In this document: one piece after another, positions 1-64,000 of the stretch
Numbering within the stretch: position 1 is the first letter of the stretch
How the letters are laid out: each line of letters opens with the position of its first letter
Assembly (NCBI RefSeq): GCF_000826685.1
Contig: NZ_JROO01000034.1
Location: 29,351-93,350 of the forward strand
From: Streptomonospora alba
GTDB taxonomy: Bacteria > Actinomycetota > Actinomycetes > Streptosporangiales > Streptosporangiaceae
Length of the DNA: 64,000 bases
Direction of reading: 5' to 3'
Program-made: the position numbers and the translations under genes
The notes under the pieces: model-generated
What the model saw: the letters and a program-made list of their open reading frames with translations, nothing else
Databases searched by the model: none
Told to the model about the DNA's origin: nothing

Positions 1-54
1 GATGCCGGCGACTTCGGGGGTGCCGGGGAGCCAGCACGGTTGTTCGGGGGGCAT
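1..54 (-). CDS. 5' end of a leftward gene, cut by window edge
   Basis: Only the first 18 codons are present (MPPEQPCWLPGTPEVAGI). The ATG (complement of 52-54) is preceded, seven bases upstream, by a consensus GAGGAGG ribosome binding site (about 62-68 on the complement), which is the main reason to believe it. It diverges from the XRE/DUF5753 regulator at 301. The fragment is too short to assign a family. Confidence 0.5.
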   Translation of the reverse strand, partial: MPPEQPCWLPGTPEVAGI

Positions 55-200
55 CAGCAGGCCTCCTCGAGGGATCCGGGGCCACAGGTCCGGGACGCCG
101 TCGCGGTCGCCACTGATGGGGCGAGTCGGCGCCCTGCGTCTCCCCTGGCCGGATGAAGGGCTGTTCCGAACTCTCAGTATCACGATCAACCCACACACAC

Positions 201-239
201 GCAATCCATACTGAGGAAATTTTCTCTAGCATGGATTGC
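201..239. promoter_or_regulatory. Inverted repeat upstream of the XRE/DUF5753 gene
   Basis: Two perfect 9-bp arms, GCAATCCAT (201-209) and ATGGATTGC (231-239), are separated by 21 bp of AT-rich sequence in an otherwise GC-rich region. The repeat lies 60-100 bp upstream of the GTG start at 301 and between two divergent genes, so it is a plausible operator for the adjacent HTH regulator. Binding is inference only. Confidence 0.45.
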
Positions 240-300
240 GGTAAGTTGGTTCGGTGATGTCCGATGCGCCAAACTGGAGCTGCGAACTGGGAGGTGTCGA

Positions 301-1170
301 GTGGGCCAGAGCCCGGCAGGCGTCGCGCGGCGCACGATCGCCCGCGTCATGCGCCAGGCCCGCGTGCGGGCGGGCATCAAATCCGGAATCGCCGCGCACC
401 ACGCCGGCATCGCGCCCGGAACCCTGACCAAGTACGAGAAGGCCGAGAACCCCTGGCCCGTCTCGGTCGTGCACCTGCTGGCCGAGTACTACGGACTCTC
501 CACCGACGACCGCGACCGCATCGTCGGCCTCGCCCGCCAGCGCGAGCCCGGCTGGTGGCAGCGCCACGGCGACAGCGTCCCGGCCTGGTTCGAGCCCTAC
601 CTCGGACTCGAGCAGGAGGCCCACACCCTCCACAACTACGAGGACGGCACCGTCCCCGGCCTGCTGCAGACCGCCGATTACGCCACGGCCGTCCTCACCG
701 CAGACATCGACGCCGGCTCACACGACCAGATCGCCGCCCAAGTCGAGATCCGCACACGCCGCCAAGATCGGCTCACCGATGAAGCACCACTGGCGTTCAA
801 CGCGGTCATCAACGAAGCCGCCCTCTACCGCGTCGTCGACGGCACCGCAGTCATGCGCGAGCAGCTCCAGACGCTGCTGGATCGCGCCGACTTGCCCAAC
901 GTCGACCTCAGGATCCTGCCGTTCGAGGCCGGCGCCCACACCGGCAGCGAAGGCTCCTTCGTCATCATGCAGTTTCCCGGCATCCTCGACGACGTCGCCG
1001 CCGGCGACGTGGTGCTGGTGGAATCCCGCATCGGCGCGCTCTACCTGGAAGAGGAGTCCGAAACCGCCTCCTTCTCCCGGGTCTTCCAGCGTCTGCGGGA
1101 AACCGCGCTGACCCCTGAGGAGTCCCGGCGACGTATCCGCCACCTGCTGCAGGAGAGATACGCACCATGA
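301..1170 (+). CDS. XRE-family regulator with DUF5753 effector domain
   Basis: The protein has 289 residues. Residues about 11-66 form a helix-turn-helix of the Xre type (recognition segment around GTLTKYEKAENP), and residues about 90-275 match the DUF5753 domain (WFEPYLGLEQEAHTLHNYE, then VPGLLQTADYATAV). Such proteins are very common in filamentous actinomycetes, almost always paired with a small DUF397 protein, and often modulate development or secondary metabolism. The GTG start is chosen because GGGAGGTG lies just upstream; the stop overlaps the DUF397 start by 4 bp, implying translational coupling. Its direct targets are not visible, though the inverted repeat at 201-239 is a candidate autoregulatory site. 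Confidence 0.9.
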   Translation: MGQSPAGVARRTIARVMRQARVRAGIKSGIAAHHAGIAPGTLTKYEKAENPWPVSVVHLLAEYYGLSTDDRDRIVGLARQREPGWWQRHGDSVPAWFEPYLGLEQEAHTLHNYEDGTVPGLLQTADYATAVLTADIDAGSHDQIAAQVEIRTRRQDRLTDEAPLAFNAVINEAALYRVVDGTAVMREQLQTLLDRADLPNVDLRILPFEAGAHTGSEGSFVIMQFPGILDDVAAGDVVLVESRIGALYLEEESETASFSRVFQRLRETALTPEESRRRIRHLLQERYAP

Positions 1171-1376
1171 GGCACGAGGCGACCAACGAAAGCCCTGGAC
1201 CGCGCTGGCGCAAGTCCAGCTACTCCGGCGGCGCGGGCGGCAACTGCGTCGAGGTCACATCTGGTACCGACCAACGTCTGATCCGCGACAGCAAACAGCC
1301 GGAAGCGGGCGTTCTGGAATTCTCAGCTCGGGAGTGGACAGCGTTCCTCGCCTCGGCTCGGCGCGAGAATCTGTAG
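1167..1376 (+). CDS. DUF397 small protein
   Basis: The protein has 69 residues and the hallmark DUF397 signature WRKSSYSGGAGGNCVEV near residues 12-28, then the typical VRDSK-like segment (IRDSKQPEAGVLEFSAREW) near the C-terminus. It is translationally coupled (ATGA overlap) to the XRE/DUF5753 gene upstream. In this family the DUF397 partner usually acts with the HTH protein as a toxin-antitoxin-like or regulatory pair (BldB/WhiJ-type systems); the exact role here is inference. Confidence 0.9.
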   Translation: MRHEATNESPGPRWRKSSYSGGAGGNCVEVTSGTDQRLIRDSKQPEAGVLEFSAREWTAFLASARRENL

Positions 1377-1447
1377 GACTGGTCCGCCTGCTTCCCCAGG
1401 CATGTGGCGCCTTCCGCCATGACTGTTCGCGTCACCCTATGGGGGAT

Positions 1448-2170
1448 TCACTCTCCAGCACGAACAGTGAGAACACGGCCAACAAGGTCACGGATGTCCA
1501 CCGACTCCAACGTACCCAGGACCAGGTCCGCTCCCGCTCCCGTTAGGTCGTCGACGGAGCTGGTCCCGGAGGCGACTGCGATGACGCCCACTCCGGCCTC
1601 TCGCGCCGCTGCGATGTCCTTGGGGGTGTCTCCGATAAGGACGGTGCTCTCGCTCGGCACCGGCGCGCCCACTCGTTCCGCAGCTCGCGCCATGGCGAAC
1701 TCGACCAGCCGCGGCCGGTAGGCATCGTCGTCACCGTAGGCTCCTGTGTCCAAGTTCAAATAGCGCTCCAGACCGAACACGCTCAGCTTGACCTGCGCCG
1801 CTCGCCTGGTGTTACCCGTCAACACGCTCTGCACGACGTCGGGTTCAGTCGCCAGGGCACCAACCGCCTCCTCGACGCCGGGCAGTGCCCGCCCCCGCTT
1901 ACGGAGTTCGTCCACCCGGGCGCGGTATCCGTCCGCCTGTGCGGCGGCGAAACGCTCGAATAGGCCGTCGTCGCGGTGCTGGATGCCGTTGATCTCCAGA
2001 GTCTTTTCCAACAGCACTGGTTCGGTGTGCCCGTGTGCAGTGGCCATGCCGGCGCTCATCGTCATCCCCGTCGCCTTCTCGAACGCTTCTCGGAAGACAG
2101 CGCTGCCCACACCGCGGGTCTCGATCAATGTGTGGTCGACGTCCCACAGGACCAGGCAGCGGGGCAGCAT
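1448..2170 (-). CDS. HAD-superfamily hydrolase (phosphoglycolate-phosphatase-like)
   Basis: The protein has 240 residues. Motif I is WDVDHT (nucleophile Asp10, Asp12), motif II is around LTGNTRR, and motif IV is IGDTPKDIAAA. An alpha-helical cap lies between motifs I and II, as in subfamily-I beta-phosphoglucomutase/Gph-type phosphatases. It probably dephosphorylates a small phosphorylated metabolite. The start at 2170 is preferred because GGAG sits 7 nt upstream; a longer start at 2206 has no good ribosome binding site. It diverges from the XRE gene at 2254. No link to the cluster downstream is proven. Confidence 0.85.
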   Translation of the reverse strand: MLPRCLVLWDVDHTLIETRGVGSAVFREAFEKATGMTMSAGMATAHGHTEPVLLEKTLEINGIQHRDDGLFERFAAAQADGYRARVDELRKRGRALPGVEEAVGALATEPDVVQSVLTGNTRRAAQVKLSVFGLERYLNLDTGAYGDDDAYRPRLVEFAMARAAERVGAPVPSESTVLIGDTPKDIAAAREAGVGVIAVASGTSSVDDLTGAGADLVLGTLESVDIRDLVGRVLTVRAGE

Positions 2171-2253
2171 CGGCGGCTCCAACACAGAGAATCGGGGGCG
2201 GGCCATTTACCATGTACCCCCACGGACGGCGTTCCAGCCAGGAGGGCGGGATC

Positions 2254-3462
2254 ATGTCGCTGGGTCAGGTCTTCGCACAACGCGTGCGGTGGCATCGCAC
2301 TCGGCAGGGTAAGTCCCAGGCGGTGGTCGCGGGGCTCGCAGGCATCAACGCCGAGTACCTCGGACAGATCGAGCGTGGATACCGGATCCCGTCACTGGAT
2401 GTCGTCGAGGCTGTCGCCGACGCCCTCGGAATTTCCGTGCCTGAGCTGGTAACCGAGAGCGGTGAGCGCCCGCCGCCCGCCCCCGATGTTCTCTTGGCGT
2501 CTGATCTGCACCGCTCGCTTCTCCTCCAGCAGATGGCCTCCTCAGACCGCAGTGTCGGCGAGTTACAGGAAGCGGTCGAGCACGCCTGGCGCCTCTGGCA
2601 GGGGGCCGCAGACCGCTACAGCCGTCTGGCCGCTCTGGTCCCCGACCTGATCGGTGACGTCGCCGCGATCGGCGGCGCCGGAGCTACAGATCCCCTCCTT
2701 GAGCGCCGAGTGGCAGCCGACGCCTACGCCCTCTTACGGACTGTGGCTCGGCGCATCGGGCGCCCCGACCTGGCGCTGGTAGCCGCCGACCGTGAGCGGC
2801 GAGCTGCGGAGCAAACAGAGAACGCTGTCCGCCTGGCAAGGGCGAACTGGAACCTCGCGCATGCGCTGTTGGGCCAGCAGGAGCCCGAAACCGCCGAAGA
2901 AATTGCCTTAGCAGCCATCGCCGATCTCAAACGGCATGACACCCAAGAGGCCGCAGCGATCAGCGGCGCGCTGTGGCTCGCCGCCGCTGTAGCCGCCGCG
3001 CGTAGTCAACGAAGATTCGCGGCCATCGAGCGCATCAATGAGCACGCTCGTCCTCTCGCGGAAAAGACCGGGGAAACCAATGTGGGCCGGACCGCCTTCG
3101 GCCCGACCAACGTCGCCCTGCACATGGTCAGTATCGAACTCGAAGACGGTCACACCGCTAACGCGCTGGCTATCGCCGACGGAATCGACCCGGCTCCGCT
3201 GCAATCACGTGAGCGCCGCACTACCTTGGCGCTCGATCTAGCCCGCAGTCACGCCCTGCGCTGCGATCCAGGTGCCGCCCTGCTGCATCTGCTGGAAGCA
3301 GAACAGAGCAGCGCCGAGGAACTGCGCTACAACCCCATGGCACACGACACCGTGCGCCGGGTGTTCCAGCGCGCCCGGCCCTCGCTACGCAAGCAGCTCA
3401 CCGCACTCGCCCAGCGTGTCGGCATCGAAGACGAGATCGCCACCGGTCACGCACTTTCCTAG
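2254..3462 (+). CDS. XRE-family regulator with helical-repeat C-terminus
   Basis: The protein has 402 residues. An N-terminal Xre HTH spans about residues 5-62 (SQAVVAGLAGINAEYLGQIE, then RGYRIPSLDVVEAVADALGI), followed by about 320 residues rich in Ala/Leu/Arg helices that look like TPR-type repeats. Actinomycete regulators of this plan are often cluster-situated. The ATG at 2254 is chosen because GGAGGG lies 7-12 nt upstream and the HTH begins immediately; an ATG at 2212 would only add an unstructured tail. It lies at the head of the biosynthetic region and ends in a small stem-loop. Confidence 0.85.
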   Translation: MSLGQVFAQRVRWHRTRQGKSQAVVAGLAGINAEYLGQIERGYRIPSLDVVEAVADALGISVPELVTESGERPPPAPDVLLASDLHRSLLLQQMASSDRSVGELQEAVEHAWRLWQGAADRYSRLAALVPDLIGDVAAIGGAGATDPLLERRVAADAYALLRTVARRIGRPDLALVAADRERRAAEQTENAVRLARANWNLAHALLGQQEPETAEEIALAAIADLKRHDTQEAAAISGALWLAAAVAAARSQRRFAAIERINEHARPLAEKTGETNVGRTAFGPTNVALHMVSIELEDGHTANALAIADGIDPAPLQSRERRTTLALDLARSHALRCDPGAALLHLLEAEQSSAEELRYNPMAHDTVRRVFQRARPSLRKQLTALAQRVGIEDEIATGHALS

Positions 3463-3475
3463 CCCTGCGCTAGGA
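3457..3475 (+). terminator. Stem-loop at end of the XRE gene
   Basis: TCCTAGC (3457-3463) pairs perfectly with GCTAGGA (3469-3475) across a 5-nt loop; the stem overlaps the TAG stop codon and is followed by CGTTTC. It is short and lacks a real U-tract, so it is only a weak terminator candidate. Confidence 0.4.
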
Positions 3476-3559
3476 CGTTTCAGCGCCAGTAGGCCGCGCT
3501 GAATCCTTCCCTAAATTCGTCCTCGCTGCATGATCCATCACGCTGCGAGGAGACAAGGA

Positions 3560-3781
3560 ATGGCCGACTACCGAGCGCTTTTCGGCTTGGCCACATGCGC
3601 GTCCGCGGTAGCGCGGGCGAAGCGAGGCCACAACCCAGTGATTGCCGATGGACACGGCGGGGCTGAGCAAAGGCCCGGCTTCCTCGGCCGCAGCACCTTC
3701 TGGAGAACACTAGCCCTCGGCCACCTCGGCGGGCGGTCGGACCATGAGCACACACCGGCCAATCAGGCAGGTGAGTCTTGA
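3560..3781 (+). CDS. Small hypothetical protein, first gene of the cluster operon
   Basis: The protein has 73 residues and starts MADYRALFGLATCASAVARA. A GAGGAG ribosome binding site lies 7 nt before the ATG. Its TGA overlaps the TTG start of the next gene (TTGA), which argues for real translational coupling. No recognised domain or membrane segment is visible. It could be the first gene of the biosynthetic operon; function unknown. Confidence 0.5.
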   Translation: MADYRALFGLATCASAVARAKRGHNPVIADGHGGAEQRPGFLGRSTFWRTLALGHLGGRSDHEHTPANQAGES

Positions 3782-4362
3782 GTAGGGCAGGCGACGATAC
3801 CACTGGAGCTTTGGCCCGCCTGCGCTGGCGTTACCCCCACTGGGACATCCGATACTACGCCGCCACCTCGCTGCCCGAACGCGGAGTGTTCGTGGCCAGC
3901 ATCGCGCCGGCTCCCGAGTGCCTCAGAGGAGTTCTGACCGCAGCGGCTTCCAGCGAGGAAGGACTCCTTCAGCAGTTGGAAATCCATGACCGCGTGGCGC
4001 GCCACATCTCCGAGGCCGCAAACACGGGCACGAGGGCGCTCGCCACAGATGAGGAGGCCGTGGCCGGGCTTCAGGGACAGCACCCGCATTGGCGGATCCG
4101 CTACGAGACCGACCCCGGCGATGGCCGGTTGGTGGCCACCCGGTCCCTGACCCCGGCACAGGCCGCTCTGGGGTTGCTGGAAACCGTGACCGCCGACGAC
4201 GCCACCGAGCTGGCGCACCGCTTGGCCTACCAGGACGCCCTGGCCGCCGGCGCGGACGCCATCACCCTGGCCCTCGCCCCTCACGACGATCTGGCCGAGG
4301 ACGCCGCCGACCTGATCGCCGGCTGCGAAGCGTTGCTGCACCGCACCGCCGACGGCACCTGA
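3778..4362 (+). CDS. Hypothetical protein with an internal duplication
   Basis: The protein has 194 residues from a TTG start that overlaps the previous stop. It contains two copies of a roughly 80-residue unit: LRWRYPHWDIRYYAATS near residue 14 and LQGQHPHWRIRYETDPG near residue 98. Each is followed by a strand with -VAS/-VAT and an Ala/Leu-rich helix. The PHW-IRY core is conserved between the copies. No known enzyme motif is seen; it may be a small binding or scaffold protein. It lies 75 bp upstream of the first P450 gene. Confidence 0.7.
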   Translation: MSRAGDDTTGALARLRWRYPHWDIRYYAATSLPERGVFVASIAPAPECLRGVLTAAASSEEGLLQQLEIHDRVARHISEAANTGTRALATDEEAVAGLQGQHPHWRIRYETDPGDGRLVATRSLTPAQAALGLLETVTADDATELAHRLAYQDALAAGADAITLALAPHDDLAEDAADLIAGCEALLHRTADGT

Positions 4363-4437
4363 AGCCGCGCCGCCGCAGTGCCCGATCCATGCCGGATTCC
4401 CGCCCTCACCCGCCCCTCCTGTGTGAAAGCGACCGTT

Positions 4438-5778
4438 ATGCCGCTGGCCCCTGACCCCCCGCCGCCGCTCCTGCGGCTGGACGATCCCGCCCTGGACCTA
4501 CCCGCCGCCCTCGACGATCTCCACCCGGAGCACTTCCAGCGGGGGCTAGTGCCCGTCGAGTTGGAGAAGGGTGTGTCCGCCTGGCTCATGATCACCCTGT
4601 ATTGCCTCCAGCACGTCCTCAAAGACGAGCGGTACTACGCCCGCGACCCCCGCGCTTGGCGCGACCTGGGCAACGGCACCATCCCCGACACCAGCCCCCT
4701 CCACGCGCTGTATCCGCCTCGCAGGAACGCGCTGTCGGTCGACGGCGCCGAACACACCCGGCTGCGCGCCGCACTGACCGGCGCGCTGGAGGAGGTCGCG
4801 CTCCACCACGTCACCCACGAGGTGAGCCAGACCGCCGACGTGATCATCGACTGGTTCTGCACCCGCGGCGAAGCCGACGTCGTCTCCGAGTACGCCTCCG
4901 TGCTCCCGCTGCTGGTGCTGTGCCGCCTGTTCGGCATGGACCAGCACGCCGGGCTGCGGGTCGGCATGGCCATGCAGCGCCTCTGGGACGGCCAGGCCGA
5001 CGCCGCCCACGCCCACCACCAACTCCAAGACCTCCTGCTGGGCCACGCCGCCCACCGCCGCACCCAGCCGGGCCGCGACATCACCACCGGCATGATCACC
5101 CGCGGCCTGGACGACGAGGAGATCCGCGACCAGCTCGCGCTGATCATGGCCGCCGCCCACGACCCCATCGCCCACGCCATCACCAACACCCTCGCCGACC
5201 TCTTGCAGACATCCCGGCTGCACATGGTCGGCTCCACCTGGCTGATCAGCGAAACCCTCAACCACGGGATCTGGCACCACCCGCCCCTGGAGACCCTGGT
5301 GGGCCGCTTCCCCACCGTCGACGGCCTCGAGCTGGGCGGCTACCGGCTGGCTCGGGGCGACTGCCTGGTCATGGGCTTCGGCGCCGCCCAGCGCCACCAG
5401 CTGCGCACCGCCCCGCCCAGCCCCTCCAACCGGGCCTATCCGGTCTTCGGCATGGGACCGCACGGCTGCCCCCGCCTGGGCCGCGACATCGCCCTGGCCA
5501 CCGCCCAAACCGGGGTGGAACGCCTCCAGCAGCGCCTGCCCGACCTACGCCTGCGCGAGAACGACACCCCGCGGCGCGCCTCGACGGTCATCGCCGGACG
5601 CCGCGCCCTGCCTGTCACGTTCACCCCCGCCCGCCCGCTCACACCCCCCGAAACCCACCAGGAGGACCCGTGGACGCCGTCCCCCGCCCCGCAGCGCGCA
5701 TCCGCCTCGCACTCGACGACCCCGCCACCAACACGCAGCGCCTTCGAGCGGCTGGCCCGGTGGCTGCGGTTGATCTAG
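4438..5778 (+). CDS. Cytochrome P450-like protein with degenerate motifs
   Basis: The protein has 446 residues. The overall P450 plan is clear, ending in the heme-ligand loop FGMGPHGCPR (residues 337-346, Cys344). Two hallmarks are altered: the I-helix reads AAHDP (239-243) without the catalytic Thr, and the K-helix ExxR reads ETLN (272-275), losing the Arg. It may bind heme but be a poor oxygenase, or act in a substrate-handling or cross-linking role. The C-terminal ~35 residues are Pro/Thr/Ser-rich and overlap the next P450 gene by 109 bp. The start is uncertain: an in-frame GTG at 4378 would add 20 residues. Confidence 0.75.
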   Translation: MPLAPDPPPPLLRLDDPALDLPAALDDLHPEHFQRGLVPVELEKGVSAWLMITLYCLQHVLKDERYYARDPRAWRDLGNGTIPDTSPLHALYPPRRNALSVDGAEHTRLRAALTGALEEVALHHVTHEVSQTADVIIDWFCTRGEADVVSEYASVLPLLVLCRLFGMDQHAGLRVGMAMQRLWDGQADAAHAHHQLQDLLLGHAAHRRTQPGRDITTGMITRGLDDEEIRDQLALIMAAAHDPIAHAITNTLADLLQTSRLHMVGSTWLISETLNHGIWHHPPLETLVGRFPTVDGLELGGYRLARGDCLVMGFGAAQRHQLRTAPPSPSNRAYPVFGMGPHGCPRLGRDIALATAQTGVERLQQRLPDLRLRENDTPRRASTVIAGRRALPVTFTPARPLTPPETHQEDPWTPSPAPQRASASHSTTPPPTRSAFERLARWLRLI

Positions 5779-6878
5779 CCGGCCTGGGCCTGTGGGCCGC
5801 CTGCGGGGACGAGGCCCTGCGCACCGTCCAAGGCGACACCAGCGGCACGTTCCTGCGCGGCGCCGAGAACTGGCCCGCCCTGCAACGCGGCGAGTTGGAC
5901 CGCGCCCATCCGCTGGTGGCGCTGGTGGGCGACCTGCGCAGCCTCCTCGCCCTCAACGGCACCGAGCACGAACAGATCCGCCGCCTACTGCGGCCCGCGT
6001 TCACCCCGGCCGCTGTGAAACAGCGCCGCAGCCAGATCGAGGCCATCACCGAGAGGCTGCTCGATGGGATGGAGCAGGCTGGCCCTCGGGTGGACCTGCT
6101 GGATTACGCCTGGGAGTTGACCGTGGAGGTGTTCCTCGACCTGTTCGGGCTCGGTGCCGAGCACGCCGCGACACTCACCGACATCACCACCCGCGCCTTC
6201 GCATTGAGTGACCCGGGCGTGCATGAGGAAGCCCGCGCCTATATCGCCGACCTGCTCGACCGCCGCTCGCCTGAGGCCGAGGGCGACCTGATCTCGCTGC
6301 TGGCCGCGGCCCAGCGCGAGGGCGACGTGTCGCGCGCCGACGCCGTCGACACCTGCTACCTGCTGATCGTTGCGGGTTTCGACACCACCCTCGGGGCTCT
6401 GCTGAATTCCGCCCACGCCCTGCTCACTCACCCCGACCAACGCGACTTGGTCCTGTCCGGGCGGGTGGCGTGGGCGCCGGCGGTCGAGGAGTGTCTGCGC
6501 CGCTATAGCTCCGTGGCCACCCTCCCGATTGTCTTCACCACCCGCGACGTCGAGCTGTGCGGCACCGAGCTGCCCGCCGGGGCCGGGGTGCTGCTGGGCA
6601 TCGCCGCCGCCGGACTCGACCCCCACCGGTGGCAGGACCCGGAGGTCTTCGACGTCACCCGCAATCCCCGCGGCCACCTGGCCTTCGGCCACGGCCCGCA
6701 CCTGTGCCTGGGCGCCCACCTCGCCCGCCTGGAACTCGAAACGGCCCTGTCGGGCCTGTTGACCCGCTTCCCCCACCTTGAACTGGCGGGACCCGTCCCG
6801 CCGCTGCCCAGCTTCATGATCCGCCGCCCCGCCAGCCTGCCGGTGAATCTGGGCTCGGGCGCCGTCCACGCCGCCTGA
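5670..6878 (+). CDS. Cytochrome P450
   Basis: The protein has 402 residues and a canonical bacterial class-I P450 layout: I-helix AGFDTT (235-240), K-helix ECLR (274-277) and heme loop FGHGPHLCLG (339-348, Cys346). It would be a soluble monooxygenase needing a ferredoxin and reductase supplied elsewhere in the genome, since neither is encoded in this window. The GTG start at 5670 is supported by GGAGG 4 nt upstream, although this places the start inside the preceding P450 frame; the overlap suggests coupling. It is presumably a tailoring enzyme of the surrounding cluster; its substrate is unknown. Confidence 0.88.
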   Translation: MDAVPRPAARIRLALDDPATNTQRLRAAGPVAAVDLAGLGLWAACGDEALRTVQGDTSGTFLRGAENWPALQRGELDRAHPLVALVGDLRSLLALNGTEHEQIRRLLRPAFTPAAVKQRRSQIEAITERLLDGMEQAGPRVDLLDYAWELTVEVFLDLFGLGAEHAATLTDITTRAFALSDPGVHEEARAYIADLLDRRSPEAEGDLISLLAAAQREGDVSRADAVDTCYLLIVAGFDTTLGALLNSAHALLTHPDQRDLVLSGRVAWAPAVEECLRRYSSVATLPIVFTTRDVELCGTELPAGAGVLLGIAAAGLDPHRWQDPEVFDVTRNPRGHLAFGHGPHLCLGAHLARLELETALSGLLTRFPHLELAGPVPPLPSFMIRRPASLPVNLGSGAVHAA

Positions 6879-7011
6879 CCGTCGCCCCTTCCCGTGTGGC
6901 CGTCGCATCCGAGGGCCTAACGATGGTGGAACGTCCCGCGCTGCCAACGGACCCATCGGCGTGCCCGCTCTCACGCTGCAATCCGCCTCTGTTCACGACA
7001 GGTGCATCACC

Positions 7012-7842
7012 ATGTCCGACCACGCCCCCACAGGTGTCGACCCCTATACCCCCAGCGCCGCCCGCCTCTACGACTTCTACCTGGGCGGCAAGGATAACTA
7101 CGCCGCCGACCGCGACGCCGGCACCCAACTCCTGCAGCGCATCCCCGAGCTGCGCAGCACCGCCCACGCCAACCGATACTTCCTGCGCCGCGTCGTGCGC
7201 CATCTGGCCACCGAAGCCGGGGTGCGCCAATTCCTCGACATCGGCTCCGGGCTACCCACCCAGGACAACGTCCACCAAGTCGCCCAGCGCCACAACCCCG
7301 GCGCCCGCGTCGTCTACGTCGACAACGACCCCATCGTGCTCGCCCACGCACACGCGCTCCTGGCCGACGACCCATCCACCACCGCGGTCGCCAACGCCGA
7401 CCTGCGCGACCCGGCCGGCATCATCGCCCACCCCGAGAGCCAGCGGATGATCGACTTCACCCAACCGGTCGCCGTGCTGATGATCGCCGTCCTGCACTTC
7501 CTCACCGACGACGACGCCCCCAACGACGTGGTGGCCGCCCTGCGCGAGGAGCTGTGCCCGGGCTCCTACATCGCCATCTCCCACCTGGAGAACGAGACCA
7601 GCCCCGAGCGGGCGGCGTTCATGGAACAGGTCTACGCCCGCAGCTCCGCGACGCTGCAAGGGCGCAGCCACGCCGAGATCCACCGGCTCTTCACCGGGCT
7701 GAAACTCGTCGAGCCCGGCGTAGTCCCCATCTCCGAATGGCGCCGCGACCCCACCGAGCCCTACTGGCCACCCGAACAGGCCTGGGGCGACGGCGGCCTG
7801 GCCCGTGTCACCTCCCTCCCGCCCACACCGATCCGGGGCTGA
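7012..7842 (+). CDS. SAM-dependent methyltransferase, DUF574/Methyltransf_19 family
   Basis: The protein has 276 residues. The family's N-terminal signature ARLYDFYLGGKDNY is at 17-30, SAM motif I FLDIGSGLPT at 74-83, and YVDNDPIVLAHA supplies the acidic ribose-binding residue. This family is abundant in actinomycetes and often sits beside DUF397/DUF5753 regulators; its biochemical targets are mostly uncharacterised. The ATG at 7012 is chosen because the family signature begins right after it. It lies between the P450 pair and the exporter in one direction, so probably in the same transcription unit. Confidence 0.88.
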   Translation: MSDHAPTGVDPYTPSAARLYDFYLGGKDNYAADRDAGTQLLQRIPELRSTAHANRYFLRRVVRHLATEAGVRQFLDIGSGLPTQDNVHQVAQRHNPGARVVYVDNDPIVLAHAHALLADDPSTTAVANADLRDPAGIIAHPESQRMIDFTQPVAVLMIAVLHFLTDDDAPNDVVAALREELCPGSYIAISHLENETSPERAAFMEQVYARSSATLQGRSHAEIHRLFTGLKLVEPGVVPISEWRRDPTEPYWPPEQAWGDGGLARVTSLPPTPIRG

Positions 7843-7894
7843 CGCCCGCCCCCTCACCCACCCCACCCCGACAAGCAGGAAGAGGATTCGCCCA

Positions 7895-8728
7895 GTGGCG
7901 TGGTTGACGATCATGTCTTTGAATCTCCAACACGGCGGCATCCAGACCGGCGACGGCCGCCCCGACGACCGGTGGCCCGAGCTGGCCGCCACCATCAACG
8001 CCGCCTCACCCGACATCCTCTGCCTGCAGGAATGCCACGGCTGGACCGACCACCTCCACCACCAGGTCTACCGGGCCGAGCGGGACCTGGACATGCGCCT
8101 GGCCGGACTCGTCGGCGGCCGCGCCGTCGGCGGCAACGCCGTCTTCTACCGGCCCGGCGCCGTCGCCCAGTGCGGGTGGGCCGAGGCCTACGCCCGCGAG
8201 CTCTACACCGGCCTGGGCGTCGCGCTCTTCGCGGTCGAGGGGGTGCCCGAGCGGTTGGCCGTGGTCAGCACGCATCTGAGCACCACCACCGCCGAGCAGC
8301 AGGTCGAGGAGGCCATGCGGGTCGCCGACCGCGTCACCCGCTACGGCGGCTACGGGGTGATGATCGGCGACATCAACGCCCACCCGCTGTTGGACGGCGG
8401 CCGGTTCCCGGATCCGGCCGGCATCAAGCCGCTGGACCGCACCTGCCGCTACGACGAGGCCGACCAGCCCGACCGGCGCGTGGCGCGCCGCCTGCACCGC
8501 GCCGGGCTTACCGATGCGGCCGCCCACCTGGCCGCCCGGACACACAACACCGACCACTACGCGCCGACGGGCACGGGAAAGATCCGGGTGGACCGGGCCC
8601 TGCTGACCCTGCCCCTGGTCCCGCTCCTGAGCGGCTACACGCGCATCTCCACCGCCAGCGACCACGACGCCATCGCCATCACGCTCGACCGCCCCGATGC
8701 CGGCCCAGCCGCATCGGCTGCTGCCTGA
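7895..8728 (+). CDS. Endonuclease/exonuclease/phosphatase-family protein
   Basis: The protein has 277 residues. The EEP fold motifs are in order: MSLNLQHGG (residues 7-15), LCLQECHGW with the metal-binding Glu46, VVSTHLS, GDINAHPLLD and the C-terminal SDHDAIAITL. Metal-dependent phosphodiester or phosphomonoester hydrolysis is the family chemistry; the substrate cannot be predicted. The GTG start is preceded by AGGAAGAGG. There is no signal peptide, so it is cytoplasmic. It sits directly upstream of the ABC exporter gene and may remove a phosphate group from a protected intermediate, which is speculation. Confidence 0.82.
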   Translation: MAWLTIMSLNLQHGGIQTGDGRPDDRWPELAATINAASPDILCLQECHGWTDHLHHQVYRAERDLDMRLAGLVGGRAVGGNAVFYRPGAVAQCGWAEAYARELYTGLGVALFAVEGVPERLAVVSTHLSTTTAEQQVEEAMRVADRVTRYGGYGVMIGDINAHPLLDGGRFPDPAGIKPLDRTCRYDEADQPDRRVARRLHRAGLTDAAAHLAARTHNTDHYAPTGTGKIRVDRALLTLPLVPLLSGYTRISTASDHDAIAITLDRPDAGPAASAAA

Positions 8729-8783
8729 CCCATGGCCCGCAGCCGCTGCCCGTGATCGCTGTCCCGACGTGCTCTGGAGTTGT

Positions 8784-10724
8784 ATGAACCGGCGCCGCCC
8801 ACGCCGCCCACGCCGCCCTGCCCCGGCCACGCCCGCAGGACTGCCCGAACTGGCCACCAGCCGCTTCCACCCCTGGTTCGGCGACCTGCAGCGCCTGTCG
8901 CTGTGGCGCATGCTCACCCGCCTGCCCGCCCTCATCGCCACCGCCCTGCGCTGGAGCTGGAAAGCCAGCCCCCGCGACACCTTGCTCACTGTCGGGCTCA
9001 ACGTCGCCGCCGGCGCCTTCTCCGCGATCGTGCTCACCGCGGTGGTGGGCATCCTGCAGGGCCTGTTCGCCGAGGGTCCCACCCCCGAGCGGCTGCAGGC
9101 CGCCCTGCCCTCGCTGCTGCTGGCCGGGGCCGCCGCCCTCACCCGGGCCGCGCTGCGCTCCGCAGCGATCTGGGCCCAAGGCCGGCTCACCCCGATGGTC
9201 GAGCGGGTCGTGGAGGTCGAACTCGTCTCGCTGACCACGGCCACCCGCCTGGAGGCCTTCGACGACTCCGACTGGTGCGACCAGATCCACCGCGCCCGCA
9301 CCCTGGGCGTCTACGAAGCCGGACGCATCACCGGCTACGCCGCCGACATCGCCACCGAGCTGGTCAGCCTGCTGGCCGTGGCCACCGTCGTCACCGTCCT
9401 GCATCCCGTGCTGCTGCCGCTGCTGGCGCTGACCGTGGCCCCGGTCGGCTGGGCCGCGATCCGCTCGGCGCGGATGCGGTATGCGCGGATGCGGGCGCTG
9501 AGCACCTCCAACCGGCTGCTGTATATGTACACCCACGCCATGACCGAGCGCGAGGCCGCGGCCGAGCTGCGCGCCTACGCGATGCGCCCCATGCTGCTGG
9601 CCGAATTCGCCCGCATCTCCGACCATGTGCGCGACGCCCTCCTGGCCGTGGTCGGGCGCCAGACCACCACCCGCGCTGTGGGCGACGTGCTGGGCGGCAT
9701 CGCAACCCTGGCCACCTACGCCGCCCTGGTGGCGCTGCTGCTGGCCGGGCTGATGCCGCTGGCGGTGGCCGGGGCCGCCTACCTCGCCCTGGGCCAGGGC
9801 AAAGCCGCCCTGGATCGGCTCATGAGCGCCGTCAACTCCTGCTACGAATCCGGGCTGTATCTGTCGGACCTGCTGGAGGCCTTCGACCACGCCCGCCGCC
9901 GCACCCCGCCCGCCACCGGCGGAACCTCCCCGGGCCCGTTGAAGGAGCTGCGGGTGCAGGGCGTGGACTTCGCCTACCCCGCCACGGAGGCCAACGCGCT
10001 CACCGGAGTCAGCATCACCGTCGAACGCGGCCGGGTCGTGGCCCTGGTCGGCGAGAACGGATCGGGCAAATCCACCCTGGCCACCCTCATCTCCGGGCTG
10101 TACGTGCCCGATGCCGGGACCATCACCTGGAACGGCACCGGCATCGCCGACCTGGCCCCCGGCGAGCTGCACGCACGGATCGGGCTGATCCGCCAGCAGT
10201 ACCACCAGTGGCCCTTCTCCGCCGAACGCAACATCACCATGGCCGCCCCCGGCGCCGCCGAGCCCGACCGGCTGGGTCGGGCCTTGCGCCTCAGCGGCGC
10301 CGACCAGGTGGTCGAGGACCTCGCCCACGGGTTGGACACGCCGCTGGATACCCGGTTCAAAGACGGCGAGGATCTCTCCGGCGGGCAGCGCCAGCGCATC
10401 GCCGCCGCCCGCGGCCTCTATCCCCAGGCTGATCTGGTCATCGCCGACGAGCCCACCGCCGCCCTGGACGCCCGCGCCGAGGAGCGGCTGTTCTCCACCT
10501 TCCAGGCTGCCGCCGACGGGGCCGCGGTGTTGCTGATCACCCACCGGTTGGCCAGCACCCGCAGCGCCGACTGGATCTACGTCCTCGACCACGGCCACGT
10601 CGTCGAACAGGGCACCCACACCGACCTGATCACCCACGGCGGGCTGTATGCCGAGCTGTACGGCATCCAGGCGGCCGCCTACAACGGAGCCACCCCGAAC
10701 CGGCACACCGAAGAAGTCCCGTAG
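8784..10724 (+). CDS. ABC transporter, fused permease and ATPase (exporter)
   Basis: The protein has 646 residues. After a basic N-terminus, several hydrophobic segments between about residues 60 and 350 form the membrane domain. The nucleotide-binding domain carries Walker A GENGSGKST (about 423-431), signature LSGGQRQR (about 531), Walker B LVIADEPTAAL (about 551) and the H-loop histidine in LLITHRLAS. This is a half-transporter of the lipid/peptide exporter type that works as a dimer. The start is set by TGGAG 4-8 nt before ATG. Lying just upstream of the pentapeptide gene, it is the likely exporter of the cluster product. Confidence 0.9.
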   Translation: MNRRRPRRPRRPAPATPAGLPELATSRFHPWFGDLQRLSLWRMLTRLPALIATALRWSWKASPRDTLLTVGLNVAAGAFSAIVLTAVVGILQGLFAEGPTPERLQAALPSLLLAGAAALTRAALRSAAIWAQGRLTPMVERVVEVELVSLTTATRLEAFDDSDWCDQIHRARTLGVYEAGRITGYAADIATELVSLLAVATVVTVLHPVLLPLLALTVAPVGWAAIRSARMRYARMRALSTSNRLLYMYTHAMTEREAAAELRAYAMRPMLLAEFARISDHVRDALLAVVGRQTTTRAVGDVLGGIATLATYAALVALLLAGLMPLAVAGAAYLALGQGKAALDRLMSAVNSCYESGLYLSDLLEAFDHARRRTPPATGGTSPGPLKELRVQGVDFAYPATEANALTGVSITVERGRVVALVGENGSGKSTLATLISGLYVPDAGTITWNGTGIADLAPGELHARIGLIRQQYHQWPFSAERNITMAAPGAAEPDRLGRALRLSGADQVVEDLAHGLDTPLDTRFKDGEDLSGGQRQRIAAARGLYPQADLVIADEPTAALDARAEERLFSTFQAAADGAAVLLITHRLASTRSADWIYVLDHGHVVEQGTHTDLITHGGLYAELYGIQAAAYNGATPNRHTEEVP

Positions 10725-10788
10725 CCGCACGCCGGTGAGTCCGATTCCGATCCGTCCGCCCGCGTCCAGTCCACGGAAGGGGGCAGTC

Positions 10789-10806
10789 ATGCGCTACGAC
10801 CACTGA
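10789..10806 (+). CDS. Pentapeptide RiPP precursor gene, Met-Arg-Tyr-Asp-His (BytA-like)
   Basis: ATG CGC TAC GAC CAC TGA encodes MRYDH. A very strong ribosome binding site, GGAAGGGGG (10775-10783), ends 5 nt before the ATG, which is hard to explain unless the tiny frame is translated. A perfect hairpin follows, and 78 bp later a P450 gene begins. This reproduces biarylitide clusters, in which an 18-bp gene bytA (MRYYH, MRYLH and similar) precedes the P450 BytO that cross-links the Tyr and His side chains; the MR leader is then removed. Tyr3 and His5 are in the required positions; Asp in the middle position is a variant I do not recall from characterised members. Assignment is by pattern and context, not experiment. 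Confidence 0.82.
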   Translation: MRYDH

Positions 10807-10814
10807 TGCCCACC

Positions 10815-10850
10815 CGGCGGCCGGGCCCTAACGAATGCGCCCGGCCGCCG
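10815..10850 (+). promoter_or_regulatory. Perfect hairpin between pentapeptide and P450 genes
   Basis: CGGCGGCCGGGC (10815-10826) and GCCCGGCCGCCG (10839-10850) are perfectly complementary 12-nt arms with a 12-nt loop. There is no U-tract, so it is more likely an attenuator or 3'-end stabiliser than a full terminator. It would allow much more precursor mRNA than P450 mRNA, a common arrangement in RiPP operons. Confidence 0.65.
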
Positions 10851-10884
10851 CACCCCACCGGACAGCGAAGAGGTCAGGCTCGCT

Positions 10885-12072
10885 ATGCCAACTCCCGGAT
10901 ACGATCCGCTGAATCCAGAAACCCTCCGTGACCCGTACCCGGCCTATGCGCTCATGCGCGAGCACGCCCCCGTGCTTTGGCACGACCGCATGGGCTGCTG
11001 GGTGCTCTCCCGCTACGCCGACTGCGTGGCCGTCCTGCGCGACCACGACACCTTCGCGCGCGACCCGCGGCGTGTGGGCGAAGCGATCCCCGAGCCCAGT
11101 CTCAGCGTGCAGTCCCTCGATCCCCCCGAGCTGGGGCCGCTGCGCCGCCTCCTGATGAACGCCGTACACACCTGCGACCTGAACGGCCTCGCCCAACGCA
11201 CTCGCGAACGGTCCGACGCACTGCTGTCGGCTCTGGCCACCCAGACAACGTTCGACGTCGTGGAGGACTTCGCGTCCCCGCTCTCGCTCGATGTCATCTG
11301 CGACCTGCTGGGCGTGGATCGACCCGAGCGGGGATCCTTCGCCGAAGCCTCCGACGCGATCATGCGCAGCATGGACGCCGGCCTGCTGCCGGAGACCGCC
11401 GAGCCGGGGCGCCGTGCACGCCAGCAGCTGAGTGCACTGGTGGCCTCCTGGTTCGCCGAGTCGGACGCGCCGGGTCTGCTCGCGGAGATGCGGCGCGGCG
11501 CCCCAGCCGCCGGAGTCCCCGAGACCTATGTGCGCAACACCGCCCGGGTGCTGTTCCAAGGCGGCTACAGCACCATGGTAGCCGCCATCGGCAACGTAAC
11601 CGCCCAGCTCATGCAATACCCGGGCCTACTGGAGCACCTGAGCGAGCCCGAGACCCGCACCACCGGGGTGGACGAACTGATCCGCTACGACGGACCCGTG
11701 CAGGGCACAAGCCGCACCGCTACCCGGGCGGTGACCATCGGCGGCACCCGCATCGAGGCCGGACAGACCGTGCTCGTGCTGCATGCGGCCGCCAACCACG
11801 ATCCCGACCAATTCCCCCGGCCCGACGAACTCCTGCTCGACCGGTCCCCCAACCCTCACCTGGGGTTCGGCTGGGGTCCCCATGCCTGCGCGGGCACGCT
11901 ACCGGCCCAGATCGCCCTGCACGCGGTGGTCGAAGCCCTGGCCGCGCGCCCTCGGCTTTGTGCGGCGGGGGCCTTCGTGCGGCGCCGCACCGCCACCATG
12001 CGCGGCTGGCAACACCTGCCCGCCGCTTTCATCCCCGCGGCCTGCACAGCCCCGTCCGGGAGGCACCCGTGA
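10885..12072 (+). CDS. Cytochrome P450, probable Tyr-His cross-linking enzyme (BytO-like)
   Basis: The protein has 395 residues, the usual length of biarylitide P450s. ExxR is ELIR (264-267) and the heme loop is FGWGPHACAG (328-337, Cys335). The I-helix reads GGYST (226-230): the Thr is kept but the usual acidic residue before it is Ser, consistent with a radical-coupling rather than an oxygen-inserting P450. It starts 78 bp after the MRYDH gene and overlaps the next gene by GTGA. Predicted role: forming the biaryl bond between Tyr3 and His5 of the pentapeptide. Substrate assignment rests on gene order. Confidence 0.85.
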   Translation: MPTPGYDPLNPETLRDPYPAYALMREHAPVLWHDRMGCWVLSRYADCVAVLRDHDTFARDPRRVGEAIPEPSLSVQSLDPPELGPLRRLLMNAVHTCDLNGLAQRTRERSDALLSALATQTTFDVVEDFASPLSLDVICDLLGVDRPERGSFAEASDAIMRSMDAGLLPETAEPGRRARQQLSALVASWFAESDAPGLLAEMRRGAPAAGVPETYVRNTARVLFQGGYSTMVAAIGNVTAQLMQYPGLLEHLSEPETRTTGVDELIRYDGPVQGTSRTATRAVTIGGTRIEAGQTVLVLHAAANHDPDQFPRPDELLLDRSPNPHLGFGWGPHACAGTLPAQIALHAVVEALAARPRLCAAGAFVRRRTATMRGWQHLPAAFIPAACTAPSGRHP

Positions 12073-13439
12073 GACTACTCATCGGCAACCACATCGACGA
12101 CTCGATCCGCCTACGGCCCGAGACACGCGCCTGGACCCAGCGCATCGTCTGGTTCGCCCGCGACGGCGACCTGATCGTGCTCCCCGACCACCCCGACAGC
12201 CGCTTCGTGGCCTATGCGACCGCGCTGACCGGCGTCGACTCCACCACGCTGCGCTTCCATAGTCCCCCAGGCGGCCGTTACGGCCGCGCCAGCTTGGACC
12301 CGCTCAGCCTCACCGCGCCCGCGTTCGTCGCCGCCGTGGCCGCCGACCTCGGCGACGTCGAGGAGGTATTCGCCCTCTGGCCCTCGGCGCAGGTGACTCG
12401 CCTGGCCGAAGCGCTCGGCGTCGCCGACCGCTTCCCCGGAGCCAAGTTCTTCGCCCAAGGCGGCGGAGAGGTGGCCAACAACAAAGCGACCTTCCGCGCC
12501 CTGGCCGCCGGCGCCGGTGCCGCGACCCCCGCGGGGGCGGTGTGCCGCAGTCAAGCCGAGGCCGCGGCGGCGACCCACGCGCTACTCAAAACCACCACTG
12601 CGGTGGTGGTCAAACAGGCCCACAACGGCGCCGGCGTGGGCAATCAGGTCGTGACCGAGGACCCCGCGGTGGCCACCGGCCATGCCGGGGCCCGGCACCA
12701 CCATCAACTGCCGCCCGGTGCAGGAGCCGTCGAAGCCTACTGGGAGCAGCACTGGGCATGGGCCTCAGCCGCCGACCGGTTCCCCGTCGTCGTCGAGGAA
12801 TTCCGGCCCGGCGCCACTTCGGTCTATGCCGAGTTCTACGCCGGCGACGACGGTGTCCGTCCGACCGAGGCCGGGGCGCTCTACTACGCGCAGGGGCGGT
12901 TGAGCCACCAGATCGTCCCGCTGCGCTCCGAGCACCGGCAGCGGCTGGTGGGTGCCGCGGCACCATTGGCGCAGGCCTATCAGCGCCTGGGCTATCGGGG
13001 CCCACTTAGCGCCGACGCCCTTCTGGAAGACGGCGGAGGCATCCTCTTCACCGAAGTCAATGCACAAGTCTCCGGATCGCTGCACATCTACCAGGTGATC
13101 GCCCACGCCATCGTGCAGGCCGATACCCCGCCCCAGCGCCTCGTCGTGGAGCACCACGTACCGCCCCGATGGAACGTGTCCGGGTTCGAGGAGTTCCTGC
13201 AGGCGCTCGACGAGCTGGACGTCGCCTACGACCCGCGTACCCGAACCGGAGTGATCGTGTCGATGCCCGTCATCGCGCTGGAACCGGGGGCGGCACGCTT
13301 CGTGTTCTGCATCGCCTATGCGACCGAGGCCCATCGCCGCCACGTCTACGCGCTTCTGGACGAGCGCTTCACCACCCCATCCGCATCGGCCGCGACCGGC
13401 CCCGCAGCCGCGGAGGCGTCCCCAGCACCGAGCGAATGA
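12069..13439 (+). CDS. ATP-grasp peptide ligase with pre-ATP-grasp domain (PGM1-like)
   Basis: The protein has 456 residues. The N-terminal part (about 1-110) resembles a pre-ATP-grasp domain. The ATP-grasp core follows, with a nucleotide-binding strand and Gly-rich loop VVVKQAHNGAGVGNQVV (about 179-195) and a metal-binding C-terminal segment FTEVNAQVSGS (about 327-337). The overall plan recalls PGM1/KtmF ligases of pheganomycin and ketomemicin biosynthesis, which join a guanidino acid to the N-terminus of a peptide. The GTG start overlaps the P450 stop (GTGA), so the two are coupled. I infer ligation of a cap residue to the cross-linked tripeptide. Confidence 0.75.
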   Translation: MRLLIGNHIDDSIRLRPETRAWTQRIVWFARDGDLIVLPDHPDSRFVAYATALTGVDSTTLRFHSPPGGRYGRASLDPLSLTAPAFVAAVAADLGDVEEVFALWPSAQVTRLAEALGVADRFPGAKFFAQGGGEVANNKATFRALAAGAGAATPAGAVCRSQAEAAAATHALLKTTTAVVVKQAHNGAGVGNQVVTEDPAVATGHAGARHHHQLPPGAGAVEAYWEQHWAWASAADRFPVVVEEFRPGATSVYAEFYAGDDGVRPTEAGALYYAQGRLSHQIVPLRSEHRQRLVGAAAPLAQAYQRLGYRGPLSADALLEDGGGILFTEVNAQVSGSLHIYQVIAHAIVQADTPPQRLVVEHHVPPRWNVSGFEEFLQALDELDVAYDPRTRTGVIVSMPVIALEPGAARFVFCIAYATEAHRRHVYALLDERFTTPSASAATGPAAAEASPAPSE

Positions 13440-13455
13440 GACAGAAGGAGCGTCG

Positions 13456-14427
13456 ATGCATTCCCCTTGCCCGACATGGCCGGCGCCGGCGACACAGTTG
13501 CGCCCCAGGTTCGCCCCCGACCGGCTAGTCCACGACCTGGCCCGGCTGAGGCGACACCGCTGGGCCAAGCAGCGCATCCACAACGCCTCCGGAGTCGGCG
13601 CCGAAACCGACGTCGACTGGCGCGTGCTCCCGCTGCGCAGCCCCGGCGGGGTCCCCGAGCGCACGGACCCCGGCGGCCCCGGCCCCGACGGTTTCGCCCC
13701 CACCGAATGGACCCACCACGCCCCCTACCTCGCCGAAGTCCTGGCCACCCTCCCGGCGCCGGTGAACGCGGCCCGCCTGATGGCGCTCGCGCCCGGTGCG
13801 GTATCAGCCGAACACTGCGACCCCAAGTACGCCCTGACCCGCGGCCTGGCACGGATCCACCTTGTACTTTCCACCAACCCCGACGCGGTCCTCGTCTTGG
13901 ACGGCACCGCCTACCGCTGGCAGCCGGGCCAGCTGTGGTTCGGCGAGTTCGCTCGCCCCCACCTGGTCCGCAACGACGGCGCCACGACCCGCGTCCACCT
14001 GGTCATCGACGCCCTGCTGACCGCCGAACTCGCCACATGGTTCCCCCGCGACTGGGCCGAGGCCATGCACGCAGGCGCCGCCCTGATGAACCGGCCCGCC
14101 GCCGCTTTGGACTCCTCACCAGCGACCACCGTGCGCCTGCCCGCGTCCTTCCTCGACTTCGCCCCCACCGGCGGGGGCGACTCCATGCCCGCCCCCGACG
14201 AGCCCGCCATCGAGGCGCGTGTGGAACCGGCTTGGGATCAGTGGCGGCTGACCGTAGCCGACGGCCGCGTCTTCGCCCTGGTCCACCTCGGGGAGGGGGA
14301 GTTCCGCTTCTGCGGCTGGAGCGAGCAGCGCACACTCCAGATCCGTGAAAGCGACGTGCTGCTGCGCACCCGCACCCCCACGTCCAGCCACCCGATGCCG
14401 ATCCCGGCACGTCCCAACGAACACTGA
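13456..14427 (+). CDS. Aspartyl/asparaginyl beta-hydroxylase-like oxygenase
   Basis: The protein has 323 residues. The double-stranded beta-helix core carries EHCDPKYALTRGLARIHLVL with a candidate metal-binding His120 and Asp122, and FARPHLVRNDG with His169, then THLVID-like VHLVID. This matches the 2-oxoglutarate/Fe(II) Asp/Asn hydroxylase family. About 80 C-terminal residues form an additional domain that I do not recognise. AGAAGGAG lies 5 nt before the ATG. Because the predicted core peptide contains Asp, beta-hydroxylation of that residue is an attractive inference; hydroxylation of the capping amino acid is equally possible. Confidence 0.72.
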   Translation: MHSPCPTWPAPATQLRPRFAPDRLVHDLARLRRHRWAKQRIHNASGVGAETDVDWRVLPLRSPGGVPERTDPGGPGPDGFAPTEWTHHAPYLAEVLATLPAPVNAARLMALAPGAVSAEHCDPKYALTRGLARIHLVLSTNPDAVLVLDGTAYRWQPGQLWFGEFARPHLVRNDGATTRVHLVIDALLTAELATWFPRDWAEAMHAGAALMNRPAAALDSSPATTVRLPASFLDFAPTGGGDSMPAPDEPAIEARVEPAWDQWRLTVADGRVFALVHLGEGEFRFCGWSEQRTLQIRESDVLLRTRTPTSSHPMPIPARPNEH

Positions 14428-14438
14428 AAGGCCTCGGT

Positions 14439-15581
14439 ATGCGACTCAACAGCCACAACGAATGGGCGCCGCTGAAAGAGATCGTCGTCGGCTCGGCCCA
14501 GAACTACACCTCCCACGACCGGGAGGTCTCCTTCGACCTCTTCCACCACGAGAACCTGTTCCGCTCCGATTGGGCCTATCCCCGCCTGCACACGGCGCGC
14601 GGGCCCGTCGAAGGACGGCAATGGCACCTCAAGCAGCGCTACGTCGACGAGCTCCACGAAGACGTGGAAGACCTCGCTCAACTGCTGGTCGGCCTCGGCG
14701 TCACCGTCCACCGCCCCATCCCGCTGCCGCCCGACGCCGCCCCCATCGCCGGTCTGGGCTGGCAGGCACCACCCACTCCCGCGCTCAACATCCGCGACAA
14801 CACGCTCATCCTCGACAGCGAGATCATCGAAACCCCGCCGACGATCCGCTCGCGCTACCTGGAGACCCGTCTGCTCGCCCCGGTGTTCCAGCACTACTAC
14901 GACCGCGGCGCGACCTGGACGACCATGCCGCGCCCCCTGCTGACGGACGCCTCCTTCGACCTGTCGTATGCACGCGATACGACCACCGCCCTCGGGGGGC
15001 CCACCGAGCCCATCGACGAGCCCGCGCCCTCGCCCTACGACGTCGGCTTCGAAATGCTGCTCGACGGCGCCCAATGCCTGCGCTTGGGTCGCGACCTGCT
15101 GGTCAACATCGCCACCGAGAACCACCGCCGCGGCTGCGACTGGCTGGAGCGCCACCTTCGGGGCCGCTACCGGATCCACCGCATCGACCGCATAGCCGAC
15201 AACCACATCGACTCCATGCTGCTGGCACTACGCCCCGGCGTCTTCCTGGCCCGCCACGCCGACCTGCGCGACCAGCTGCCCGCACCGTTCGACACCTGGA
15301 AGGTGATCGTCCCTCCCGAACCCGCCGAAGGGAACTTCCCCGTCTACGACGACGGCGATCTGCTGCTGACCAGCCCCTACATCGACCTGAACGTGCTGTC
15401 CATCGACACGGAAACCGTGCTGGTCAACGCCGACTGCCCCGAGCTCGCCACGACGCTGGACAAGGAAGGCTTCACCGCCATCCCGGTCCGCCACCGCCAC
15501 CGGCGCCTCTTCGGCGGCGGGTTCCACTGCTTCACCCTCGACACCGTGCGCGAAAGCGGTCTGGAGGATTACCGCCAGTGA
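14439..15581 (+). CDS. Glycine-amidinotransferase family enzyme
   Basis: The protein has 380 residues, typical of the L-Arg:Gly amidinotransferase family. The start MRLNSHNEWAPLKEIVVGS, the segment FEMLLDGAQCLRLGRDLLV, the catalytic His256 in NHIDSML and the nucleophilic Cys364 in GGGFHCFTLD all match. Family chemistry: transfer of the amidino group from arginine to an amine, via a Cys-amidino intermediate, giving a guanidino compound and ornithine. GAAAGG precedes the ATG, and the stop overlaps the next start. Its pairing with a PGM1-like ligase mirrors pheganomycin and ketomemicin clusters and points to a guanidino-acid building block. Confidence 0.88.
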   Translation: MRLNSHNEWAPLKEIVVGSAQNYTSHDREVSFDLFHHENLFRSDWAYPRLHTARGPVEGRQWHLKQRYVDELHEDVEDLAQLLVGLGVTVHRPIPLPPDAAPIAGLGWQAPPTPALNIRDNTLILDSEIIETPPTIRSRYLETRLLAPVFQHYYDRGATWTTMPRPLLTDASFDLSYARDTTTALGGPTEPIDEPAPSPYDVGFEMLLDGAQCLRLGRDLLVNIATENHRRGCDWLERHLRGRYRIHRIDRIADNHIDSMLLALRPGVFLARHADLRDQLPAPFDTWKVIVPPEPAEGNFPVYDDGDLLLTSPYIDLNVLSIDTETVLVNADCPELATTLDKEGFTAIPVRHRHRRLFGGGFHCFTLDTVRESGLEDYRQ

Positions 15582-16846
15582 CCCGCATTCTGCTCTTGGA
15601 GGCCGCCGGCCCCGAGTCGGGCGCGCTGGCCCGCACCGCAGCGCGCCAGAACTTCGCCGTCTACGCCGCCACCCACCCCGCGCGCTACAGCGATTACCCG
15701 CCCTGGCTGCGCGAAATACTGACCGATTGGCTCGCCACCGACTTCACCACCCCCGACCGCGCACTGGCCGAGATCACCGCCTTCGCCCGCAGCAACCGGA
15801 TCGACGCCGTCCTGACCGCCAGCGAATACCTCACCCCACTGGCCGCCCGCGCATGCGCAGCATTGGGACTGCCCGGAAACGACCTCGGCGCCGCTGAGGC
15901 AGCGCGCAACAAGGTGACCATGGCCGCCCGCTTTGACCGCTGCGGCGTCGATGCCCCACCGACGTCGGTCCCCCACAGCGCCGATGCGGCCGCGGCCCTG
16001 ACCCGCCGACCCGGCGGGCTGCCGTGCGTCGTCAAACCCGCCGAACAGGCCGGATCCCACGGCGTCACCATCGCCCATGACACCGACCAGGCGGTCGAGG
16101 GCTACCGCCGCGCCCGGCGTCTCGCCTACGAAAGCACCTACGGCCTGTCTTTGGATACCCGCGCGCTCGTGCAGCCGCTGGTAGCCGGTACCGAGTACAG
16201 CGTCGAATCGATCACCGCCCAAGGACGCAGCCATCATGTGTGCATCACCCGCAAGCACACCGTCGCCGGTATCGAAACCGGGCATGACCTGCCGGAGCTC
16301 CTGCCGCCCCACACCCGCCGCCGGATTCTCGCCGAGACCGACAAGGCACTCGCGGCGCTGGGCGTCTGCAACTCCGCCTCGCACACCGAGGTCATCGTGG
16401 AGCCCTCCGGGCGCTGCCGCATCATCGAAGTCGGCGCCCGCACCGGCGCCGGCCGCATCGGCTTTCTGATCGGCTACGCGCTGGGTATCGACTGGTGGCA
16501 AGCCTGCATCGACACCAGCCTTGCCTGCCCGGTCGAGCTCTCTGCCACACGCAGCCGCCACGCCGCCATACGTTTCCTCACCAGCTCGCGCCACGGGACC
16601 CTGCAGGGTCTGGACCATCTCCCCACCACCGAACCCGACGTTCCCGAGATCCACCTCCGCGCGGCCGTGGGCGAGCGGATGGAACCGACCAGCGGCAACA
16701 GCACACGCTTAGGCAGCTTCATCACCGTCGGCAGCACCTCGGAGGCGCTGTCGCGGCGCGCCGACGAACTGTTGGGCACCATCCGCGTCCGTCTCGCATC
16801 AAACGCGGCGACCCCGCCCCCGGAGACGGGAGTGCAGTACACATGA
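15578..16846 (+). CDS. Second ATP-grasp ligase (carboxylate-amine ligase)
   Basis: The protein has 422 residues. The Rossmann-like N-terminal domain starts VTRILLLEAAGPESGALA; the ATP-grasp core has CVVKPAEQAGSHGVTI (about 150-165) and the metal/ATP site EVIVEPSGRCRIIEVGARTG (about 271-290). It resembles L-amino-acid ligases and carnosine-synthase-type enzymes, forming an amide bond with ATP hydrolysis to ADP. The start is GTG overlapping the amidinotransferase stop, and it overlaps the methyltransferase downstream (ATGA). A second ligation step implies the final product carries at least two extra building blocks or an amide cap. Confidence 0.85.
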   Translation: MTRILLLEAAGPESGALARTAARQNFAVYAATHPARYSDYPPWLREILTDWLATDFTTPDRALAEITAFARSNRIDAVLTASEYLTPLAARACAALGLPGNDLGAAEAARNKVTMAARFDRCGVDAPPTSVPHSADAAAALTRRPGGLPCVVKPAEQAGSHGVTIAHDTDQAVEGYRRARRLAYESTYGLSLDTRALVQPLVAGTEYSVESITAQGRSHHVCITRKHTVAGIETGHDLPELLPPHTRRRILAETDKALAALGVCNSASHTEVIVEPSGRCRIIEVGARTGAGRIGFLIGYALGIDWWQACIDTSLACPVELSATRSRHAAIRFLTSSRHGTLQGLDHLPTTEPDVPEIHLRAAVGERMEPTSGNSTRLGSFITVGSTSEALSRRADELLGTIRVRLASNAATPPPETGVQYT

Positions 16847-17628
16847 GGACGCCCGCGAGCACCTCCCGGGAACCCACCGCGCAGAGCTTTGACCCGCTCT
16901 TCCCCGGAGACCAGACCGCGACGGGCTTTGCCCGCATCGCGCATCTGGCCGACCCGACACTCCCGCCAACGATCGCGCCCTGCTCATTTCTGACGTCCGA
17001 CCTGCTGAAGCACATCGCCCAGGCCTTGGCGCTGCGACCTGGGCACGTGTTGGCCGATCTGGGCTGCGGCAACGGCGGCCCCGGGATGTGGCTGGCCGAC
17101 CACTCCAACGTCCGCCTGATCGGTATCGACTTCTCCGCAGCCGCCCTGACCCAGGCGACGCGGCGCACGACGGACTTCGCCTGCGGCCATCGCGCCCGCT
17201 TCGTCCTGGCCGATCTGGCCGCCACCAGCCTGCCCGACGCCAGCACCGACGCCGCCCTATCCATCGACGCGCTGCAATACCCGGGCGATCGCCGCGCCGC
17301 CGCAGCCGAAGCCCATCGCATCCTGCGCCCCGGCGGACGACTCGTCCTCACGGGGTGGCACCCTCACCGACCCGGCGATGCACGGCTGCCGCCACGCCAT
17401 CGCCACACCGACTGGCCTGCCACCCTGCACCGTGAGGGATTCACGCACATAACGGTGACCACGCGACCTGCCTGGGACAGCGCCTACCAGGCCATGTACC
17501 GTCTCGCCCTCGAACACGGCGACCCCGGTTCCGACACCGCGCTGCAGGGCCTGCAGCAGGAGGCCCAACAGCGCTTGCCCACCGCCCATCTCCTGCAACG
17601 CGTCGCCGTGACAGCAACGGCACGCTGA
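16843..17628 (+). CDS. Class I SAM-dependent methyltransferase
   Basis: The protein has 261 residues. Motif I VLADLGCGNGGPG starts near residue 68, the acidic loop IGIDFSAAALTQA follows, and post-I and motif IV-like segments (FVLADLAATSLPDAS, then RILRPGGRLVLTGW) are present. This is a small-molecule or peptide N/O-methyltransferase of the UbiE/cyclopropane-synthase-like group. It is the last gene of the rightward operon and is translationally coupled to the ATP-grasp gene. It probably methylates the ligated peptide; the site is unknown. Confidence 0.87.
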   Translation: MRTPASTSREPTAQSFDPLFPGDQTATGFARIAHLADPTLPPTIAPCSFLTSDLLKHIAQALALRPGHVLADLGCGNGGPGMWLADHSNVRLIGIDFSAAALTQATRRTTDFACGHRARFVLADLAATSLPDASTDAALSIDALQYPGDRRAAAAEAHRILRPGGRLVLTGWHPHRPGDARLPPRHRHTDWPATLHREGFTHITVTTRPAWDSAYQAMYRLALEHGDPGSDTALQGLQQEAQQRLPTAHLLQRVAVTATAR

Positions 17629-17653
17629 AGACCGCTGTACCGCGCCCGGCACC

Positions 17654-18637
17654 TCAGCCCAGGTCGTCGGCGATCTGCCGCATGAGGGCATAGGTCTGGT
17701 CCACATCCCCGTGACCGGTGCGGTGGCGCTCCAACCGGATCGCGCTGATGTGGCGAGCGGTGTAGACGAGCTGCCTCCACCGGGACGCGGGCGTGTCCGG
17801 AAGCTGCCCGTAGGTCTGCCAGAAGGCCTCGCGCTCGCCCCCGCGCCGGCGCGTGGCCATGTAGATCGTCCAGTCGGCAGCCGGGTCGCCCCACAAGGTT
17901 CGGTCGCAGTCGAACACCCCGGTGATCTGGGGTTCCGCAGCGTCGGGATCCAACATGACGTTCACGGTCCACAGGTCGCCGTGGAGCAGGCGCGGCTGAG
18001 TCACCTCGTCCAGCACCGCACGGTGCTTATCGGTAACTGCGATGACCCGGCGAAGATCGGCCGAGTCGAGACCGGCGTCGTCGATGTCGGCGGCCGCGTC
18101 CTCCAAGGCCGCAAGGAACGCTTCGCTCCAGTTGGCGAAGCCGGGACCGCCCACGGGTCCGAAGTGTGCTCCGCAGACGTCGTGGATGCGGCGCGCGATC
18201 TCACCCATCTGCGCGAACAAGGCCGACCACTGCTCCCGGGGGTACGTCCCCAAATGCTCGGGAGCCGGAACGCCGGGTACCACGGTCTGCAGCAGGTAGT
18301 CGCGCGCCACAAGCTCATGGGTGAAATCCGCGGCGACCACCTGTGGCATCAGATGGGCGATCGGTGCCAAGAACGGGAGGCTGGCGTATTCGTTACGCAT
18401 CAGCCGGCGCTCGCTGCGGTTCTGACGCGCAGGTTCCGGAGCCACCCGGAGGATCACCGGTGCCGTGCCGTCCGTTTCGAGGCGGTAGGTGGTGTTGTAC
18501 ATGCCACCGCCCAGCTCGACAGCGGCATTCGCCCGGACGTCCGGACCGAACGCACGGTGCACGATGTGGTGGACATCATCGGCGGTCACAGGGCGTTGGA
18601 AGCCGGAGGAATCGCGTTCAATTGCCCGAAATTCCAT
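17654..18637 (-). CDS. Aminoglycoside-phosphotransferase-family kinase
   Basis: The protein has 327 residues. The APH/choline-kinase fold motifs are the catalytic loop LLHGDLWTVNVML (HGDxxxxN, about residue 217) and the metal-binding VFDCDRTLWGDPAAD (about 238). The family phosphorylates hydroxyls of antibiotics or small metabolites. GGAG precedes the ATG at 18637 by 8 nt; longer in-frame starts lack such a site. It is convergent with the operon ending at 17628. It is a candidate self-resistance or prodrug-forming kinase, but fructosamine-kinase-like metabolism is possible too. Confidence 0.85.
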   Translation of the reverse strand: MEFRAIERDSSGFQRPVTADDVHHIVHRAFGPDVRANAAVELGGGMYNTTYRLETDGTAPVILRVAPEPARQNRSERRLMRNEYASLPFLAPIAHLMPQVVAADFTHELVARDYLLQTVVPGVPAPEHLGTYPREQWSALFAQMGEIARRIHDVCGAHFGPVGGPGFANWSEAFLAALEDAAADIDDAGLDSADLRRVIAVTDKHRAVLDEVTQPRLLHGDLWTVNVMLDPDAAEPQITGVFDCDRTLWGDPAADWTIYMATRRRGGEREAFWQTYGQLPDTPASRWRQLVYTARHISAIRLERHRTGHGDVDQTYALMRQIADDLG

Positions 18638-18791
18638 ATCGAGTTCTCCCATCGCCACATGTCCGCGGTCCACACTTCTCCTCTTGTGACATGGCTCAGC
18701 GCCCGATGTCGCCGCGATCAAATGATCTTCTCGATCGAGCGCGCAGGGCGCACCCTTGCCACAAGTTCGATGACACCTGAGAGTGTCCCAT

Positions 18792-19001
18792 CTATCTTTC
18801 CCACCGGTGGCCAGATGGGGCTTCCGCTGATGCAGCCGAAACTGCAATACGCGGATCGGGCCTCCAGTTGTCACCAGACCCGTTGGGGTGGCGGAAGTAC
18901 TTGGTGGCGTGGGCGATGACGTGCCACCCCAACGTGTACTGGGGCAACCCGGTAGGCATGATGTCGAGGCGGCTAGCTGGTGAAGCGACGCTGGTACTCA
19001 T
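18792..19001 (-). pseudogene. Phage terminase large subunit, N-terminal fragment
   Basis: The frame on the complement reads LDIMPTGLPQYTLGWHVIAH and then KYFRHPNGSG with a WRP motif, the characteristic start of actinophage/prophage terminase large subunits. Similarity appears to stop after about 50 residues, and the frame then runs into unrelated sequence. No ATPase or nuclease motifs survive. Its start overlaps the end of the terminase small subunit remnant, as in intact phage packaging modules. It marks the right boundary of the first biosynthetic region. Confidence 0.6.
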
Positions 19002-19460
19002 CGAGAGCCACCACCGCCGCTTCTTCGTCCTCGTCTGTGGTCTTGCCGCGTGGCAGCTCCACGCGGGCGCGCCGCCGGTCCCCCTCTCCCACCAGGAGGG
19101 AGGTCATCGCTTTTAGGTAGGCCGACAAGGACGCGCCCTTCAGCGGGATGGCGTCCCGCAGGATCTCGCCGTCGTCGGTGGTGCCGACCACCTGGGGGCA
19201 CAGGTCGCGGGACGTGGATTCCGCGATCATGCACGCCAACGCCCAGTCGGAAGGTTATTAGAACCGGGACTGGCCGGATTGCGCGAGGGCCTCGTACCAG
19301 CGCTTGGCGACCCGGTGCCACTCGTCTTCAGCGTCCGGGGGCTCGACGGGAGTGGGGTGTCGGTTTCGGCCGTGGTGGTTTCGTCGTGGTCTTTGTTACG
19401 GCGGCGGCGTTGGGCCGACCGTTTCGGGACAGGTCCGCGCTGTCCGGACACAGCGACCAC
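18973..19460 (-). pseudogene. Phage terminase small subunit, frameshifted with in-frame stops
   Basis: The beginning, GQRGPVPKRSAQRRRRNK, is typical of actinophage terminase small subunits. The reading frame then slips in a C-rich stretch near 19,350; the next segment DEWHRVAKRWYEALAQSG is in another frame and ends at tandem stop codons (complement of about 19,255-19,260), after which the same frame resumes with CPQVVGTTDDGEILRD and IPLKGASLSAYLKAM. The gene is therefore dead. It sits directly upstream of the terminase large-subunit fragment. Confidence 0.75.
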
Positions 19461-19482
19461 CTCCTACCGCTAAGTTCACCTC

Positions 19483-20211
19483 ATGCGTCGTGCAGAAGAA
19501 GCCGCCACCCCTCCCACGGCTCTCGACTGGTGGGGGCTCGTTATCGATGCGGCAGCGTCTGTCGCGTCGATCGTCGCTCTCATAGTCGCCGCTCTGGCAG
19601 TCCGATACGCCTGGGCCGATAGGCCACGTGCTGTGTGGCGTTTCGACGTCGACCGCGACCACTGGCGGGAACGGACGAGCGAATCCTCGAAGGTGAGGGT
19701 GGAGGAGTTAATCAGCACTCGCGATGAGCAACTAGTCATGGTCGATGTCTTCGCCGAGGGAACAGCGCTAATGCGCAGCGTCCATGTCCGGATCAAGGGG
19801 GCGGAGTTACTCGAAGGCAGCAGCAACCTTAAGCAAAACATCATGACCCGTGGATCCTCGCCGGTCACCTGCCTCTTAGCGATCCCTGACGCCGAGCAGC
19901 AGCAAAGCTATGTCGAAGTTCTCTGGGCCACCCGACGCCCGCTGCGGCACCACGGACAACGTCTGAACCTAAGCACTGAAGAATACGAGACGTGGCGATG
20001 GCACTGGTGGCCGGCTCCTCTCCGCTTGACGGCAAAAGGAAGGTGGCGGTGGCTGAAGCTTTGGACCGTGCGAAGGAGCACGAGAAAGGGAACCTGGGTC
20101 ACTGGCCGGAAGACGCCCCGCGACACCATCTACCAGGCCGAAGAGCGTCGCTACATCCGCCTGGGCACGTCCCCGAACTCCAAAACCCGTACAGAGTCCG
20201 AGCGGCCATGA
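19483..20211 (+). CDS. Hypothetical protein with one N-terminal membrane helix
   Basis: The protein has 242 residues. One hydrophobic helix at about residues 17-42 (LVIDAAASVASIVALIVAAL) is followed by a soluble domain rich in Arg/Trp toward the C-terminus. No known domain is recognised. Proteins of this plan (short N-terminal anchor plus a beta-rich cytoplasmic domain) are common next to actinophage modules. It is the only rightward gene in the prophage remnant and is head-to-head with the terminase small-subunit remnant. The intact frame suggests it may still be expressed. Confidence 0.65.
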   Translation: MRRAEEAATPPTALDWWGLVIDAAASVASIVALIVAALAVRYAWADRPRAVWRFDVDRDHWRERTSESSKVRVEELISTRDEQLVMVDVFAEGTALMRSVHVRIKGAELLEGSSNLKQNIMTRGSSPVTCLLAIPDAEQQQSYVEVLWATRRPLRHHGQRLNLSTEEYETWRWHWWPAPLRLTAKGRWRWLKLWTVRRSTRKGTWVTGRKTPRDTIYQAEERRYIRLGTSPNSKTRTESERP

Positions 20212-20308
20212 CATTGTGTGAGGGGTAAGGACACCGCGGGGACGGTGGCCACTTCGCGCCGACGGTGGAGGCGGCTCCACCAAAGCGGCGCCGCGCCCTA
20301 CCAGATTG

Positions 20309-20649
20309 TTAGCGGTAGAACTCTAGGAGTTCCGCCTGTCGGCGTCGCGCGACGTGCGGTCGGCGTAAACCCCGTGTGCGGGGTTCCCCGGCGTCGTACG
20401 CCCCGTAGGCGTGGCGGAGGTCGTCGTCGAGGGTGACGACAACGGTTTCCGGGGTGGGGCGGGCGGCCGTCGACGACACGAACCGCCGCCCCGCCAATCC
20501 CTCCACCCCGACACCGGCCGCACGGCACAACATGTCCGCCGGCACCTCCAACGGGCCCCGGCCGTCCACTCCCGACCCTCGGCCTCGACCGCCAGCTCCG
20601 CGGTGTCGCCCACCACCAGCGACACCACGGACACATCCCGCCCACTCAC
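20309..20649 (-). pseudogene. Small phage-type ORF, frameshifted
   Basis: From a GTG at 20649 the complement reads MSGRDVSVVSLVVGDTAELA and then EAEGREW. The sensible continuation GPLEVPADMLCRAAG and the C-terminal ARRRQAELLEFYR lie in another frame, indicating an indel near 20,575. The GTG overlaps the upstream gene stop (GTGA), as in an intact phage operon. Function unknown. Confidence 0.45.
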
Positions 20650-21248
20650 CGAGCCTCCCCCACCAGATGCACCCGTATATCACGCATCGGGATCGTCCGG
20701 AGCAAACAATCCGTCCTCGTTATGGACGCCCCACAGGAACCAATTGGCGTCCCTGAAATATACGCAGACATCGTTCTCCGGAAGATCTCCCTGATGATCC
20801 CACCAGTAGAACCGAACAGCCTGCCCCGGAGGGAGTACCGGGACGCCCCCTCTCCCACCTCGGTGTCTCCGTCGCGGACAAAACAAAATACGCCTGTCTT
20901 CCCGGCCGCCGCTCCGATATCCCTGATTCGCTCGCCGCTCTTGTTCGATAGCTCAAACACGAGATCGGGGCGCCACCGGCTCCTCACGTCCCCCAACAAC
21001 CGCGCACTATGGAACGGTCTGTAATCGTCCGCGGGGACGCCAGGAAGCTTGTGGAACGCGACTGTTTCGGCCTGCGCCCGCATCTCTCGGATCTCCGATT
21101 CGTAGAACCGCTCAAGTTCCTTCTTCAAAACCCGGTTCTGCAAAGTCAACGCGTGACCTTGCTTCCTCAGCAGCAGTAGCCCGGCAGTGAACGTTCCCAC
21201 TGTGCCGATCGCTGCTGCCCAGTCCGGCACTGTCCCCCACACGCTCAC
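20646..21248 (-). CDS. Membrane-anchored hypothetical protein, probably frameshifted
   Basis: As an open frame it has 200 residues: a short N-terminal hydrophobic stretch (WAAAIGTVGTFTAGLLLL, residues 9-26), then a coiled/helical linker (LTLQNRVLKKELERFYESEI). After about residue 133 a different frame gives more protein-like sequence (AVRFYWWDHQGDLPENDV and then FRDANWFLWGV), ending at 20,680. An indel in the C5 run at 20,846-20,850, with a second one nearer the end, would explain this. The gene is coupled at both ends with its neighbours. It is either decayed or carries sequencing errors. Confidence 0.5.
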   Translation of the reverse strand: MSVWGTVPDWAAAIGTVGTFTAGLLLLRKQGHALTLQNRVLKKELERFYESEIREMRAQAETVAFHKLPGVPADDYRPFHSARLLGDVRSRWRPDLVFELSNKSGERIRDIGAAAGKTGVFCFVRDGDTEVGEGASRYSLRGRLFGSTGGIIREIFRRTMSAYISGTPIGSCGASITRTDCLLRTIPMRDIRVHLVGEAR

Positions 21249-21745
21249 GCCGCCACCCGCTTCCCGAACCTGGCGAACCAGTTCTCCACCGCGACCAATG
21301 TGTTCCCCACGTCGCGGCCAGCAAGATGTTCCCAGTACACGTCCTTGCCGTGCTCTTGGTTTGGGTTATCCGCTGGTGGCAGTTCCTGCTTCCAGGTGAC
21401 TGCTCCCCACCGGGACGGCCAGTGCGCCGGCCATGCCATGCCGTTGTGTCGGTTGATCGCTATGGCCCGTTGGTGGCCACACCGGTTCCGCGCGTAGCGC
21501 ACGCCGAGCATCAATCGACCGTCCCGGTCCTGGTCTCGCCGGGACTTGTACCAGTCGGCGTATTCCTTGCGGTACTCCTCATCGACGCTGATCGCCCACC
21601 AAAGGGCCTCCGTGACGGGGACAAGCGCACCTACATCGGTGCCGTCGTGCTTGGATACCTCTTCCCTGTAGCGGACGACGGCTCCATTAAACCCGGACAG
21701 GGCGAGTTCGAGCCGGTTGTCGTGGGTGTCATCGGTGGGGGTCAT
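21245..21745 (-). CDS. Hypothetical protein of actinomycete accessory regions
   Basis: The protein has 166 residues starting MTPTDDTHDNRLELALSGFN. It is soluble and mixed alpha/beta, with conserved-looking aromatic and charged segments (LWWAISVDEEYR, GVRYARNRCGHQRAI, WENWFARFG-like VENWFARFG). I recall no assigned function for this type. A longer start at 21772 is possible. Its stop overlaps the next gene downstream by 4 bp. The frame is intact, unlike most of its neighbours. Confidence 0.65.
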   Translation of the reverse strand: MTPTDDTHDNRLELALSGFNGAVVRYREEVSKHDGTDVGALVPVTEALWWAISVDEEYRKEYADWYKSRRDQDRDGRLMLGVRYARNRCGHQRAIAINRHNGMAWPAHWPSRWGAVTWKQELPPADNPNQEHGKDVYWEHLAGRDVGNTLVAVENWFARFGKRVAA

Positions 21746-21927
21746 GACGCCATTCTTCCTTCGCCGAGGCACTCACGCTGCAGGTCCTGATACTCCTCCG
21801 GAGGTACAACATAAGCACACCTCGCCGACTCCTCCCCACCCCGCCGCAACAGACTCGGGAACCCGCGCTCAGGACAACCCACGGGGATCGGGAACGTCGA
21901 CCGGACCGGGGCCACCGCCCAGGCCGC

Positions 21928-22223
21928 TCAGTGGTGCACGTCGAGCAGGTCGAGGCCGGCGTCCTCGCCGCCCTCGTCCGGCTCGAGCAGCTCCATATGC
22001 CCGTCGGGCAGGTGCCACCGCAGCCATCCGTAGAACCCGTCATCGTCCGGCGGGACGCGGCCCGGGGTGACGCGGGCGAACACCCGGCCGTCGTCGGTGC
22101 GGTGGGGGCAGGCGAAGGGCTGCTGTTGATGTGCAGCCGGGCCGGGTGGTCGCATTCCACGCAGGCCCCGGCCTCGAACCGCGGCGGGGACGTGGGCGGG
22201 GTTGAGTCGGGGTCGGTGGTCAT
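21928..22223 (-). pseudogene. Small zinc-ribbon-like phage ORF, frameshifted
   Basis: The complement from 22,223 reads MTTDPDSTPPTSPPRFEAGA and then CVECDHPARLHIN, but the natural continuation PFACPHRTDDGRVFARV and WLRWHLPDGHMELLEPDE is in another frame, so an indel lies near 22,125. The CxxC...C pattern suggests a small metal-binding protein. Its start overlaps the stop of the upstream remnant (ATGA). Confidence 0.55.
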
Positions 22224-22456
22224 GGGATGTCCTGGTGAGGGCAGACGGCCAGGCGCTGGTGGAGAAGCTCGTCGGCCCACCGTTGGTGGGTCACGAGTTC
22301 CATCCGGTAGCCGCTTCGTTTCGCCCGGTCGATGTCGCGCTGGCGGGTGCAGAATACGCGCCAGGCCTGTTCTTCGGTGGCGACGGTGTGTTCTCCGCCG
22401 GTGGTGGTGGAGAAGGCGACGGGGCATCCGCAGGGGGCGAAACTGACATTGATCGT
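22220..22456 (-). pseudogene. 5'-truncated phage-type ORF
   Basis: The complement carries an open frame without a start codon: INVSFAPCGCPVAFST, EEQAWRVFCTRQRDIDRAKR and HQRWADELLHQRLAVC, ending in TGA that overlaps the next start. Upstream in frame are TAG and TAA stops, so the 5' end is missing. The amino-acid composition and the conserved overlap mark it as a real gene remnant. Function unknown. Confidence 0.5.
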
Positions 22457-22683
22457 TTAGCTCTATCCATCCCTGGTCAGCGTCGCCTGCTCGGTTTGCC
22501 CTCGGGGGCGGCTCCTCGGGCACCAGCCAAAGATTCCGCTGGCCCTGCGCCCTTGCTCCTCCTGACGTGCGGTTTCCGCCTTATGCGCAGCATGGGACGT
22601 ATAGACACACGTTGGGGCATTCATATAGATTCCAGGTTGCTTCAAGTGGAGATACGGCTTTACACGGGGGTGTCGGTTTGGCG

Positions 22684-23589
22684 GTGACCCGCATGGACCG
22701 CCTTCGAATTACCGATTCACCAGCGCCGATCCCGTACAGGCACCCGTCCTTCATCCCGGTGAGCAGCAAGCGCTTCTCCTATACGTGTGCGTCTGCCGAT
22801 GGCACCCGCTTTCTCAAGGTTTACCGGAGGATCGTCCCTGGAGAGCGCCGCCTTCGCGAAGCTCATGCAGTGACAGCGGCCCGGTCGCTCGGGATCGAAA
22901 CCTCGCGGGTCATCGCTACCGGAACCGACGCCTCTGGCGCGTGGACGATCTTCGAGCGCGTCGCCGGACTACCAGGGACGCTTCGGAACCCCCACGAGCT
23001 CATGGAGTTCGTCGAGCGGGTTCTTGCGCTGCGCCAGTCACTTGACTCAGCGACCAGGCCCTTCGCATCAGGACAGGGGTGGATGGATGAGCACGGCACC
23101 GGGAGGTCGCACAGCACCTTCCTCATGGGCCAACTGTCGGCGCAGGCGCGCTTACTTCCGTGGTGGAGCTTCCTCGCGGCGGAGTTGCGGACGGTCGACT
23201 CGCGCCGAAGCGCCTATCTCCATGGCGATGTGAAACCGGAGCACTTCTTGGCAGGGCCCGACCGCGTCGCCGTTGTCGACTGGGAGGCGTGCGCCAGGGG
23301 GCCGGCGGCCGTCGACTTCGCCGATGCCGCCTTCCACGCATTACGGGACCTCGCCTACACGCACTCCGGCAAGTCTGTCCCCTTCTCGGTCCTGGCCCGC
23401 CTACCAACCACCACAGCGGTTCTGGCGTGGCGCATCGCCCTATGGCTCGACCGTCGCCGCCCCGGCGATCTCATGCGGATCACCGCACACGACCTTTCCA
23501 ACATCGTCAGCGCCCCCGACGCCGAATCGGCGCTTCGCCGCGCGTTGAACATCGTCGTCACCGCGCGGGACGGCGGTGTACCCCGATGA
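22684..23589 (+). CDS. Phosphotransferase (APH-like) protein
   Basis: The protein has 301 residues from GTG 22684; ATG 22693 is equally possible. The kinase-like fold motifs are FLKVYRRI (ATP-contacting Lys), the catalytic loop YLHGDVKPEHFLAG (HGDxxxxx with His in place of the usual Asn) and VVDWEACARGPAAVDFADAAF (DWE in place of DxD). It resembles small-molecule kinases of the APH clan found in biosynthetic operons. It is the first gene of a rightward operon, coupled to the SAM synthetase by an ATGA overlap. Its substrate is unknown. Confidence 0.75.
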   Translation: MTRMDRLRITDSPAPIPYRHPSFIPVSSKRFSYTCASADGTRFLKVYRRIVPGERRLREAHAVTAARSLGIETSRVIATGTDASGAWTIFERVAGLPGTLRNPHELMEFVERVLALRQSLDSATRPFASGQGWMDEHGTGRSHSTFLMGQLSAQARLLPWWSFLAAELRTVDSRRSAYLHGDVKPEHFLAGPDRVAVVDWEACARGPAAVDFADAAFHALRDLAYTHSGKSVPFSVLARLPTTTAVLAWRIALWLDRRRPGDLMRITAHDLSNIVSAPDAESALRRALNIVVTARDGGVPR

Positions 23590-24860
23590 CCCCGGCGAGA
23601 GGAACAGCAGGAGTGCACCGCGTCGACACAGGGCTCGGCACCAGTCGCCTTGCCATCGAAAAGGCAGTCCCCCAACCGGGCCTGATGAGCATTGTGGAGC
23701 GCAAGGGCCGCGGCCATCCCGACACCCTCGCCGATCACCTCGCCGAAGAACTCTCCCGCACCTACAGCGCCCACACTCTCCGCCGGTTCGGCGCCGTGCT
23801 GCACCACAACTTCGACAAACTGGCGCTGCTCGGCGGCGCCAGCGAGGTCCGCTACGGCTCGGGACGCATGACCGCACCGGTGACCGTTCTAGTCAACGGC
23901 CGTGCGGCCCACTCCTGCGGGCGCGAGGCCATCGCAGTCGAGGAACTGGTCGAATCCGTGGTGCGCCGATTCTTCGACGAACGCCTGCCGGCTCTTGCCC
24001 AGCATCTGCGCATCGTCTTCAACATCACGGAGAACCCCAGCCCCGGCGCGGTCATCACCGACGACGGCGATTGTGAGCGCGGACGGTGGTTCGCCCCACG
24101 CAGCACTGACGATCTGCGCGAGCGTCGCACCCTGCTGGCCAACGACACCTCGCTGGGAACCGGCTGGGCACCCGAGGCAGACATGGAAGGTCTGGTCCGC
24201 CTGTTGGCCGACACCTTCTCCGAGGCTGGCAGGTTCGCCAGTGCCCATCCCTGGTGCGGCAGCGACGTGAAGGTGATGGGCTACTTCGACGGGGCCGCGG
24301 GCGACATCGTCCTGTGCGTCCCGCAGAAGTCCCCGTACGTGGACAGCCGCGCCGCCTACCTGGCCAACACGGAAGCCGTGCTGGCCGAGTGCCATCGCCT
24401 GGCGCGACTGCGCATGCCTGAGGTCCCCCTCGACATCCGCCTCAACGCCCGCGACCTCCCCGAACGCGACGAGCTCTACCTCACCTACACCGGCAGCTCG
24501 ATCGAATCCGGCGACGAAGGCGTGGTGGGCCGCGGCAACCGAGTGAACGGACTGATCACCCCACTACGGCCGATGAACATCGAAGGCGCCAACGGCAAGA
24601 ACCCCGTCTACCACGTGGGTAAGCTCTACAATCTGGCCGCCACCCGTCTGGCCCGCCGACTGCATGAGGAGACCGGCGACTACGCCGAAGTCCACCTGGT
24701 CAGTACCACCGGCCAGCGCCTGGACCGTCCCCGTATCCTCGTCCGCTTGGCCTCAGCACACGCCCAGCACGACAAGATCCAGGCATTGGTCACCGAGATG
24801 CTGGAGGGCTTTCCTGCGCTGACCGAGGAACTCGTCACCGACGGAGTCGAGCTGAGCTGA
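23586..24860 (+). CDS. Archaeal-type S-adenosylmethionine synthetase
   Basis: The protein has 424 residues. Motifs are those of the archaeal MAT family, not the usual bacterial Met[18 protein letters not shown] (about 38-54), [14 protein letters not shown], and the run [17 protein letters not shown] with [20 protein letters not shown]. Chemistry: ATP plus methionine gives SAM, PPi and Pi. Actinomycetes have a bacterial MetK for housekeeping, so a second, unrelated synthetase in an operon suggests local SAM supply or a methionine analogue as substrate. It is coupled to both neighbours. Confidence 0.88.
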
Positions 24861-25786
24861 TGGCCCCGGATTCTCTTCCCCCTGCTCCTGCTGGGGCCCG
24901 GACGCGGCTGCGCAACCACTATGGGGGCGCGGTCACCGGCTGGCTGGATGCGGCCCCCGAACTGCTGGCAAAGGCGGCACGACGGTGGGGTCTGACTGTG
25001 CTCGGCTACCACGACGCCGGCCACGCCTCGCTGATCGCCACTGGCACCGCGGCCGATGGCCAGCGGGTGGTCCTCAAGGCCTGGCCCGAGGTCGCCCGCT
25101 ATCGCGCGGAAACCGCCGCGCTGGCCTTGTGGGACGACGCTCCGGCAGTGGACACCGTCGCCACCGCCGACGACATAGCGGTGGCCGCCCTGGCCCAGGT
25201 CGGAGGCCGACCAGGCGGGAATACACGCCCGGCCCAGAGCTGTGAGCTTCCGCGGGTCGCGGCGGCTCTGCATCGCGTGCACAGCGTCGGTCGGCTGCAG
25301 GACCAACTCGCGGAATTCGCCACACTCAGCGACTACATCGCCGGCGTCGTCCGCCCGCGCATCCACCGACGCCGCGATCTCGCGGGCAAGCATGGATACC
25401 GCTGGCATCTGTGGGCCGGCGAGGCAGCGCTGCCATACGTGCGCCAGGAGGAACAGCGTGTGACACTCCTGCACGCCGACCTGTATCAGGAGAACACCCT
25501 CATTGATGACCGAGCTGAACCGGTGTTCATCGATCCGCTGCCGACGGTGGGCGACGCCGTCTTCGACTGGGCTTTCTGGGTCGTCTACTACACCCTCGGC
25601 GCTGGCACCATTGAGCGCTTGCAGTTGGCGGTAACAACAGCCGGCATCGACACCGCCGACTTGCTGCCGTGGTGTCGGATGCTGTGCCTGGACGGGCTCC
25701 TCTACTACGTGGACACCAAAGACGCGCGCGCCCCGATCATCGCCGAGGTGTTGGAGCTGCTGGAGAACGGAGAGCGACAGCAGTGA
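24860..25786 (+). CDS. Aminoglycoside/streptomycin phosphotransferase-like protein
   Basis: The protein has 308 residues and overlaps the SAM synthetase stop (TGATG). The APH(6)-like pattern is VVLKAWPEVARYRAETAAL (Lys and Glu of the N-lobe), LLHADLYQENTL (HAD in place of HGD, with Asn) and FIDPLPTVGDAVFDWAFW. The HAD variant and DPxP motif are typical of APH(6)/homoserine-kinase-like members. It could phosphorylate the operon's product or an intermediate. It is distinct in sequence from the kinases at 17654 and 22684. Confidence 0.82.
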   Translation: MAPDSLPPAPAGARTRLRNHYGGAVTGWLDAAPELLAKAARRWGLTVLGYHDAGHASLIATGTAADGQRVVLKAWPEVARYRAETAALALWDDAPAVDTVATADDIAVAALAQVGGRPGGNTRPAQSCELPRVAAALHRVHSVGRLQDQLAEFATLSDYIAGVVRPRIHRRRDLAGKHGYRWHLWAGEAALPYVRQEEQRVTLLHADLYQENTLIDDRAEPVFIDPLPTVGDAVFDWAFWVVYYTLGAGTIERLQLAVTTAGIDTADLLPWCRMLCLDGLLYYVDTKDARAPIIAEVLELLENGERQQ

Positions 25787-25915
25787 GCTCCGGGGAGGTC
25801 CGCAGCCACCATTGTGCGGAAGCTACAGCGGCGGCGGCGCTATCGTCGGAGAGCGACCGCACCGCTCTGCTGCTCGTCGGGCCGGTGCCCACACCACTGG
25901 AGGAGAACGAATCCG

Positions 25916-27208
25916 ATGCATGATGCCCGCGCGCTGATCGACATGGGTGAAGACGCCGTCCAGAAGCTCGCCCGCCGCGGCTACAAGCTGGATCTGTCTG
26001 CATTGGAGAGCCTCCAGTCCCGCCGCAACCACAGCATCCACACCGCCGACGAACTGCGCGCCGAATCCAAGCAGGTGGCTAAGCAGGTCGGCGAGACCGC
26101 CCGTTCGGGCGGCGATGCCGGCGAGCTAAAGGAGCGCGCCCGCAGGCTCAAGGAGGAGATCCGGGATCTAGAGACCGCCCAGGAGGACCTCGACCGCGAA
26201 CTGCGCGATTTCCTGCTCCAAATCCCCAACATCCCGCTGGATGCGGCCCCCGAGGGCGACTCCGAAGACTTCGCCGTCGAACTGCGCAAGGTCGGAACCC
26301 CGCCGGCCTTCGACTTCGCAGCGAAGGATCACGTCGATCTCGGCGAGGCCATGGGCATCCTCGACTTCGCCCGCGCCACCAAGCTCTCCGGCCCCCGCTT
26401 CAGCGTCGCCCGCGGTATCGGCGCCGCGCTGGAACGCGCCCTGGCCACCCTGTTCCTCGACATCCATACCCGCCGCCACGACTACACCGAATACAGCGTC
26501 CCCTACTTGGTCACGGCGCAGACCATGACCGGCACGGGCCAGTTGCCCAAATTCGAAGAGGACTTGTTCAAGACCGGTGTCGCTGACCGGGACCTCTACC
26601 TGGTTCCCACCGCCGAGGTGCCGCTGACCAACTTGTTCGCCGAGGAGATCATCGCGCCCAAGGACCTGCCGCTGGCCCTGACCGCCCACACCCCCTGCTT
26701 CCGCTCCGAAGCCGGCTCCTACGGCCGCGACACCCGCGGCATCCTCCGACAGCACCAGTTCTCCAAGGTCGAGATGGTGCGCATCTGCGCGGCCGAGGAA
26801 TCCCAGACGGAGATGGCGCTCATGGTCGGCCACGCCGAGGCCTGCCTGAAGGAGCTGGGCTTGGCCTACCGGGTGGTTGAGCTGGCCGCCGGCGACATGG
26901 GTTTCTCCGCCCAGCTCACCCACGATGTCGAGGTGTGGCTGCCCAGCCAGGGCACCTACCGCGAGATCTCCTCGGTCTCCGACTGCGGCACCTTCCAAGC
27001 CCGCCGCGCCGGCATCCGCACCCGCGGCGCCGACGGCAAAACCACCCCGGTGGCCACCCTGAACGGCTCCGGGCTGCCTATCGGCCGCACCCTCGCTGCC
27101 CTGTTGGAGCAGAACCAGCAGGCCGACGGATCGGTGGCGCTGCCCGAGGCGCTCTTCCCCTATCTCGGATTCCGCCGCATCGCGGCGGATGGCACCCCCC
27201 AGGAGTAG
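25916..27208 (+). CDS. serS: Seryl-tRNA synthetase
   Basis: The protein has 430 residues and is full length. The N-terminal tRNA-binding coiled coil spans about residues 25-105 (LKERARRLKEEIRDLETAQE). The class II catalytic core has motif 2 FRSEAGSYGRDTRGILRQHQ from residue 262 and motif 3 NGSGLPIGRTLAALLE at 383-398. GGAGGAG precedes the ATG. All active-site motifs look intact. Its place in a biosynthetic-looking operon suggests a dedicated second copy: either a resistance isoform, as in albomycin clusters, or a supplier of Ser-tRNA for peptide tailoring, as in valanimycin. Whether the genome has another copy is not visible here. Confidence 0.93.
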   Translation: MHDARALIDMGEDAVQKLARRGYKLDLSALESLQSRRNHSIHTADELRAESKQVAKQVGETARSGGDAGELKERARRLKEEIRDLETAQEDLDRELRDFLLQIPNIPLDAAPEGDSEDFAVELRKVGTPPAFDFAAKDHVDLGEAMGILDFARATKLSGPRFSVARGIGAALERALATLFLDIHTRRHDYTEYSVPYLVTAQTMTGTGQLPKFEEDLFKTGVADRDLYLVPTAEVPLTNLFAEEIIAPKDLPLALTAHTPCFRSEAGSYGRDTRGILRQHQFSKVEMVRICAAEESQTEMALMVGHAEACLKELGLAYRVVELAAGDMGFSAQLTHDVEVWLPSQGTYREISSVSDCGTFQARRAGIRTRGADGKTTPVATLNGSGLPIGRTLAALLEQNQQADGSVALPEALFPYLGFRRIAADGTPQE

Positions 27209-27212
27209 CCAC

Positions 27213-28232
27213 GTGCTCGTCGGCGTCTGCGACTTCCCCGGCACCTACGCCTTCCCGCCCCAGGGCTACGGCGGGATCGAGCGGTGGCTGTGGGCCACGG
27301 CCCTCGGCGCCCGTGCCGCAGGCGCCGACGTGCACCTTCTCGGCCCGCGCTGGCGCGACGATCTCGGCGACGACTGGCCCATCCACCCGATTCGTCTGGA
27401 AGAGACCGCTGCGGGTTCCCACCAGGAGAAGGTCCTGCGTGATACGGGCTATGACCTGCTCATTGTCGGCCATGAGTACCCGTCACTGCCTGCGTGGCGC
27501 CGCACGGCCGATCAGCTGGGGTGCGAGGTGGCCACGTTCCAGCACGCACCTGCATTCTCCCACGTTCGCGATGCCTTCGACGGTCACCGCCGACGCCTGT
27601 ACTGCTACTCGCCTCAGATGATGGGCATCTACCGGGACCACCAACCGATCCAGGAACGTGCCGTGCACGCCGGCGCTGATGAAACCGAGCCGCCGGCTAC
27701 CCGCGGCACCGACCTGGTGTGGGTCGGCCGCATCGACGCCGAGAAGGCACCCCACGTGGCCGTGCGCGCCGCTCAACTCCTCACGCGCCATATCCGCCTC
27801 GTCGGCCCCGTCTTCGATGACACCTACCTGCAACGCCATCGAACCCTGCTGACCGCAGAGCATGTGTCGTGGGCGGGTGAGCTCGGCGGGGCGGCGAAGA
27901 CGGCCGCGTTCAGCCAAGCGGGAGTGCTCGTCTACACCGGTGCCCGTGACTACATCGAGGCCGGGGCCGCCGTCTTCGGCGAAGCGCTGCGTGCCGGAAC
28001 CCCGGTGGCAGCCCTTGCGTGGGACAAAGGCACCTGTGCCGACGCGGCCCTGTGCCCGCGGACCGGGGCGGTGAGCACGGTCGATCCCGAAGCCGACGAC
28101 GAGACCGCCGCCCGCGCGCTGGCCACGGCCATCGAGCAGGCAGAAACGTTGTCACCCACCGAGGTCCAGGAGATCGGCCGACAACGGTTCGATGCCCACG
28201 CCCACTTCCAGACGCTTGCCGCCAGGCGATGA
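27213..28232 (+). CDS. Glycosyltransferase family 4-like protein
   Basis: The protein has 339 residues from GTG, preceded by AGGAG. The GT-B fold shows the N-terminal PPQGYGGIERWLWATALGA (about 13-31), a linker strand LVWVGRIDAEKAPHVAV (about 169-185) and a C-terminal donor-site region around EALRAGTPVAALAWDKGTC, with the Glu-rich loop reduced compared with classical GT4 (ExFGxxxxE becomes AVFGEALRAG). It probably transfers a sugar from a nucleotide donor. It is coupled downstream to the AlaRS-like gene and lies 4 bp after serS. Confidence 0.8.
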   Translation: MLVGVCDFPGTYAFPPQGYGGIERWLWATALGARAAGADVHLLGPRWRDDLGDDWPIHPIRLEETAAGSHQEKVLRDTGYDLLIVGHEYPSLPAWRRTADQLGCEVATFQHAPAFSHVRDAFDGHRRRLYCYSPQMMGIYRDHQPIQERAVHAGADETEPPATRGTDLVWVGRIDAEKAPHVAVRAAQLLTRHIRLVGPVFDDTYLQRHRTLLTAEHVSWAGELGGAAKTAAFSQAGVLVYTGARDYIEAGAAVFGEALRAGTPVAALAWDKGTCADAALCPRTGAVSTVDPEADDETAARALATAIEQAETLSPTEVQEIGRQRFDAHAHFQTLAARR

Positions 28233-29230
28233 CGCCCGCCCACGACGTCGGCCGCTTCCCCCACCTGCTGCGCCGCCGACTCGGACCACGCTGGGACATT
28301 GCCGCTGACGGTCCCCGTATTCGGGTCGAGCACGCCGACCGGGCCAGCCCGTACCGACCACCCCGCCGGCATCCCACCTGGGACGAACTGCTGGCCACCA
28401 TCGAAGACGCCTTCGTCCGCCAAGGCGTGGCACGCGACCGCTGCCTCCCTCTGCGGTGGGGACGCGAGACCGACCTAACCATATCCGCAGTCCAAGCCCT
28501 CGACCCGCTGCTCAAGGACGGCACCACACGCACCTACCGGCAGGGGTTCATCCCGCAACCGGTTGTGCGCTTCACCGCCCGCCGCGACGCCGCCGGCGAG
28601 CTCCGTGACGGCTTCACGACGTCCTTCATCAATGTCTCCCGCGTCGAGCCGATCACGGACATCACCGCCTACATCGACGCCATCGACGGCTGGATCAGCG
28701 TGCTCTCGGCCATCGGCCTGCATGCTCGCCACATCTCGATCCTCGGAGACCTGACCGTCTGGCGCCGCGGCGCGGTGTGTGGAACGACGCTGCGCTTCCA
28801 GCACGTTGGCGAAACGATCGGGGACATCGTGCTGCTGTGGAACGCCGACGAGCCGACGCGCGCCGCCATCGACCTGGGCTCGGGGCTGGAACGCCTTGCA
28901 TGGGCGCGTTCCCACCTGCCCTGGACACAGTTGATCTATGGGGGATTCGCCGACTCTGCCCCTTCGGGGGTGTTGGACGCGCTGCGCACCGCCACCTTGC
29001 TGCTGGGCCACGGGATCTCCCCGACATCCCGCGGTGCCGGGGCAGCAACCCGACGAGTCCTCGCCACAATCCCCCGAGAGACCGCATCCCCTGGTGTCAG
29101 CTCGGTCGTGCGGCACTTCCATGGCTACTGGAACGCCGCGGCGCCCCTGCCGGCAGCCTGGCCCGAGATCACACACCAGATCGAACAGGACAGGCTCGCC
29201 AAATCCCGACGTGGCAAGTGGGCCGCCTGA
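28229..29230 (+). CDS. Stand-alone AlaRS-core-like class II protein
   Basis: The protein has 333 residues and overlaps the glycosyltransferase stop (ATGA). The central part has class II synthetase character: TSFINVSRVEPITDITAYID, GTTLRFQHVGETIGDIVLLW and the motif-3-like IDLGSGLERLAWA (about 214-226), close to the AlaRS consensus DTGxGLER. The editing domain, C-Ala domain and tRNA-binding helices of true AlaRS (about 870 residues) are absent. It may activate an amino acid or carboxylate for transfer to a carrier or product. It is the last gene of the operon. Confidence 0.6.
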   Translation: MTPAHDVGRFPHLLRRRLGPRWDIAADGPRIRVEHADRASPYRPPRRHPTWDELLATIEDAFVRQGVARDRCLPLRWGRETDLTISAVQALDPLLKDGTTRTYRQGFIPQPVVRFTARRDAAGELRDGFTTSFINVSRVEPITDITAYIDAIDGWISVLSAIGLHARHISILGDLTVWRRGAVCGTTLRFQHVGETIGDIVLLWNADEPTRAAIDLGSGLERLAWARSHLPWTQLIYGGFADSAPSGVLDALRTATLLLGHGISPTSRGAGAATRRVLATIPRETASPGVSSVVRHFHGYWNAAAPLPAAWPEITHQIEQDRLAKSRRGKWAA

Positions 29231-29623
29231 GAATCGAGACTGCTGGCTGGCGCAGGCATCGTTGAGGCGACACGCGCTAGGACGCCCAGACCGGCATCAT
29301 CGCAGGGCTGCTTAGGAGACTTCGTCGGAGACCCTGCGGATTGCATCGGGGAGTGTGTCGGCGCCCAAGGGCCAGCAGCAGGGTGATAGCGGTGTTGTAT
29401 TGCCCACGGGCTCTGACGCCCACATGCCCCCCACGCTCCGCCCCTACGCTCTCCGACGTGTGCTCTGTGATGCCGTCCTGCGCCCCGGGGCGGCCGTACC
29501 GCCTCCCCAATGGGACTCCGGCTGGTTACCAGGCGGATCGCCCGCCTGACGGGCCATAGGATTCGGTAACACGTGAGTCATACAAGAGATGCCAGTGGCC
29601 GATCGTCAGGGGCGAAGGTACGG
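29231..29623. other. Intergenic gap before the defence island
   Basis: About 390 bp with no convincing gene. Short frames are present but have no ribosome binding site or protein-like composition. It must hold the promoter of the methylase operon starting at 29624; I cannot point to a clear -35/-10 pair. A GTG at 29573 is in frame with the methylase, but GAAGG before ATG 29624 is the better start. Confidence 0.5.
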
Positions 29624-31738
29624 ATGAAGGAGTCGGATCAGTTGAGCTTGGACATCGGTGGACCAGAGGGGGACAGGGCCGCCGAGGATGACGCTATTCA
29701 CTCCTTGGACGACGAGCACACCATCGACTACATCACCAACAAGCCCGTCAAGCTCAAGGGCAAGGAGGTCGTGCGCCAGCGCATTGCCCGGGCTCTGTTC
29801 CACGAATACGGCATCTCGGTCGATGACATGGCGCGCGACTTCCCCATCCCCATCCAGCTTGAGGGGACCCGGCGCGGAACCAAGCGCGCCGATATCGCAA
29901 TCTTCGCGCCCGAGACGGACCACAGACTGGAAAATCTGCAGCGGGTGGTGATCTGCAAACCAGAGCCGCCCCAGGGCCGGTCGGCGACCAAGCTCCGCAC
30001 CTTTGACCAGGCACGGCAGGAAATGGAGGAATTGGAAACACTACTGGGCACGGAGACAACCCCGCAGGTCAAGTACGGGTTGTGGACCAATGGGCTGGAT
30101 TTCTTCTTCCGGGAGAAAAAGTCGGGAAAATTTGGCGCCACGTTCGACGACCGCATCGACTGGCCGTTGGCAGACGACAGTGTCAAGAGCGGCAGCGTCG
30201 CCTCCGCTGCTCGGCTGCGACGGGGCGAGCGCGAGATGCTCAAAACAGCCTTCCGCCGCTGCCACAACTATATCCACGGCAACGAGGGCATGCCCAAGGA
30301 CGCCGCATTCCGACAGTTCCTCTACCTGCTCTTCACTAAGATGCACGATGAGCAGAGCAGCCGACGAGACCATCGCCCTCCGGAGTTCTACGTCCTGCCG
30401 AAGGAGCCGTTCACCGAGGAAGGACGCCAAGCGATCCAGGATCGGATCCTGCGGTTGTTCAGTGAGGTCAAGAAGGAGTATCCACTCTTCGACGACAGCG
30501 ATGTGGTCCAGCTGTCGCCCCGTGCCCTTGCCTTCATCGTCGGCGAGCTCGCCACCTATGACCTGTCGGCCACCGACATGGACGCCAAAGGGATCGCCTA
30601 TCAGGAGCTGGTGGGAACCAACCTACGGGGAGATCGGGGCCAGTACTTCACGCCCTCGGGAGCCGTGGAGCTCATGGTGCAAATCCTGAATCCCCAGGAA
30701 GGCGAGCGTGTCCTGGACCCAGCTTGCGGAACCGGTGGGTTCCTACGGGAGGCGGCGCGTCACCAACTCAATCGCTGGCGGGCGGAAGAGGGAACACTGG
30801 GATCGCCCGACACCGAGGAGCAGGTGCTCGCCCATCAGCAACGTCTGGGCGAATACACCGAACAGTGTGTCTTCGGCGCCGACTTCGACCAGTTCCTCGT
30901 GCGTGCTACCAAGATGGGCTTGATGGCCTCGACTGGCCGGGCAGGCAACATCTTCCACATGGACTCCTTGGCGTTCCCCGGCGGCCATTATCCCGATGCC
31001 GGCGAGGCGCTGCAGCACATACCACTGCCCTCGCGGAAAGATCTCGAAGTCGACGTGGTCATGACCAACCCGCCGTTCGGAACTGACATCAAGATCGAGG
31101 ACCAGGAGATCCTCCGCCCCTTCCAGGACGGGGTCGCACAGTCGTGGACACGCAACAAAGAGACCGGAGAGCTGGAAGCCGGAGACAAGCCGCTGTCCTC
31201 GGCGTCGCCCGAGCAGCTCTTCATCCAGCGGGCCGTGGAGTGGGTGCGCCCGGGAGGCCGGGTGGGCATCGTGCTGCCCAACGGCATCCTCTCCAATCCT
31301 GGTCCCAACGACCAGGCGATTCGCCAGTGGATCCTGGACCACTGCTGGGTGCTGGCCAGTGTGGAGCTACCGGTCGAGACCTTCATTGTGGAGGCCAACG
31401 TCAACATTCTGACCAGCTTGCTCTTCCTGAAGAAGAAGACGCCCCAAGAGAAGAAGGCATCGATCATGCGGAGCGAGGTCGAAGACTACCCGGTCTTCAT
31501 GGCCGTAGCCGAGAAGGTCGGTGTGGACCGCAGAGGAAAGGTGGTCTACAAGCGTCGTCCCGACGGTTCACCCATCGTGGAAGACGTAACGGAGAAGGAA
31601 CGCCTCCGCATCGGCGGCAAGGAAGTGGAACGCACCCTGGTGCGCAAGCAGAAGGTGGTAGACAACGACCTTCCAGAGATCGCGGCCGCTTACCACCGAT
31701 TCCGCGAACAGTACCCGGAGCCGGGAGCGGCACAGTGA
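29624..31738 (+). CDS. N6-adenine DNA methyltransferase (HsdM / MAD2-like)
   Basis: The protein has 704 residues. A type I R-M N-terminal domain is followed by the gamma-class methylase core: motif I VLDPACGTGGFL, motif IV MTNPPFG (catalytic NPPF) and, before motif I, the type I hallmark GQYFTPSGAVELMV. It would methylate adenine in a site chosen by the adjacent S-like subunit (GTGA overlap). There is no HsdR gene nearby; instead a kinase-ATPase and a HerA-type ATPase follow, as in methylation-associated defence systems such as MADS and in BREX. Confidence 0.9.
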   Translation: MKESDQLSLDIGGPEGDRAAEDDAIHSLDDEHTIDYITNKPVKLKGKEVVRQRIARALFHEYGISVDDMARDFPIPIQLEGTRRGTKRADIAIFAPETDHRLENLQRVVICKPEPPQGRSATKLRTFDQARQEMEELETLLGTETTPQVKYGLWTNGLDFFFREKKSGKFGATFDDRIDWPLADDSVKSGSVASAARLRRGEREMLKTAFRRCHNYIHGNEGMPKDAAFRQFLYLLFTKMHDEQSSRRDHRPPEFYVLPKEPFTEEGRQAIQDRILRLFSEVKKEYPLFDDSDVVQLSPRALAFIVGELATYDLSATDMDAKGIAYQELVGTNLRGDRGQYFTPSGAVELMVQILNPQEGERVLDPACGTGGFLREAARHQLNRWRAEEGTLGSPDTEEQVLAHQQRLGEYTEQCVFGADFDQFLVRATKMGLMASTGRAGNIFHMDSLAFPGGHYPDAGEALQHIPLPSRKDLEVDVVMTNPPFGTDIKIEDQEILRPFQDGVAQSWTRNKETGELEAGDKPLSSASPEQLFIQRAVEWVRPGGRVGIVLPNGILSNPGPNDQAIRQWILDHCWVLASVELPVETFIVEANVNILTSLLFLKKKTPQEKKASIMRSEVEDYPVFMAVAEKVGVDRRGKVVYKRRPDGSPIVEDVTEKERLRIGGKEVERTLVRKQKVVDNDLPEIAAAYHRFREQYPEPGAAQ

Positions 31739-33141
31739 AGATCGCGGACATCCACACCCCCGTCAAGGCTGCTTGGTTGGCCGAACAGGGTCTCCGGTTG
31801 GACCCGCGTCCGTATGTCTCCGAAGCGTTCCAGGCCGGTAAGGCTCTGGAGCGCATGCCCGGCACGATGCCGCTGGCCGAGGTGTCCGAACGCATCTTCC
31901 ATCCTGGTATCTCCAGCCGACACTGGACCACTGACCAAGAGCACGGAGTGCCTTTCCTGGGTAGCGCGGCCATTTTCCAGGCCGACCTGTCCCACGTTCC
32001 AATGATCACCAAGGACTCCTTCACCAAGACTCGAGACCTGGCGCTGGAGCCCGGCTGGACACTGATCACTCGCTCTGGAATGTCCGCAGGGCGCATCACC
32101 TGCTCGCGGCCGGACATGGACGGCCAGGCGTGCAGCGAACACGTCATGCGGGTGGTGCCCGACACGAATCGGATCCCGGCAGGTTACCTGTACGCCTTCC
32201 TAGTCAGTCCCTACGGAAAGCCGATCGTGCAGAGCCGGGTGTACGGCACCAGCATCAAGCATCTTGAAGCTCGCCATGTTGCCGACATTCCGATTCCGCG
32301 GTTCGGTGCCGAACTCGAGGATAAGGTCGACGGCCTGATGCAGCAGTCCCTGAAGCTGCGGTCACAGGTTCAGGCGAATCTGGTTAGTGCGACCGAGGAT
32401 CTGTTTCGGAGTGCAGGGATGGCCGACCTCATCAATTTCAACTGGCATGGTCACCGGCGGGATCTGGATTTCTCGGTCCGAAGTCTTCGGAGTCGTTCGT
32501 TTCGCGCACTCAACTATTCGCCCAGGTCTAGGGCGCTGCTGTCACAACTTGGGTCTGTGCCCCATGTCACTCTGGGGGATCTCTGTGCAGGCGGCTTGCT
32601 CAGTACAGGGAAACGGTTCAAAAGAGTTGAAGCGACTCCGAAGGAAGGTGTGCGGCTCATCGGCCAGCGCCAGGCGTTCTGGTCACGTCCATACGGCAGG
32701 TGGATCAACCCGCTTCAGGCTCCGTCGGATATCCGTCCGCCGGACGAAACCGTCCTAGTGGCTGCACATGGCACCCTCGGAGAGCGCGAAGTATACGGCC
32801 GTTCTATCCTAGTCACCGGGAATTGGCTCCAGCACGCCTTTGGTCAAGACTTCCTACGTGTCCGCAGTAAGGATGAGGGCTTCCCTGGGGCTTACTTGTT
32901 CGCGTTTTTCCGGTCTGAGGTCGCCTTCCGCATCCTTCGATCGATGAGCGTGGGTGGCAAACAGCAGGAATATCACCCAGAGCTGCTCCGTAGTCTCCCT
33001 GTCCCTGAGTGCACTCCCGAGGACCGGCAGCGGATCGCGGACACCGTGCGCCAGGCATATCGGTGGCGCGATGAGGCCGATATGCGGGAGGATGAGGCCT
33101 TGTCGCTGGTTGAGGAAGCGGTACGAGAGACGGCGGGATAG
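31735..33141 (+). CDS. Type I R-M specificity subunit (HsdS / MAD5-like)
   Basis: The protein has 468 residues. It has two tandem target-recognition domains separated by a helical spacer: the first with PFLGSAAIFQADLSH and GTSIKHLEARHVADIPIP, the second with LIGQRQAFWSRPYGRWI and GGKQQEYHPELLRSLPVP. Each ends with the typical IPxP/LPVP strand and long helix. It is coupled to the methylase by GTGA. TRD-like regions usually vary between strains, so the recognition site cannot be predicted. It probably guides the methylase and possibly the downstream effector proteins. Confidence 0.85.
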   Translation: MKIADIHTPVKAAWLAEQGLRLDPRPYVSEAFQAGKALERMPGTMPLAEVSERIFHPGISSRHWTTDQEHGVPFLGSAAIFQADLSHVPMITKDSFTKTRDLALEPGWTLITRSGMSAGRITCSRPDMDGQACSEHVMRVVPDTNRIPAGYLYAFLVSPYGKPIVQSRVYGTSIKHLEARHVADIPIPRFGAELEDKVDGLMQQSLKLRSQVQANLVSATEDLFRSAGMADLINFNWHGHRRDLDFSVRSLRSRSFRALNYSPRSRALLSQLGSVPHVTLGDLCAGGLLSTGKRFKRVEATPKEGVRLIGQRQAFWSRPYGRWINPLQAPSDIRPPDETVLVAAHGTLGEREVYGRSILVTGNWLQHAFGQDFLRVRSKDEGFPGAYLFAFFRSEVAFRILRSMSVGGKQQEYHPELLRSLPVPECTPEDRQRIADTVRQAYRWRDEADMREDEALSLVEEAVRETAG

Positions 33142-33143
33142 CG

Positions 33144-36100
33144 ATGGCGCAGATCCTCGGCGGCGGTCCCCCTGTTAACGACGCTGAGCGTGCTGCGATC
33201 AAGCATCTGCGTGACCACGGTCCGCACGAATGGCTGGTTCTGCACAACGTCGAGTTCCCTATCCATGGCGTGAGCAGGGAAATTGACCTTGTGGTGGTGA
33301 CCGGCCACTCTGTGGCACTGGGTGAGGTTAAAGGGTTCCGGGGCAAGATCCGGGTTGCGGGCCGCCGGTGGTTCCCGACGAACGGTGCGCCGTTCGGCTC
33401 GCCGGTACGCACCCTGCGCGGTCATGCGCGGTCGGTGAAGGGTCTCTTGGAGCGGGCCAAGCCCGCGTTGAGCCGGGTGTATGTGGATCATCTCGTGGTC
33501 CTCACCGCTTCCAACGCGGTACTCGAGGATCCGAACAACCTCGCCGATGCGGACGCAAACGATGTCACGAGTCTGGCTCAGCTCATCCCGACCTTGGATG
33601 ATGTATCGCGGGTGCGTACCGGGATGGTTCGGGACCTGCAGCCGTACGGCGATCAAATCATCCAGGCCTTGACCGGTTCGGTGAAGTATCCGACCGGGCC
33701 GCAGCGGTTCGGGAACTGGGAGGTGTCACAGCGCCTCGGCGGCACGGAAGAGGTCACCGAGTACCGCGCGAAGAATCCCTCGGTACCGACGTCCGAGACT
33801 GTGTTGCTGCGGGTGTATCGCGCCGACCCCTTCCAGCCCGAGGATGTGCGGGCGAGTGAGCGTCTGGCGATCGCCAACGCTTACGAGGTGCTGGCGACGA
33901 TGCCCCGCAGTCCGTACATCGTCGGGCAACGCGAGTTCTTCCCCATTGAGGATGAGAGCCGGTTCGTGCTCGTACTCGACGATGTGGGAGGAGAGTCGCT
34001 GCAGCTTCTGCTCGACGATCCGCGGCGACCGCTGGGCGGCGACACCAAACTGCGGATCATCCACGACATCTTGCGGGGGCTTCGCCACGCGCACGGACAT
34101 CGGGTGCTACATCGCGCCCTGTCGCCGGCGGCGGTATTGGTGTCGGGCGGTGGGAAGGCCGTGCTGACGGGTTTCGACCACGCTCGCCCCGAGGCGCCGC
34201 GCGATCACACGGTCGTCGACCGGCTTGCCGACGTTTTGGACCCGGCATATGTGGCTCCTGAATGTCAGGACCATCCGCAAGGCCTTGGCCGTGCATCGGA
34301 TGTCTACGCCGCAGGGATGCTCTCATTCCGGATCCTGACCGGGGAGCTTCCTTTCACGAGCAGCACCGACCAGGCGACGCGGCGCAGCGAGCTGCCGGCG
34401 GAGGTGATGGAGGCGGCCGGAGTTCCCGCTGAGGTGGCGACGCTGTTGCAGCGGATGTGTGCCTTGGATCCTGCCCGGCGCCCGAGCGCGGCCGACGCCG
34501 CCGAGACGTTGCGCCGTGTCACCGGTGCGGGTGGCGGCGAGTGGCGGGGTGATGACAGCACACCGTCGGGTGTCGACTATCGGAACCTGTCCGCGGATCA
34601 TCAGCTGACCCGCAAGTACACCGTGCGGCGTCAGCTCGGTTCGGGGAGATTCGGCACCGTGTACCTGGTGTACGACAATCTCGCCGCCGAGGACCGCGCT
34701 ATCAAACTCGTGCTGCGAGATCGCGAGTCGTGGACCGAACGTGCCCGGCAGGAGTATCAGGTCCTCCTCGGCCTCGAACCCCACCCCAACGTCGTTCGGG
34801 CGGAGAACGCGGACTACCTTCCCGACGGCACCCCCTACCTGGTGTTCGAGTATCTGGACGGCAAGGATGTCGCCGAGGTGGTGCAGGAGCGGCAATTGGG
34901 GGCGGCCGACGCGCTCAAGCTCGGCATCGACATCGCCCGCGGATTGGTCTTCTTGCACGGCAACGGCGTCTTTCACTGCGACGTGAAGCCGCGGAACCTC
35001 ATGTGGACCGACCAGGGCGGCAAGATCGTGGATTTCAACGTCGCGGTCACCGCCGACTCCAGCATGTCCCGGGCAGGGGGCACCAGCCGTTATGCCCCGC
35101 CGGATATGCGGATCGCGGGCCCACCGAGTGCCGAGGTCCTGACCGACCGGGACGTGTACGGCCTGGCGCTGACCTTGTATCAGCTCGTCACCGGCGGGGA
35201 CTGGCCATTCCAATCCAGCTACCCCGCAGCAGGTGAGGAGCCGGCCCCGCCCTCCGAGCACAGCGGCCGCGGACTGCTCTCCGAAGACCTCACCACAACA
35301 TTGGTGAAGGCGCTTTCGCCCCTGCGCGGGGACCGATACGCGAGCTCTGCCGAGCTCCTCGCCGCCTTGGAGTCGGTCGATGCGGTGCATGCACCCCCTC
35401 CGCAGATCACCACTCCGCCCTCACCGCTCCCCCCTGACGACACCAATCCGTTCGTCGCGCACCTGCAGTCGCTGTACAGCCAGAGCCCACTCAGCAACGC
35501 CGGAACGCGAGGCGAAGACCCCTACGGGCTTTATGTGCCCACTTTCTTGGACACACGGTTGGAGCCGGCAGTTTTCGCGGGCCAACATCGGCTCGTGGTG
35601 GTCACCGGAAACGCCGGAGACGGCAAAACCGCGTTCCTCGAACACCTGGTGAGTACTGCCCGCGAGAAGCACGGGATCGAGGATGAACGGCTGTCCGCCA
35701 ACGGGGCGGAGGTGCGCCTGCGCAGCGGTCTGCGGTTGCGCACCAACCATGACGGCAGCCAGGACGAAGGCGAGAAGGCCAACGATGAGGTATTGCGGGA
35801 CTTCTTCGCCCCGTTCGCGGGAGACTCCCCTGAGGTCGACGGCCAAGAGACGCGACTGATCGCCATCAACGAAGGACGATTGGTCGATTTCCTCACCAGT
35901 CACGAGGGACGTTTCGCCTGGCTGGCCGAAAGGATCCGCGCAGGGCTGGCCGGTGAGCCCGACGCCGATGGCGTCGCGGTAGTCAATCTGAATCGGCGCA
36001 GCGTGGTCGCAGACGTCGAGGGCGTGGGGGGTGACCATGAGGCCATCTTCGACCGGATGCTGCGGCGAATGACCCACGAGCGCTTTTGGGAGGCGTGTAA

Positions 36101-37205
36101 CTCCTGCGCCTTGGTCTCACAGTGCTACGCGCCGCACAACGCCCGGACCTTGGCTCATCCCAGTGCAGGTCCACAGGTCACGCGACGCTTGAAGCAACTG
36201 TACGAGCTCGTCCATCTACGTGGGCACCACCACATCACGGTGCGCGACCTGCGCTCGGCGCTGGCCTTCATGTTGACGTCGGGACGCAACTGCTCACAGA
36301 TCCGGGAGCTATACCGCGGTGATAGCACCGAAGCGATCGTGCAGAGCTTCTATTTCAACAGTTGGCTCGGCCCTGCCCAACCCCAGGACCGGTTGTTGGC
36401 ACTTCTGCAGGACGTGGATGTCGCACAGGCGCCTGACCCTGCGCTAGACCGCCAGCTCGACTACGTCGGGCCGGAGGCCGGGGCGGCGATGATGACTGTC
36501 GACCAGCGTGATGACTACGACTCACAGTTGCTGAGCGCCCAGTTCGACCGGCTGGCCCGCGGGAGCGTACCCGGGACCGTTCAGGTCGACGAGCACCGCC
36601 GCTACCTCGCATCGGCGCGGCGACGCTTCTACTTCGAGTGCGTGGATGACGAACGCGCGCGGCGGCTCCTGACGTATCGCTCCGCAGGCCGGTTCCGAGA
36701 GTTCCTGGGTGCCGGTGACCAAGTGGGACGGCATTGCGCGGAGGTGGTCCAGGCGATCAACCGCGGGGAAGGTCTGGTGGATCCCACGCGGCTGGGTGAC
36801 TATCTGGCCCTGCAAGTGCGTCAGGTTCCGAGGGGCACGATCCGCAGCTATCGGCTGTTCCCGGCCGAGGCGTTCCGCCTGGAAGTCCGCTCCCCGGCGC
36901 CTTCGCCCTATCTGGAAGAGCAGCCCCTCGGTCTTGTTCTGACCTACCACACCGAGTCGGGTCAACGTGTGGAGCTGGAGATCCGCTTGGACCTCTTCGA
37001 GCTTCTGGAGCGACTGCGCGCCGGCTACATTCCGGGCGTCGCCGATCAGCAAGGGCTCTACCTCGGCTTGGCGATCTTCAAGAATGAGCTCGCTGCTGCT
37101 CCTTACCAGCAGATCCTGCTCACGACCGGCAACGGTGACCTGCATCGTGTCACCCGTGAAGGCGACGGGCGTCTGCGGATGCACGCCGAGGAAGGGGATC
37201 GGTGA
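33144..37205 (+). CDS. NERD-pseudokinase-kinase-ATPase fusion (PglW / MAD6-like)
   Basis: The protein has 1353 residues. Domains in order: NERD nuclease-related domain (about 15-130; EIDLVVVTGHSVALGEVKGF); a pseudokinase (about 190-470) whose catalytic loop reads LHRALSPAAVLV, with Ala for the catalytic Asp, and no DFG; a second kinase (about 490-760) with glycine loop GSGRFGTVY, HCDVKPRNLM and DFN in place of DFG; a P-loop region with GNAGDGKTAFLEHL (about 822); and a long C-terminal part. Serine/threonine kinases with NERD domains mark BREX (PglW) and MADS systems, where phosphorylation signals infection. The TGATG overlap couples it to the next gene. Confidence 0.85.
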   Translation: MAQILGGGPPVNDAERAAIKHLRDHGPHEWLVLHNVEFPIHGVSREIDLVVVTGHSVALGEVKGFRGKIRVAGRRWFPTNGAPFGSPVRTLRGHARSVKGLLERAKPALSRVYVDHLVVLTASNAVLEDPNNLADADANDVTSLAQLIPTLDDVSRVRTGMVRDLQPYGDQIIQALTGSVKYPTGPQRFGNWEVSQRLGGTEEVTEYRAKNPSVPTSETVLLRVYRADPFQPEDVRASERLAIANAYEVLATMPRSPYIVGQREFFPIEDESRFVLVLDDVGGESLQLLLDDPRRPLGGDTKLRIIHDILRGLRHAHGHRVLHRALSPAAVLVSGGGKAVLTGFDHARPEAPRDHTVVDRLADVLDPAYVAPECQDHPQGLGRASDVYAAGMLSFRILTGELPFTSSTDQATRRSELPAEVMEAAGVPAEVATLLQRMCALDPARRPSAADAAETLRRVTGAGGGEWRGDDSTPSGVDYRNLSADHQLTRKYTVRRQLGSGRFGTVYLVYDNLAAEDRAIKLVLRDRESWTERARQEYQVLLGLEPHPNVVRAENADYLPDGTPYLVFEYLDGKDVAEVVQERQLGAADALKLGIDIARGLVFLHGNGVFHCDVKPRNLMWTDQGGKIVDFNVAVTADSSMSRAGGTSRYAPPDMRIAGPPSAEVLTDRDVYGLALTLYQLVTGGDWPFQSSYPAAGEEPAPPSEHSGRGLLSEDLTTTLVKALSPLRGDRYASSAELLAALESVDAVHAPPPQITTPPSPLPPDDTNPFVAHLQSLYSQSPLSNAGTRGEDPYGLYVPTFLDTRLEPAVFAGQHRLVVVTGNAGDGKTAFLEHLVSTAREKHGIEDERLSANGAEVRLRSGLRLRTNHDGSQDEGEKANDEVLRDFFAPFAGDSPEVDGQETRLIAINEGRLVDFLTSHEGRFAWLAERIRAGLAGEPDADGVAVVNLNRRSVVADVEGVGGDHEAIFDRMLRRMTHERFWEACNSCALVSQCYAPHNARTLAHPSAGPQVTRRLKQLYELVHLRGHHHITVRDLRSALAFMLTSGRNCSQIRELYRGDSTEAIVQSFYFNSWLGPAQPQDRLLALLQDVDVAQAPDPALDRQLDYVGPEAGAAMMTVDQRDDYDSQLLSAQFDRLARGSVPGTVQVDEHRRYLASARRRFYFECVDDERARRLLTYRSAGRFREFLGAGDQVGRHCAEVVQAINRGEGLVDPTRLGDYLALQVRQVPRGTIRSYRLFPAEAFRLEVRSPAPSPYLEEQPLGLVLTYHTESGQRVELEIRLDLFELLERLRAGYIPGVADQQGLYLGLAIFKNELAAAPYQQILLTTGNGDLHRVTREGDGRLRMHAEEGDR

Positions 37206-38782
37206 TGGCACTGAAACGCTCTGATCAGGAGTTTCGCCATCTCGGAGTCACCCATGTCGATTTCCACCAGTTGGATATGGATCGGGTGCTCACCGGGCTG
37301 CTACCCAGGCTGTGGTACGGCGGGGCGCCGAGTGTGCTGCACCGCGACAAGGACCTGAGTGTCAGCGAGTTCGTCGATACCATCACCCAGCATCCCCATC
37401 TGTTCACCGGCTTTGACCCGGAGGTCGCCTATCGCTGGGTGGAGACGCACTTGTTGGACATGGTCAATCGCGGCAAGCCCACCCAATCCGTGGCCGGATT
37501 GCGCCCGTTGCATGGATTCACCTATCGGTTCCGCAACGCTCGCCGTTCCCGCCCTTATGGTGCCGATGAGCAGCTCTACGCGATGATCAAACACGCCCGC
37601 GAAGGCCCCAAGGTCTTGCCGCTGCTCAAGGACTTCTTCTTCGCTGCAGTGGACCCGCATACCGGTCGAGCGCGTCCGGACGTTGCCATCGATGTGGAAG
37701 CGCAGGCTCTCATCAATCTGTGGGAGGCGGCCGAGGCAGACATTCACGACCGCGAAGACAAGAGCCGCCGCAACCCCGACCACCCGCCGCTCCTGCAGGA
37801 CGCCTGCGATCTTCTAGCTGACGACCTGATGCGGCTGCTGTTCCACGAGGAGCTCATCCCCCGCTCGGTACTGGTGGACTACGTCAAGATCCTCTTCGCC
37901 TTCCACCTCGCTCTGTATCACCTGCGCCTGTTGAAGGCACTGCCCGCCCAAGTGTCCGGGCAACGCACCGAAGCCGGCGCAGCTCTCTTCCTGGATGTCC
38001 AGAACCTGCCCGGCACTGCCACTGCGCGACTGGCCGAGCGCAGCGCCGAAGCATGGTTCGATCGCATCCCGAAGTTCGTGCAGGCTGGTTTCACGGTGAA
38101 GAAGCTGGACGAGTTCGCCCGGCACCTGATCCGACGCAAGAAGATGCGCCAACCCACCGACGGCGTCCTGCCCGTGCAGGAACTGCTGTCCCTGCTCGGG
38201 GCGGCCCACACCAAGGACCGCGACACCTACGCGGAGACGCGGTTGCAAACGATACTGGGCGACAACCGCGGCGACGCCGAGGACCTCGACCCGTCGCTCG
38301 ATCAGATTCAGCAGCTCGGTCTGGACCCGTTTACCACCTACGTCGAGATCGTTACGCACCTGCGGGTGGGCTTCCATCGCAGACGCATCCGCGAATGCCT
38401 GGACTCGATGTTGCTCAAGAACAAACCCGGCGCGATGCTCACCCAGCCGCGCAACGGGCAACGCCGGTTCACCCTAGACAGTCGAGTGGTGGAAGTGCTG
38501 CTGCAGATCGCGTTGCTGAGGGAGGGCGGCTCGGCCGGGTTTCACACCGCCGCGCTGCGGGTGGACGAGTTCCTGGACATCCTCCGCACCCGCTACGGGC
38601 TGTTCATCGACCAGCTTCCCCCCGGTGACGGGTTCGACCGTCCCAGCATCACCGACCAGGAGGCGTTGCGGGACAACGCCCGCGCCTTCACCGCACGCCT
38701 CCGCGAGATCGGCTTCTATTCCGATCTGTCGGACGCCTACCTCACTCAGACCATCTCCCCCCGATACATCATCCAGTCTTGA
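37205..38782 (+). CDS. Large helical protein of the methylation-associated defence operon
   Basis: The protein has 525 residues and is predominantly helical with many Leu/Arg/Asp-rich segments; no signal peptide, membrane helix or known catalytic motif is visible. Its position between a kinase-ATPase and a HerA-type ATPase corresponds to the uncharacterised protein of MADS-like operons (MAD7-like by order only). It probably bridges the kinase and the ATPase in a complex. The ATG at 37205 overlaps the kinase stop; a GTG one codon earlier is possible. Confidence 0.7.
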   Translation: MALKRSDQEFRHLGVTHVDFHQLDMDRVLTGLLPRLWYGGAPSVLHRDKDLSVSEFVDTITQHPHLFTGFDPEVAYRWVETHLLDMVNRGKPTQSVAGLRPLHGFTYRFRNARRSRPYGADEQLYAMIKHAREGPKVLPLLKDFFFAAVDPHTGRARPDVAIDVEAQALINLWEAAEADIHDREDKSRRNPDHPPLLQDACDLLADDLMRLLFHEELIPRSVLVDYVKILFAFHLALYHLRLLKALPAQVSGQRTEAGAALFLDVQNLPGTATARLAERSAEAWFDRIPKFVQAGFTVKKLDEFARHLIRRKKMRQPTDGVLPVQELLSLLGAAHTKDRDTYAETRLQTILGDNRGDAEDLDPSLDQIQQLGLDPFTTYVEIVTHLRVGFHRRRIRECLDSMLLKNKPGAMLTQPRNGQRRFTLDSRVVEVLLQIALLREGGSAGFHTAALRVDEFLDILRTRYGLFIDQLPPGDGFDRPSITDQEALRDNARAFTARLREIGFYSDLSDAYLTQTISPRYIIQS

Positions 38783-38817
38783 CACCGGGCCCGGAACAAA
38801 GAACCACAGGACCGTCC

Positions 38818-41800
38818 ATGAGCACCGGACTGCGCGAGCTGAGCGATCACGAACTCGATGCCGCACTGGAGCAGACGCTGGCCCCCCGTCTCGCCACGCT
38901 GCTGCAGAACCGCGTGGCCGGACATTGTGCACGCATCACCGAGATCCACACGGGCCTCGCCGTGGGGTTGTCCCGCCGTCTCCGCGCCGCCGTCAGCAAC
39001 GACGCCCAGGTCTACGTGCTCGGCGAGCCTCCAGAGGTTCCTACGGAGCTCGCGGTGTCCAGCACCAAACTCATCGAGCTACGCAATCCCGATGGCGAGC
39101 ACCTCCGCCCGCCGCTGCTGGTGTTCATCCCGCCCGGACACCGAGCCAGTGCCGAGGACTCCTTCGATGTAGCCACCTTCGAGGAGGTGCTGCTCGGAGA
39201 TGTTTATACGAAACTCGCAGAACGACTGCTGGCCGGCCTACCCGAGCAGCTTCGCTTCGGTGTCGAGGAGCTCTTCGACCTCCTCAAAGAATGGCCGCAT
39301 GCCGATACGCTCGCGCGCTGCCGCTATCTGTTGACCATCCAACACAACGACCAGGACTCAGAGGCCGCAGGAGCCGCCGTGTTCGAACTCGGCCTGATCC
39401 CCGATTTCGAACTGTTCCGCGACGTTACCCAGGTCCGCACCCGATCCGCCCGCAATCTGGCGCAGATGGAGATCCTCACCCGCGCCGACCGGCCCGAACG
39501 TCAACGGGTTATCGAACTCCAACTCACCGAGCCCGCATTCCGCAGCCGTCTGGCCGAGTTTCTCGTCCGCACAGGTATGGACAGCCCGCAGGCCTGGACC
39601 CGCCGGATCGTCGTCGACCGCACCAATTGGGCGCTGTCCTTCCACCGCTGGCCGCTGCCGCAGAATGTGGACAGCGACCACGTGCGCATCACGGTGGAGG
39701 AGCTCGCCGCGTTGCCTCGTGCAGGAACCAGCCCGGACCATGCTCAGCACTCGGTCTTGCAGTCCCTCACCGGCCGGCCGTATCTGATCGCCGGTAGCCG
39801 CGGCCCCGCCCAGCTGCCCATCTCCTTCAACGTGGAGCCCGACCCCCGGTCGGTGTCCGGACTGCATCGATTCTCCGCCGAACTGGTCTCCGACGAGGCC
39901 GGACCTACCGGTGTCTATGCCTCGGTGCGGGTCGCCAAGACGAAGAAGGCGGCCTACAGGGTGACGCTGAAGAAGTTGCGGGACACCCACCTCGATGCGG
40001 GCTGGCACTACATCCGCGTCCTCCCCGAAGATGTCGAAGGCATCCCACTGCCGGTCGAGCCGACCACCGGTGTGGACCATCCGCCGAACGAAAGCGAGCG
40101 GTTCTACATCGTCGCGGACGACGACCCCATCGACGAGGATCCCCCTCCGCGCACCCGCAAGCACATCGGCCTCACCCATGCCCTGCGTGACCTGCAATTC
40201 ACCGCCGCCGCCCAAAACCGGCCCTGGCGAGATGTGGCCTGCCAGTCCGTGCACTGGAAGGCCACCCAAGGCAGCGGCCGGCATACCGTCCTCGCCCGGT
40301 TCGGCCTGGACAGCCAAGTGGAGATTCCACTGGCGCCCGCGCTGGTTGAGGTGCAGCGACAGATCTTGACCGAGCCGGACCACCTCGGCCCCCGCCGCCT
40401 GCTGGTCCACAGCGATCATTCAGGAAGCGCAACCAGCGAAGATTCGCTAGAGCTCGCGGAGGACGACGAGCAGATCCAGACGTTCGTCGAGGCCCGGCGG
40501 GCGGTTTTCGACCTCATCCGGGGCGATGATGCGATGGTGGTGGAGGGCTGCGACCTCACCCGCCTGCGCCCTGCAGCGCAGCGATACGCCGAGGCCTACA
40601 CCGAGGTGTTGCAGGCTCGACTCGCCCAAGCCGAACGCGCCGCCCCCGACCAGGCACAGCGGCTGCTCACCGAAGTCGCCGCACTACTGCGCCTGGACTG
40701 CATCCAGATCGCCTACGCCGAAACCAGCCAGGCCCATGGCGACATCACGGTAGTAGCCCCCCTCAACCCCCTCCGACTGCTGTGGCTCGTCGCCTGGGCC
40801 CACCTCGGCCCGCACTGGCTCGATGCCGTCGCTGCTCACGACAACGCCGACGTCGCTGTCGCAGCCAGGTCGTTGCAGGCGCTGACCCCCATCGGGTTTC
40901 CCCTCGTCGTCCCGCGCGGCGGCGAACAACTTGCCATCGCAGCCAGCGACCTGACCCCCTACTGGGGCGTCTGCCTGCCCACCGACGCCACCGATCCGCA
41001 GCGCCTCCTCGCTGACCTCGCCGCGTCTCTGGATCTGCCGGAGCCATACGGCGGAGGTTCGATGATCTCCGGCGCACTCTTCGCCGACCGCATCGAGCAG
41101 TACCTGCGTCTGCACCCCTACGTGACCACGCTGTCCATCAGTGTCGTCAACCCCGGCCGCGGAGAACACCTCGCGGACATGCTCGTCGAGCTCCAGCGCC
41201 GAACGGCCACCTCAACTCTGAGCTACGACGTCCAATTGTTCAGCACGGCTCCCCAGGCCTCCACTACGGGTGAGGCCCTTGGCCAGCTCTTGCGTGGCCA
41301 ATGGACCACGCACGGCAGAGCCGACGCTTTCTACACCCGCAGCGGCAGCGGTCGACCCCAGAAGCTCGCCGTCTCGATACGTCCACTGGAGGAGTTCCGG
41401 GCTGCCAGTAGCACCCACAACACGCACATCACCTTCCTCTGCGACGCCTTCAGCGGTGAGCGCTTCGACACCGCCCCAGCCGACAACCGGGGAGGCGCTC
41501 CGGTGCATGGGCTACGCCAAGACGTGGATGTCACCTATATCGAAACCGAGGACGACATCGTCTGGCACAAGCAGCCGCGCCATCCCAGCAGCGCACTCAC
41601 GGAGCCGCTTCCCGGCGCCGAAGAGCTCTCCGACCTGCTGTGCGGCCTGCCACGAGTCGTCTCGGCCGCCTCCTCCGCGGTGACGACCGGCCAAGTCGGC
41701 ACCGAACTCGCTCCCCGCACCACGCTCAGCCTCACAACCGCCGACAAAACTCTGCTGCACCAGGCGCACCGCTCCAGCGACTGGGTGATCACCGTGGACC

Positions 41801-44226
41801 GCAGCTTGGGCGTGGAGTATTTCGACAGCCCCGGCGACACTCGCCGGCCCGACTATGTGATCGACTTCGACGCCGAAGGGCTGGATGGCTTCGGGCACCA
41901 CACAGTGGTCAGCTCCCGCTCGGTGGAGGAGATGCGGGCGCTGCTGACGCCGGTCCTGGGGCAGCACGGCTTGAATGTGGCGCCGCGCCACACAGCGACG
42001 TTCTTCGACCAGTTGCGGCTGCTGTCGGGCCGTCTCGCGTTCAAGCTCGCCTCGACCGCCGCCAATCAACGCACCGAAGTCGTGGGGCTCGCCCTGGCAC
42101 GGCTCTACTTGGACTACCAGGGGGCGCTGGACGATCAGGTGCTCGTGCCTCTGGACGCGCACCAGGAGCTCTACCGAGAGCCCCAGGCCCGAGGTGACGC
42201 CGTCGGCACGACGGTCGATTTCCAGCGCACCGACCTCGCCCTGTTCAGCCTGAACGCGCGAACCCGGACCATCACCGTTCGGCTAGTCGAGGTCAAGTGC
42301 TACACGACTCTGCCCGACCTGCAGGCCTACGAGCAGCTCAAGGACACGGTCCTCCGCCAGCTCGACCGCAGCGCCACCGTGCTGGCTGAGCATTTCGATC
42401 CCCACCGCCTCGAATCCGACCGCCCGGACCGCGCCGTGAAGAACGCCGAACTCGGCGACCTCCTCAAGCCGTACCTGATGCGGGCCCTGCGGTACCGCAC
42501 CATGCGCCCTTCCGCAGCCCAGGAGGCACGCTGGCTCCTGGAACGCCTCGACAAGGGCTACCAACTGCGCTTCACACGCACCGGACTCACCTTCGACCTC
42601 GCCGGCGGCGGCACTCACACCGAGTCCGAAGGCGGAGTGGAGTTCCATCGCGTCGGGCGAGACCTCATCGAAGAACTACTGGACGCCATCCCCACAGAGC
42701 CTGCGGCCGCACACGCGGCTCCACCGGAGTCCACCTCGGACGGCCTGGCGCAACTCGACCTGACGGTGCCGCGGATCACCGACGCCGCCTTCCAAGCTCC
42801 CGAACGCTCCCACGAGATCCCCGCGAACGAGCCGCTGCCGAGCGACGATGACGCCGACGAAGGGGACGCCGATGTGGAACCGCCTCTGGAAGCTTCAGCG
42901 ACTGCTGCACCTCCTGAGGCAAGTTCCGAGCGCCAAGCCCTCCAAAGTGCACAAAACCTAGCGCCAGATGAACCAGCTCCCGAACACCAGACCTTCACGG
43001 CCCCGAGCCAGAAGGAGCAGGTCGACCCGCCGGACACCTACCTTGGAAGTTCTGGGCCCTCCCCCCAGTACGGCGTGATCGGTGAGACGGCCGGCCGACG
43101 TGTCGCGCTCGACCTCAACGAGACCCACACCATCAGCCTCTTCGGCGTCCAGGGCGGCGGAAAGAGCTACACCCTGGGCAGCATCATCGAAGCCGCATCC
43201 CTGGCAGCACCGCCAGTCAACGAACTTCCTCGCCCCTTGGCGACGATCGTGTTCCACTACAGCCCCACCCTGGATTACGCCCCGGAGTTCACCAGCATGG
43301 TGGCGGCCAACGATGACGAGACGCAGGTCCAACGCCTGCGCGAACGCTACGGCGTGGAAGCGCGGGGGCTGGACGACATGGTGATGCTGGTGCCCGAGGA
43401 CCAGCTCACCGAACGCCGCAGCGAATACCCTGGGCTCGAGGTGCTACCGCTGAAGTTCGGCTCAGTAGAGCTCCGGGCCGAGCATTGGCGCTTCCTCATG
43501 GGAGCGGTCGGGAATCAGTCGACCTACATCCGCCAGTTGCAGCGAATCATGAAAGCCCACCGCAGGGACTTGCGGCTGGAGACTATCCGCACCGGGGTCG
43601 ATGACTCTCCGCTGTCCGACAACCTGAAACAGCTTGCGCATCAACGTCTCGACCTCGCCGCCGACTACATCGACGACTCCGTCCGGCTCCAGGACCTCGT
43701 GCGTCCCGGCCGGGTCATCATCGTCGACCTTCGGGACGAGTTCATCGAGAAGGACGAGGCACTAGGCCTGTTCGTGGTCCTCATGCAACTGTTCGCCGAG
43801 GCGCGCACCAGCGACGGGTGGTTCAACAAGCTGGCGGTCTTCGACGAGGCACATAAGTACATCGCCAACCCGGACTTGGTCGACGAACTGGTCAGCACCG
43901 TCCGCGAGATGAGGCACAAGGGTACGAACGTCCTGGTCGCCAGCCAGGATCCGCCCTCCGTTCCGATCAAGCTGATCGAACTGTCCGACCACGTGATCCT
44001 GCACAAATTCACCTCCCCGGCCTGGCTCAAGCACATGCAGAAGGCCAACGCCGCCCTCAACGGCCTGACCTCCAGCAAGATGGCAGCTCTTTCGCCGGGC
44101 GAGGCCTACGTCTGGGCGGGCAAGACTACCGAAGTTGCATTCAATCGCGGCGCAGTCAAGCTCAACCTTCGCCCCCGCCTGACCCGCCACGGCGGAGCCA
44201 CAAAGACGGCGACCTCGGACCTCTGA
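38818..44226 (+). CDS. Giant HerA/FtsK-type ATPase of the defence operon (MAD8-like)
   Basis: The protein has 1802 residues. About 1300 N-terminal residues have no recognised domain apart from a nuclease-like patch with RLVEVKCYTTLPDLQAYEQ (VEVKC, reminiscent of the PD-(D/E)XK core). An acidic, low-complexity linker follows. The C-terminal ~400 residues are a HerA-type translocase: Walker A GVQGGGKSYTLG (about 1442) and Walker B LAVFDEAHKYI (about 1672), then the sensor-like NVLVASQDPPSVP. It would be the motor or effector of the system. AGGACC precedes the ATG. A stem-loop follows the stop. Confidence 0.85.
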   Translation: MSTGLRELSDHELDAALEQTLAPRLATLLQNRVAGHCARITEIHTGLAVGLSRRLRAAVSNDAQVYVLGEPPEVPTELAVSSTKLIELRNPDGEHLRPPLLVFIPPGHRASAEDSFDVATFEEVLLGDVYTKLAERLLAGLPEQLRFGVEELFDLLKEWPHADTLARCRYLLTIQHNDQDSEAAGAAVFELGLIPDFELFRDVTQVRTRSARNLAQMEILTRADRPERQRVIELQLTEPAFRSRLAEFLVRTGMDSPQAWTRRIVVDRTNWALSFHRWPLPQNVDSDHVRITVEELAALPRAGTSPDHAQHSVLQSLTGRPYLIAGSRGPAQLPISFNVEPDPRSVSGLHRFSAELVSDEAGPTGVYASVRVAKTKKAAYRVTLKKLRDTHLDAGWHYIRVLPEDVEGIPLPVEPTTGVDHPPNESERFYIVADDDPIDEDPPPRTRKHIGLTHALRDLQFTAAAQNRPWRDVACQSVHWKATQGSGRHTVLARFGLDSQVEIPLAPALVEVQRQILTEPDHLGPRRLLVHSDHSGSATSEDSLELAEDDEQIQTFVEARRAVFDLIRGDDAMVVEGCDLTRLRPAAQRYAEAYTEVLQARLAQAERAAPDQAQRLLTEVAALLRLDCIQIAYAETSQAHGDITVVAPLNPLRLLWLVAWAHLGPHWLDAVAAHDNADVAVAARSLQALTPIGFPLVVPRGGEQLAIAASDLTPYWGVCLPTDATDPQRLLADLAASLDLPEPYGGGSMISGALFADRIEQYLRLHPYVTTLSISVVNPGRGEHLADMLVELQRRTATSTLSYDVQLFSTAPQASTTGEALGQLLRGQWTTHGRADAFYTRSGSGRPQKLAVSIRPLEEFRAASSTHNTHITFLCDAFSGERFDTAPADNRGGAPVHGLRQDVDVTYIETEDDIVWHKQPRHPSSALTEPLPGAEELSDLLCGLPRVVSAASSAVTTGQVGTELAPRTTLSLTTADKTLLHQAHRSSDWVITVDRSLGVEYFDSPGDTRRPDYVIDFDAEGLDGFGHHTVVSSRSVEEMRALLTPVLGQHGLNVAPRHTATFFDQLRLLSGRLAFKLASTAANQRTEVVGLALARLYLDYQGALDDQVLVPLDAHQELYREPQARGDAVGTTVDFQRTDLALFSLNARTRTITVRLVEVKCYTTLPDLQAYEQLKDTVLRQLDRSATVLAEHFDPHRLESDRPDRAVKNAELGDLLKPYLMRALRYRTMRPSAAQEARWLLERLDKGYQLRFTRTGLTFDLAGGGTHTESEGGVEFHRVGRDLIEELLDAIPTEPAAAHAAPPESTSDGLAQLDLTVPRITDAAFQAPERSHEIPANEPLPSDDDADEGDADVEPPLEASATAAPPEASSERQALQSAQNLAPDEPAPEHQTFTAPSQKEQVDPPDTYLGSSGPSPQYGVIGETAGRRVALDLNETHTISLFGVQGGGKSYTLGSIIEAASLAAPPVNELPRPLATIVFHYSPTLDYAPEFTSMVAANDDETQVQRLRERYGVEARGLDDMVMLVPEDQLTERRSEYPGLEVLPLKFGSVELRAEHWRFLMGAVGNQSTYIRQLQRIMKAHRRDLRLETIRTGVDDSPLSDNLKQLAHQRLDLAADYIDDSVRLQDLVRPGRVIIVDLRDEFIEKDEALGLFVVLMQLFAEARTSDGWFNKLAVFDEAHKYIANPDLVDELVSTVREMRHKGTNVLVASQDPPSVPIKLIELSDHVILHKFTSPAWLKHMQKANAALNGLTSSKMAALSPGEAYVWAGKTTEVAFNRGAVKLNLRPRLTRHGGATKTATSDL

Positions 44227-44229
44227 ACA

Positions 44230-44245
44230 GGAACAGAGCTGTTCC
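44230..44245 (+). terminator. Stem-loop after the HerA-type gene
   Basis: GGAACAG (44230-44236) and CTGTTCC (44239-44245) are perfectly complementary around a 2-nt spacer, starting 3 nt after the TGA. There is no U-tract. It is a weak, intrinsic-like stop for the five-gene operon. Confidence 0.4.
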
Positions 44246-44562
44246 GGGCAGTCAGTGAGGTGTTCCCCGCCCTGGACCCCGATATGTCTCGCCGGATCCC
44301 GTGCATCGGCGAGATCCGGATTCTGTCGATCAATCCCCGCACTTGCAGTGGCCGTTGGCGTCTTACCGTGCGTCGGCGCAACAGCCCCTTGGCACGGCTA
44401 CCTCCGATCGAAATCTGAGGTAATCTTGCGGCCAACTTTCTTGGAGGAAACGGGCTTATCCCGCATCTCACGAAGGATTTTCTGTCGCATTCTCAGCGTT
44501 GACCTTCAGCGAAACGGGTGTCCGCCAGCCTTCGATAGGAATGGTCGGGCGACTCGGGAGGA
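44246..44562. other. Convergent intergenic region
   Basis: About 320 bp between two convergent 3' ends. No frame with a ribosome binding site or protein-like composition is seen. GC content drops around 44,410-44,520, which could reflect a junction between two separately acquired defence modules. Confidence 0.4.
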
Positions 44563-46710
44563 TTAGACCGCGGTACGGCCCCCGTCACGCCGCGAGGCGA
44601 ATGGGCCATTCAAGAGGTCCCGGGTGGCATCGACGAATTCGTCGCCGGTTTCGTGCAGAGAGCGCAGGAGATCGGCGAGGCGCGCCACTCGGCGAAACTC
44701 CGCACCATAGCGGCGCTGGGTCTCGACAGGAAGTACGGGTAGGCTAAGCCGCCGCGGGTCGACTCGCAGCATCCGGTGGCTGCTGGAGCTCGCGCGCGCG
44801 ACCTGGCGCGCCCCTTCGCCCGTCGTCAGCATTCCTGCCAGGAACCAGGGGTCGACAGCGGCTTCATCGGGACGCAGCACATAGACATTGGGCCCTGGAT
44901 ACGCGCCGGCTTCCTCTTCGCCAGCCACCCGGGCAATCGGTCTTCGTACCCACGCCGGTGCGGCCGCCGGAACGAGGACATCCCTCTCGCGGATCGGCGG
45001 ATTGCGCATCGGATCGATGTCCACATGCTCCGTACCCGACGGGGAGCTGCCTTCGATGAGGTCATCCGTCGTGAGGACTCGCGCATCGACCGCCCCATGC
45101 CTGGGCGTTGAATCATCATCACTCAAGCGCAGGGACGCTTGCGGCCGCCGCACGGTCACCGCGCCACGCTCTGCAAGTTGCTCCACGGTCAGAAACTGCG
45201 CCGACCCCCGGTCGGAGTCCGGCAGCGTTATAGGGACGGTGGTCAGCTCGCGGCTCTCCTCGAGTAGTTGCTCCGTCCGATTCCGTAGACTCACCAGACG
45301 TTCTTCCGACTCTTGGGCGCTGAACCGGACAGGAAGGTGGAGCCGCGGAGTCAGGACGACGTCCTCGCCGAGGAGGTCTAGTGGGGAGACCGCCCGCGCT
45401 CGACCAGGCCGCTCGGCAAACGAGCCCGGGCTCATGCAGAACTCGGCCCACAAGCCGAAAATGTCTTCGGTCGCCCGCGCCCATTCCTGCTCATCTCTTG
45501 GCTCACTCAAGTCTTCCCAATCGAGGAAGAGCACCGGCGTTGAAGGGGAGACCCCGTCTTCGGCCGAGCGTTCCAGGATCCACAGATGGAGCGGCAGAGC
45601 ATGGTAGGCCGAAAGACCTGTCGGCAGCGACACGACTGCCCGTACAACACTTTCCTGGACCAGCGAGCGCCGGATACGGCGCCCGGAGGGGCGCTCGGCT
45701 GCTGCCGGAGGCATGAGCGCCACGACGCGCCCCCGGGGGCGCACCTGCGCAAGCGCGTGTTGCACCCACGCCAACTCCGACTCCAACCGCGGTGGAACGC
45801 CGTGAACCCAACGGGGGTCATGTTCCAGTTCTTCCAAGCCCCAGTTCCGGTCGCCAACCGGCGGGGCGAACGCGACGGCGTCCGCGCGCCCCAGGGGGAA
45901 GGCGGGCCGGTGCAGGGCGTCGTCAGCGTGCACGTCGGTGTACGGTGATGAGCGATCTGCGTCAGCGAAGGCAAGGCGCAGTGCCGCCACCCAGGCAGCA
46001 TCCGGGTCACGCTCTTGGGCACGCACACGTCTCCAGCCGCGGTTCGCCGCAGCAATCAGCACTTGGCCTCGGCCGCAGGCGGGATCTACAAGCTCCGTAG
46101 CGCCGTCGCCAGCAAGCAGGGCCATCAGGTCCGCGATCTCGCGCGGAACGGTACGCAGCGACGGCCCAGCTGTTGAGTCAGCGTGGCGGACAAGCGCTTC
46201 GAAAAGCGAGGCGGGCGCCGTATTCTGGGAGACCTCAGCTGCCGCGACGAGCAGGTCGGGCATACCCGCCCCAAGATTCGGTTGCCGAAGGCGCGCGGCC
46301 ATGTCGGCAATACCGGGTCCGACGCGTTTCTTCCCGGTGAACTCGCGCTCGGCGTCGACTAGGAAAGCTCCGAGGCTGTCGGAGTCTGAGGGCACCGCCG
46401 CTGCCGGATGTCGATGTAGGTGGAGCAGTAGAAGCCCCACAGTGCCCAACGTCTGATTCCCTGACGCTGTTCCGCGGACCGAGTCGAAGGCTTGGAACAG
46501 GCGGCGACGCGGGTCGATGGGCTCGCCAGCACCGCGCGCGGTCACCCACTCTTCAACCTCGGTGAGGTCGAAGCGCGGACTGCGGTCGGTCCCTCCCACC
46601 GGCGCTGGGAAGTCACTATAGCGGCGACGCCAGTTGCTGACTGCCGCCGGCTTCACCCCCACAAGCCGGGCAATCTCGGCGGATGTCACCTCTGCTCGAC
46701 CGGCCACCAT
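44563..46710 (-). CDS. HTH-N6-methylase-like protein with altered catalytic motif
   Basis: The protein has 715 residues. The N-terminal MerR/phage-type HTH (about 8-42; SAEIARLVGVKPAAVSNWRR) is followed by a type I M-like core. Motif I is preserved as LVDPACGRGQVL, but motif IV reads AFAPPVGD where NPP(F/Y) is expected, so the catalytic Asn is missing. A specificity-like region follows toward the C-terminus. It may bind SAM and DNA without methylating, acting as a sensor or regulator. GAGGTG precedes the ATG at 46710. It is divergent from the pPIWI-RE operon. Confidence 0.8.
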   Translation of the reverse strand: MVAGRAEVTSAEIARLVGVKPAAVSNWRRRYSDFPAPVGGTDRSPRFDLTEVEEWVTARGAGEPIDPRRRLFQAFDSVRGTASGNQTLGTVGLLLLHLHRHPAAAVPSDSDSLGAFLVDAEREFTGKKRVGPGIADMAARLRQPNLGAGMPDLLVAAAEVSQNTAPASLFEALVRHADSTAGPSLRTVPREIADLMALLAGDGATELVDPACGRGQVLIAAANRGWRRVRAQERDPDAAWVAALRLAFADADRSSPYTDVHADDALHRPAFPLGRADAVAFAPPVGDRNWGLEELEHDPRWVHGVPPRLESELAWVQHALAQVRPRGRVVALMPPAAAERPSGRRIRRSLVQESVVRAVVSLPTGLSAYHALPLHLWILERSAEDGVSPSTPVLFLDWEDLSEPRDEQEWARATEDIFGLWAEFCMSPGSFAERPGRARAVSPLDLLGEDVVLTPRLHLPVRFSAQESEERLVSLRNRTEQLLEESRELTTVPITLPDSDRGSAQFLTVEQLAERGAVTVRRPQASLRLSDDDSTPRHGAVDARVLTTDDLIEGSSPSGTEHVDIDPMRNPPIRERDVLVPAAAPAWVRRPIARVAGEEEAGAYPGPNVYVLRPDEAAVDPWFLAGMLTTGEGARQVARASSSSHRMLRVDPRRLSLPVLPVETQRRYGAEFRRVARLADLLRSLHETGDEFVDATRDLLNGPFASRRDGGRTAV

Positions 46711-46895
46711 AGTCACACCTCTCACCTGCGGATTTGCAACCCCGCAGGCCTGACTATACACACCTCCGCCTCTGGTTGATCATCACCCATCTCATTGGTT
46801 GATGGTATTAACACTCTTGTCCGTGCTACGGTTAACAGCACTCCCGTTGCTCTCCGATCACATCCGCGCATGTCCTCGGCCACGTGAGGTACTTC
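46711..46895. promoter_or_regulatory. Divergent promoter region with direct repeats
   Basis: This 185-bp AT-richer gap separates the divergent methylase-like gene and the pPIWI-RE operon. It holds two copies of TGGTTGAT (46773-46780 and 46796-46803), 23 bp apart, and two TTAACA-type motifs just downstream. It is a plausible operator for the HTH domain of the methylase-like protein. No certain -10/-35 pair can be named. Confidence 0.4.
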
Positions 46896-48563
46896 ATGCC
46901 GCCTTCCTCCGGTCTTCCTCCCGGTCTCCGGGGTGACCCCTACCTCCTCCGCATCAGTCCGCGCTCGGCAAAGGCCTCTGAAACCGAATGCCCCGCCTAT
47001 CTCGCAGCTAAGGCCCACCCCGCCCTGGTCGCGGAGAAGCGCGTCCGCAAAGGCAAGCACTCCTTGGAGACGTTTCCTCTCCGCTTCGTCCAGGAGCGGA
47101 TCGATGCCCTGGAGTTCCACAGCAGTGCTTCAGCCCTCGGATCCGCTACCGGCCAGCCCCGCCCGCACCTGCACCCCGGCCTGGCCCGCTATGTCGACCA
47201 GGCACTCCATCACTACAGTCCTCATCTGCATCAGCTCACGGATCCCGAGCTGCGGCCTGTCCCCCACTACTGGGTCGCTCGGTCCAGTCACGAGCGCACA
47301 TGGGAGATGTTCACCTGGGGACGTCGCTATGAATCGCCGGATGGCACAGTGCGCGAATTCCGCTTCCTACGCATGGGCAGCGTCGAGAGGGCAGAGCTGG
47401 CCACAAGCGCCCCCTCCAGAGCGGAACGGTCCGAGGCCGAGATTGCGATCGCCGCCCATACGACCGCGATCGGCCGCCCTGCGCGCTGGCCGCCACCGGA
47501 GGAGTGGGGGCAACCGTTTCCGCTTCTCGGCCCCCACCGGCCACCCGGATACATCCGACGCGTCCGCGTAATCGAAATCGGTCTCATGGACGGCTCGCGC
47601 AACGTCCTGTTCGATGGTGCCCCCGAGGAGGCCAAGGCCCGATACGAAGAGCGAGGGCGCCACCGGCACATCGAGATCGTCGCCGGCGGCGCTCCCCGGC
47701 CAGGAACCTCTTGCGTCGACTGCAAAGCGCTCATGGTCTGCGAGGAGCGCATATGGGCGCCCGGACTGCTAGGTGTCCGAACCCGGCAGGCCCCGCTACG
47801 CACAGTCTCGGCCAGCGACTTGCGCTACCACCGGCAGTGCCCCGCGCAATACCACATGCGTGCACTGAAACTACCCAAAGCCGACGAGTACGCCGCTGAG
47901 CATAGGCGCGGCAAAGCCGTACACGCCTGGCTGGAAGATGCCCACCGGAGGGCGGCTGTCCACGGGCAACCCTGCACACCAAATTCCGTCCCTGAAGCCC
48001 CGGAGACATGGGGCGAGACCGAGTGGGCGCTTCCACAGGAAGAAATACGCCTGGGCATACGAATGCTCACCTCGCACGCGGGCGTCTGCCCGTTCAGCAG
48101 CGCGATCTCCCACTCCGATCCGGAGCCCGACCTGGCCTTCTTTGACGCCTACGCCAACGCGGTCGTGCTGGCCAAACCCGATCTACTCTTCTATGAGGAC
48201 GGCGCACCGGTGTGGCGCGAAACCAAAACGCGCCGTTCGGGCGCCACTTCCCGCCGTGAGCTATTCCGCCGCTATCCCCAGCTCGCCTTGGGCCTACTGA
48301 TACTCCATGGCGGACACCTCGGCGAGCAGACCGAGGGCGCGCGAGTCGAGCTTGAGGTGCTCTACCCCGACCGCCTCCCCGACCTGATCTTCTTGCACGC
48401 CGACGATCCGATCGACGTCGAAGCAGCCAAAGAAGTCCTCTATTCCCTCACCCGGTCCTGGCACGGTGACACCTCCTATCCCGCGCACCCGCACGAGGAC
48501 GCCTGCCGCCGCTGCCCCGTCTCTCACTGGTGTCCCGACGCCGCCCTACCCAAAGAGGAGTGA
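46896..48563 (+). CDS. Fe-S type PD-(D/E)XK nuclease (Cas4/AddB-like)
   Basis: The protein has 555 residues. The C-terminal half has the RecB-nuclease pattern: a first Cys in RYHRQCPAQYHM, HRRGKAVHAWLEDAH (nuclease helix with His), PDLLFYEDGAPVWRETKTRR (D...ExK) and the terminal cluster CRRCPVSHWC. This is the four-cysteine iron-sulfur arrangement of Cas4/AddB nucleases. The N-terminal half repeats a similar cysteine layout (ECPAYLAAKAHP, then CVDCKALMVC) without an obvious D...ExK. GAGG lies 6 nt before ATG 46896. It is the first gene of the pPIWI-RE operon and probably trims DNA in that pathway. Confidence 0.75.
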   Translation: MPPSSGLPPGLRGDPYLLRISPRSAKASETECPAYLAAKAHPALVAEKRVRKGKHSLETFPLRFVQERIDALEFHSSASALGSATGQPRPHLHPGLARYVDQALHHYSPHLHQLTDPELRPVPHYWVARSSHERTWEMFTWGRRYESPDGTVREFRFLRMGSVERAELATSAPSRAERSEAEIAIAAHTTAIGRPARWPPPEEWGQPFPLLGPHRPPGYIRRVRVIEIGLMDGSRNVLFDGAPEEAKARYEERGRHRHIEIVAGGAPRPGTSCVDCKALMVCEERIWAPGLLGVRTRQAPLRTVSASDLRYHRQCPAQYHMRALKLPKADEYAAEHRRGKAVHAWLEDAHRRAAVHGQPCTPNSVPEAPETWGETEWALPQEEIRLGIRMLTSHAGVCPFSSAISHSDPEPDLAFFDAYANAVVLAKPDLLFYEDGAPVWRETKTRRSGATSRRELFRRYPQLALGLLILHGGHLGEQTEGARVELEVLYPDRLPDLIFLHADDPIDVEAAKEVLYSLTRSWHGDTSYPAHPHEDACRRCPVSHWCPDAALPKEE

Positions 48564-48567
48564 GCCG

Positions 48568-49779
48568 ATGAACACCATCCCTGAAACGGCGCCGGCAGGT
48601 ACTGATGCCGACTTCTACGAGGGAGAGAATCTGTTGCGGGTAGTCGCCACCGCCATCATGCGCCTGGCCCAGGGCCGTCTCCACGGTGACGGCCTCTACG
48701 ACGCGACCGTCCAACAGGCCTATGACCACCTCGTGTTGCGGAGCCTGCGCGCGAACCTCAAACCGCCGCACAGTGTTGCCCAGATGGCCCGATGGGCTCG
48801 GGAGAAACCCTTGCCCGAATGGCCGATCCGGCTACCGGAGGCACTGCTTCCACCGGAGACCCGGCTGGTCGATCCCGATACACATACGCCCACCCAGCAT
48901 TGCGCCGAATGGGCCGTCAGCGCTTCCTCAGCGGTCAGCGAGGTCTACCAGAACTCCGTCATGCGCGGCGCTCTCGACTTCGCACGATCCCTAGAGGATC
49001 CCGAGGCCTACGCCGCTTTCCGACGACTGCTGATCAAACACCCCGTGCTCACCGGAGCCGAACTCCTCCGGACTGTCTCGTCGCCTGGTCTGGACGCCAT
49101 GCAGCACCTAATCAAGCGCGCCTACCTGCGGGCTCCCGCAGCCCATCTGCACAACGGCACGTTCTTGGTATGCGAACGCTGCCATTGCCTGCTGGTCCGC
49201 GGTGCATCCGGCGAACCTGTCTGCGAACTTGATCGCTGCCGACGTGAGGGGCGCCCCCGCATCGGCGACCGCCTGCCCGCGGAACGCGAGGGCGGCATTT
49301 ACCAGATCGGCCGCCCACTGCGGACGTTTGTCACCGGCCCGGGACTGGCTGAAGTAGAACTGGAGGAGAAGCTGACAACCCTGGGGTTGACCGTGGAGAT
49401 GTGGCCCGGCTTCGACGCTTACGACCTGCGCGTCTCCTTTCCCGACGCTGCAATCTGGGCGGTCGATGTGAAGGATCGGGCCAATCCCGCGCTATTGGGC
49501 CGTGCTGCCCGCCCCCTCCCCGCAGACCCTCCCTATGATCACGGGTTCCTGGTCGTCCCCCGCTACCGGTTCGACGACCGCGAGGACTACGCCCGCGTCT
49601 TCCGGCACCACCGCCCCGACAACCTCGAAAACCGACTGAACTTGCTCGCCGACGATGAGCTGGTGGAGCGCGCACGCCTCCGCCTCACCGGCCGAACAAG
49701 ATTCGGCGAAGGAGTCACCCCGCAGCGCACCTTTCTGCCCACCCCGACGACGACCACGGAGGAAACCGGCGATGCGTGA
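48568..49779 (+). CDS. pPIWI-RE-associated restriction-endonuclease-fold protein
   Basis: The protein has 403 residues. It has a helical N-terminal part, then a zinc-ribbon-like segment CERCHCLLVRG...CELDRC (about 201-225), and a C-terminal PD-(D/E)XK core with DAYDLRV (about 284-290) and WAVDVKDRANP (about 298-308). The order REase, helicase, pPIWI-RE is the known three-gene module of the pPIWI-RE family. GAGGAG precedes the ATG, and the stop overlaps the helicase start by 8 bp. Predicted role: cutting DNA selected by the pPIWI-RE protein. Confidence 0.8.
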   Translation: MNTIPETAPAGTDADFYEGENLLRVVATAIMRLAQGRLHGDGLYDATVQQAYDHLVLRSLRANLKPPHSVAQMARWAREKPLPEWPIRLPEALLPPETRLVDPDTHTPTQHCAEWAVSASSAVSEVYQNSVMRGALDFARSLEDPEAYAAFRRLLIKHPVLTGAELLRTVSSPGLDAMQHLIKRAYLRAPAAHLHNGTFLVCERCHCLLVRGASGEPVCELDRCRREGRPRIGDRLPAEREGGIYQIGRPLRTFVTGPGLAEVELEEKLTTLGLTVEMWPGFDAYDLRVSFPDAAIWAVDVKDRANPALLGRAARPLPADPPYDHGFLVVPRYRFDDREDYARVFRHHRPDNLENRLNLLADDELVERARLRLTGRTRFGEGVTPQRTFLPTPTTTTEETGDA

Positions 49780-52700
49780 CCGCAGTTCTTGGCACGGCAA
49801 GCTGCTGGTACAACTCAACGATGCCTGGCCAAACGGGGCCAACTCGTTCCGCCCTGGCGACCTCCTCGACGTCGAACTGGGCCTGTACTTGCTCGGCACA
49901 GCGCTGCCGGGCCATGCTGCGGCCGATACCTGGACTCTGTTCGACGGTTACCCCTACAGCCAGGCGTTCGGTGGAGCTGACACCCCTGACGAACTGCTGC
50001 GCATCCGCCGGGCGCGCTACTACCTCACCGCCATGCGCCGACCGCGCGAGTGGATCATGGGCCTGCGGGCCTACATCGCTCTGCCCGTCGAACTGCGAGG
50101 CTATGAACTCGATTCCCCCGAAGACACCCCCCAGCGCCGGTCTCCCTCCCGCGCCGCGAAGCGGTTTGACGTCTACGAACACGTGCTCACGACACCTCCG
50201 CCGTTCGCCCGCCGACGCTTGCCGGTGGCCGAGGCCGACGAGTACCGCTTCAAAACAAAAGACCGCACGCACTCGGTCAAATTCGACGAGGCGCTACTGA
50301 AGGCCGCCGGCGGGCACAGCGTCCCGGTCCCGGCACACGACTTCGAGGCGCCGCCGACCCTCCGCGGCAGTCCGATCAGCGTGCGCTGGGACCAGTTGCG
50401 CGCAGCGGCGCGCGAAATGGATGCACGTGAGCAAGCGCTTCCTGGCGTAAGCGGTGGTCGGTGGGCTGAGCGGCTGGAACGCGTCGAATTGCGGGTGCGC
50501 GACGAACCCCGTGGCCAATTCCGCGGCACCAATACATTCACAATCCAAGGGTTGGCCCACCTGGTCGGCATGGTCGGTGCGGGTAAATCGACGTTGCGCG
50601 ACATCCTAACGTTCTGGGCCGCGACGAAGCGCGGTGCCCGCATGACCGTAGTGGTCTCCGATGTCGCCGAAACCCTGGATGTCGTCAACCGCTTCGCGCA
50701 CTTGGGCGTACGCGCCGCGCCAGTGCTCGGGCATTCCACCCGTGAGCGCAACGCAGCGCGTCTGCACCACCGGCTGGCCAACGGTGAAGCCACGTCTCCA
50801 TTGGAACACACGGACGAAGCCTTCCGCTTCCTCAGCAGCGCATGCCCGGTCGATGCGTTGCGGGGCACCGAATCCCATCGGCCGCTGCGGCTCGCCGATG
50901 CGCCGTGCGGCACTCTCCTTCCCGTCGCCCGTCATGAAGAACGCGGCCAGGAGGGCGCCGAAGAATCCGACGAATCAGTCGGCGCACGCCTTCCTGCGGG
51001 CCTTCACGAACTGGATTCCAACGAAGCCGCCGCCCCGCCGCCGCCAGAGGAAAAGTCGACCCCCCACGCCTGCCCGCTATGGGGCTCTTGCCCTCGCAAC
51101 ATCGGTGCGCGGGAGTTGACCGAGGCTCAGGTATGGGTGTCCACGCCCGCGGGGCTGGTACACAGCGGCGTCCCGGCACAGATGAACGAGGAACGCATTC
51201 GGTACCTGGAATTGGCGGCTCGCCGTAGCGACATCGTCATCGTCGACGAGGCGGACCGCGTACAGATGCTCTTGGACACGGCGTTCGCACCATCGGCCAC
51301 CCTGGTCGGCCGGTCGCCCAACTCGTGGCTGGATGAGGTGTCCCGGCACAAGGTCGCCGAACTGGCTGGCCAAGGACGTATTCAGCTCTCGGCGCGCGAC
51401 GTCGACGACTGGACCAACGCCGTCGACACCGTCGCCTCCGCCACCGACCGCTGCTACTCGCTGCTGGTCAACGACGCCGACCTGCGGTCGTGGATCACCA
51501 AGGACTACTTCAGCGCGCTCACTCTGCACCAGTGGCTCATGGCGAATTGGTTCCCGGACCTGCTAGGCACCGAGCAGGAAGGCGTGCAAGAAGGCACAGA
51601 GGTCGAGGCAGCCACCGAGCGGCGAACAGCCATGGAACACGTGGAGGCCGCACTCGACCGCTTCCGCGATGCGCCCCTGCAAACCGAGGAGCCGACCGGA
51701 CCGGACGATCAGGTGACCGCCGACCGCAACCGGTTGAGCCAGCTCGCACTGGAACTGCTGCATGCATTGCATGGCTCCGAGACCCGGCAACGCCTGCGCC
51801 AGGTGCTGTCTGAACTTGTACAGAACGACGAAGATGTACTGGCCGAACTCGATCTCCACGCAGTCCGCTTCGAGTTCACACTGCTACTGGCCGCCCTGCA
51901 CCACCACCTCAACATCATGACCACGCTGTGGCCACGCGTGGAGGCCGCGCTGAACCTCCACGACACCTCCAACGTGCTTTCTCGCCGACCGCCGCCCGAC
52001 TATGACCCAGTGATTCCCGAGTCGCCCATGGGCAACGTCTTGGGCTTCCAATTCCAAGGCGACGACAGAGTGAAGGACGGCGTCCAAAGCGGCGAACTCC
52101 GCTTCTTCCGATGCAACGGTGTGGGGCGCGAACTGCTGCTCACACTGCCGCACCTGCCCGAAGTCGACGACCGGACCGGGCCGAACGTCTTGCTCATGTC
52201 GGCAACGAGCTGGGCCGGCACATCCAGCCGCTACCACCTCCATACGCCCGTGACCGCAGTTCTGCGGCCCCGCGAGGAGGAAGCCGAGGCAATCCTGAGG
52301 ACGCGGTTCGAGAAGCTTCCTCTCTACTGCCCCGACACTTCACAACCGCTGCGCCTCTCCGGAAGCCCTACACCCGAGCTGCGCTCGGCCGCCCTGAAAA
52401 AGATGCTCCACCAACTCGCGGTCCCACCTCGGGGCCTACCCAACGCCAAGTCTCTCCTCCAGCAGGAACTCGACGAGTTGGATGATCCTGACCGGCGGAG
52501 GGCACTTCTCCTGGTCGGCAGCTACAGCGAAGCCAAAGAAGCGAGCGAATACCTCGATGGGATCCCGGAGTGGCGCGGCCGCGTGGTCCGACTCGTCCCC
52601 GACGAGGCGGACCTCGACGACACCTGGATGACTCTCCGCAGGGGCGACGTATCCGACTTCGCATCGTCCGACCAGGGCCATCTTCTAGTCGCGCCGCTGT

Positions 52701-53275
52701 TGGCCGTCGAGCGCGGACACAACATCGTGCTCCGTGGCGGCAAAGCGGCTATCGGTTCGGTCTACTTCCTCGCGCGCCCACATCCGAGGCCCGACGACAT
52801 AGCCCTGGCCGTGCAGGCCATCAACGACTGGGCCGTGCGCCAAATCCGCGGCGTCGGATACGAGTTCAGGCGAACCGCGCAGGCCGCACCAACCCCACAC
52901 GAGGCCGGATTGGCGTTCCGGTCCCGTGCCCGGCGGCAGTGGAACCGCTACCTGACACGCCGCCTGGCCTGGTCGAGCCTGCCGGAAGACGAAAAGACGG
53001 CGTTTACTTGGGACCAGCTGGTCGTGATTTGGCAGGTCATCGGCCGCTTGGTGCGCGGAGGCGTCCCGGCACGCGCAGTCTTCGTCGATGCGGCGTTCTT
53101 CCCTCAAGAGGCCGCCCACCGTGGCGAAGACACCCCCAGGACGGGGCTGCTCGCCGGGATGCACGCGGTCCTCGGCCACTACTTCAACGAGACGAGCGAC
53201 GCAGCGGCCATCGACCGATCGCTGGTGGAAGCTTTGTATGAACCGCTCTTCACAGCGCTCAGCGAGATCGACTGA
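49772..53275 (+). CDS. DinG-like superfamily 2 helicase of the pPIWI-RE module
   Basis: The protein has 1167 residues. Walker A GMVGAGKST is near residue 265, and motif II reads VDEADRVQ (about 491), a DEAD-like box. Four cysteines between Walker A and motif II (CPVD..., CGT..., CPLWGSC) suggest an Fe-S or zinc insert as in DinG/XPD helicases. The C-terminal helicase lobe includes VGSYSEAKEA and RGHNIVLRGGKAAIGS. GGAGG precedes the ATG. It presumably unwinds nucleic acid for the pPIWI-RE effector. Confidence 0.82.
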   Translation: MRDRSSWHGKLLVQLNDAWPNGANSFRPGDLLDVELGLYLLGTALPGHAAADTWTLFDGYPYSQAFGGADTPDELLRIRRARYYLTAMRRPREWIMGLRAYIALPVELRGYELDSPEDTPQRRSPSRAAKRFDVYEHVLTTPPPFARRRLPVAEADEYRFKTKDRTHSVKFDEALLKAAGGHSVPVPAHDFEAPPTLRGSPISVRWDQLRAAAREMDAREQALPGVSGGRWAERLERVELRVRDEPRGQFRGTNTFTIQGLAHLVGMVGAGKSTLRDILTFWAATKRGARMTVVVSDVAETLDVVNRFAHLGVRAAPVLGHSTRERNAARLHHRLANGEATSPLEHTDEAFRFLSSACPVDALRGTESHRPLRLADAPCGTLLPVARHEERGQEGAEESDESVGARLPAGLHELDSNEAAAPPPPEEKSTPHACPLWGSCPRNIGARELTEAQVWVSTPAGLVHSGVPAQMNEERIRYLELAARRSDIVIVDEADRVQMLLDTAFAPSATLVGRSPNSWLDEVSRHKVAELAGQGRIQLSARDVDDWTNAVDTVASATDRCYSLLVNDADLRSWITKDYFSALTLHQWLMANWFPDLLGTEQEGVQEGTEVEAATERRTAMEHVEAALDRFRDAPLQTEEPTGPDDQVTADRNRLSQLALELLHALHGSETRQRLRQVLSELVQNDEDVLAELDLHAVRFEFTLLLAALHHHLNIMTTLWPRVEAALNLHDTSNVLSRRPPPDYDPVIPESPMGNVLGFQFQGDDRVKDGVQSGELRFFRCNGVGRELLLTLPHLPEVDDRTGPNVLLMSATSWAGTSSRYHLHTPVTAVLRPREEEAEAILRTRFEKLPLYCPDTSQPLRLSGSPTPELRSAALKKMLHQLAVPPRGLPNAKSLLQQELDELDDPDRRRALLLVGSYSEAKEASEYLDGIPEWRGRVVRLVPDEADLDDTWMTLRRGDVSDFASSDQGHLLVAPLLAVERGHNIVLRGGKAAIGSVYFLARPHPRPDDIALAVQAINDWAVRQIRGVGYEFRRTAQAAPTPHEAGLAFRSRARRQWNRYLTRRLAWSSLPEDEKTAFTWDQLVVIWQVIGRLVRGGVPARAVFVDAAFFPQEAAHRGEDTPRTGLLAGMHAVLGHYFNETSDAAAIDRSLVEALYEPLFTALSEID

Positions 53276-53335
53276 AGCAGGCCGCACAGATCCGGGCTAT
53301 CTCGGCCCCGAACGATTTTATGAAAGGCCATCGCC

Positions 53336-56236
53336 ATGGCACGCTATAAATCTATTCAGCCGTCCGCGTTCATCCACAACCCTGAGGCGGGCCCGCTCTA
53401 CCGCCAGTTCGCCACGCTCTCCTTTCCCCCCGAATGGCGCGAGGCCGTACTCCGCCTGTATGGCGACAGTGTCCCGGAGAGGCGTCGCGAGAAGGTGCTC
53501 CAGTGGCGCCAGGTGCCCATCCGCCGTCTGGATCGCCTTATGCGAGCGGCGGCTCCCGAGCTGGTGACAGCGAACAAATACGCATCCGTCGATGGCGGAA
53601 GGCCGTGGCTCTATGCGAACACCCCTTACCCCACAGCGGTACTGCGTGGGTTGCTCAGCGCCTGGCTCCGGGACATGTTCGACCACAAGCACGATGGCCG
53701 GGGTGAACCCAACGCGGAGACCTACCGGGCAATCCGCCGAGCGATGGAGGCCCTGGACACCTCCAATATCGAATGGCAACTGACCAGTGTCGATCTCCTT
53801 CATCACCAACTCTCCGAAGGCGGCACGTCCGAGCCGGACACGTCGCTCTACCGTCTCCTTCCGGAGTACCTGGCGGAAAAGATCGAGACCTTCTCCCAGA
53901 GCTCTCCCTACGAGCACGGTGGTGAGCGGCTGCGGTTTCGGCGTGTTGCCGGCCTCGTAGGCTCCGAGGCCGAGTTGATCTCCTGGCCTCCGAACACCTT
54001 CATAAAGAAGAAGGGAAAGGTGGCCTACTACTACTCCGCCTACATTCGGCTCTTCCTACGCACGTCGCCCTTTTCGGCCATACCTCGCATTCACGTTGAC
54101 ACCGGCATCCACCGTTGGGTCAGCGGCAAGGTAGCGATGCGAGGCCTGCAAGCCGCATCCGTCTACTTGCTCGCCGACTCGTCGCTGGTGCCGGACGGCC
54201 CCGTTCCCGAACGGTTCGCCGTCGCCGACATTGCCTGGCGTCCCCAGACGAAGCAGGTCGAGTGGCGGGAAGGCGGCCCCGGCGGAATGCTCGCGCGCGT
54301 CTCGATGCTCGATGCGCTGCCCCCGGCCGACGTCCTACAGAAGGATGCCGACGACTGGATCAGCGGCCGCGACGGCCTGAGTCTGGCCGTCACCCATCAC
54401 ACCACGATGGGCCGCCATGGCGTGGGCGCCGGCCTGCTGTCTGAGGAGCGGCGACGCCTGGTCGAGTGGGGCCGACAGGCGCTTGAACCGGAGTTCACGC
54501 TTGCAGCACCGCTGACGAAGTCGACGGTTTCCGGGCGGAATCCAACCGCCGCGTTGGAGAGCAAGAAGTCAATCAGGAAGGACGCCGCTCCCGAGGAGCG
54601 GCAGCGCATCAACGAAGAGAACCAGCGTATCGCCGCCCGTAACGGCGCCGTGTATCGCAAGCGCGCGGCGGTTGCGCTCGCGGCAAACATCCCCAGCAAG
54701 AAATCGTTATCTGCACTTCTGCTTTTTCAGACTACGGTGATGCGCGATCACCTGATCCAAGCTGCGGAGAACCATCTAGGGCTGGCCCTCTATCGACAGC
54801 AATCCGGACCAAACGAATGGGTCTGGCATGCGCCCGAACTCGAGGTGCGCATCACGGCACGGGAGCTCGGAAAGCTCGGCGCCCCCCTTGGCGATGATCG
54901 GGCTCCCCGCAACCGTGAGGCTATGGAGCGAGCGATCGCTGATCGGCGCTCCGAAGCCGACACGCAGATACGGGAAATCACCGGGGCACTCGGCAACGAC
55001 GTAAAGCCGCTTTTGACCTTCGTCGAGTTGGAGGGGGCGTTCCGCCCATCGACCTTTACGGGTTTCCGTCCCAAGGCCGACCCGAAGGGGGCGCTCCGCC
55101 TCGGTTGCGCTGACGCCGGCCTAGTCAGCCAGTTCTTGCGTCCGCTCGATACCGAGGTGAAAGAGGACAAGCGCGATGAAGATGCCGCCTACCGGGCAGA
55201 AGCTGCCTGGTCTGACGGCCTCCGGCAGCTCGGAATCGTCCTCACCCCTCAACACAGCTTGGCCCCCGATGTGCCGGATGATCTGGCACAAGTCGCTTTC
55301 TGGATCGTAAAACGCAGCGTCGACTCCAAGAGCAACAACAGGCAGTTCACGCCGGTGGCGCTGTACTTGCAGGGCGACGGCCCCCTGTTGGGACACATTC
55401 CCGGCCAGGGGGAGTGGCTCCCCTATCCGGAGCTACTGAGGAAGCTAACGAGCCGAGCAAGCACTACCACGACGGCGCAGGCTCAAGCCCGGGAGACCGC
55501 GACCTTCGTGCAGAACACGCTCTACGCGCTGCGCGGTACGGACACGCTTGTGATCGCCCATGCCCAGAATTCGCGTACCCGTTGGCCCTGGCTACTGAAC
55601 TCCGGTTTGATTGAGGATCACCTCGCCTTGGGTGACGGGCACGCCAAGCCCTTGCGACGCTTCGGCAAGCGGCTACGAATCGCCCGTGTAGCGACACACG
55701 AGCGCAGCGAGACACCACAGTGGTGGGCCGCTCCCGAAGACAGCAGCAAACCTGCCGGTCTGGCAAAGGGGCTGTGGTTTCCCGGAGATCTGGATTCGAG
55801 CGGACGCGTCTTTTACGCCTCAGCGGAGCGCCCTCACAGCATGCAAGAACATTCGGCGACCGCTAAGCTCACCCCGCACTCCATCAAGGACCCCCCGAAG
55901 GATCCGGACGACGAACCGCGTGTACGGAACATGTATCGTCCAGACGCCCACGTGGGATCGCCGCAGCTTATCGAGCTGACTATGGCAGGTCTGTGTGAAG
56001 GTGACGACCCTGAGAAGTGGGCGATGTTCCTTCAACAGCAGCGCAATACCGAAGAGAGCAAATCGGAACTGGTGCTGCCATTCGCCCTCCACATGGCTGC
56101 ACTCTCCAAGGAGTATGCGCTTCCCTACGACGAGCTTCCGGATGAGACGGACGACCCCGGCGACGATCCACTGAAGCCGGACGACGAGCCCGTCCAACTG
56201 GCTCTGGAATTGGCGCTCGATAACGAAGCGGGGTGA
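53336..56236 (+). CDS. pPIWI-RE family prokaryotic Argonaute-like protein
   Basis: The protein has 966 residues, typical of the pPIWI-RE family. After a DUF3962-like N-terminal region and a MID-like section comes the C-terminal RNase-H-fold PIWI domain, with TLVIAHAQNSRTRWPW (about 733-748), LWFPGDLDSSGRVFYASAE and the conserved closing segment PQLIELTMAGLCEGDDPEKW (contains the family's Glu). GAAAGG lies before the ATG. The family is predicted to bind RNA/DNA hybrids, for example R-loops of invading replicons, with a partner helicase and nuclease. A strong terminator hairpin follows at 56292. Confidence 0.85.
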   Translation: MARYKSIQPSAFIHNPEAGPLYRQFATLSFPPEWREAVLRLYGDSVPERRREKVLQWRQVPIRRLDRLMRAAAPELVTANKYASVDGGRPWLYANTPYPTAVLRGLLSAWLRDMFDHKHDGRGEPNAETYRAIRRAMEALDTSNIEWQLTSVDLLHHQLSEGGTSEPDTSLYRLLPEYLAEKIETFSQSSPYEHGGERLRFRRVAGLVGSEAELISWPPNTFIKKKGKVAYYYSAYIRLFLRTSPFSAIPRIHVDTGIHRWVSGKVAMRGLQAASVYLLADSSLVPDGPVPERFAVADIAWRPQTKQVEWREGGPGGMLARVSMLDALPPADVLQKDADDWISGRDGLSLAVTHHTTMGRHGVGAGLLSEERRRLVEWGRQALEPEFTLAAPLTKSTVSGRNPTAALESKKSIRKDAAPEERQRINEENQRIAARNGAVYRKRAAVALAANIPSKKSLSALLLFQTTVMRDHLIQAAENHLGLALYRQQSGPNEWVWHAPELEVRITARELGKLGAPLGDDRAPRNREAMERAIADRRSEADTQIREITGALGNDVKPLLTFVELEGAFRPSTFTGFRPKADPKGALRLGCADAGLVSQFLRPLDTEVKEDKRDEDAAYRAEAAWSDGLRQLGIVLTPQHSLAPDVPDDLAQVAFWIVKRSVDSKSNNRQFTPVALYLQGDGPLLGHIPGQGEWLPYPELLRKLTSRASTTTTAQAQARETATFVQNTLYALRGTDTLVIAHAQNSRTRWPWLLNSGLIEDHLALGDGHAKPLRRFGKRLRIARVATHERSETPQWWAAPEDSSKPAGLAKGLWFPGDLDSSGRVFYASAERPHSMQEHSATAKLTPHSIKDPPKDPDDEPRVRNMYRPDAHVGSPQLIELTMAGLCEGDDPEKWAMFLQQQRNTEESKSELVLPFALHMAALSKEYALPYDELPDETDDPGDDPLKPDDEPVQLALELALDNEAG

Positions 56237-56291
56237 CCGCGATACAGGGGCGCTTTGCCGATGATCGTCATGCGTACTGTGCAGATGTCGC

Positions 56292-56329
56292 TGGGGGCCG
56301 AGCTACAGCTCAGCAGGACTCGGCCCCCA
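56292..56329 (+). terminator. Strong hairpin after the pPIWI-RE operon
   Basis: TGGGGGCCGAG (56292-56302) and CTCGGCCCCCA (56319-56329) pair perfectly over 11 bp with a 16-nt loop, 56 bp after the pPIWI-RE stop codon. The stem is very stable; there is no U-tract, as is usual in actinomycetes. Confidence 0.65.
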
Positions 56330-56529
56330 CCTGAACTTGACCCGTCGGCGAAGTGCTGGGCGTCCTGATGGTCGAATTCGACAAGTTCTCCTCGCCCCTA
56401 CCGTCCGGCCGCTACCGTGCGTCCATGCCGCTGTTCATTCGCATCCGGGAGGCCGTCCGAGCCCATCCTGTGGGCGTCATTCTCATCGCCACGGGCGTCG
56501 TCGCACTTCTCCTGGGCGCGACTCCATCG

Positions 56530-57288
56530 CGATGACAGTAGAACGCCTCGATGCCGTAGTGGGACCGGAACGCGGTCCACCGGTCCGCTTCCACGCGCTG
56601 GCGGGAGAAGCTGATCACGCTGGCGACCGCGGACTTGAGGTTGTCTTACCTGATCTTGCCTGTGGGGACGCCACCGAGGACACGGAAGGCGTGGGCGTGG
56701 CCCTCGAAGAACGCCTCCTGACCCGCTGAGGCGCTGCTCCGATGGACGGACTTGCCGGAGTACGACAGGCGCAGGCTGAACAGGGCGCAGGTCACCAGCT
56801 CGCCGCGAAGGCGGACGGCGACCTCGCCGAAGTCGACCTCCGCCTCACGCCCAGGCAGATGGGTCTGCGGGGTGAACGTGTTCGCTGGCTCCCGACCGGC
56901 TTCGATGCGGATCTCACGCCGTCGGGTGGCGACGTAGTCGCGCACCATCCCGTACGACACGAGCCCGGCAGCGTCGTGCTCGTCCAGCAGTCGATCGAAG
57001 ATTCTCTTCGTGGTGTGCCGCTGCTTCCTCGGTGCGTCCAGGTCGTCTCGCAGCCAGCCGTCGATGACACCCCGGTAACGGTCAAGCCGGGACCCTCTCT
57101 TCGGTGGTGGCTTCGGTGCTCGGGCCACGCCGACTCCAACGCGGCAGCGACGGTGCGGTACTCGGCACCGTGCTTGCGCTGCAGAGCGCGCCCCGGGCAT
57201 CGCCGCTCAAGATCACGCCAGTCGGTGTAGCGACGTCCGCGTCCCTGGCATCCTCCATCAGCGCCCTCGTGCTTCCGCACCGCGACAT
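56530..57288 (-). pseudogene. IS21-family transposase (IstA) remnant
   Basis: On the complement, pieces of IstA appear in three frames: ALMEDARDADVA near the start (ATG at 57288), YTDWRDLERR in a second frame, and KPPPKRGSRLDRYRGVIDG with HTTKRIFDRLLDEHDAAGL in a third, then SFSRQRVEADRWTAFRSHYG and IEAFYCHRDG before similarity stops near 56,530. The DDE domain is partly lost and no IstB helper gene follows. The element is dead. Confidence 0.8.
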
Positions 57289-57488
57289 TGCCGAAAGGGT
57301 TCGCTCCTGGCAGTCCGGCCGCGCGACGTGCGACGGCACTAGGCAGGCGCTTCGCCAGTGTCGGGCTGGGGCGGTGTCACGCGTGAGTAGGGGCCACACC
57401 AGACCGCCATGCAGCCCCAGATGGAGGCAGGTGAGGAGAGAGTCCGCTGAGTTGACCGTCGAAGATCGGGCGCCCGTTCTGCGCGGCG

Positions 57489-58274
57489 TTGTCCGTGCCG
57501 GACAATAGGAGCGTGCAGCATGAGCGAGCCGAACAGTACGGCAGGTGCGCGGTCGTCTTGGATGTCGACCTTGACGTCCCCGGCGCCGCCGCCATCTTCG
57601 ACCAAGCGTTGACGAACGGTCTCACTGCGATCGTGGCCCACGTCTGGCCTGGGGACGAGAGTCAACGTCTCAAGAACGGTCACGACCGAATGAAATCGGC
57701 TTCACACCTACTAGATGTCATCACTGAACGGTGCATCGAAGATGGACAAGGTCAATTGCTTATCCCCAATAATCAGGACAAGACGCATCTGTCTGCGGAC
57801 GTGGCGAATTTGCGCGATGCACTAGACCAGACTCAGCGAGTGCGGCACGGTCGAGATACAGGAACACTCACAAAACAGCAAGTCACGGCCCTTCTCGGGC
57901 TTGACGAACACGTATGCCTGCGCCAAGTAAGCGACGAACGACGGGAGTCCGACTGGGTCAAGAACGAAATTCGTGATCGATATGAGCAGCGGCGCGCTGC
58001 TGACTACCTGGAGCTGATCGGCCAAGAGGAGGTCGACAGAAGGATCGTGCTCGCAAGCGACCACGTGGCTGCCCACCCCGACGACCTTGTCGAGGGCAAA
58101 GATGTAGTGACATGTCCGGTCTGCAATCGTGAGACCCTCGCAGTGACCGGCATCGACGACTTCGGTGTCGGCTACGGTCCAGGCACCTGTCTGGCTTGCT
58201 CATACGTCTTCAGCTCGCACGCCGCCCACGAAGAAGCCCTGAGCCATATGCTCTCCCGTCATTCCAAGGACTAA
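57489..58274 (+). CDS. Hypothetical protein with C-terminal zinc ribbon
   Basis: The protein has up to 261 residues. The central part is helical and rich in Asp/Arg/Gln; near the C-terminus CPVCNRETLAV and CLACSYVFSSHAAHEEAL form a CxxC...CxxC zinc-ribbon, perhaps binding nucleic acid. The start is uncertain: TTG 57489, GTG 57495 and GTG 57513 are all in frame and none has a good ribosome binding site. Base composition is less GC-rich than its neighbours. It lies alone between two transposase remnants and is probably part of the accessory/defence island. Function unknown. Confidence 0.6.
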   Translation: MSVPDNRSVQHERAEQYGRCAVVLDVDLDVPGAAAIFDQALTNGLTAIVAHVWPGDESQRLKNGHDRMKSASHLLDVITERCIEDGQGQLLIPNNQDKTHLSADVANLRDALDQTQRVRHGRDTGTLTKQQVTALLGLDEHVCLRQVSDERRESDWVKNEIRDRYEQRRAADYLELIGQEEVDRRIVLASDHVAAHPDDLVEGKDVVTCPVCNRETLAVTGIDDFGVGYGPGTCLACSYVFSSHAAHEEALSHMLSRHSKD

Positions 58275-58608
58275 ACCAGCCTTCCGATGACTGAACTCGG
58301 GTAGTGAGCCGACACATCTCGGGCCTGGCACGCACTCCATCACGGCACGACAAGCCGTCCGGAGGTCCGGCCGACCGCTGCCGGAGCGCACCTTGTTGCT
58401 TGACCGGCCTCTCCCAGCGCTGCTTCCGGCCGAACGCCGCGGCGAGCTCTCCGCCAGCCGGCAGGGGACCGACCTCACCGCGATGCGTTAGTGCCCAGTT
58501 CCAGGCCTTGACTTGGATGGACGGTACGACCGCTCCTCCAGCAGGGGCGGGTGACGGGGCTGTACCGTTCGCATCGCCGACAACTTGAGGTCCTCCACGG
58601 ATGCGGTG
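58275..58608. other. Gap between zinc-ribbon gene and ISL3 element
   Basis: About 330 bp without a credible gene on either strand; the open frames lack a ribosome binding site and have biased Arg/Pro/Ser composition. It contains the 3' side of the zinc-ribbon gene and the left flank of the insertion element. Confidence 0.4.
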
Positions 58609-60340
58609 TCAACATCGCTCGGAAACGGGTTCTGGCACGGATTCGGTGAAGCCTTCCTCTGGTCCGATTAGGCGGCAAGCAGCACGCGCTTGCGCAGCAG
58701 GTCCGGATTGGCGCGTCCATACATCTGACGTTTGAGCATCTTGAGCCGGTTGACGTGGCCTTCGACCACGCCGGAGCTGTGCGGCAGGGTCAGCCCAGCC
58801 ACGACGGCGTCCCAGTCGCGGCGCAGGCCGCGGACGAAGGAGTCGAGTTCGAGGATCCATTCGCCCCGGGCCGCCTTGGTCCGCTCTTCCCACCGATGGC
58901 CCTGCCGGTGGGCCATCATGCGCGCGAAGCCCTGGACGCGCTCGCTGAGGCGCTGAAGTTCGGGACAGGCATCCAGCACCGCTTTGAGCTGGAGCTGCTG
59001 TTCCTGGTCGAGGTGGTCGGGGTGGCTGAGGAGCCAGGCGGTGACCTGGCGTACTGTGATCGGCCGGGCCGGTGCCGGCGGGGCGGCGTCCGAGCGCCAG
59101 GGCCGGATGTAGTCGCGCACGCTCGCATCACTGCCCCCATAGCCCTGCTGTTGGAGCTCATTCCAGAGCACAGCGGCGTTGGTGCACCCCTGGGTAACGC
59201 GCTCGCCCAGGTAGGCGTCATAGCCCGCCACGTGGCGGGGGCGTTTGCCGGTACCGTCGCGAGCCAGCAGATCCTCGGCGGCGGGTGCGCAGGCAAAGCG
59301 GTGCACAGTGTTGCGCGCGAGGCCGAGTTCGCCGACGATCTCCATGAGGGTGTGCCCCCGGTTCAGCAGGTCGTGGACCTGCCGGTGACGCCGGCGGGTG
59401 CGCTCGGCCAGCGGGCCCTGCCTGATCCCTGAAGAGGCGGGGCCGACCGGCTCAGCGGTCGGTGAGTTCCATGCCGGTTCGGTCGTGGTGCGGGGGAAGT
59501 TCCGACGGTGGCAGGCGACAGCGCTCGAGGGCCGCGGCGAGATTCTGCCAGAGGTGGAACCGGTCGGCCACCTGCACCGCTTGTGGTGCGCCTTGGGTGA
59601 TGCCGTCGGCGTAGCACCCGGCCCGGTCCCGGCAGACGACCTCCACTCCGGGGTTGCGGATCAGCCACTCCTTGAGGGCGTGGGCCGAGCGTTCGGGCAG
59701 CAGCTCCACCGGGCGCCGGGTCTGGGCATCGACCCGCAGGGGCCCGTAGACGTGGCCTTTGCGCAGGGCGAAGTCATCGACACCAAGCACGCGGGGGACG
59801 GAGATCTCCGGCTCGTGTTCGGTACGCACCTGGCGCAGCAGTGTCATCCGGCTCACGGTTGCGGCCAACCGCGCGGCCAGGCGTGCTCCGGCGCGCCCGC
59901 CCAGTGCCATGCCGATGCCGGCGAGTATGTCGCTGAGCCCCCGGCTGCGGCGGGCGTGGGGCACGGTCAGGCCGGGCACCTGCTCGGCGAAGATCCGACG
60001 GTCGCAGACGGGGGCGTCGCAGAAGAACCGGCGGACACGCAGGTGGATCAGCACTTCCTGGCCGGAGACGGGGGTATCGGCGAGGCGGCGCGTAGCGGCT
60101 GTGCACGCGTGTCGACCGGGTCGTGCAGACCGGGCACGCGGCCGTCTCTGCGCGGGTGGCCGCCACGATCCGCACCGTCGAACCGGTCCGGTACACGTCG
60201 TCGATCCGCACCTTGGCCAGGTGCGGGAAGAGAAGGGTGAAGAGGGAGGAGAGCGACACGCCGCATCATCGCGGGATCAGCCCGGCGTCCGCAGGCGATT
60301 CACCGAATCTGTGCCAGAGCCCATTTTCGAGCGACGTTGA
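58609..60340. mobile_element. ISL3-family insertion sequence with both terminal inverted repeats
   Basis: The left end (58609-58651) and the right end (60298-60340, read on the complement) share 38 of 43 bases by eye, starting TCAAC and including CTGGCACxGATTCGGTGAA. Between them lies one ISL3 transposase gene on the minus strand, with frameshifts. No clear 8-bp target duplication is seen, so the outer boundaries could be a few bases off. Confidence 0.75.
58668..60259 (-). pseudogene. ISL3-family transposase, frameshifted
   Basis: The N-terminal zinc-finger part ([20 protein letters not shown], then [16 protein letters not shown]) is followed, one base out of frame near 60,085, by [18 protein letters not shown], then DDE core [16 protein letters not shown] and [14 protein letters not shown] second one-base shift near 59,440 leads to IRQGPLAERTRRRHRQ and the C-terminal HTH plus LPHSSGVVEGHVNRLKMLK with its catalytic Glu. 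All domains are recognisable but split over three frames, so no full enzyme can be made without frameshifting. Confidence 0.82.
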
Positions 60341-60701
60341 AGGATAGCGACTTCGATCTGGCTCGCAGGCGGGTCGGCGACCCTCGCGCGTGACTGCGGC
60401 ATCCAGTTGATCGAAGACAGATTGGAAGCCGAGACCTACGAAGGCGCGGCCATCTTCGGGCTGGAGTGACGGAGACCGCGCCACCAGTCAGTGCCAGGAT
60501 ATTCAGCGCCCTGGCGCTGCGCCCAGCAGCGGGGTCTCCCCATCACGACGCCCGCATCGCCCAGGATCTACTTAGCGCCGAGAAGGTCCGCCGCTGATCG
60601 TGCTGGGCGACGCCGCATGCGGCACCGGTGAGTTCCGCACTGTGCCGCGCTGCTGGCCATCGGGCGGTGCTCAAACCAGCGCCGCTGAAATTGCAAACGA
60701 A
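60341..60701. other. Gap right of the ISL3 element
   Basis: About 360 bp. On the plus strand the short frame VATLARDCGIQLIEDRLEAE then TYEGAAIFGLE, ending near 60,468, has protein-like composition and no start. It could be the tail of a gene disrupted by the insertion element. Nothing else is convincing. Confidence 0.35.
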
Positions 60702-60733
60702 GGGGGCGCCCCAAACAGGCGCGGGGCACCCCC
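60702..60733. terminator. Bidirectional-looking terminator
   Basis: GGGGGCGCCCC (60702-60712) pairs with GGGGCACCCCC (60723-60733) with one C-A mismatch and a 10-nt loop. It is followed by TTTTTGT on the plus strand and by TTCGTTT on the minus strand. It lies just beyond the stop of the small minus-strand gene at 60740, so its likely use is to end that transcript. Confidence 0.65.
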
Positions 60734-60739
60734 TTTTTG

Positions 60740-60907
60740 TCACTCGATCAAGCCTGGCGCTGCCATAATCGCGGCAATGGCACCGGAAGAACTAATGAAC
60801 GCCGCCACTACAGTGAGCAGACATGTCGGCCAATTGTTCCCGTTCTCCCTCATTAGAAGCAGAACGAACATCGATACGGCTAGGGAAGCAACAATCAAAA
60901 GGTACAC
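60740..60907 (-). CDS. Small membrane protein with two helices, 55 residues
   Basis: From GTG (complement of 60905-60907) the frame reads YLLIVASLAVSMFVLLLMRE after the start Val, a hydrophilic turn NGNNWPT, and a second hydrophobic helix LLTVVAAFISSSGAIAAIMA, ending in LIE. GGAA lies 7 nt upstream of the start. The clean two-helix pattern, the AT-richer base composition and the terminator right after the stop make a real gene likely. Function unknown; small two-helix proteins near defence genes may be effectors, which is speculation. Confidence 0.55.
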   Translation of the reverse strand: MYLLIVASLAVSMFVLLLMRENGNNWPTCLLTVVAAFISSSGAIAAIMAAPGLIE

Positions 60908-61167
60908 TTACAATTCCGTTGACTAGCGCGCCCCTTCCTCATTGCTAAGGAACACCCCAGGGCGAACGACGGTTTCTCGTGTGCGCCTTCCCCAAACCGC
61001 ACACACCTGGCAAGCGCATCTTAGCGGACATGGCCACGCACCGCAGTCATTCACTCAGAAGTAGATTGCCTCGCAGCGCTAGTTGTTCTGTCCAGTGAGG
61101 TTGGCAACGCGGCTGGCGGGTGAGCCTCCGACGGCGGTGTGGAACCGATAGAATCTCCTATGTCTCG
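60908..61167. other. Intergenic, no gene recognised
   Basis: About 260 bp. No frame on either strand has a ribosome binding site or recognisable protein features. It may contain the promoter of the small membrane-protein gene reading leftward. Confidence 0.35.
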
Positions 61168-61330
61168 TCAAGTGGGCGGGACGTGGCGCCCGGAGGCGCG
61201 CCACTCCAGCAAGCCTTCGGTTAGACGGTAGACGCGGCTGGCTGTGGGAGCGCAGGACGCGCACCGCGTCCATGGCCATCACGCAGTAGTCGCCGCGGCA
61301 ATAGGCCATGACGTCGGGGTCCCAACCCCC
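61168..61330 (-). pseudogene. Rhodanese-domain remnant (ArsR-rhodanese regulator type)
   Basis: The complement reads DPDVMAYCRGDYCVMAMDAV and RVLRSHSQ, the active-site region of a rhodanese domain (catalytic Cys in YCRGDYCVMA), then after a frame change near 61,235 SRVYRLTEGLLEWRASGRHV, the typical end of the domain. The N-terminal part and any ArsR helix-turn-helix are not found upstream. A decayed fragment. Confidence 0.6.
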
Positions 61331-61802
61331 GGTCGACCGCACCACTCCGGCACCGGAGCGCCCGCCGGAGTCGGCACCACCCGGCGCGCTAGATTGCGGG
61401 ACTCATGACACCTGCCCGCGCTCGACCGGCAGAGGCGCGAGCCGGTGCTGCAGAACCTGCGCAGCGCCGCACGAGCAACTGAGTGCACGATCCAGCTTCC
61501 AGAGCGGGCGGCCTCTGCACGGGATACTGCTGCGCCTGCAATATCCCTCGGTCATTGTAGTCACCAGCTTCGCCGCGATGATCCTGGTCGGCACCGGCCG
61601 CCTTCGTCCACCCGCTGATCCCGGCGGATTCGGCACCGCACTAGTTGCGCACCCTCAACTGGAGCGTTCTATGTCAGGAGAGAATTGCTCATACTCCACG
61701 TCGTCGGTTCAGTAGCCGTAACAAGCACCGAGTAGCTGCAAGATTGCGGCGCAACGCCGCGCGAACCGCGATCCGCTGGCTAGCTTCCGTCCACAGCAGG
61801 TA
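61331..61802. other. Decayed stretch, no gene recognised
   Basis: About 470 bp of mixed composition between the rhodanese remnant and the large leftward gene. Several frames are open for 60-130 codons but with Arg/Pro/Ser-rich, non-protein-like content. It is probably degraded coding DNA. Confidence 0.35.
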
Positions 61803-63182
61803 CTACGGTCGCGAACCCCGCGGCCACGCGTCTACGGCCTCCTTAGGTCGATGTCGCTGTAGCCATTTGCGCGCGGCCGCCTCACCGAAGCCGTGCGACC
61901 GGAGAACGTCGAGGGCAGCCGTTCGAGCTTCCCGGTCCCGGTCATTGTGGTCCAGATGTTCCTTCATGCGCGTCACGACATCGCCTCGGTCGTAGTCATA
62001 CCGACCGTTGACCTTCTGGGCGAACCGCGGGAGGAGCTTGTAAAAGCGACGTTCGCTTATCCCGATCTGCGTCCACGGGTAACGCTCCGGGGCTTCGAAC
62101 TTTCTGTGTTCCTTGACAGCGATGCTCGCCTTGCGGCGCACGTACCGGCGGGTTGCCTCCGCACCCTGGGCCGGGTCGAATCCGGGGTGGGTCAGTTGTT
62201 CGAGCAGTGTCGCGGCTGCAAAAGCACTGGTCGGAGCACGCGTCTCACGCTGAATACGTTCGACCTCTCGCGGATACGCCCTGGCGACGGCCTTCGCCAG
62301 GGCTGGCGCGGTTCCGTCGATGTAGCCATGCCAGTACCCTTTCAAAAGGACCTGGCACGCGATTTCGTAAGGCGTCGATACGGCATCAAGGGTGATTGTC
62401 GGCGTGCCGTGGCTGTGGATAGTCTTCGCAATTTTGTTCCATGGCCGGTCGATAGGGCGGTGAACTTCCTCGGTCCATATACGTGCGGTAAATGCCCAGT
62501 CTGCCGGTTGGCGTGTCATCGGAACCATCGTCAAGATGGGCTCGACGGCCGCCAGCGGTGCGTCCTTGTCTCCGGTCATAGTACTGTCCAGTAGGAGTTC
62601 GAGGAGTCGCCCTTCGTCCTCGGTCTCACCCGTCACCCAGATGAGACGGCGGGCGATTTGGATCCACCACCCGTTGACAGGAATCCCAAGAATCGGGACG
62701 CTAAACCGAATAGCAGGGTCCATGACCCGGCGCATAAGTTCTATTCGCTGCTCGTGGTCCACAGATATGCCGAGCCACCGAAGGACGTAGTCTTTCGCTA
62801 GGCCCCCAGTCCGCGATGTCTCGGCGAGGAGCTGGCCAGCAGTCCAGAGCGCTTCCGCGACAGGTGCTGCGTTCGGTGCCAGCTGGCTCAAGGACGAGAC
62901 TTGCAGGGCAGAGGCCGTCTCGGAGTTAACCGGATCGGGGACCTCCCATACTCCTGCGGTAGTTTCCATCGAGCCAACCTGCATGTCCGGGACATCCACG
63001 AAGGGCAACCCGTTGGACTCGATGACCGAGGTCGTCCGGCGCAGCGGATGAAAGCTGCGGCCCGACAGAACTTCTATCTCGCGGCCAGCTTGGGCGAGCA
63101 TGTTCTCCAACACACGCCGATCAGTGCTGCCGCTGATCTTCTGAGCCGCCTCGTCGACGAGGCTCTCGGACCAATGTCCCAT
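61803..63182 (-). CDS. Uncharacterised 459-residue protein
   Basis: A soluble, mainly helical protein starting MGHWSESLVDEAAQKISGST. It has no signal peptide, membrane helix or known catalytic motif. The C-terminal ~90 residues (GISERRFYKLLPRFAQKVNG, then RYDYDRGDVVTRMKEHL) look like a winged or HTH-type DNA-binding module. It could be a regulator or another accessory defence gene. The start fits the first ATG of the frame; 19 bp separate it from a divergent rightward frame at 63202. Confidence 0.65.
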   Translation of the reverse strand: MGHWSESLVDEAAQKISGSTDRRVLENMLAQAGREIEVLSGRSFHPLRRTTSVIESNGLPFVDVPDMQVGSMETTAGVWEVPDPVNSETASALQVSSLSQLAPNAAPVAEALWTAGQLLAETSRTGGLAKDYVLRWLGISVDHEQRIELMRRVMDPAIRFSVPILGIPVNGWWIQIARRLIWVTGETEDEGRLLELLLDSTMTGDKDAPLAAVEPILTMVPMTRQPADWAFTARIWTEEVHRPIDRPWNKIAKTIHSHGTPTITLDAVSTPYEIACQVLLKGYWHGYIDGTAPALAKAVARAYPREVERIQRETRAPTSAFAAATLLEQLTHPGFDPAQGAEATRRYVRRKASIAVKEHRKFEAPERYPWTQIGISERRFYKLLPRFAQKVNGRYDYDRGDVVTRMKEHLDHNDRDREARTAALDVLRSHGFGEAAARKWLQRHRPKEAVDAWPRGSRP

Positions 63183-63201
63183 CTGGGCAGTATAGGAGGG
63201 C

Positions 63202-63696
63202 GTGGAGAATCTTCCAGCAGGTTGGATGAAACATCGCTCGGGTCTTGCCGTCCCGGCCAGATCTCGGCGTGACTGGCGCCGAGCAGATCGCCCCAGGCTC
63301 TCCGATGCCGCACCAGCGGGGGATGCTGTCCGCTCAACTGAGGCGAGCCAAGAGCCGCCACCGCGGTTCCTCGATGTGGCCTGGCCGATAGCACCCTCGC
63401 GCGGCGAAGCAGGGGCTCAGGAGCGGCTGGACATCGTGAAGCGGGGACAGAGTCTCGGATTCAGCGCGTTGATCGTGACGCTGGCAGCGATCGTGGCGCT
63501 CGCTGCGATCGGCTACCCCTGGGTCGCTGGCATCGTGGCCACCACCGGGCTGACAGCGATCGTGTCGATCTTCGTGACCGGTCAGTATCAACCTGTTCCG
63601 GTTCGTATTCCTAAGGGTGTGCCGCACCAACCAGTTCAGTTACCTCGACAAGACGTGCCCGACACTCCTCCGCCTCCCCAGGGGCCGATCGAGTAG
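63202..63696 (+). CDS. DUF2335-like membrane protein
   Basis: The protein has up to 164 residues. The core QERLDIVKRGQSLGFSALIV is followed by two hydrophobic helices (about 98-116 and 118-136) joined by a short turn with GYPW, then IFVTGQYQP and a Pro-rich tail. This matches the plan of DUF2335 membrane proteins. The first ~60 residues are low-complexity and the true start may be later. Function unknown; family members are often found in phage and accessory regions. Confidence 0.55.
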   Translation: MENLPAGWMKHRSGLAVPARSRRDWRRADRPRLSDAAPAGDAVRSTEASQEPPPRFLDVAWPIAPSRGEAGAQERLDIVKRGQSLGFSALIVTLAAIVALAAIGYPWVAGIVATTGLTAIVSIFVTGQYQPVPVRIPKGVPHQPVQLPRQDVPDTPPPPQGPIE

Positions 63697-63737
63697 TAAG
63701 GCCCGAGCCAAACCTTCGATCCGATTGTTGCTCGTTA

Positions 63738-64000
63738 ATGAAGCGAAAAGCAGCAGCATTCAATGTACTAATGAGCAGGTTGGCGTCGAGTCAAACTACT
63801 GTTGCGTCCCGGCTCTGGTGCAGGCTGTATTACCTGTCGCCGGCGGCCTTCAACCGTCCCGCCGACGGGGAGGCTGCCGCGGAGGCGAGCGCCGAGTTCC
63901 GCCGGCGCCGCGAGTTCACCCGAAACTCCGTGCTCGGCCTGTCGACGCCCCTCAACCACCAGTCGGCGCTGGCGGTTTCGGCCGATGAGCGCCGGCGCCA
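63738..64000 (+). CDS. 5' part of a rightward gene, cut by window edge
   Basis: An ATG at 63738 opens 87 codons to the window end without a stop. The later part has strong protein character: WCRLYYLSPAAFNRPADGE, then AEFRRRREFTRNSVLGLST and PLNHQ. The first 25 codons look less convincing and there is no clear ribosome binding site, so the true start may be further downstream. Function unknown. Confidence 0.5.
   Translation, partial: MKRKAAAFNVLMSRLASSQTTVASRLWCRLYYLSPAAFNRPADGEAAAEASAEFRRRREFTRNSVLGLSTPLNHQSALAVSADERRR

What the first reader, a model, noticed from the sequence alone, without database searches (positions are those of the whole stretch)
10789..10806. An 18-bp gene (MRYDH) that looks like a biarylitide precursor
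Seen: ATG-CGC-TAC-GAC-CAC-TGA with GGAAGGGGG 5 nt upstream, a perfect 12-bp hairpin after it, and a P450 gene 78 bp downstream. Known: biarylitide clusters pair an 18-bp pentapeptide gene (M-R-Y-x-H) with a P450 that joins the Tyr and His side chains. Inference: this is a new member with Asp in the middle position. Standard gene callers cannot report such a gene, so it would be missing from routine annotation.
Basis: partly seen in the sequence, partly recalled or inferred. Interest (0 to 1): 0.95.

Follow-up and report, generated by a model that had tools for sequence, protein, structure and literature searches.

The report
18-base gene for a guanidine-capped peptide
An 18-base gene here encodes the five-residue peptide Met-Arg-Tyr-Asp-His, which the P450 encoded next to it is predicted to cross-link and the rest of a conserved gene set would likely cap with a guanidine group; an RNA hairpin predicted right behind such tiny genes offers a way to find them.

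Summary
In detail: MRYDH, its Shine-Dalgarno sequence, a 12-bp hairpin and the P450 start lie where stated. The gene is real: all 29 non-duplicate loci whose P450 has the window's QGGYST I-helix carry an M/V-x-Y-D-H minigene just upstream; Tyr, Asp and His never vary, codon 2 does (Arg only in the window). So the biarylitide reading holds, but it is not a new kind: a 2026 paper reports Asp at position 4 with a Pgm1 ligase in 47 of 277 biarylitide clusters. Inferred pathway: cross-linked Tyr-Asp-His, capped with a guanidino acid, with a kinase for self-protection. A GC hairpin starts 7-33 nt behind most biarylitide minigenes examined (49 of 55 at p 0.05), even where the minigene lies far from the P450. 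A scan blind to peptide sequence (Shine-Dalgarno, short ORF, hairpin) returns only MRYDH in the window. The chemistry is untested, and the P450 lacks the two residues that contact His-5 in RufO.

The parts
10775..10783 (+). Shine-Dalgarno sequence GGAAGGGGG of the minigene
   Evidence: read directly
10789..10806 (+). 18-bp precursor gene, MRYDH
   Evidence: conserved as M/V-x-YDH in 29 of 29 QGGYST-type loci
10815..10850 (+). 12-bp perfect GC hairpin, starting 8 nt after the stop, no T run behind it
   Evidence: counterpart behind most biarylitide minigenes examined
10885..12072 (+). cytochrome P450 (395 aa) of the biarylitide/RufO group, I-helix QGGYST
   Evidence: Pfam PF00067; the ten best solved-structure matches (250-320 bits) include RufO (8SPP/9DUJ) and P450Blt (8U2M), the next match has 143 bits; tree
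12069..13439 (+). Pgm1-type ATP-grasp peptide ligase
   Evidence: PF18604; PGM1 3WVQ 258 bits; present in 29 of 29
13456..14427 (+). aspartyl/asparaginyl beta-hydroxylase-like enzyme
   Evidence: PF05118 (scanned from 13453); only weak solved-structure matches; present in 27 of 29
14439..15581 (+). amidinotransferase of the Arg:Gly amidinotransferase/StrB1 family; GGGFHC motif of the human enzyme aligned
   Evidence: no Pfam or NCBIfam hit at 0.001; 67-75% identity in the other 28 of 29 loci
15578..16846 (+). second ATP-grasp ligase (L-amino acid ligase type, LAL_C2)
   Evidence: present in 29 of 29 (cut by the contig end in L036)
16843..17628 (+). SAM methyltransferase, optional member
   Evidence: PF13649; present in 8 of 29
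17654..18874 (-). APH-type phosphotransferase on the opposite strand, predicted self-protection kinase (start codon uncertain: the ORF has 406 codons, the aligned stretch in most relatives about 320-335)
   Evidence: PF01636; present in 28 of 29, the exception being at a contig end
8697..10724 (+). ABC exporter-like gene 64 bp upstream, possibly in the same transcript; not part of the unit in relatives
   Evidence: PF00005; only distant ABC hits in other loci

Best explanation
The 18-bp gene at 10789-10806 encodes MRYDH and is predicted to be the precursor of a biarylitide-type cross-linked Tyr-Asp-His peptide that the adjacent operon likely caps with a guanidino acid. Shown: the minigene, its conservation, its hairpin-forming sequence and the conserved gene order P450 - Pgm1 - hydroxylase-like - amidinotransferase - L-amino acid ligase - (methyltransferase) - opposite-strand phosphotransferase. 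Inferred: (1) the minigene is translated and the hairpin sets the 3' end or stability of a short precursor-rich transcript; (2) the P450 joins the Tyr-3 and His-5 side chains; (3) Met-Arg is removed by a protease outside the unit, as proposed for other biarylitides; (4) the amidinotransferase makes a guanidino acid from arginine and an amino acid; (5) the Pgm1-type ligase joins that acid to the N-terminus of the cyclic tripeptide, as PGM1 does in pheganomycin, and the second ligase adds a further amino acid; (6) the hydroxylase-like enzyme hydroxylates a residue, not necessarily Asp; (7) the phosphotransferase protects the producer from the product.
For: Minigene: 29 of 29 non-duplicate QGGYST-type loci have it; codon 3 is TAC 28/TAT 1, codon 4 GAC 29, codon 5 CAC 29, while codon 2 takes six codons for five amino acids. 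Window P450 is sister to the other 28 (support 100/98). Unit: Pgm1 29, amidinotransferase 29, second ligase 29, phosphotransferase 28 (L036 ends at a contig end), hydroxylase-like 27, methyltransferase 8, each of 29; the genes present keep order and strand in 29 of 29. Over 60 loci the amidinotransferase (60% identity or more) and phosphotransferase (45% or more) are both present in 30, both absent in 28, amidinotransferase alone in 2 (L036 contig end, L037). In 392 genomes of one genus an amidinotransferase of 69% identity or more occurs in 10, exactly the 10 in which M-x-YDH lies beside a Pgm1 homologue; the 12 other genomes with a match at E 1e-120 (best 60-65% identity) have no ATG-x-YDH (some of these genomes also seem to be in the set). 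PGM1 acylates peptide N-termini with substituted acetic acids (PMC8359417, passage); PGM1 links its peptide to a guanidinoacetic acid and the pathway's associated genes include amidinotransferases (PMC8939145, passages). Hairpin: 49 of 55 minigenes at p 0.05 or less; blind scan gives only MRYDH in the window and one aromatic-x-aromatic pentapeptide in each of 51 of 59 loci. A related P450 accepts Asp at position 4 (PMC12951456, passage). No nitric oxide synthase in the own genome.
Against: No chemistry was observed. The two residues that contact His-5 in RufO (H235, E239) are Q225 and S229 here, in 29 of 29, so the cross-link type or even its partner could differ (numbering carried over by hand from the alignment). 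The position that clamps Arg-2 in RufO (F69) is Pro61, which fits the Ser/Phe/Thr leaders of the relatives better than the window's Arg. The hydroxylase-like enzyme also sits near MRYAY, MRYLH and MRYRH precursors, which weakens Asp as its target. In the one related cluster tested (savT, savH; PMC13417212 section 12) an amidinotransferase and a hydroxylase gave no modified product. The P450 is rare: at E 1e-80 in 1 of 6 genomes of the genus, 5 of 297 of the family, 9 of 345 of the order and 6 of 394 of the class, own genome included. The phosphotransferase has only weak matches to characterised ones. The 29 loci are one P450 clade, so the counts are not independent events.
Confidence: 0.68

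Rival explanations
1. The P450 does not cross-link but nitrates or otherwise oxidises Tyr-3 or another residue of the peptide, which is then broken down to supply an unusual amino acid, as RufO does for rufomycin.
For: RufO and the window P450 are related (288 bits); the His-5 contacts are lost here (Q225, S229), so another reaction is conceivable.
Against: No nitric oxide synthase in the own genome, 97% complete (the control rings in 2 of 14 known genomes). His-5 and Asp-4 are invariant in 29 of 29, which a mere tyrosine carrier would not obviously need. Pgm1-type ligases fit a peptide product.
Confidence: 0.12
2. The minigene plus hairpin is a regulatory leader (attenuator) of the P450 operon and its peptide has no product.
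For: A short ORF followed by a hairpin before a gene is the anatomy of an attenuator; a stem is there in 29 of 29.
Against: A stem follows the minigene also where the minigene lies downstream of the P450 (L022, L026, L027, L048, L042, L074, L086, L090, L094) or kilobases away (L033, L039, L037, L088, L089); 12 of these 14 reach p 0.05, L026 (0.10) and L037 (0.06) do not. Tyr-Asp-His is conserved, not a run of one regulatory codon. P450s of this group are known to act on such pentapeptides (PMC10929621, part 1 of 3 read; PMC12186263).
Confidence: 0.05
3. It is an ordinary member of the classical MRYxH cross-linkers whose final product is only cyclic Tyr-Asp-His; the other genes belong to a separate pathway.
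For: The sav cluster yielded only the plain cyclic tripeptide although it has an amidinotransferase and a hydroxylase.
Against: Gene order and strand are kept in 29 of 29 loci over several families and on 4 Streptomyces plasmids; the P450 active-site signature differs from the MRYxH group.
Confidence: 0.12
4. The 18-mer is a chance match.
For: The bare pattern is no commoner than its reversed control in 392 genomes; 4 of the 17 genomes with a true stop have no P450 or Pgm1 homologue in the fetched locus of 1.8-3 kb.
Against: 29 of 29 at the same place beside the P450; the four chance-like cases lack a hairpin (scores 5-6), while the three distinct P450- or Pgm1-linked minigenes measured in the same call have 13-22.
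Confidence: 0.02

Closest known systems
Asp-4 biarylitide clusters with a Pgm1 ligase (47 of 277 clusters, PMC13417212; abstract, sections 5, 8, 12, 13 and passages read)
   Same: Pentapeptide with Asp at position 4, P450 of the same group, Pgm1 homologue; the authors call them hybrids with pheganomycin.
   Different: The main text, by the terms I searched, names no amidinotransferase, second ligase or phosphotransferase for this group, no hairpin, and does not print MRYDH or MSYDH; its figure 2 image, Table S1 and supplements were not available to me, so they may.
Classical biarylitides (MRYYH, MRYLH; P450Blt)
   Same: 18-bp precursor gene, P450 next to it; in the MRYxH loci examined also a hairpin behind the minigene.
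   Different: In the MRYxH loci examined the enzyme has an I-helix His (and mostly Glu) and mostly an aromatic residue facing Arg-2; here Q225/S229 and Pro61, and ligases plus amidinotransferase follow.
Pheganomycin pathway (PGM1)
   Same: PGM1-type ligase and an amidinotransferase.
   Different: No type III polyketide synthase among the neighbouring genes scanned; the peptide would be a cross-linked tripeptide from a pentapeptide; so the guanidino acid should be a simpler one (inference).
sav cluster of Saccharothrix variisporea (MRYVH, savT amidinotransferase, savH hydroxylase; PMC13417212 section 12)
   Same: Biarylitide P450 with amidinotransferase and Asp/Asn beta-hydroxylase homologue.
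   Different: Val at position 4 and no Pgm1 ligase named; only the unmodified cyclic YVH was obtained.
RufO / rufomycin nitration pathway
   Same: Related P450 and pentapeptide.
   Different: Those clusters co-encode nitric oxide synthase, absent from this genome.

Membership tests
Biarylitides (RiPP class) | 18-bp gene for a pentapeptide with aromatic residues at positions 3 and 5 (M-x-Y-x-H) near a P450 | tested here: met
   motif M-x-Y-x-H from PMC8708641 figure legend
Biarylitides (RiPP class) | P450 of the biarylitide group by sequence | tested here: met
   ten best solved-structure matches at 250-320 bits include 8SPP (RufO) and 8U2M (P450Blt), next 143 bits; inside the tree of P450s with pentapeptide genes
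Biarylitides (RiPP class) | precursor frame conserved beside the homologous P450s | tested here: met
   29 of 29 QGGYST loci; of 60 non-duplicate loci with a P450 of at least 38% identity, 3 (L044, L049, L082) have no pentapeptide that I could find
Biarylitides (RiPP class) | biaryl cross-link between residues 3 and 5 | not testable with these tools
   needs enzyme assay or mass spectrometry
Classical MRYxH cross-linkers (P450Blt/RufO-like active site) | I-helix His and Glu that contact His-5 | tested here: not met
   Q225 and S229 in 29 of 29; contacts from PMC12186263 section 11
Asp-4 / Pgm1 hybrid subgroup of PMC13417212 | Asp at position 4 and a Pgm1 homologue in the cluster | tested here: met
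   definition
Rufomycin-type nitration pathway | co-encoded nitric oxide synthase | tested here: not met
   no PF02898 match in the own genome
Pheganomycin pathway | PGM1 ligase with amidinotransferase | tested here: met
Pheganomycin pathway | type III polyketide synthase and other genes for the dihydroxyphenyl guanidinoacetic acid | tested here: inconclusive
   none among the neighbouring genes scanned with Pfam; the whole genome was not searched for it

The most novel reading that the evidence does not exclude
The Tyr-Asp-His unit makes a guanidine-capped, self-toxic biarylitide antibiotic: the opposite-strand phosphotransferase that tracks the amidinotransferase is the producer's shield, which would make this the first biarylitide group with antibiotic activity. 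The P450 of this group, with Gln/Ser in place of His/Glu, forms a cross-link not yet described. And the Shine-Dalgarno - 18-bp ORF - hairpin cassette is a general, mobile gene format by which the smallest known protein-coding genes can be found without knowing their peptide.
Probability: 0.3. Interest if true: 0.8.

Novelty: new member of a known kind. Interest (0 to 1): 0.57.

Why it matters
The function of biarylitides is unknown; those assayed showed no activity (PMC13417212 section 12), apart from possible effects of related peptides on plants (section 5). This group comes with a kinase that tracks the guanidine-making enzyme, which hints at an active product and names the cluster to test. 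The hairpin rule turns an 18-bp gene, which evades gene callers, into something that can be searched for: it recovered precursors 1.3 kb from the P450 (L085, L087) that my 700-bp search had missed, and stands behind two Asn-4 precursors 8.7 and 10.1 kb from the P450 start (L033, L039), beyond the 3-kb range of the published search. In the four annotated Streptomyces plasmid records of the unit no gene is listed at the minigene (that table is incomplete by its own description).

Tried and rejected
Tried and set aside: (a) Rfam scan and tRNA scan of the window: nothing. (b) Consensus terminator scan of 8500-19000: the hairpin is not reported; no T run follows it (0 of 29 loci have TTTT in the 11 nt behind the stem), so I do not call it a classical terminator. 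(c) Folding energy of the minigene region: not unusual against shuffles. (d) Asp-4 as the obvious target of the Asp/Asn-hydroxylase-like enzyme: weakened because homologues stand near MRYAY (L041, L043, L051), MRYLH (L047, L052) and MRYRH (L094). (e) A salt-bridge partner for Asp-4 in the P450: Arg59 is present in 36 of 37 enzymes with a YDH/YNH precursor and in 3 of 18 others, but its position relative to the peptide was not modelled, so I claim nothing. (f) Nitration: not taken as main reading. (g) An overlapping ATG at 10806 (TGATG) that opens a frame of about 41 codons: no ATG at that place in the other 28 loci, taken as chance. (h) No structure prediction was run: without the peptide it would not decide the cross-link. 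(i) A literature search for the hairpin with six terms was uninformative (745 papers, 8 listed); the narrower one, biarylitide with hairpin, gives one review in which each word occurs once (PMC11002830, listing only).

Dropped rows: L081, L084, L091 and L093 were removed as duplicates of L045, L046, L049 and L047 (equal contig lengths). L058 (partial P450) was left out of the synteny table and L059 (partial) of the P450 alignment. L053, L054, L055, L057, L060 and L061 were left out of the tree. Loci under 38% identity were left out of the 60-locus and 59-locus counts (the 59 are the 60 without the window). Eight of the 59 loci gave no hit in the blind scan: three have the minigene but a hairpin under the threshold (L012, L025, L026), two Lysinibacillus arrays have no clear hairpin (L034, L038), three have no minigene found (L044, L049, L082). 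Of its 68 hits 17 were not the pentapeptide, two of these being longer readings of the same minigene.

Full report
WHAT IS THERE. At 10789-10806 (+) the sequence reads ATG CGC TAC GAC CAC TGA, preceded by GGAAGGGGG five bases upstream, followed by a 12-bp perfect GC hairpin (10815-10850) and, 78 bp after the stop, by the ATG of a 395-residue P450. It is the only aromatic-x-aromatic pentapeptide ORF in the window on either strand and the only ATG-x-Tyr-Asp-His-TRR in the 5.9-Mb own genome. The bare pattern alone is weak evidence: in 392 genomes of one genus 19 match (17 with a true stop), against 24 matches of the reversed control by my count. The evidence is in the context.

CONSERVATION. P450s with the window's I-helix signature QGGYST number 29 without duplicates, and all 29 have an M/V-x-Y-D-H minigene whose start lies 96-153 bp before the P450 match. 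Codons: position 3 TAC 28, TAT 1; position 4 GAC 29; position 5 CAC 29; position 2 Ser 19, Phe 4, Thr 3, Gly 2, Arg 1 (the window). The window is sister to the other 28. So Tyr, Asp and His are the selected part and position 2 is a loose leader. YDH also occurs with a second P450 type (I-helix NASFGT/NASYGT), where the minigene lies downstream of or away from the P450 (L022, L026, L027, L048, L037), and two such clusters carry M-x-Y-N-H instead (L033, L039). The P450 is rare: at E 1e-80 in 5 of 297 genomes of the family, 9 of 345 of the order and 6 of 394 of the class, own genome included, and in no other of the 6 genomes of the genus.

THE UNIT. In the window the P450 is followed, with overlapping or closely spaced starts, by a Pgm1-type ATP-grasp ligase (PF18604; PGM1 structure 3WVQ, 258 bits), an Asp/Asn beta-hydroxylase-like enzyme (PF05118), an amidinotransferase (solved relatives: human Arg:Gly amidinotransferase, inosamine-phosphate amidinotransferase, HsvA, SxtG; the GGGFHC motif is aligned, and one solved chain carries Ala in place of its Cys), an L-amino-acid-ligase-like ATP-grasp enzyme, a methyltransferase and, on the opposite strand, an APH-type phosphotransferase. 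Among the 29 loci: Pgm1 29, amidinotransferase 29, second ligase 29, phosphotransferase 28 (the other at a contig end), hydroxylase-like 27, methyltransferase 8; the genes present keep order and strand in 29 of 29. The amidinotransferase and phosphotransferase go together: both in 30, neither in 28, amidinotransferase alone in 2 of 60 loci. In 392 genomes of one genus, an amidinotransferase of at least 69% identity is in 10 genomes, and these are exactly the 10 with M-x-YDH beside a Pgm1 homologue. Of 5 plasmid records with a P450 match, 4 (all Streptomyces) carry the unit.

THE ENZYME. RufO holds Arg-2 with Phe69 and His-5 with His235 and Glu239 (PMC12186263, passages and section 11). Carried over by hand from the alignment, these are Pro61, Gln225 and Ser229 in the window; the last two are invariant in 29 of 29. 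Over 55 enzymes with a known precursor, an aromatic residue at the Phe69 position goes with Arg or Lys at peptide position 2, and its absence with another residue, in all but three (window, L047, L083; the enzymes are related, so this is not 55 events, and the window itself is one of the exceptions). This co-variation supports that the pentapeptide is the substrate. The loss of the His-5 pair means that the cross-link type cannot be carried over from P450Blt; double mutants at these positions change what P450Blt makes (PMC10929621, part 1 of 3 read).

THE HAIRPIN. Starting 7-33 nt after the stop, a stem (G-U allowed) is present behind the minigene in 29 of 29 QGGYST loci (score 9 or more; 24 of 29 exceed all six coding controls of their own locus). 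Perfect Watson-Crick stems of 9 bp or more within 90 nt are in 20 of 29, against 0 of 116 coding stretches. Over all biarylitide types 49 of 55 minigenes pass p 0.05 against dinucleotide shuffles: 27 of 29, 6 of 8 and 16 of 18 in three groups. The stems differ in sequence (24 distinct best perfect arms in 29). The hairpin goes with the minigene, not with the P450: it is there when the minigene is downstream or kilobases away. The two Lysinibacillus arrays lack a clear one. A scan that ignores the peptide (Shine-Dalgarno, 5-9 codon ORF, stem of score 11 within 40 nt) gives one hit in the 64-kb window, MRYDH, out of 21 Shine-Dalgarno-led short ORFs; in 59 loci (1.17 Mb, 497 candidates) it gives 68 hits, 51 of them an aromatic-x-aromatic pentapeptide, one in each of 51 loci. 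Its limits were chosen after seeing these loci, so this precision is in-sample. Four chance-like YDH pentapeptides without P450 or Pgm1 nearby have no such stem. No T run follows (0 of 29), and the folding energy of the window's region as a whole is ordinary. Prior knowledge: the myxarylin paper lists a supplementary figure of the predicted structure of the bytA-bytO gap beside a terminator hairpin (PMC8708641, figure-list passage only), so it has been drawn for one system; the main texts of PMC13417212 and PMC12951456 do not hold the words hairpin, stem-loop or terminator; a library search for biarylitide with hairpin finds one review where each word occurs once (listing only). I read the hairpin as a 3'-end or stability element of a precursor-rich short transcript; this is inference.

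HOW IT LIKELY WORKS. Ribosomal MRYDH is bound by the P450, which likely joins Tyr-3 and His-5. Met-Arg is then cut off by a protease outside the unit, as proposed for other biarylitides (PMC12951456, passages). The amidinotransferase would make a guanidino acid; the Pgm1-type ligase would join it to the new N-terminus, as PGM1 acylates peptide N-termini with substituted acetic acids (PMC8359417, passage) and uses a guanidinoacetic acid in pheganomycin (PMC8939145, passages; the original Noike 2015 paper was not read). The L-amino-acid ligase would add or build a further amino acid. The target of the hydroxylase-like enzyme is open. The phosphotransferase, tied to the amidinotransferase, would be self-protection.

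WHAT IS KNOWN. PMC13417212 (July 2026; abstract, sections 5, 8, 12, 13 and passages read) reports 277 biarylitide clusters, 47 of them with Asp at position 4 and a Pgm1 homologue, and calls them hybrids with pheganomycin. The window's locus falls in that group. MRYDH is printed in the main text of no paper of the library, and a search for at least two of MSYDH, YDH motif, Tyr-Asp-His, biarylitide, PGM1 ligase and guanidinoacetic finds only that paper; most subscription papers and all supplements were out of reach. So: a new member of a known kind, with a wider conserved pathway and a hairpin format that I did not find described as general.

Noticed in passing
L033 18720-18737, L039 20131-20148: M-x-Y-N-H minigenes (MMYNH, MIYNH) with hairpin, 8.7 and 10.1 kb from the start of a NASFGT-type P450, in clusters with Pgm1, amidinotransferase and APH homologues; outside a 3-kb search range.
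   Followed up: partly
L074 9210-9227: MNYNH minigene with hairpin 73 bp behind a biarylitide-type P450 on a Bacillus arachidis plasmid, two ATP-grasp genes nearby.
   Followed up: partly
L083 9274, L094 9162, L042 11287, L050 2336: Further precursor types MSYRH, MRYRH (two copies in L094), MDYSH and MRYEY beside biarylitide-type P450s; not checked against the published list.
   Followed up: no
L082 (P450 near 10921): P450 50% identical to the window's with I-helix QSGYSS but no aromatic pentapeptide within 700 bp and no SD-short-ORF-hairpin within 4.5 kb.
   Followed up: partly
L044 and L049 (P450 at 10001): Two P450s grouping with the NASFGT branch, I-helix IGSYGT/IGSFGT, and no minigene found; possibly a changed substrate.
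   Followed up: no
window 4378-5778 and 5670-6878: Two further P450-like genes on the same strand, about 28-29% identical to the biarylitide P450; no Pfam hit at E 0.001 for the first. Relation to the unit unknown.
   Followed up: no
L141 10025-10042: MAYDH with a strong Shine-Dalgarno-like sequence but no P450 or Pgm1 homologue in the 20-kb stretch and no hairpin behind it: taken as chance.
   Followed up: yes
L041, L043, L051, L047, L052, L094: The Asp/Asn-hydroxylase-like enzyme accompanies MRYAY, MRYLH and MRYRH precursors too; apart from the start residue the only position common to these peptides and M-x-YDH is Tyr-3.
   Followed up: partly
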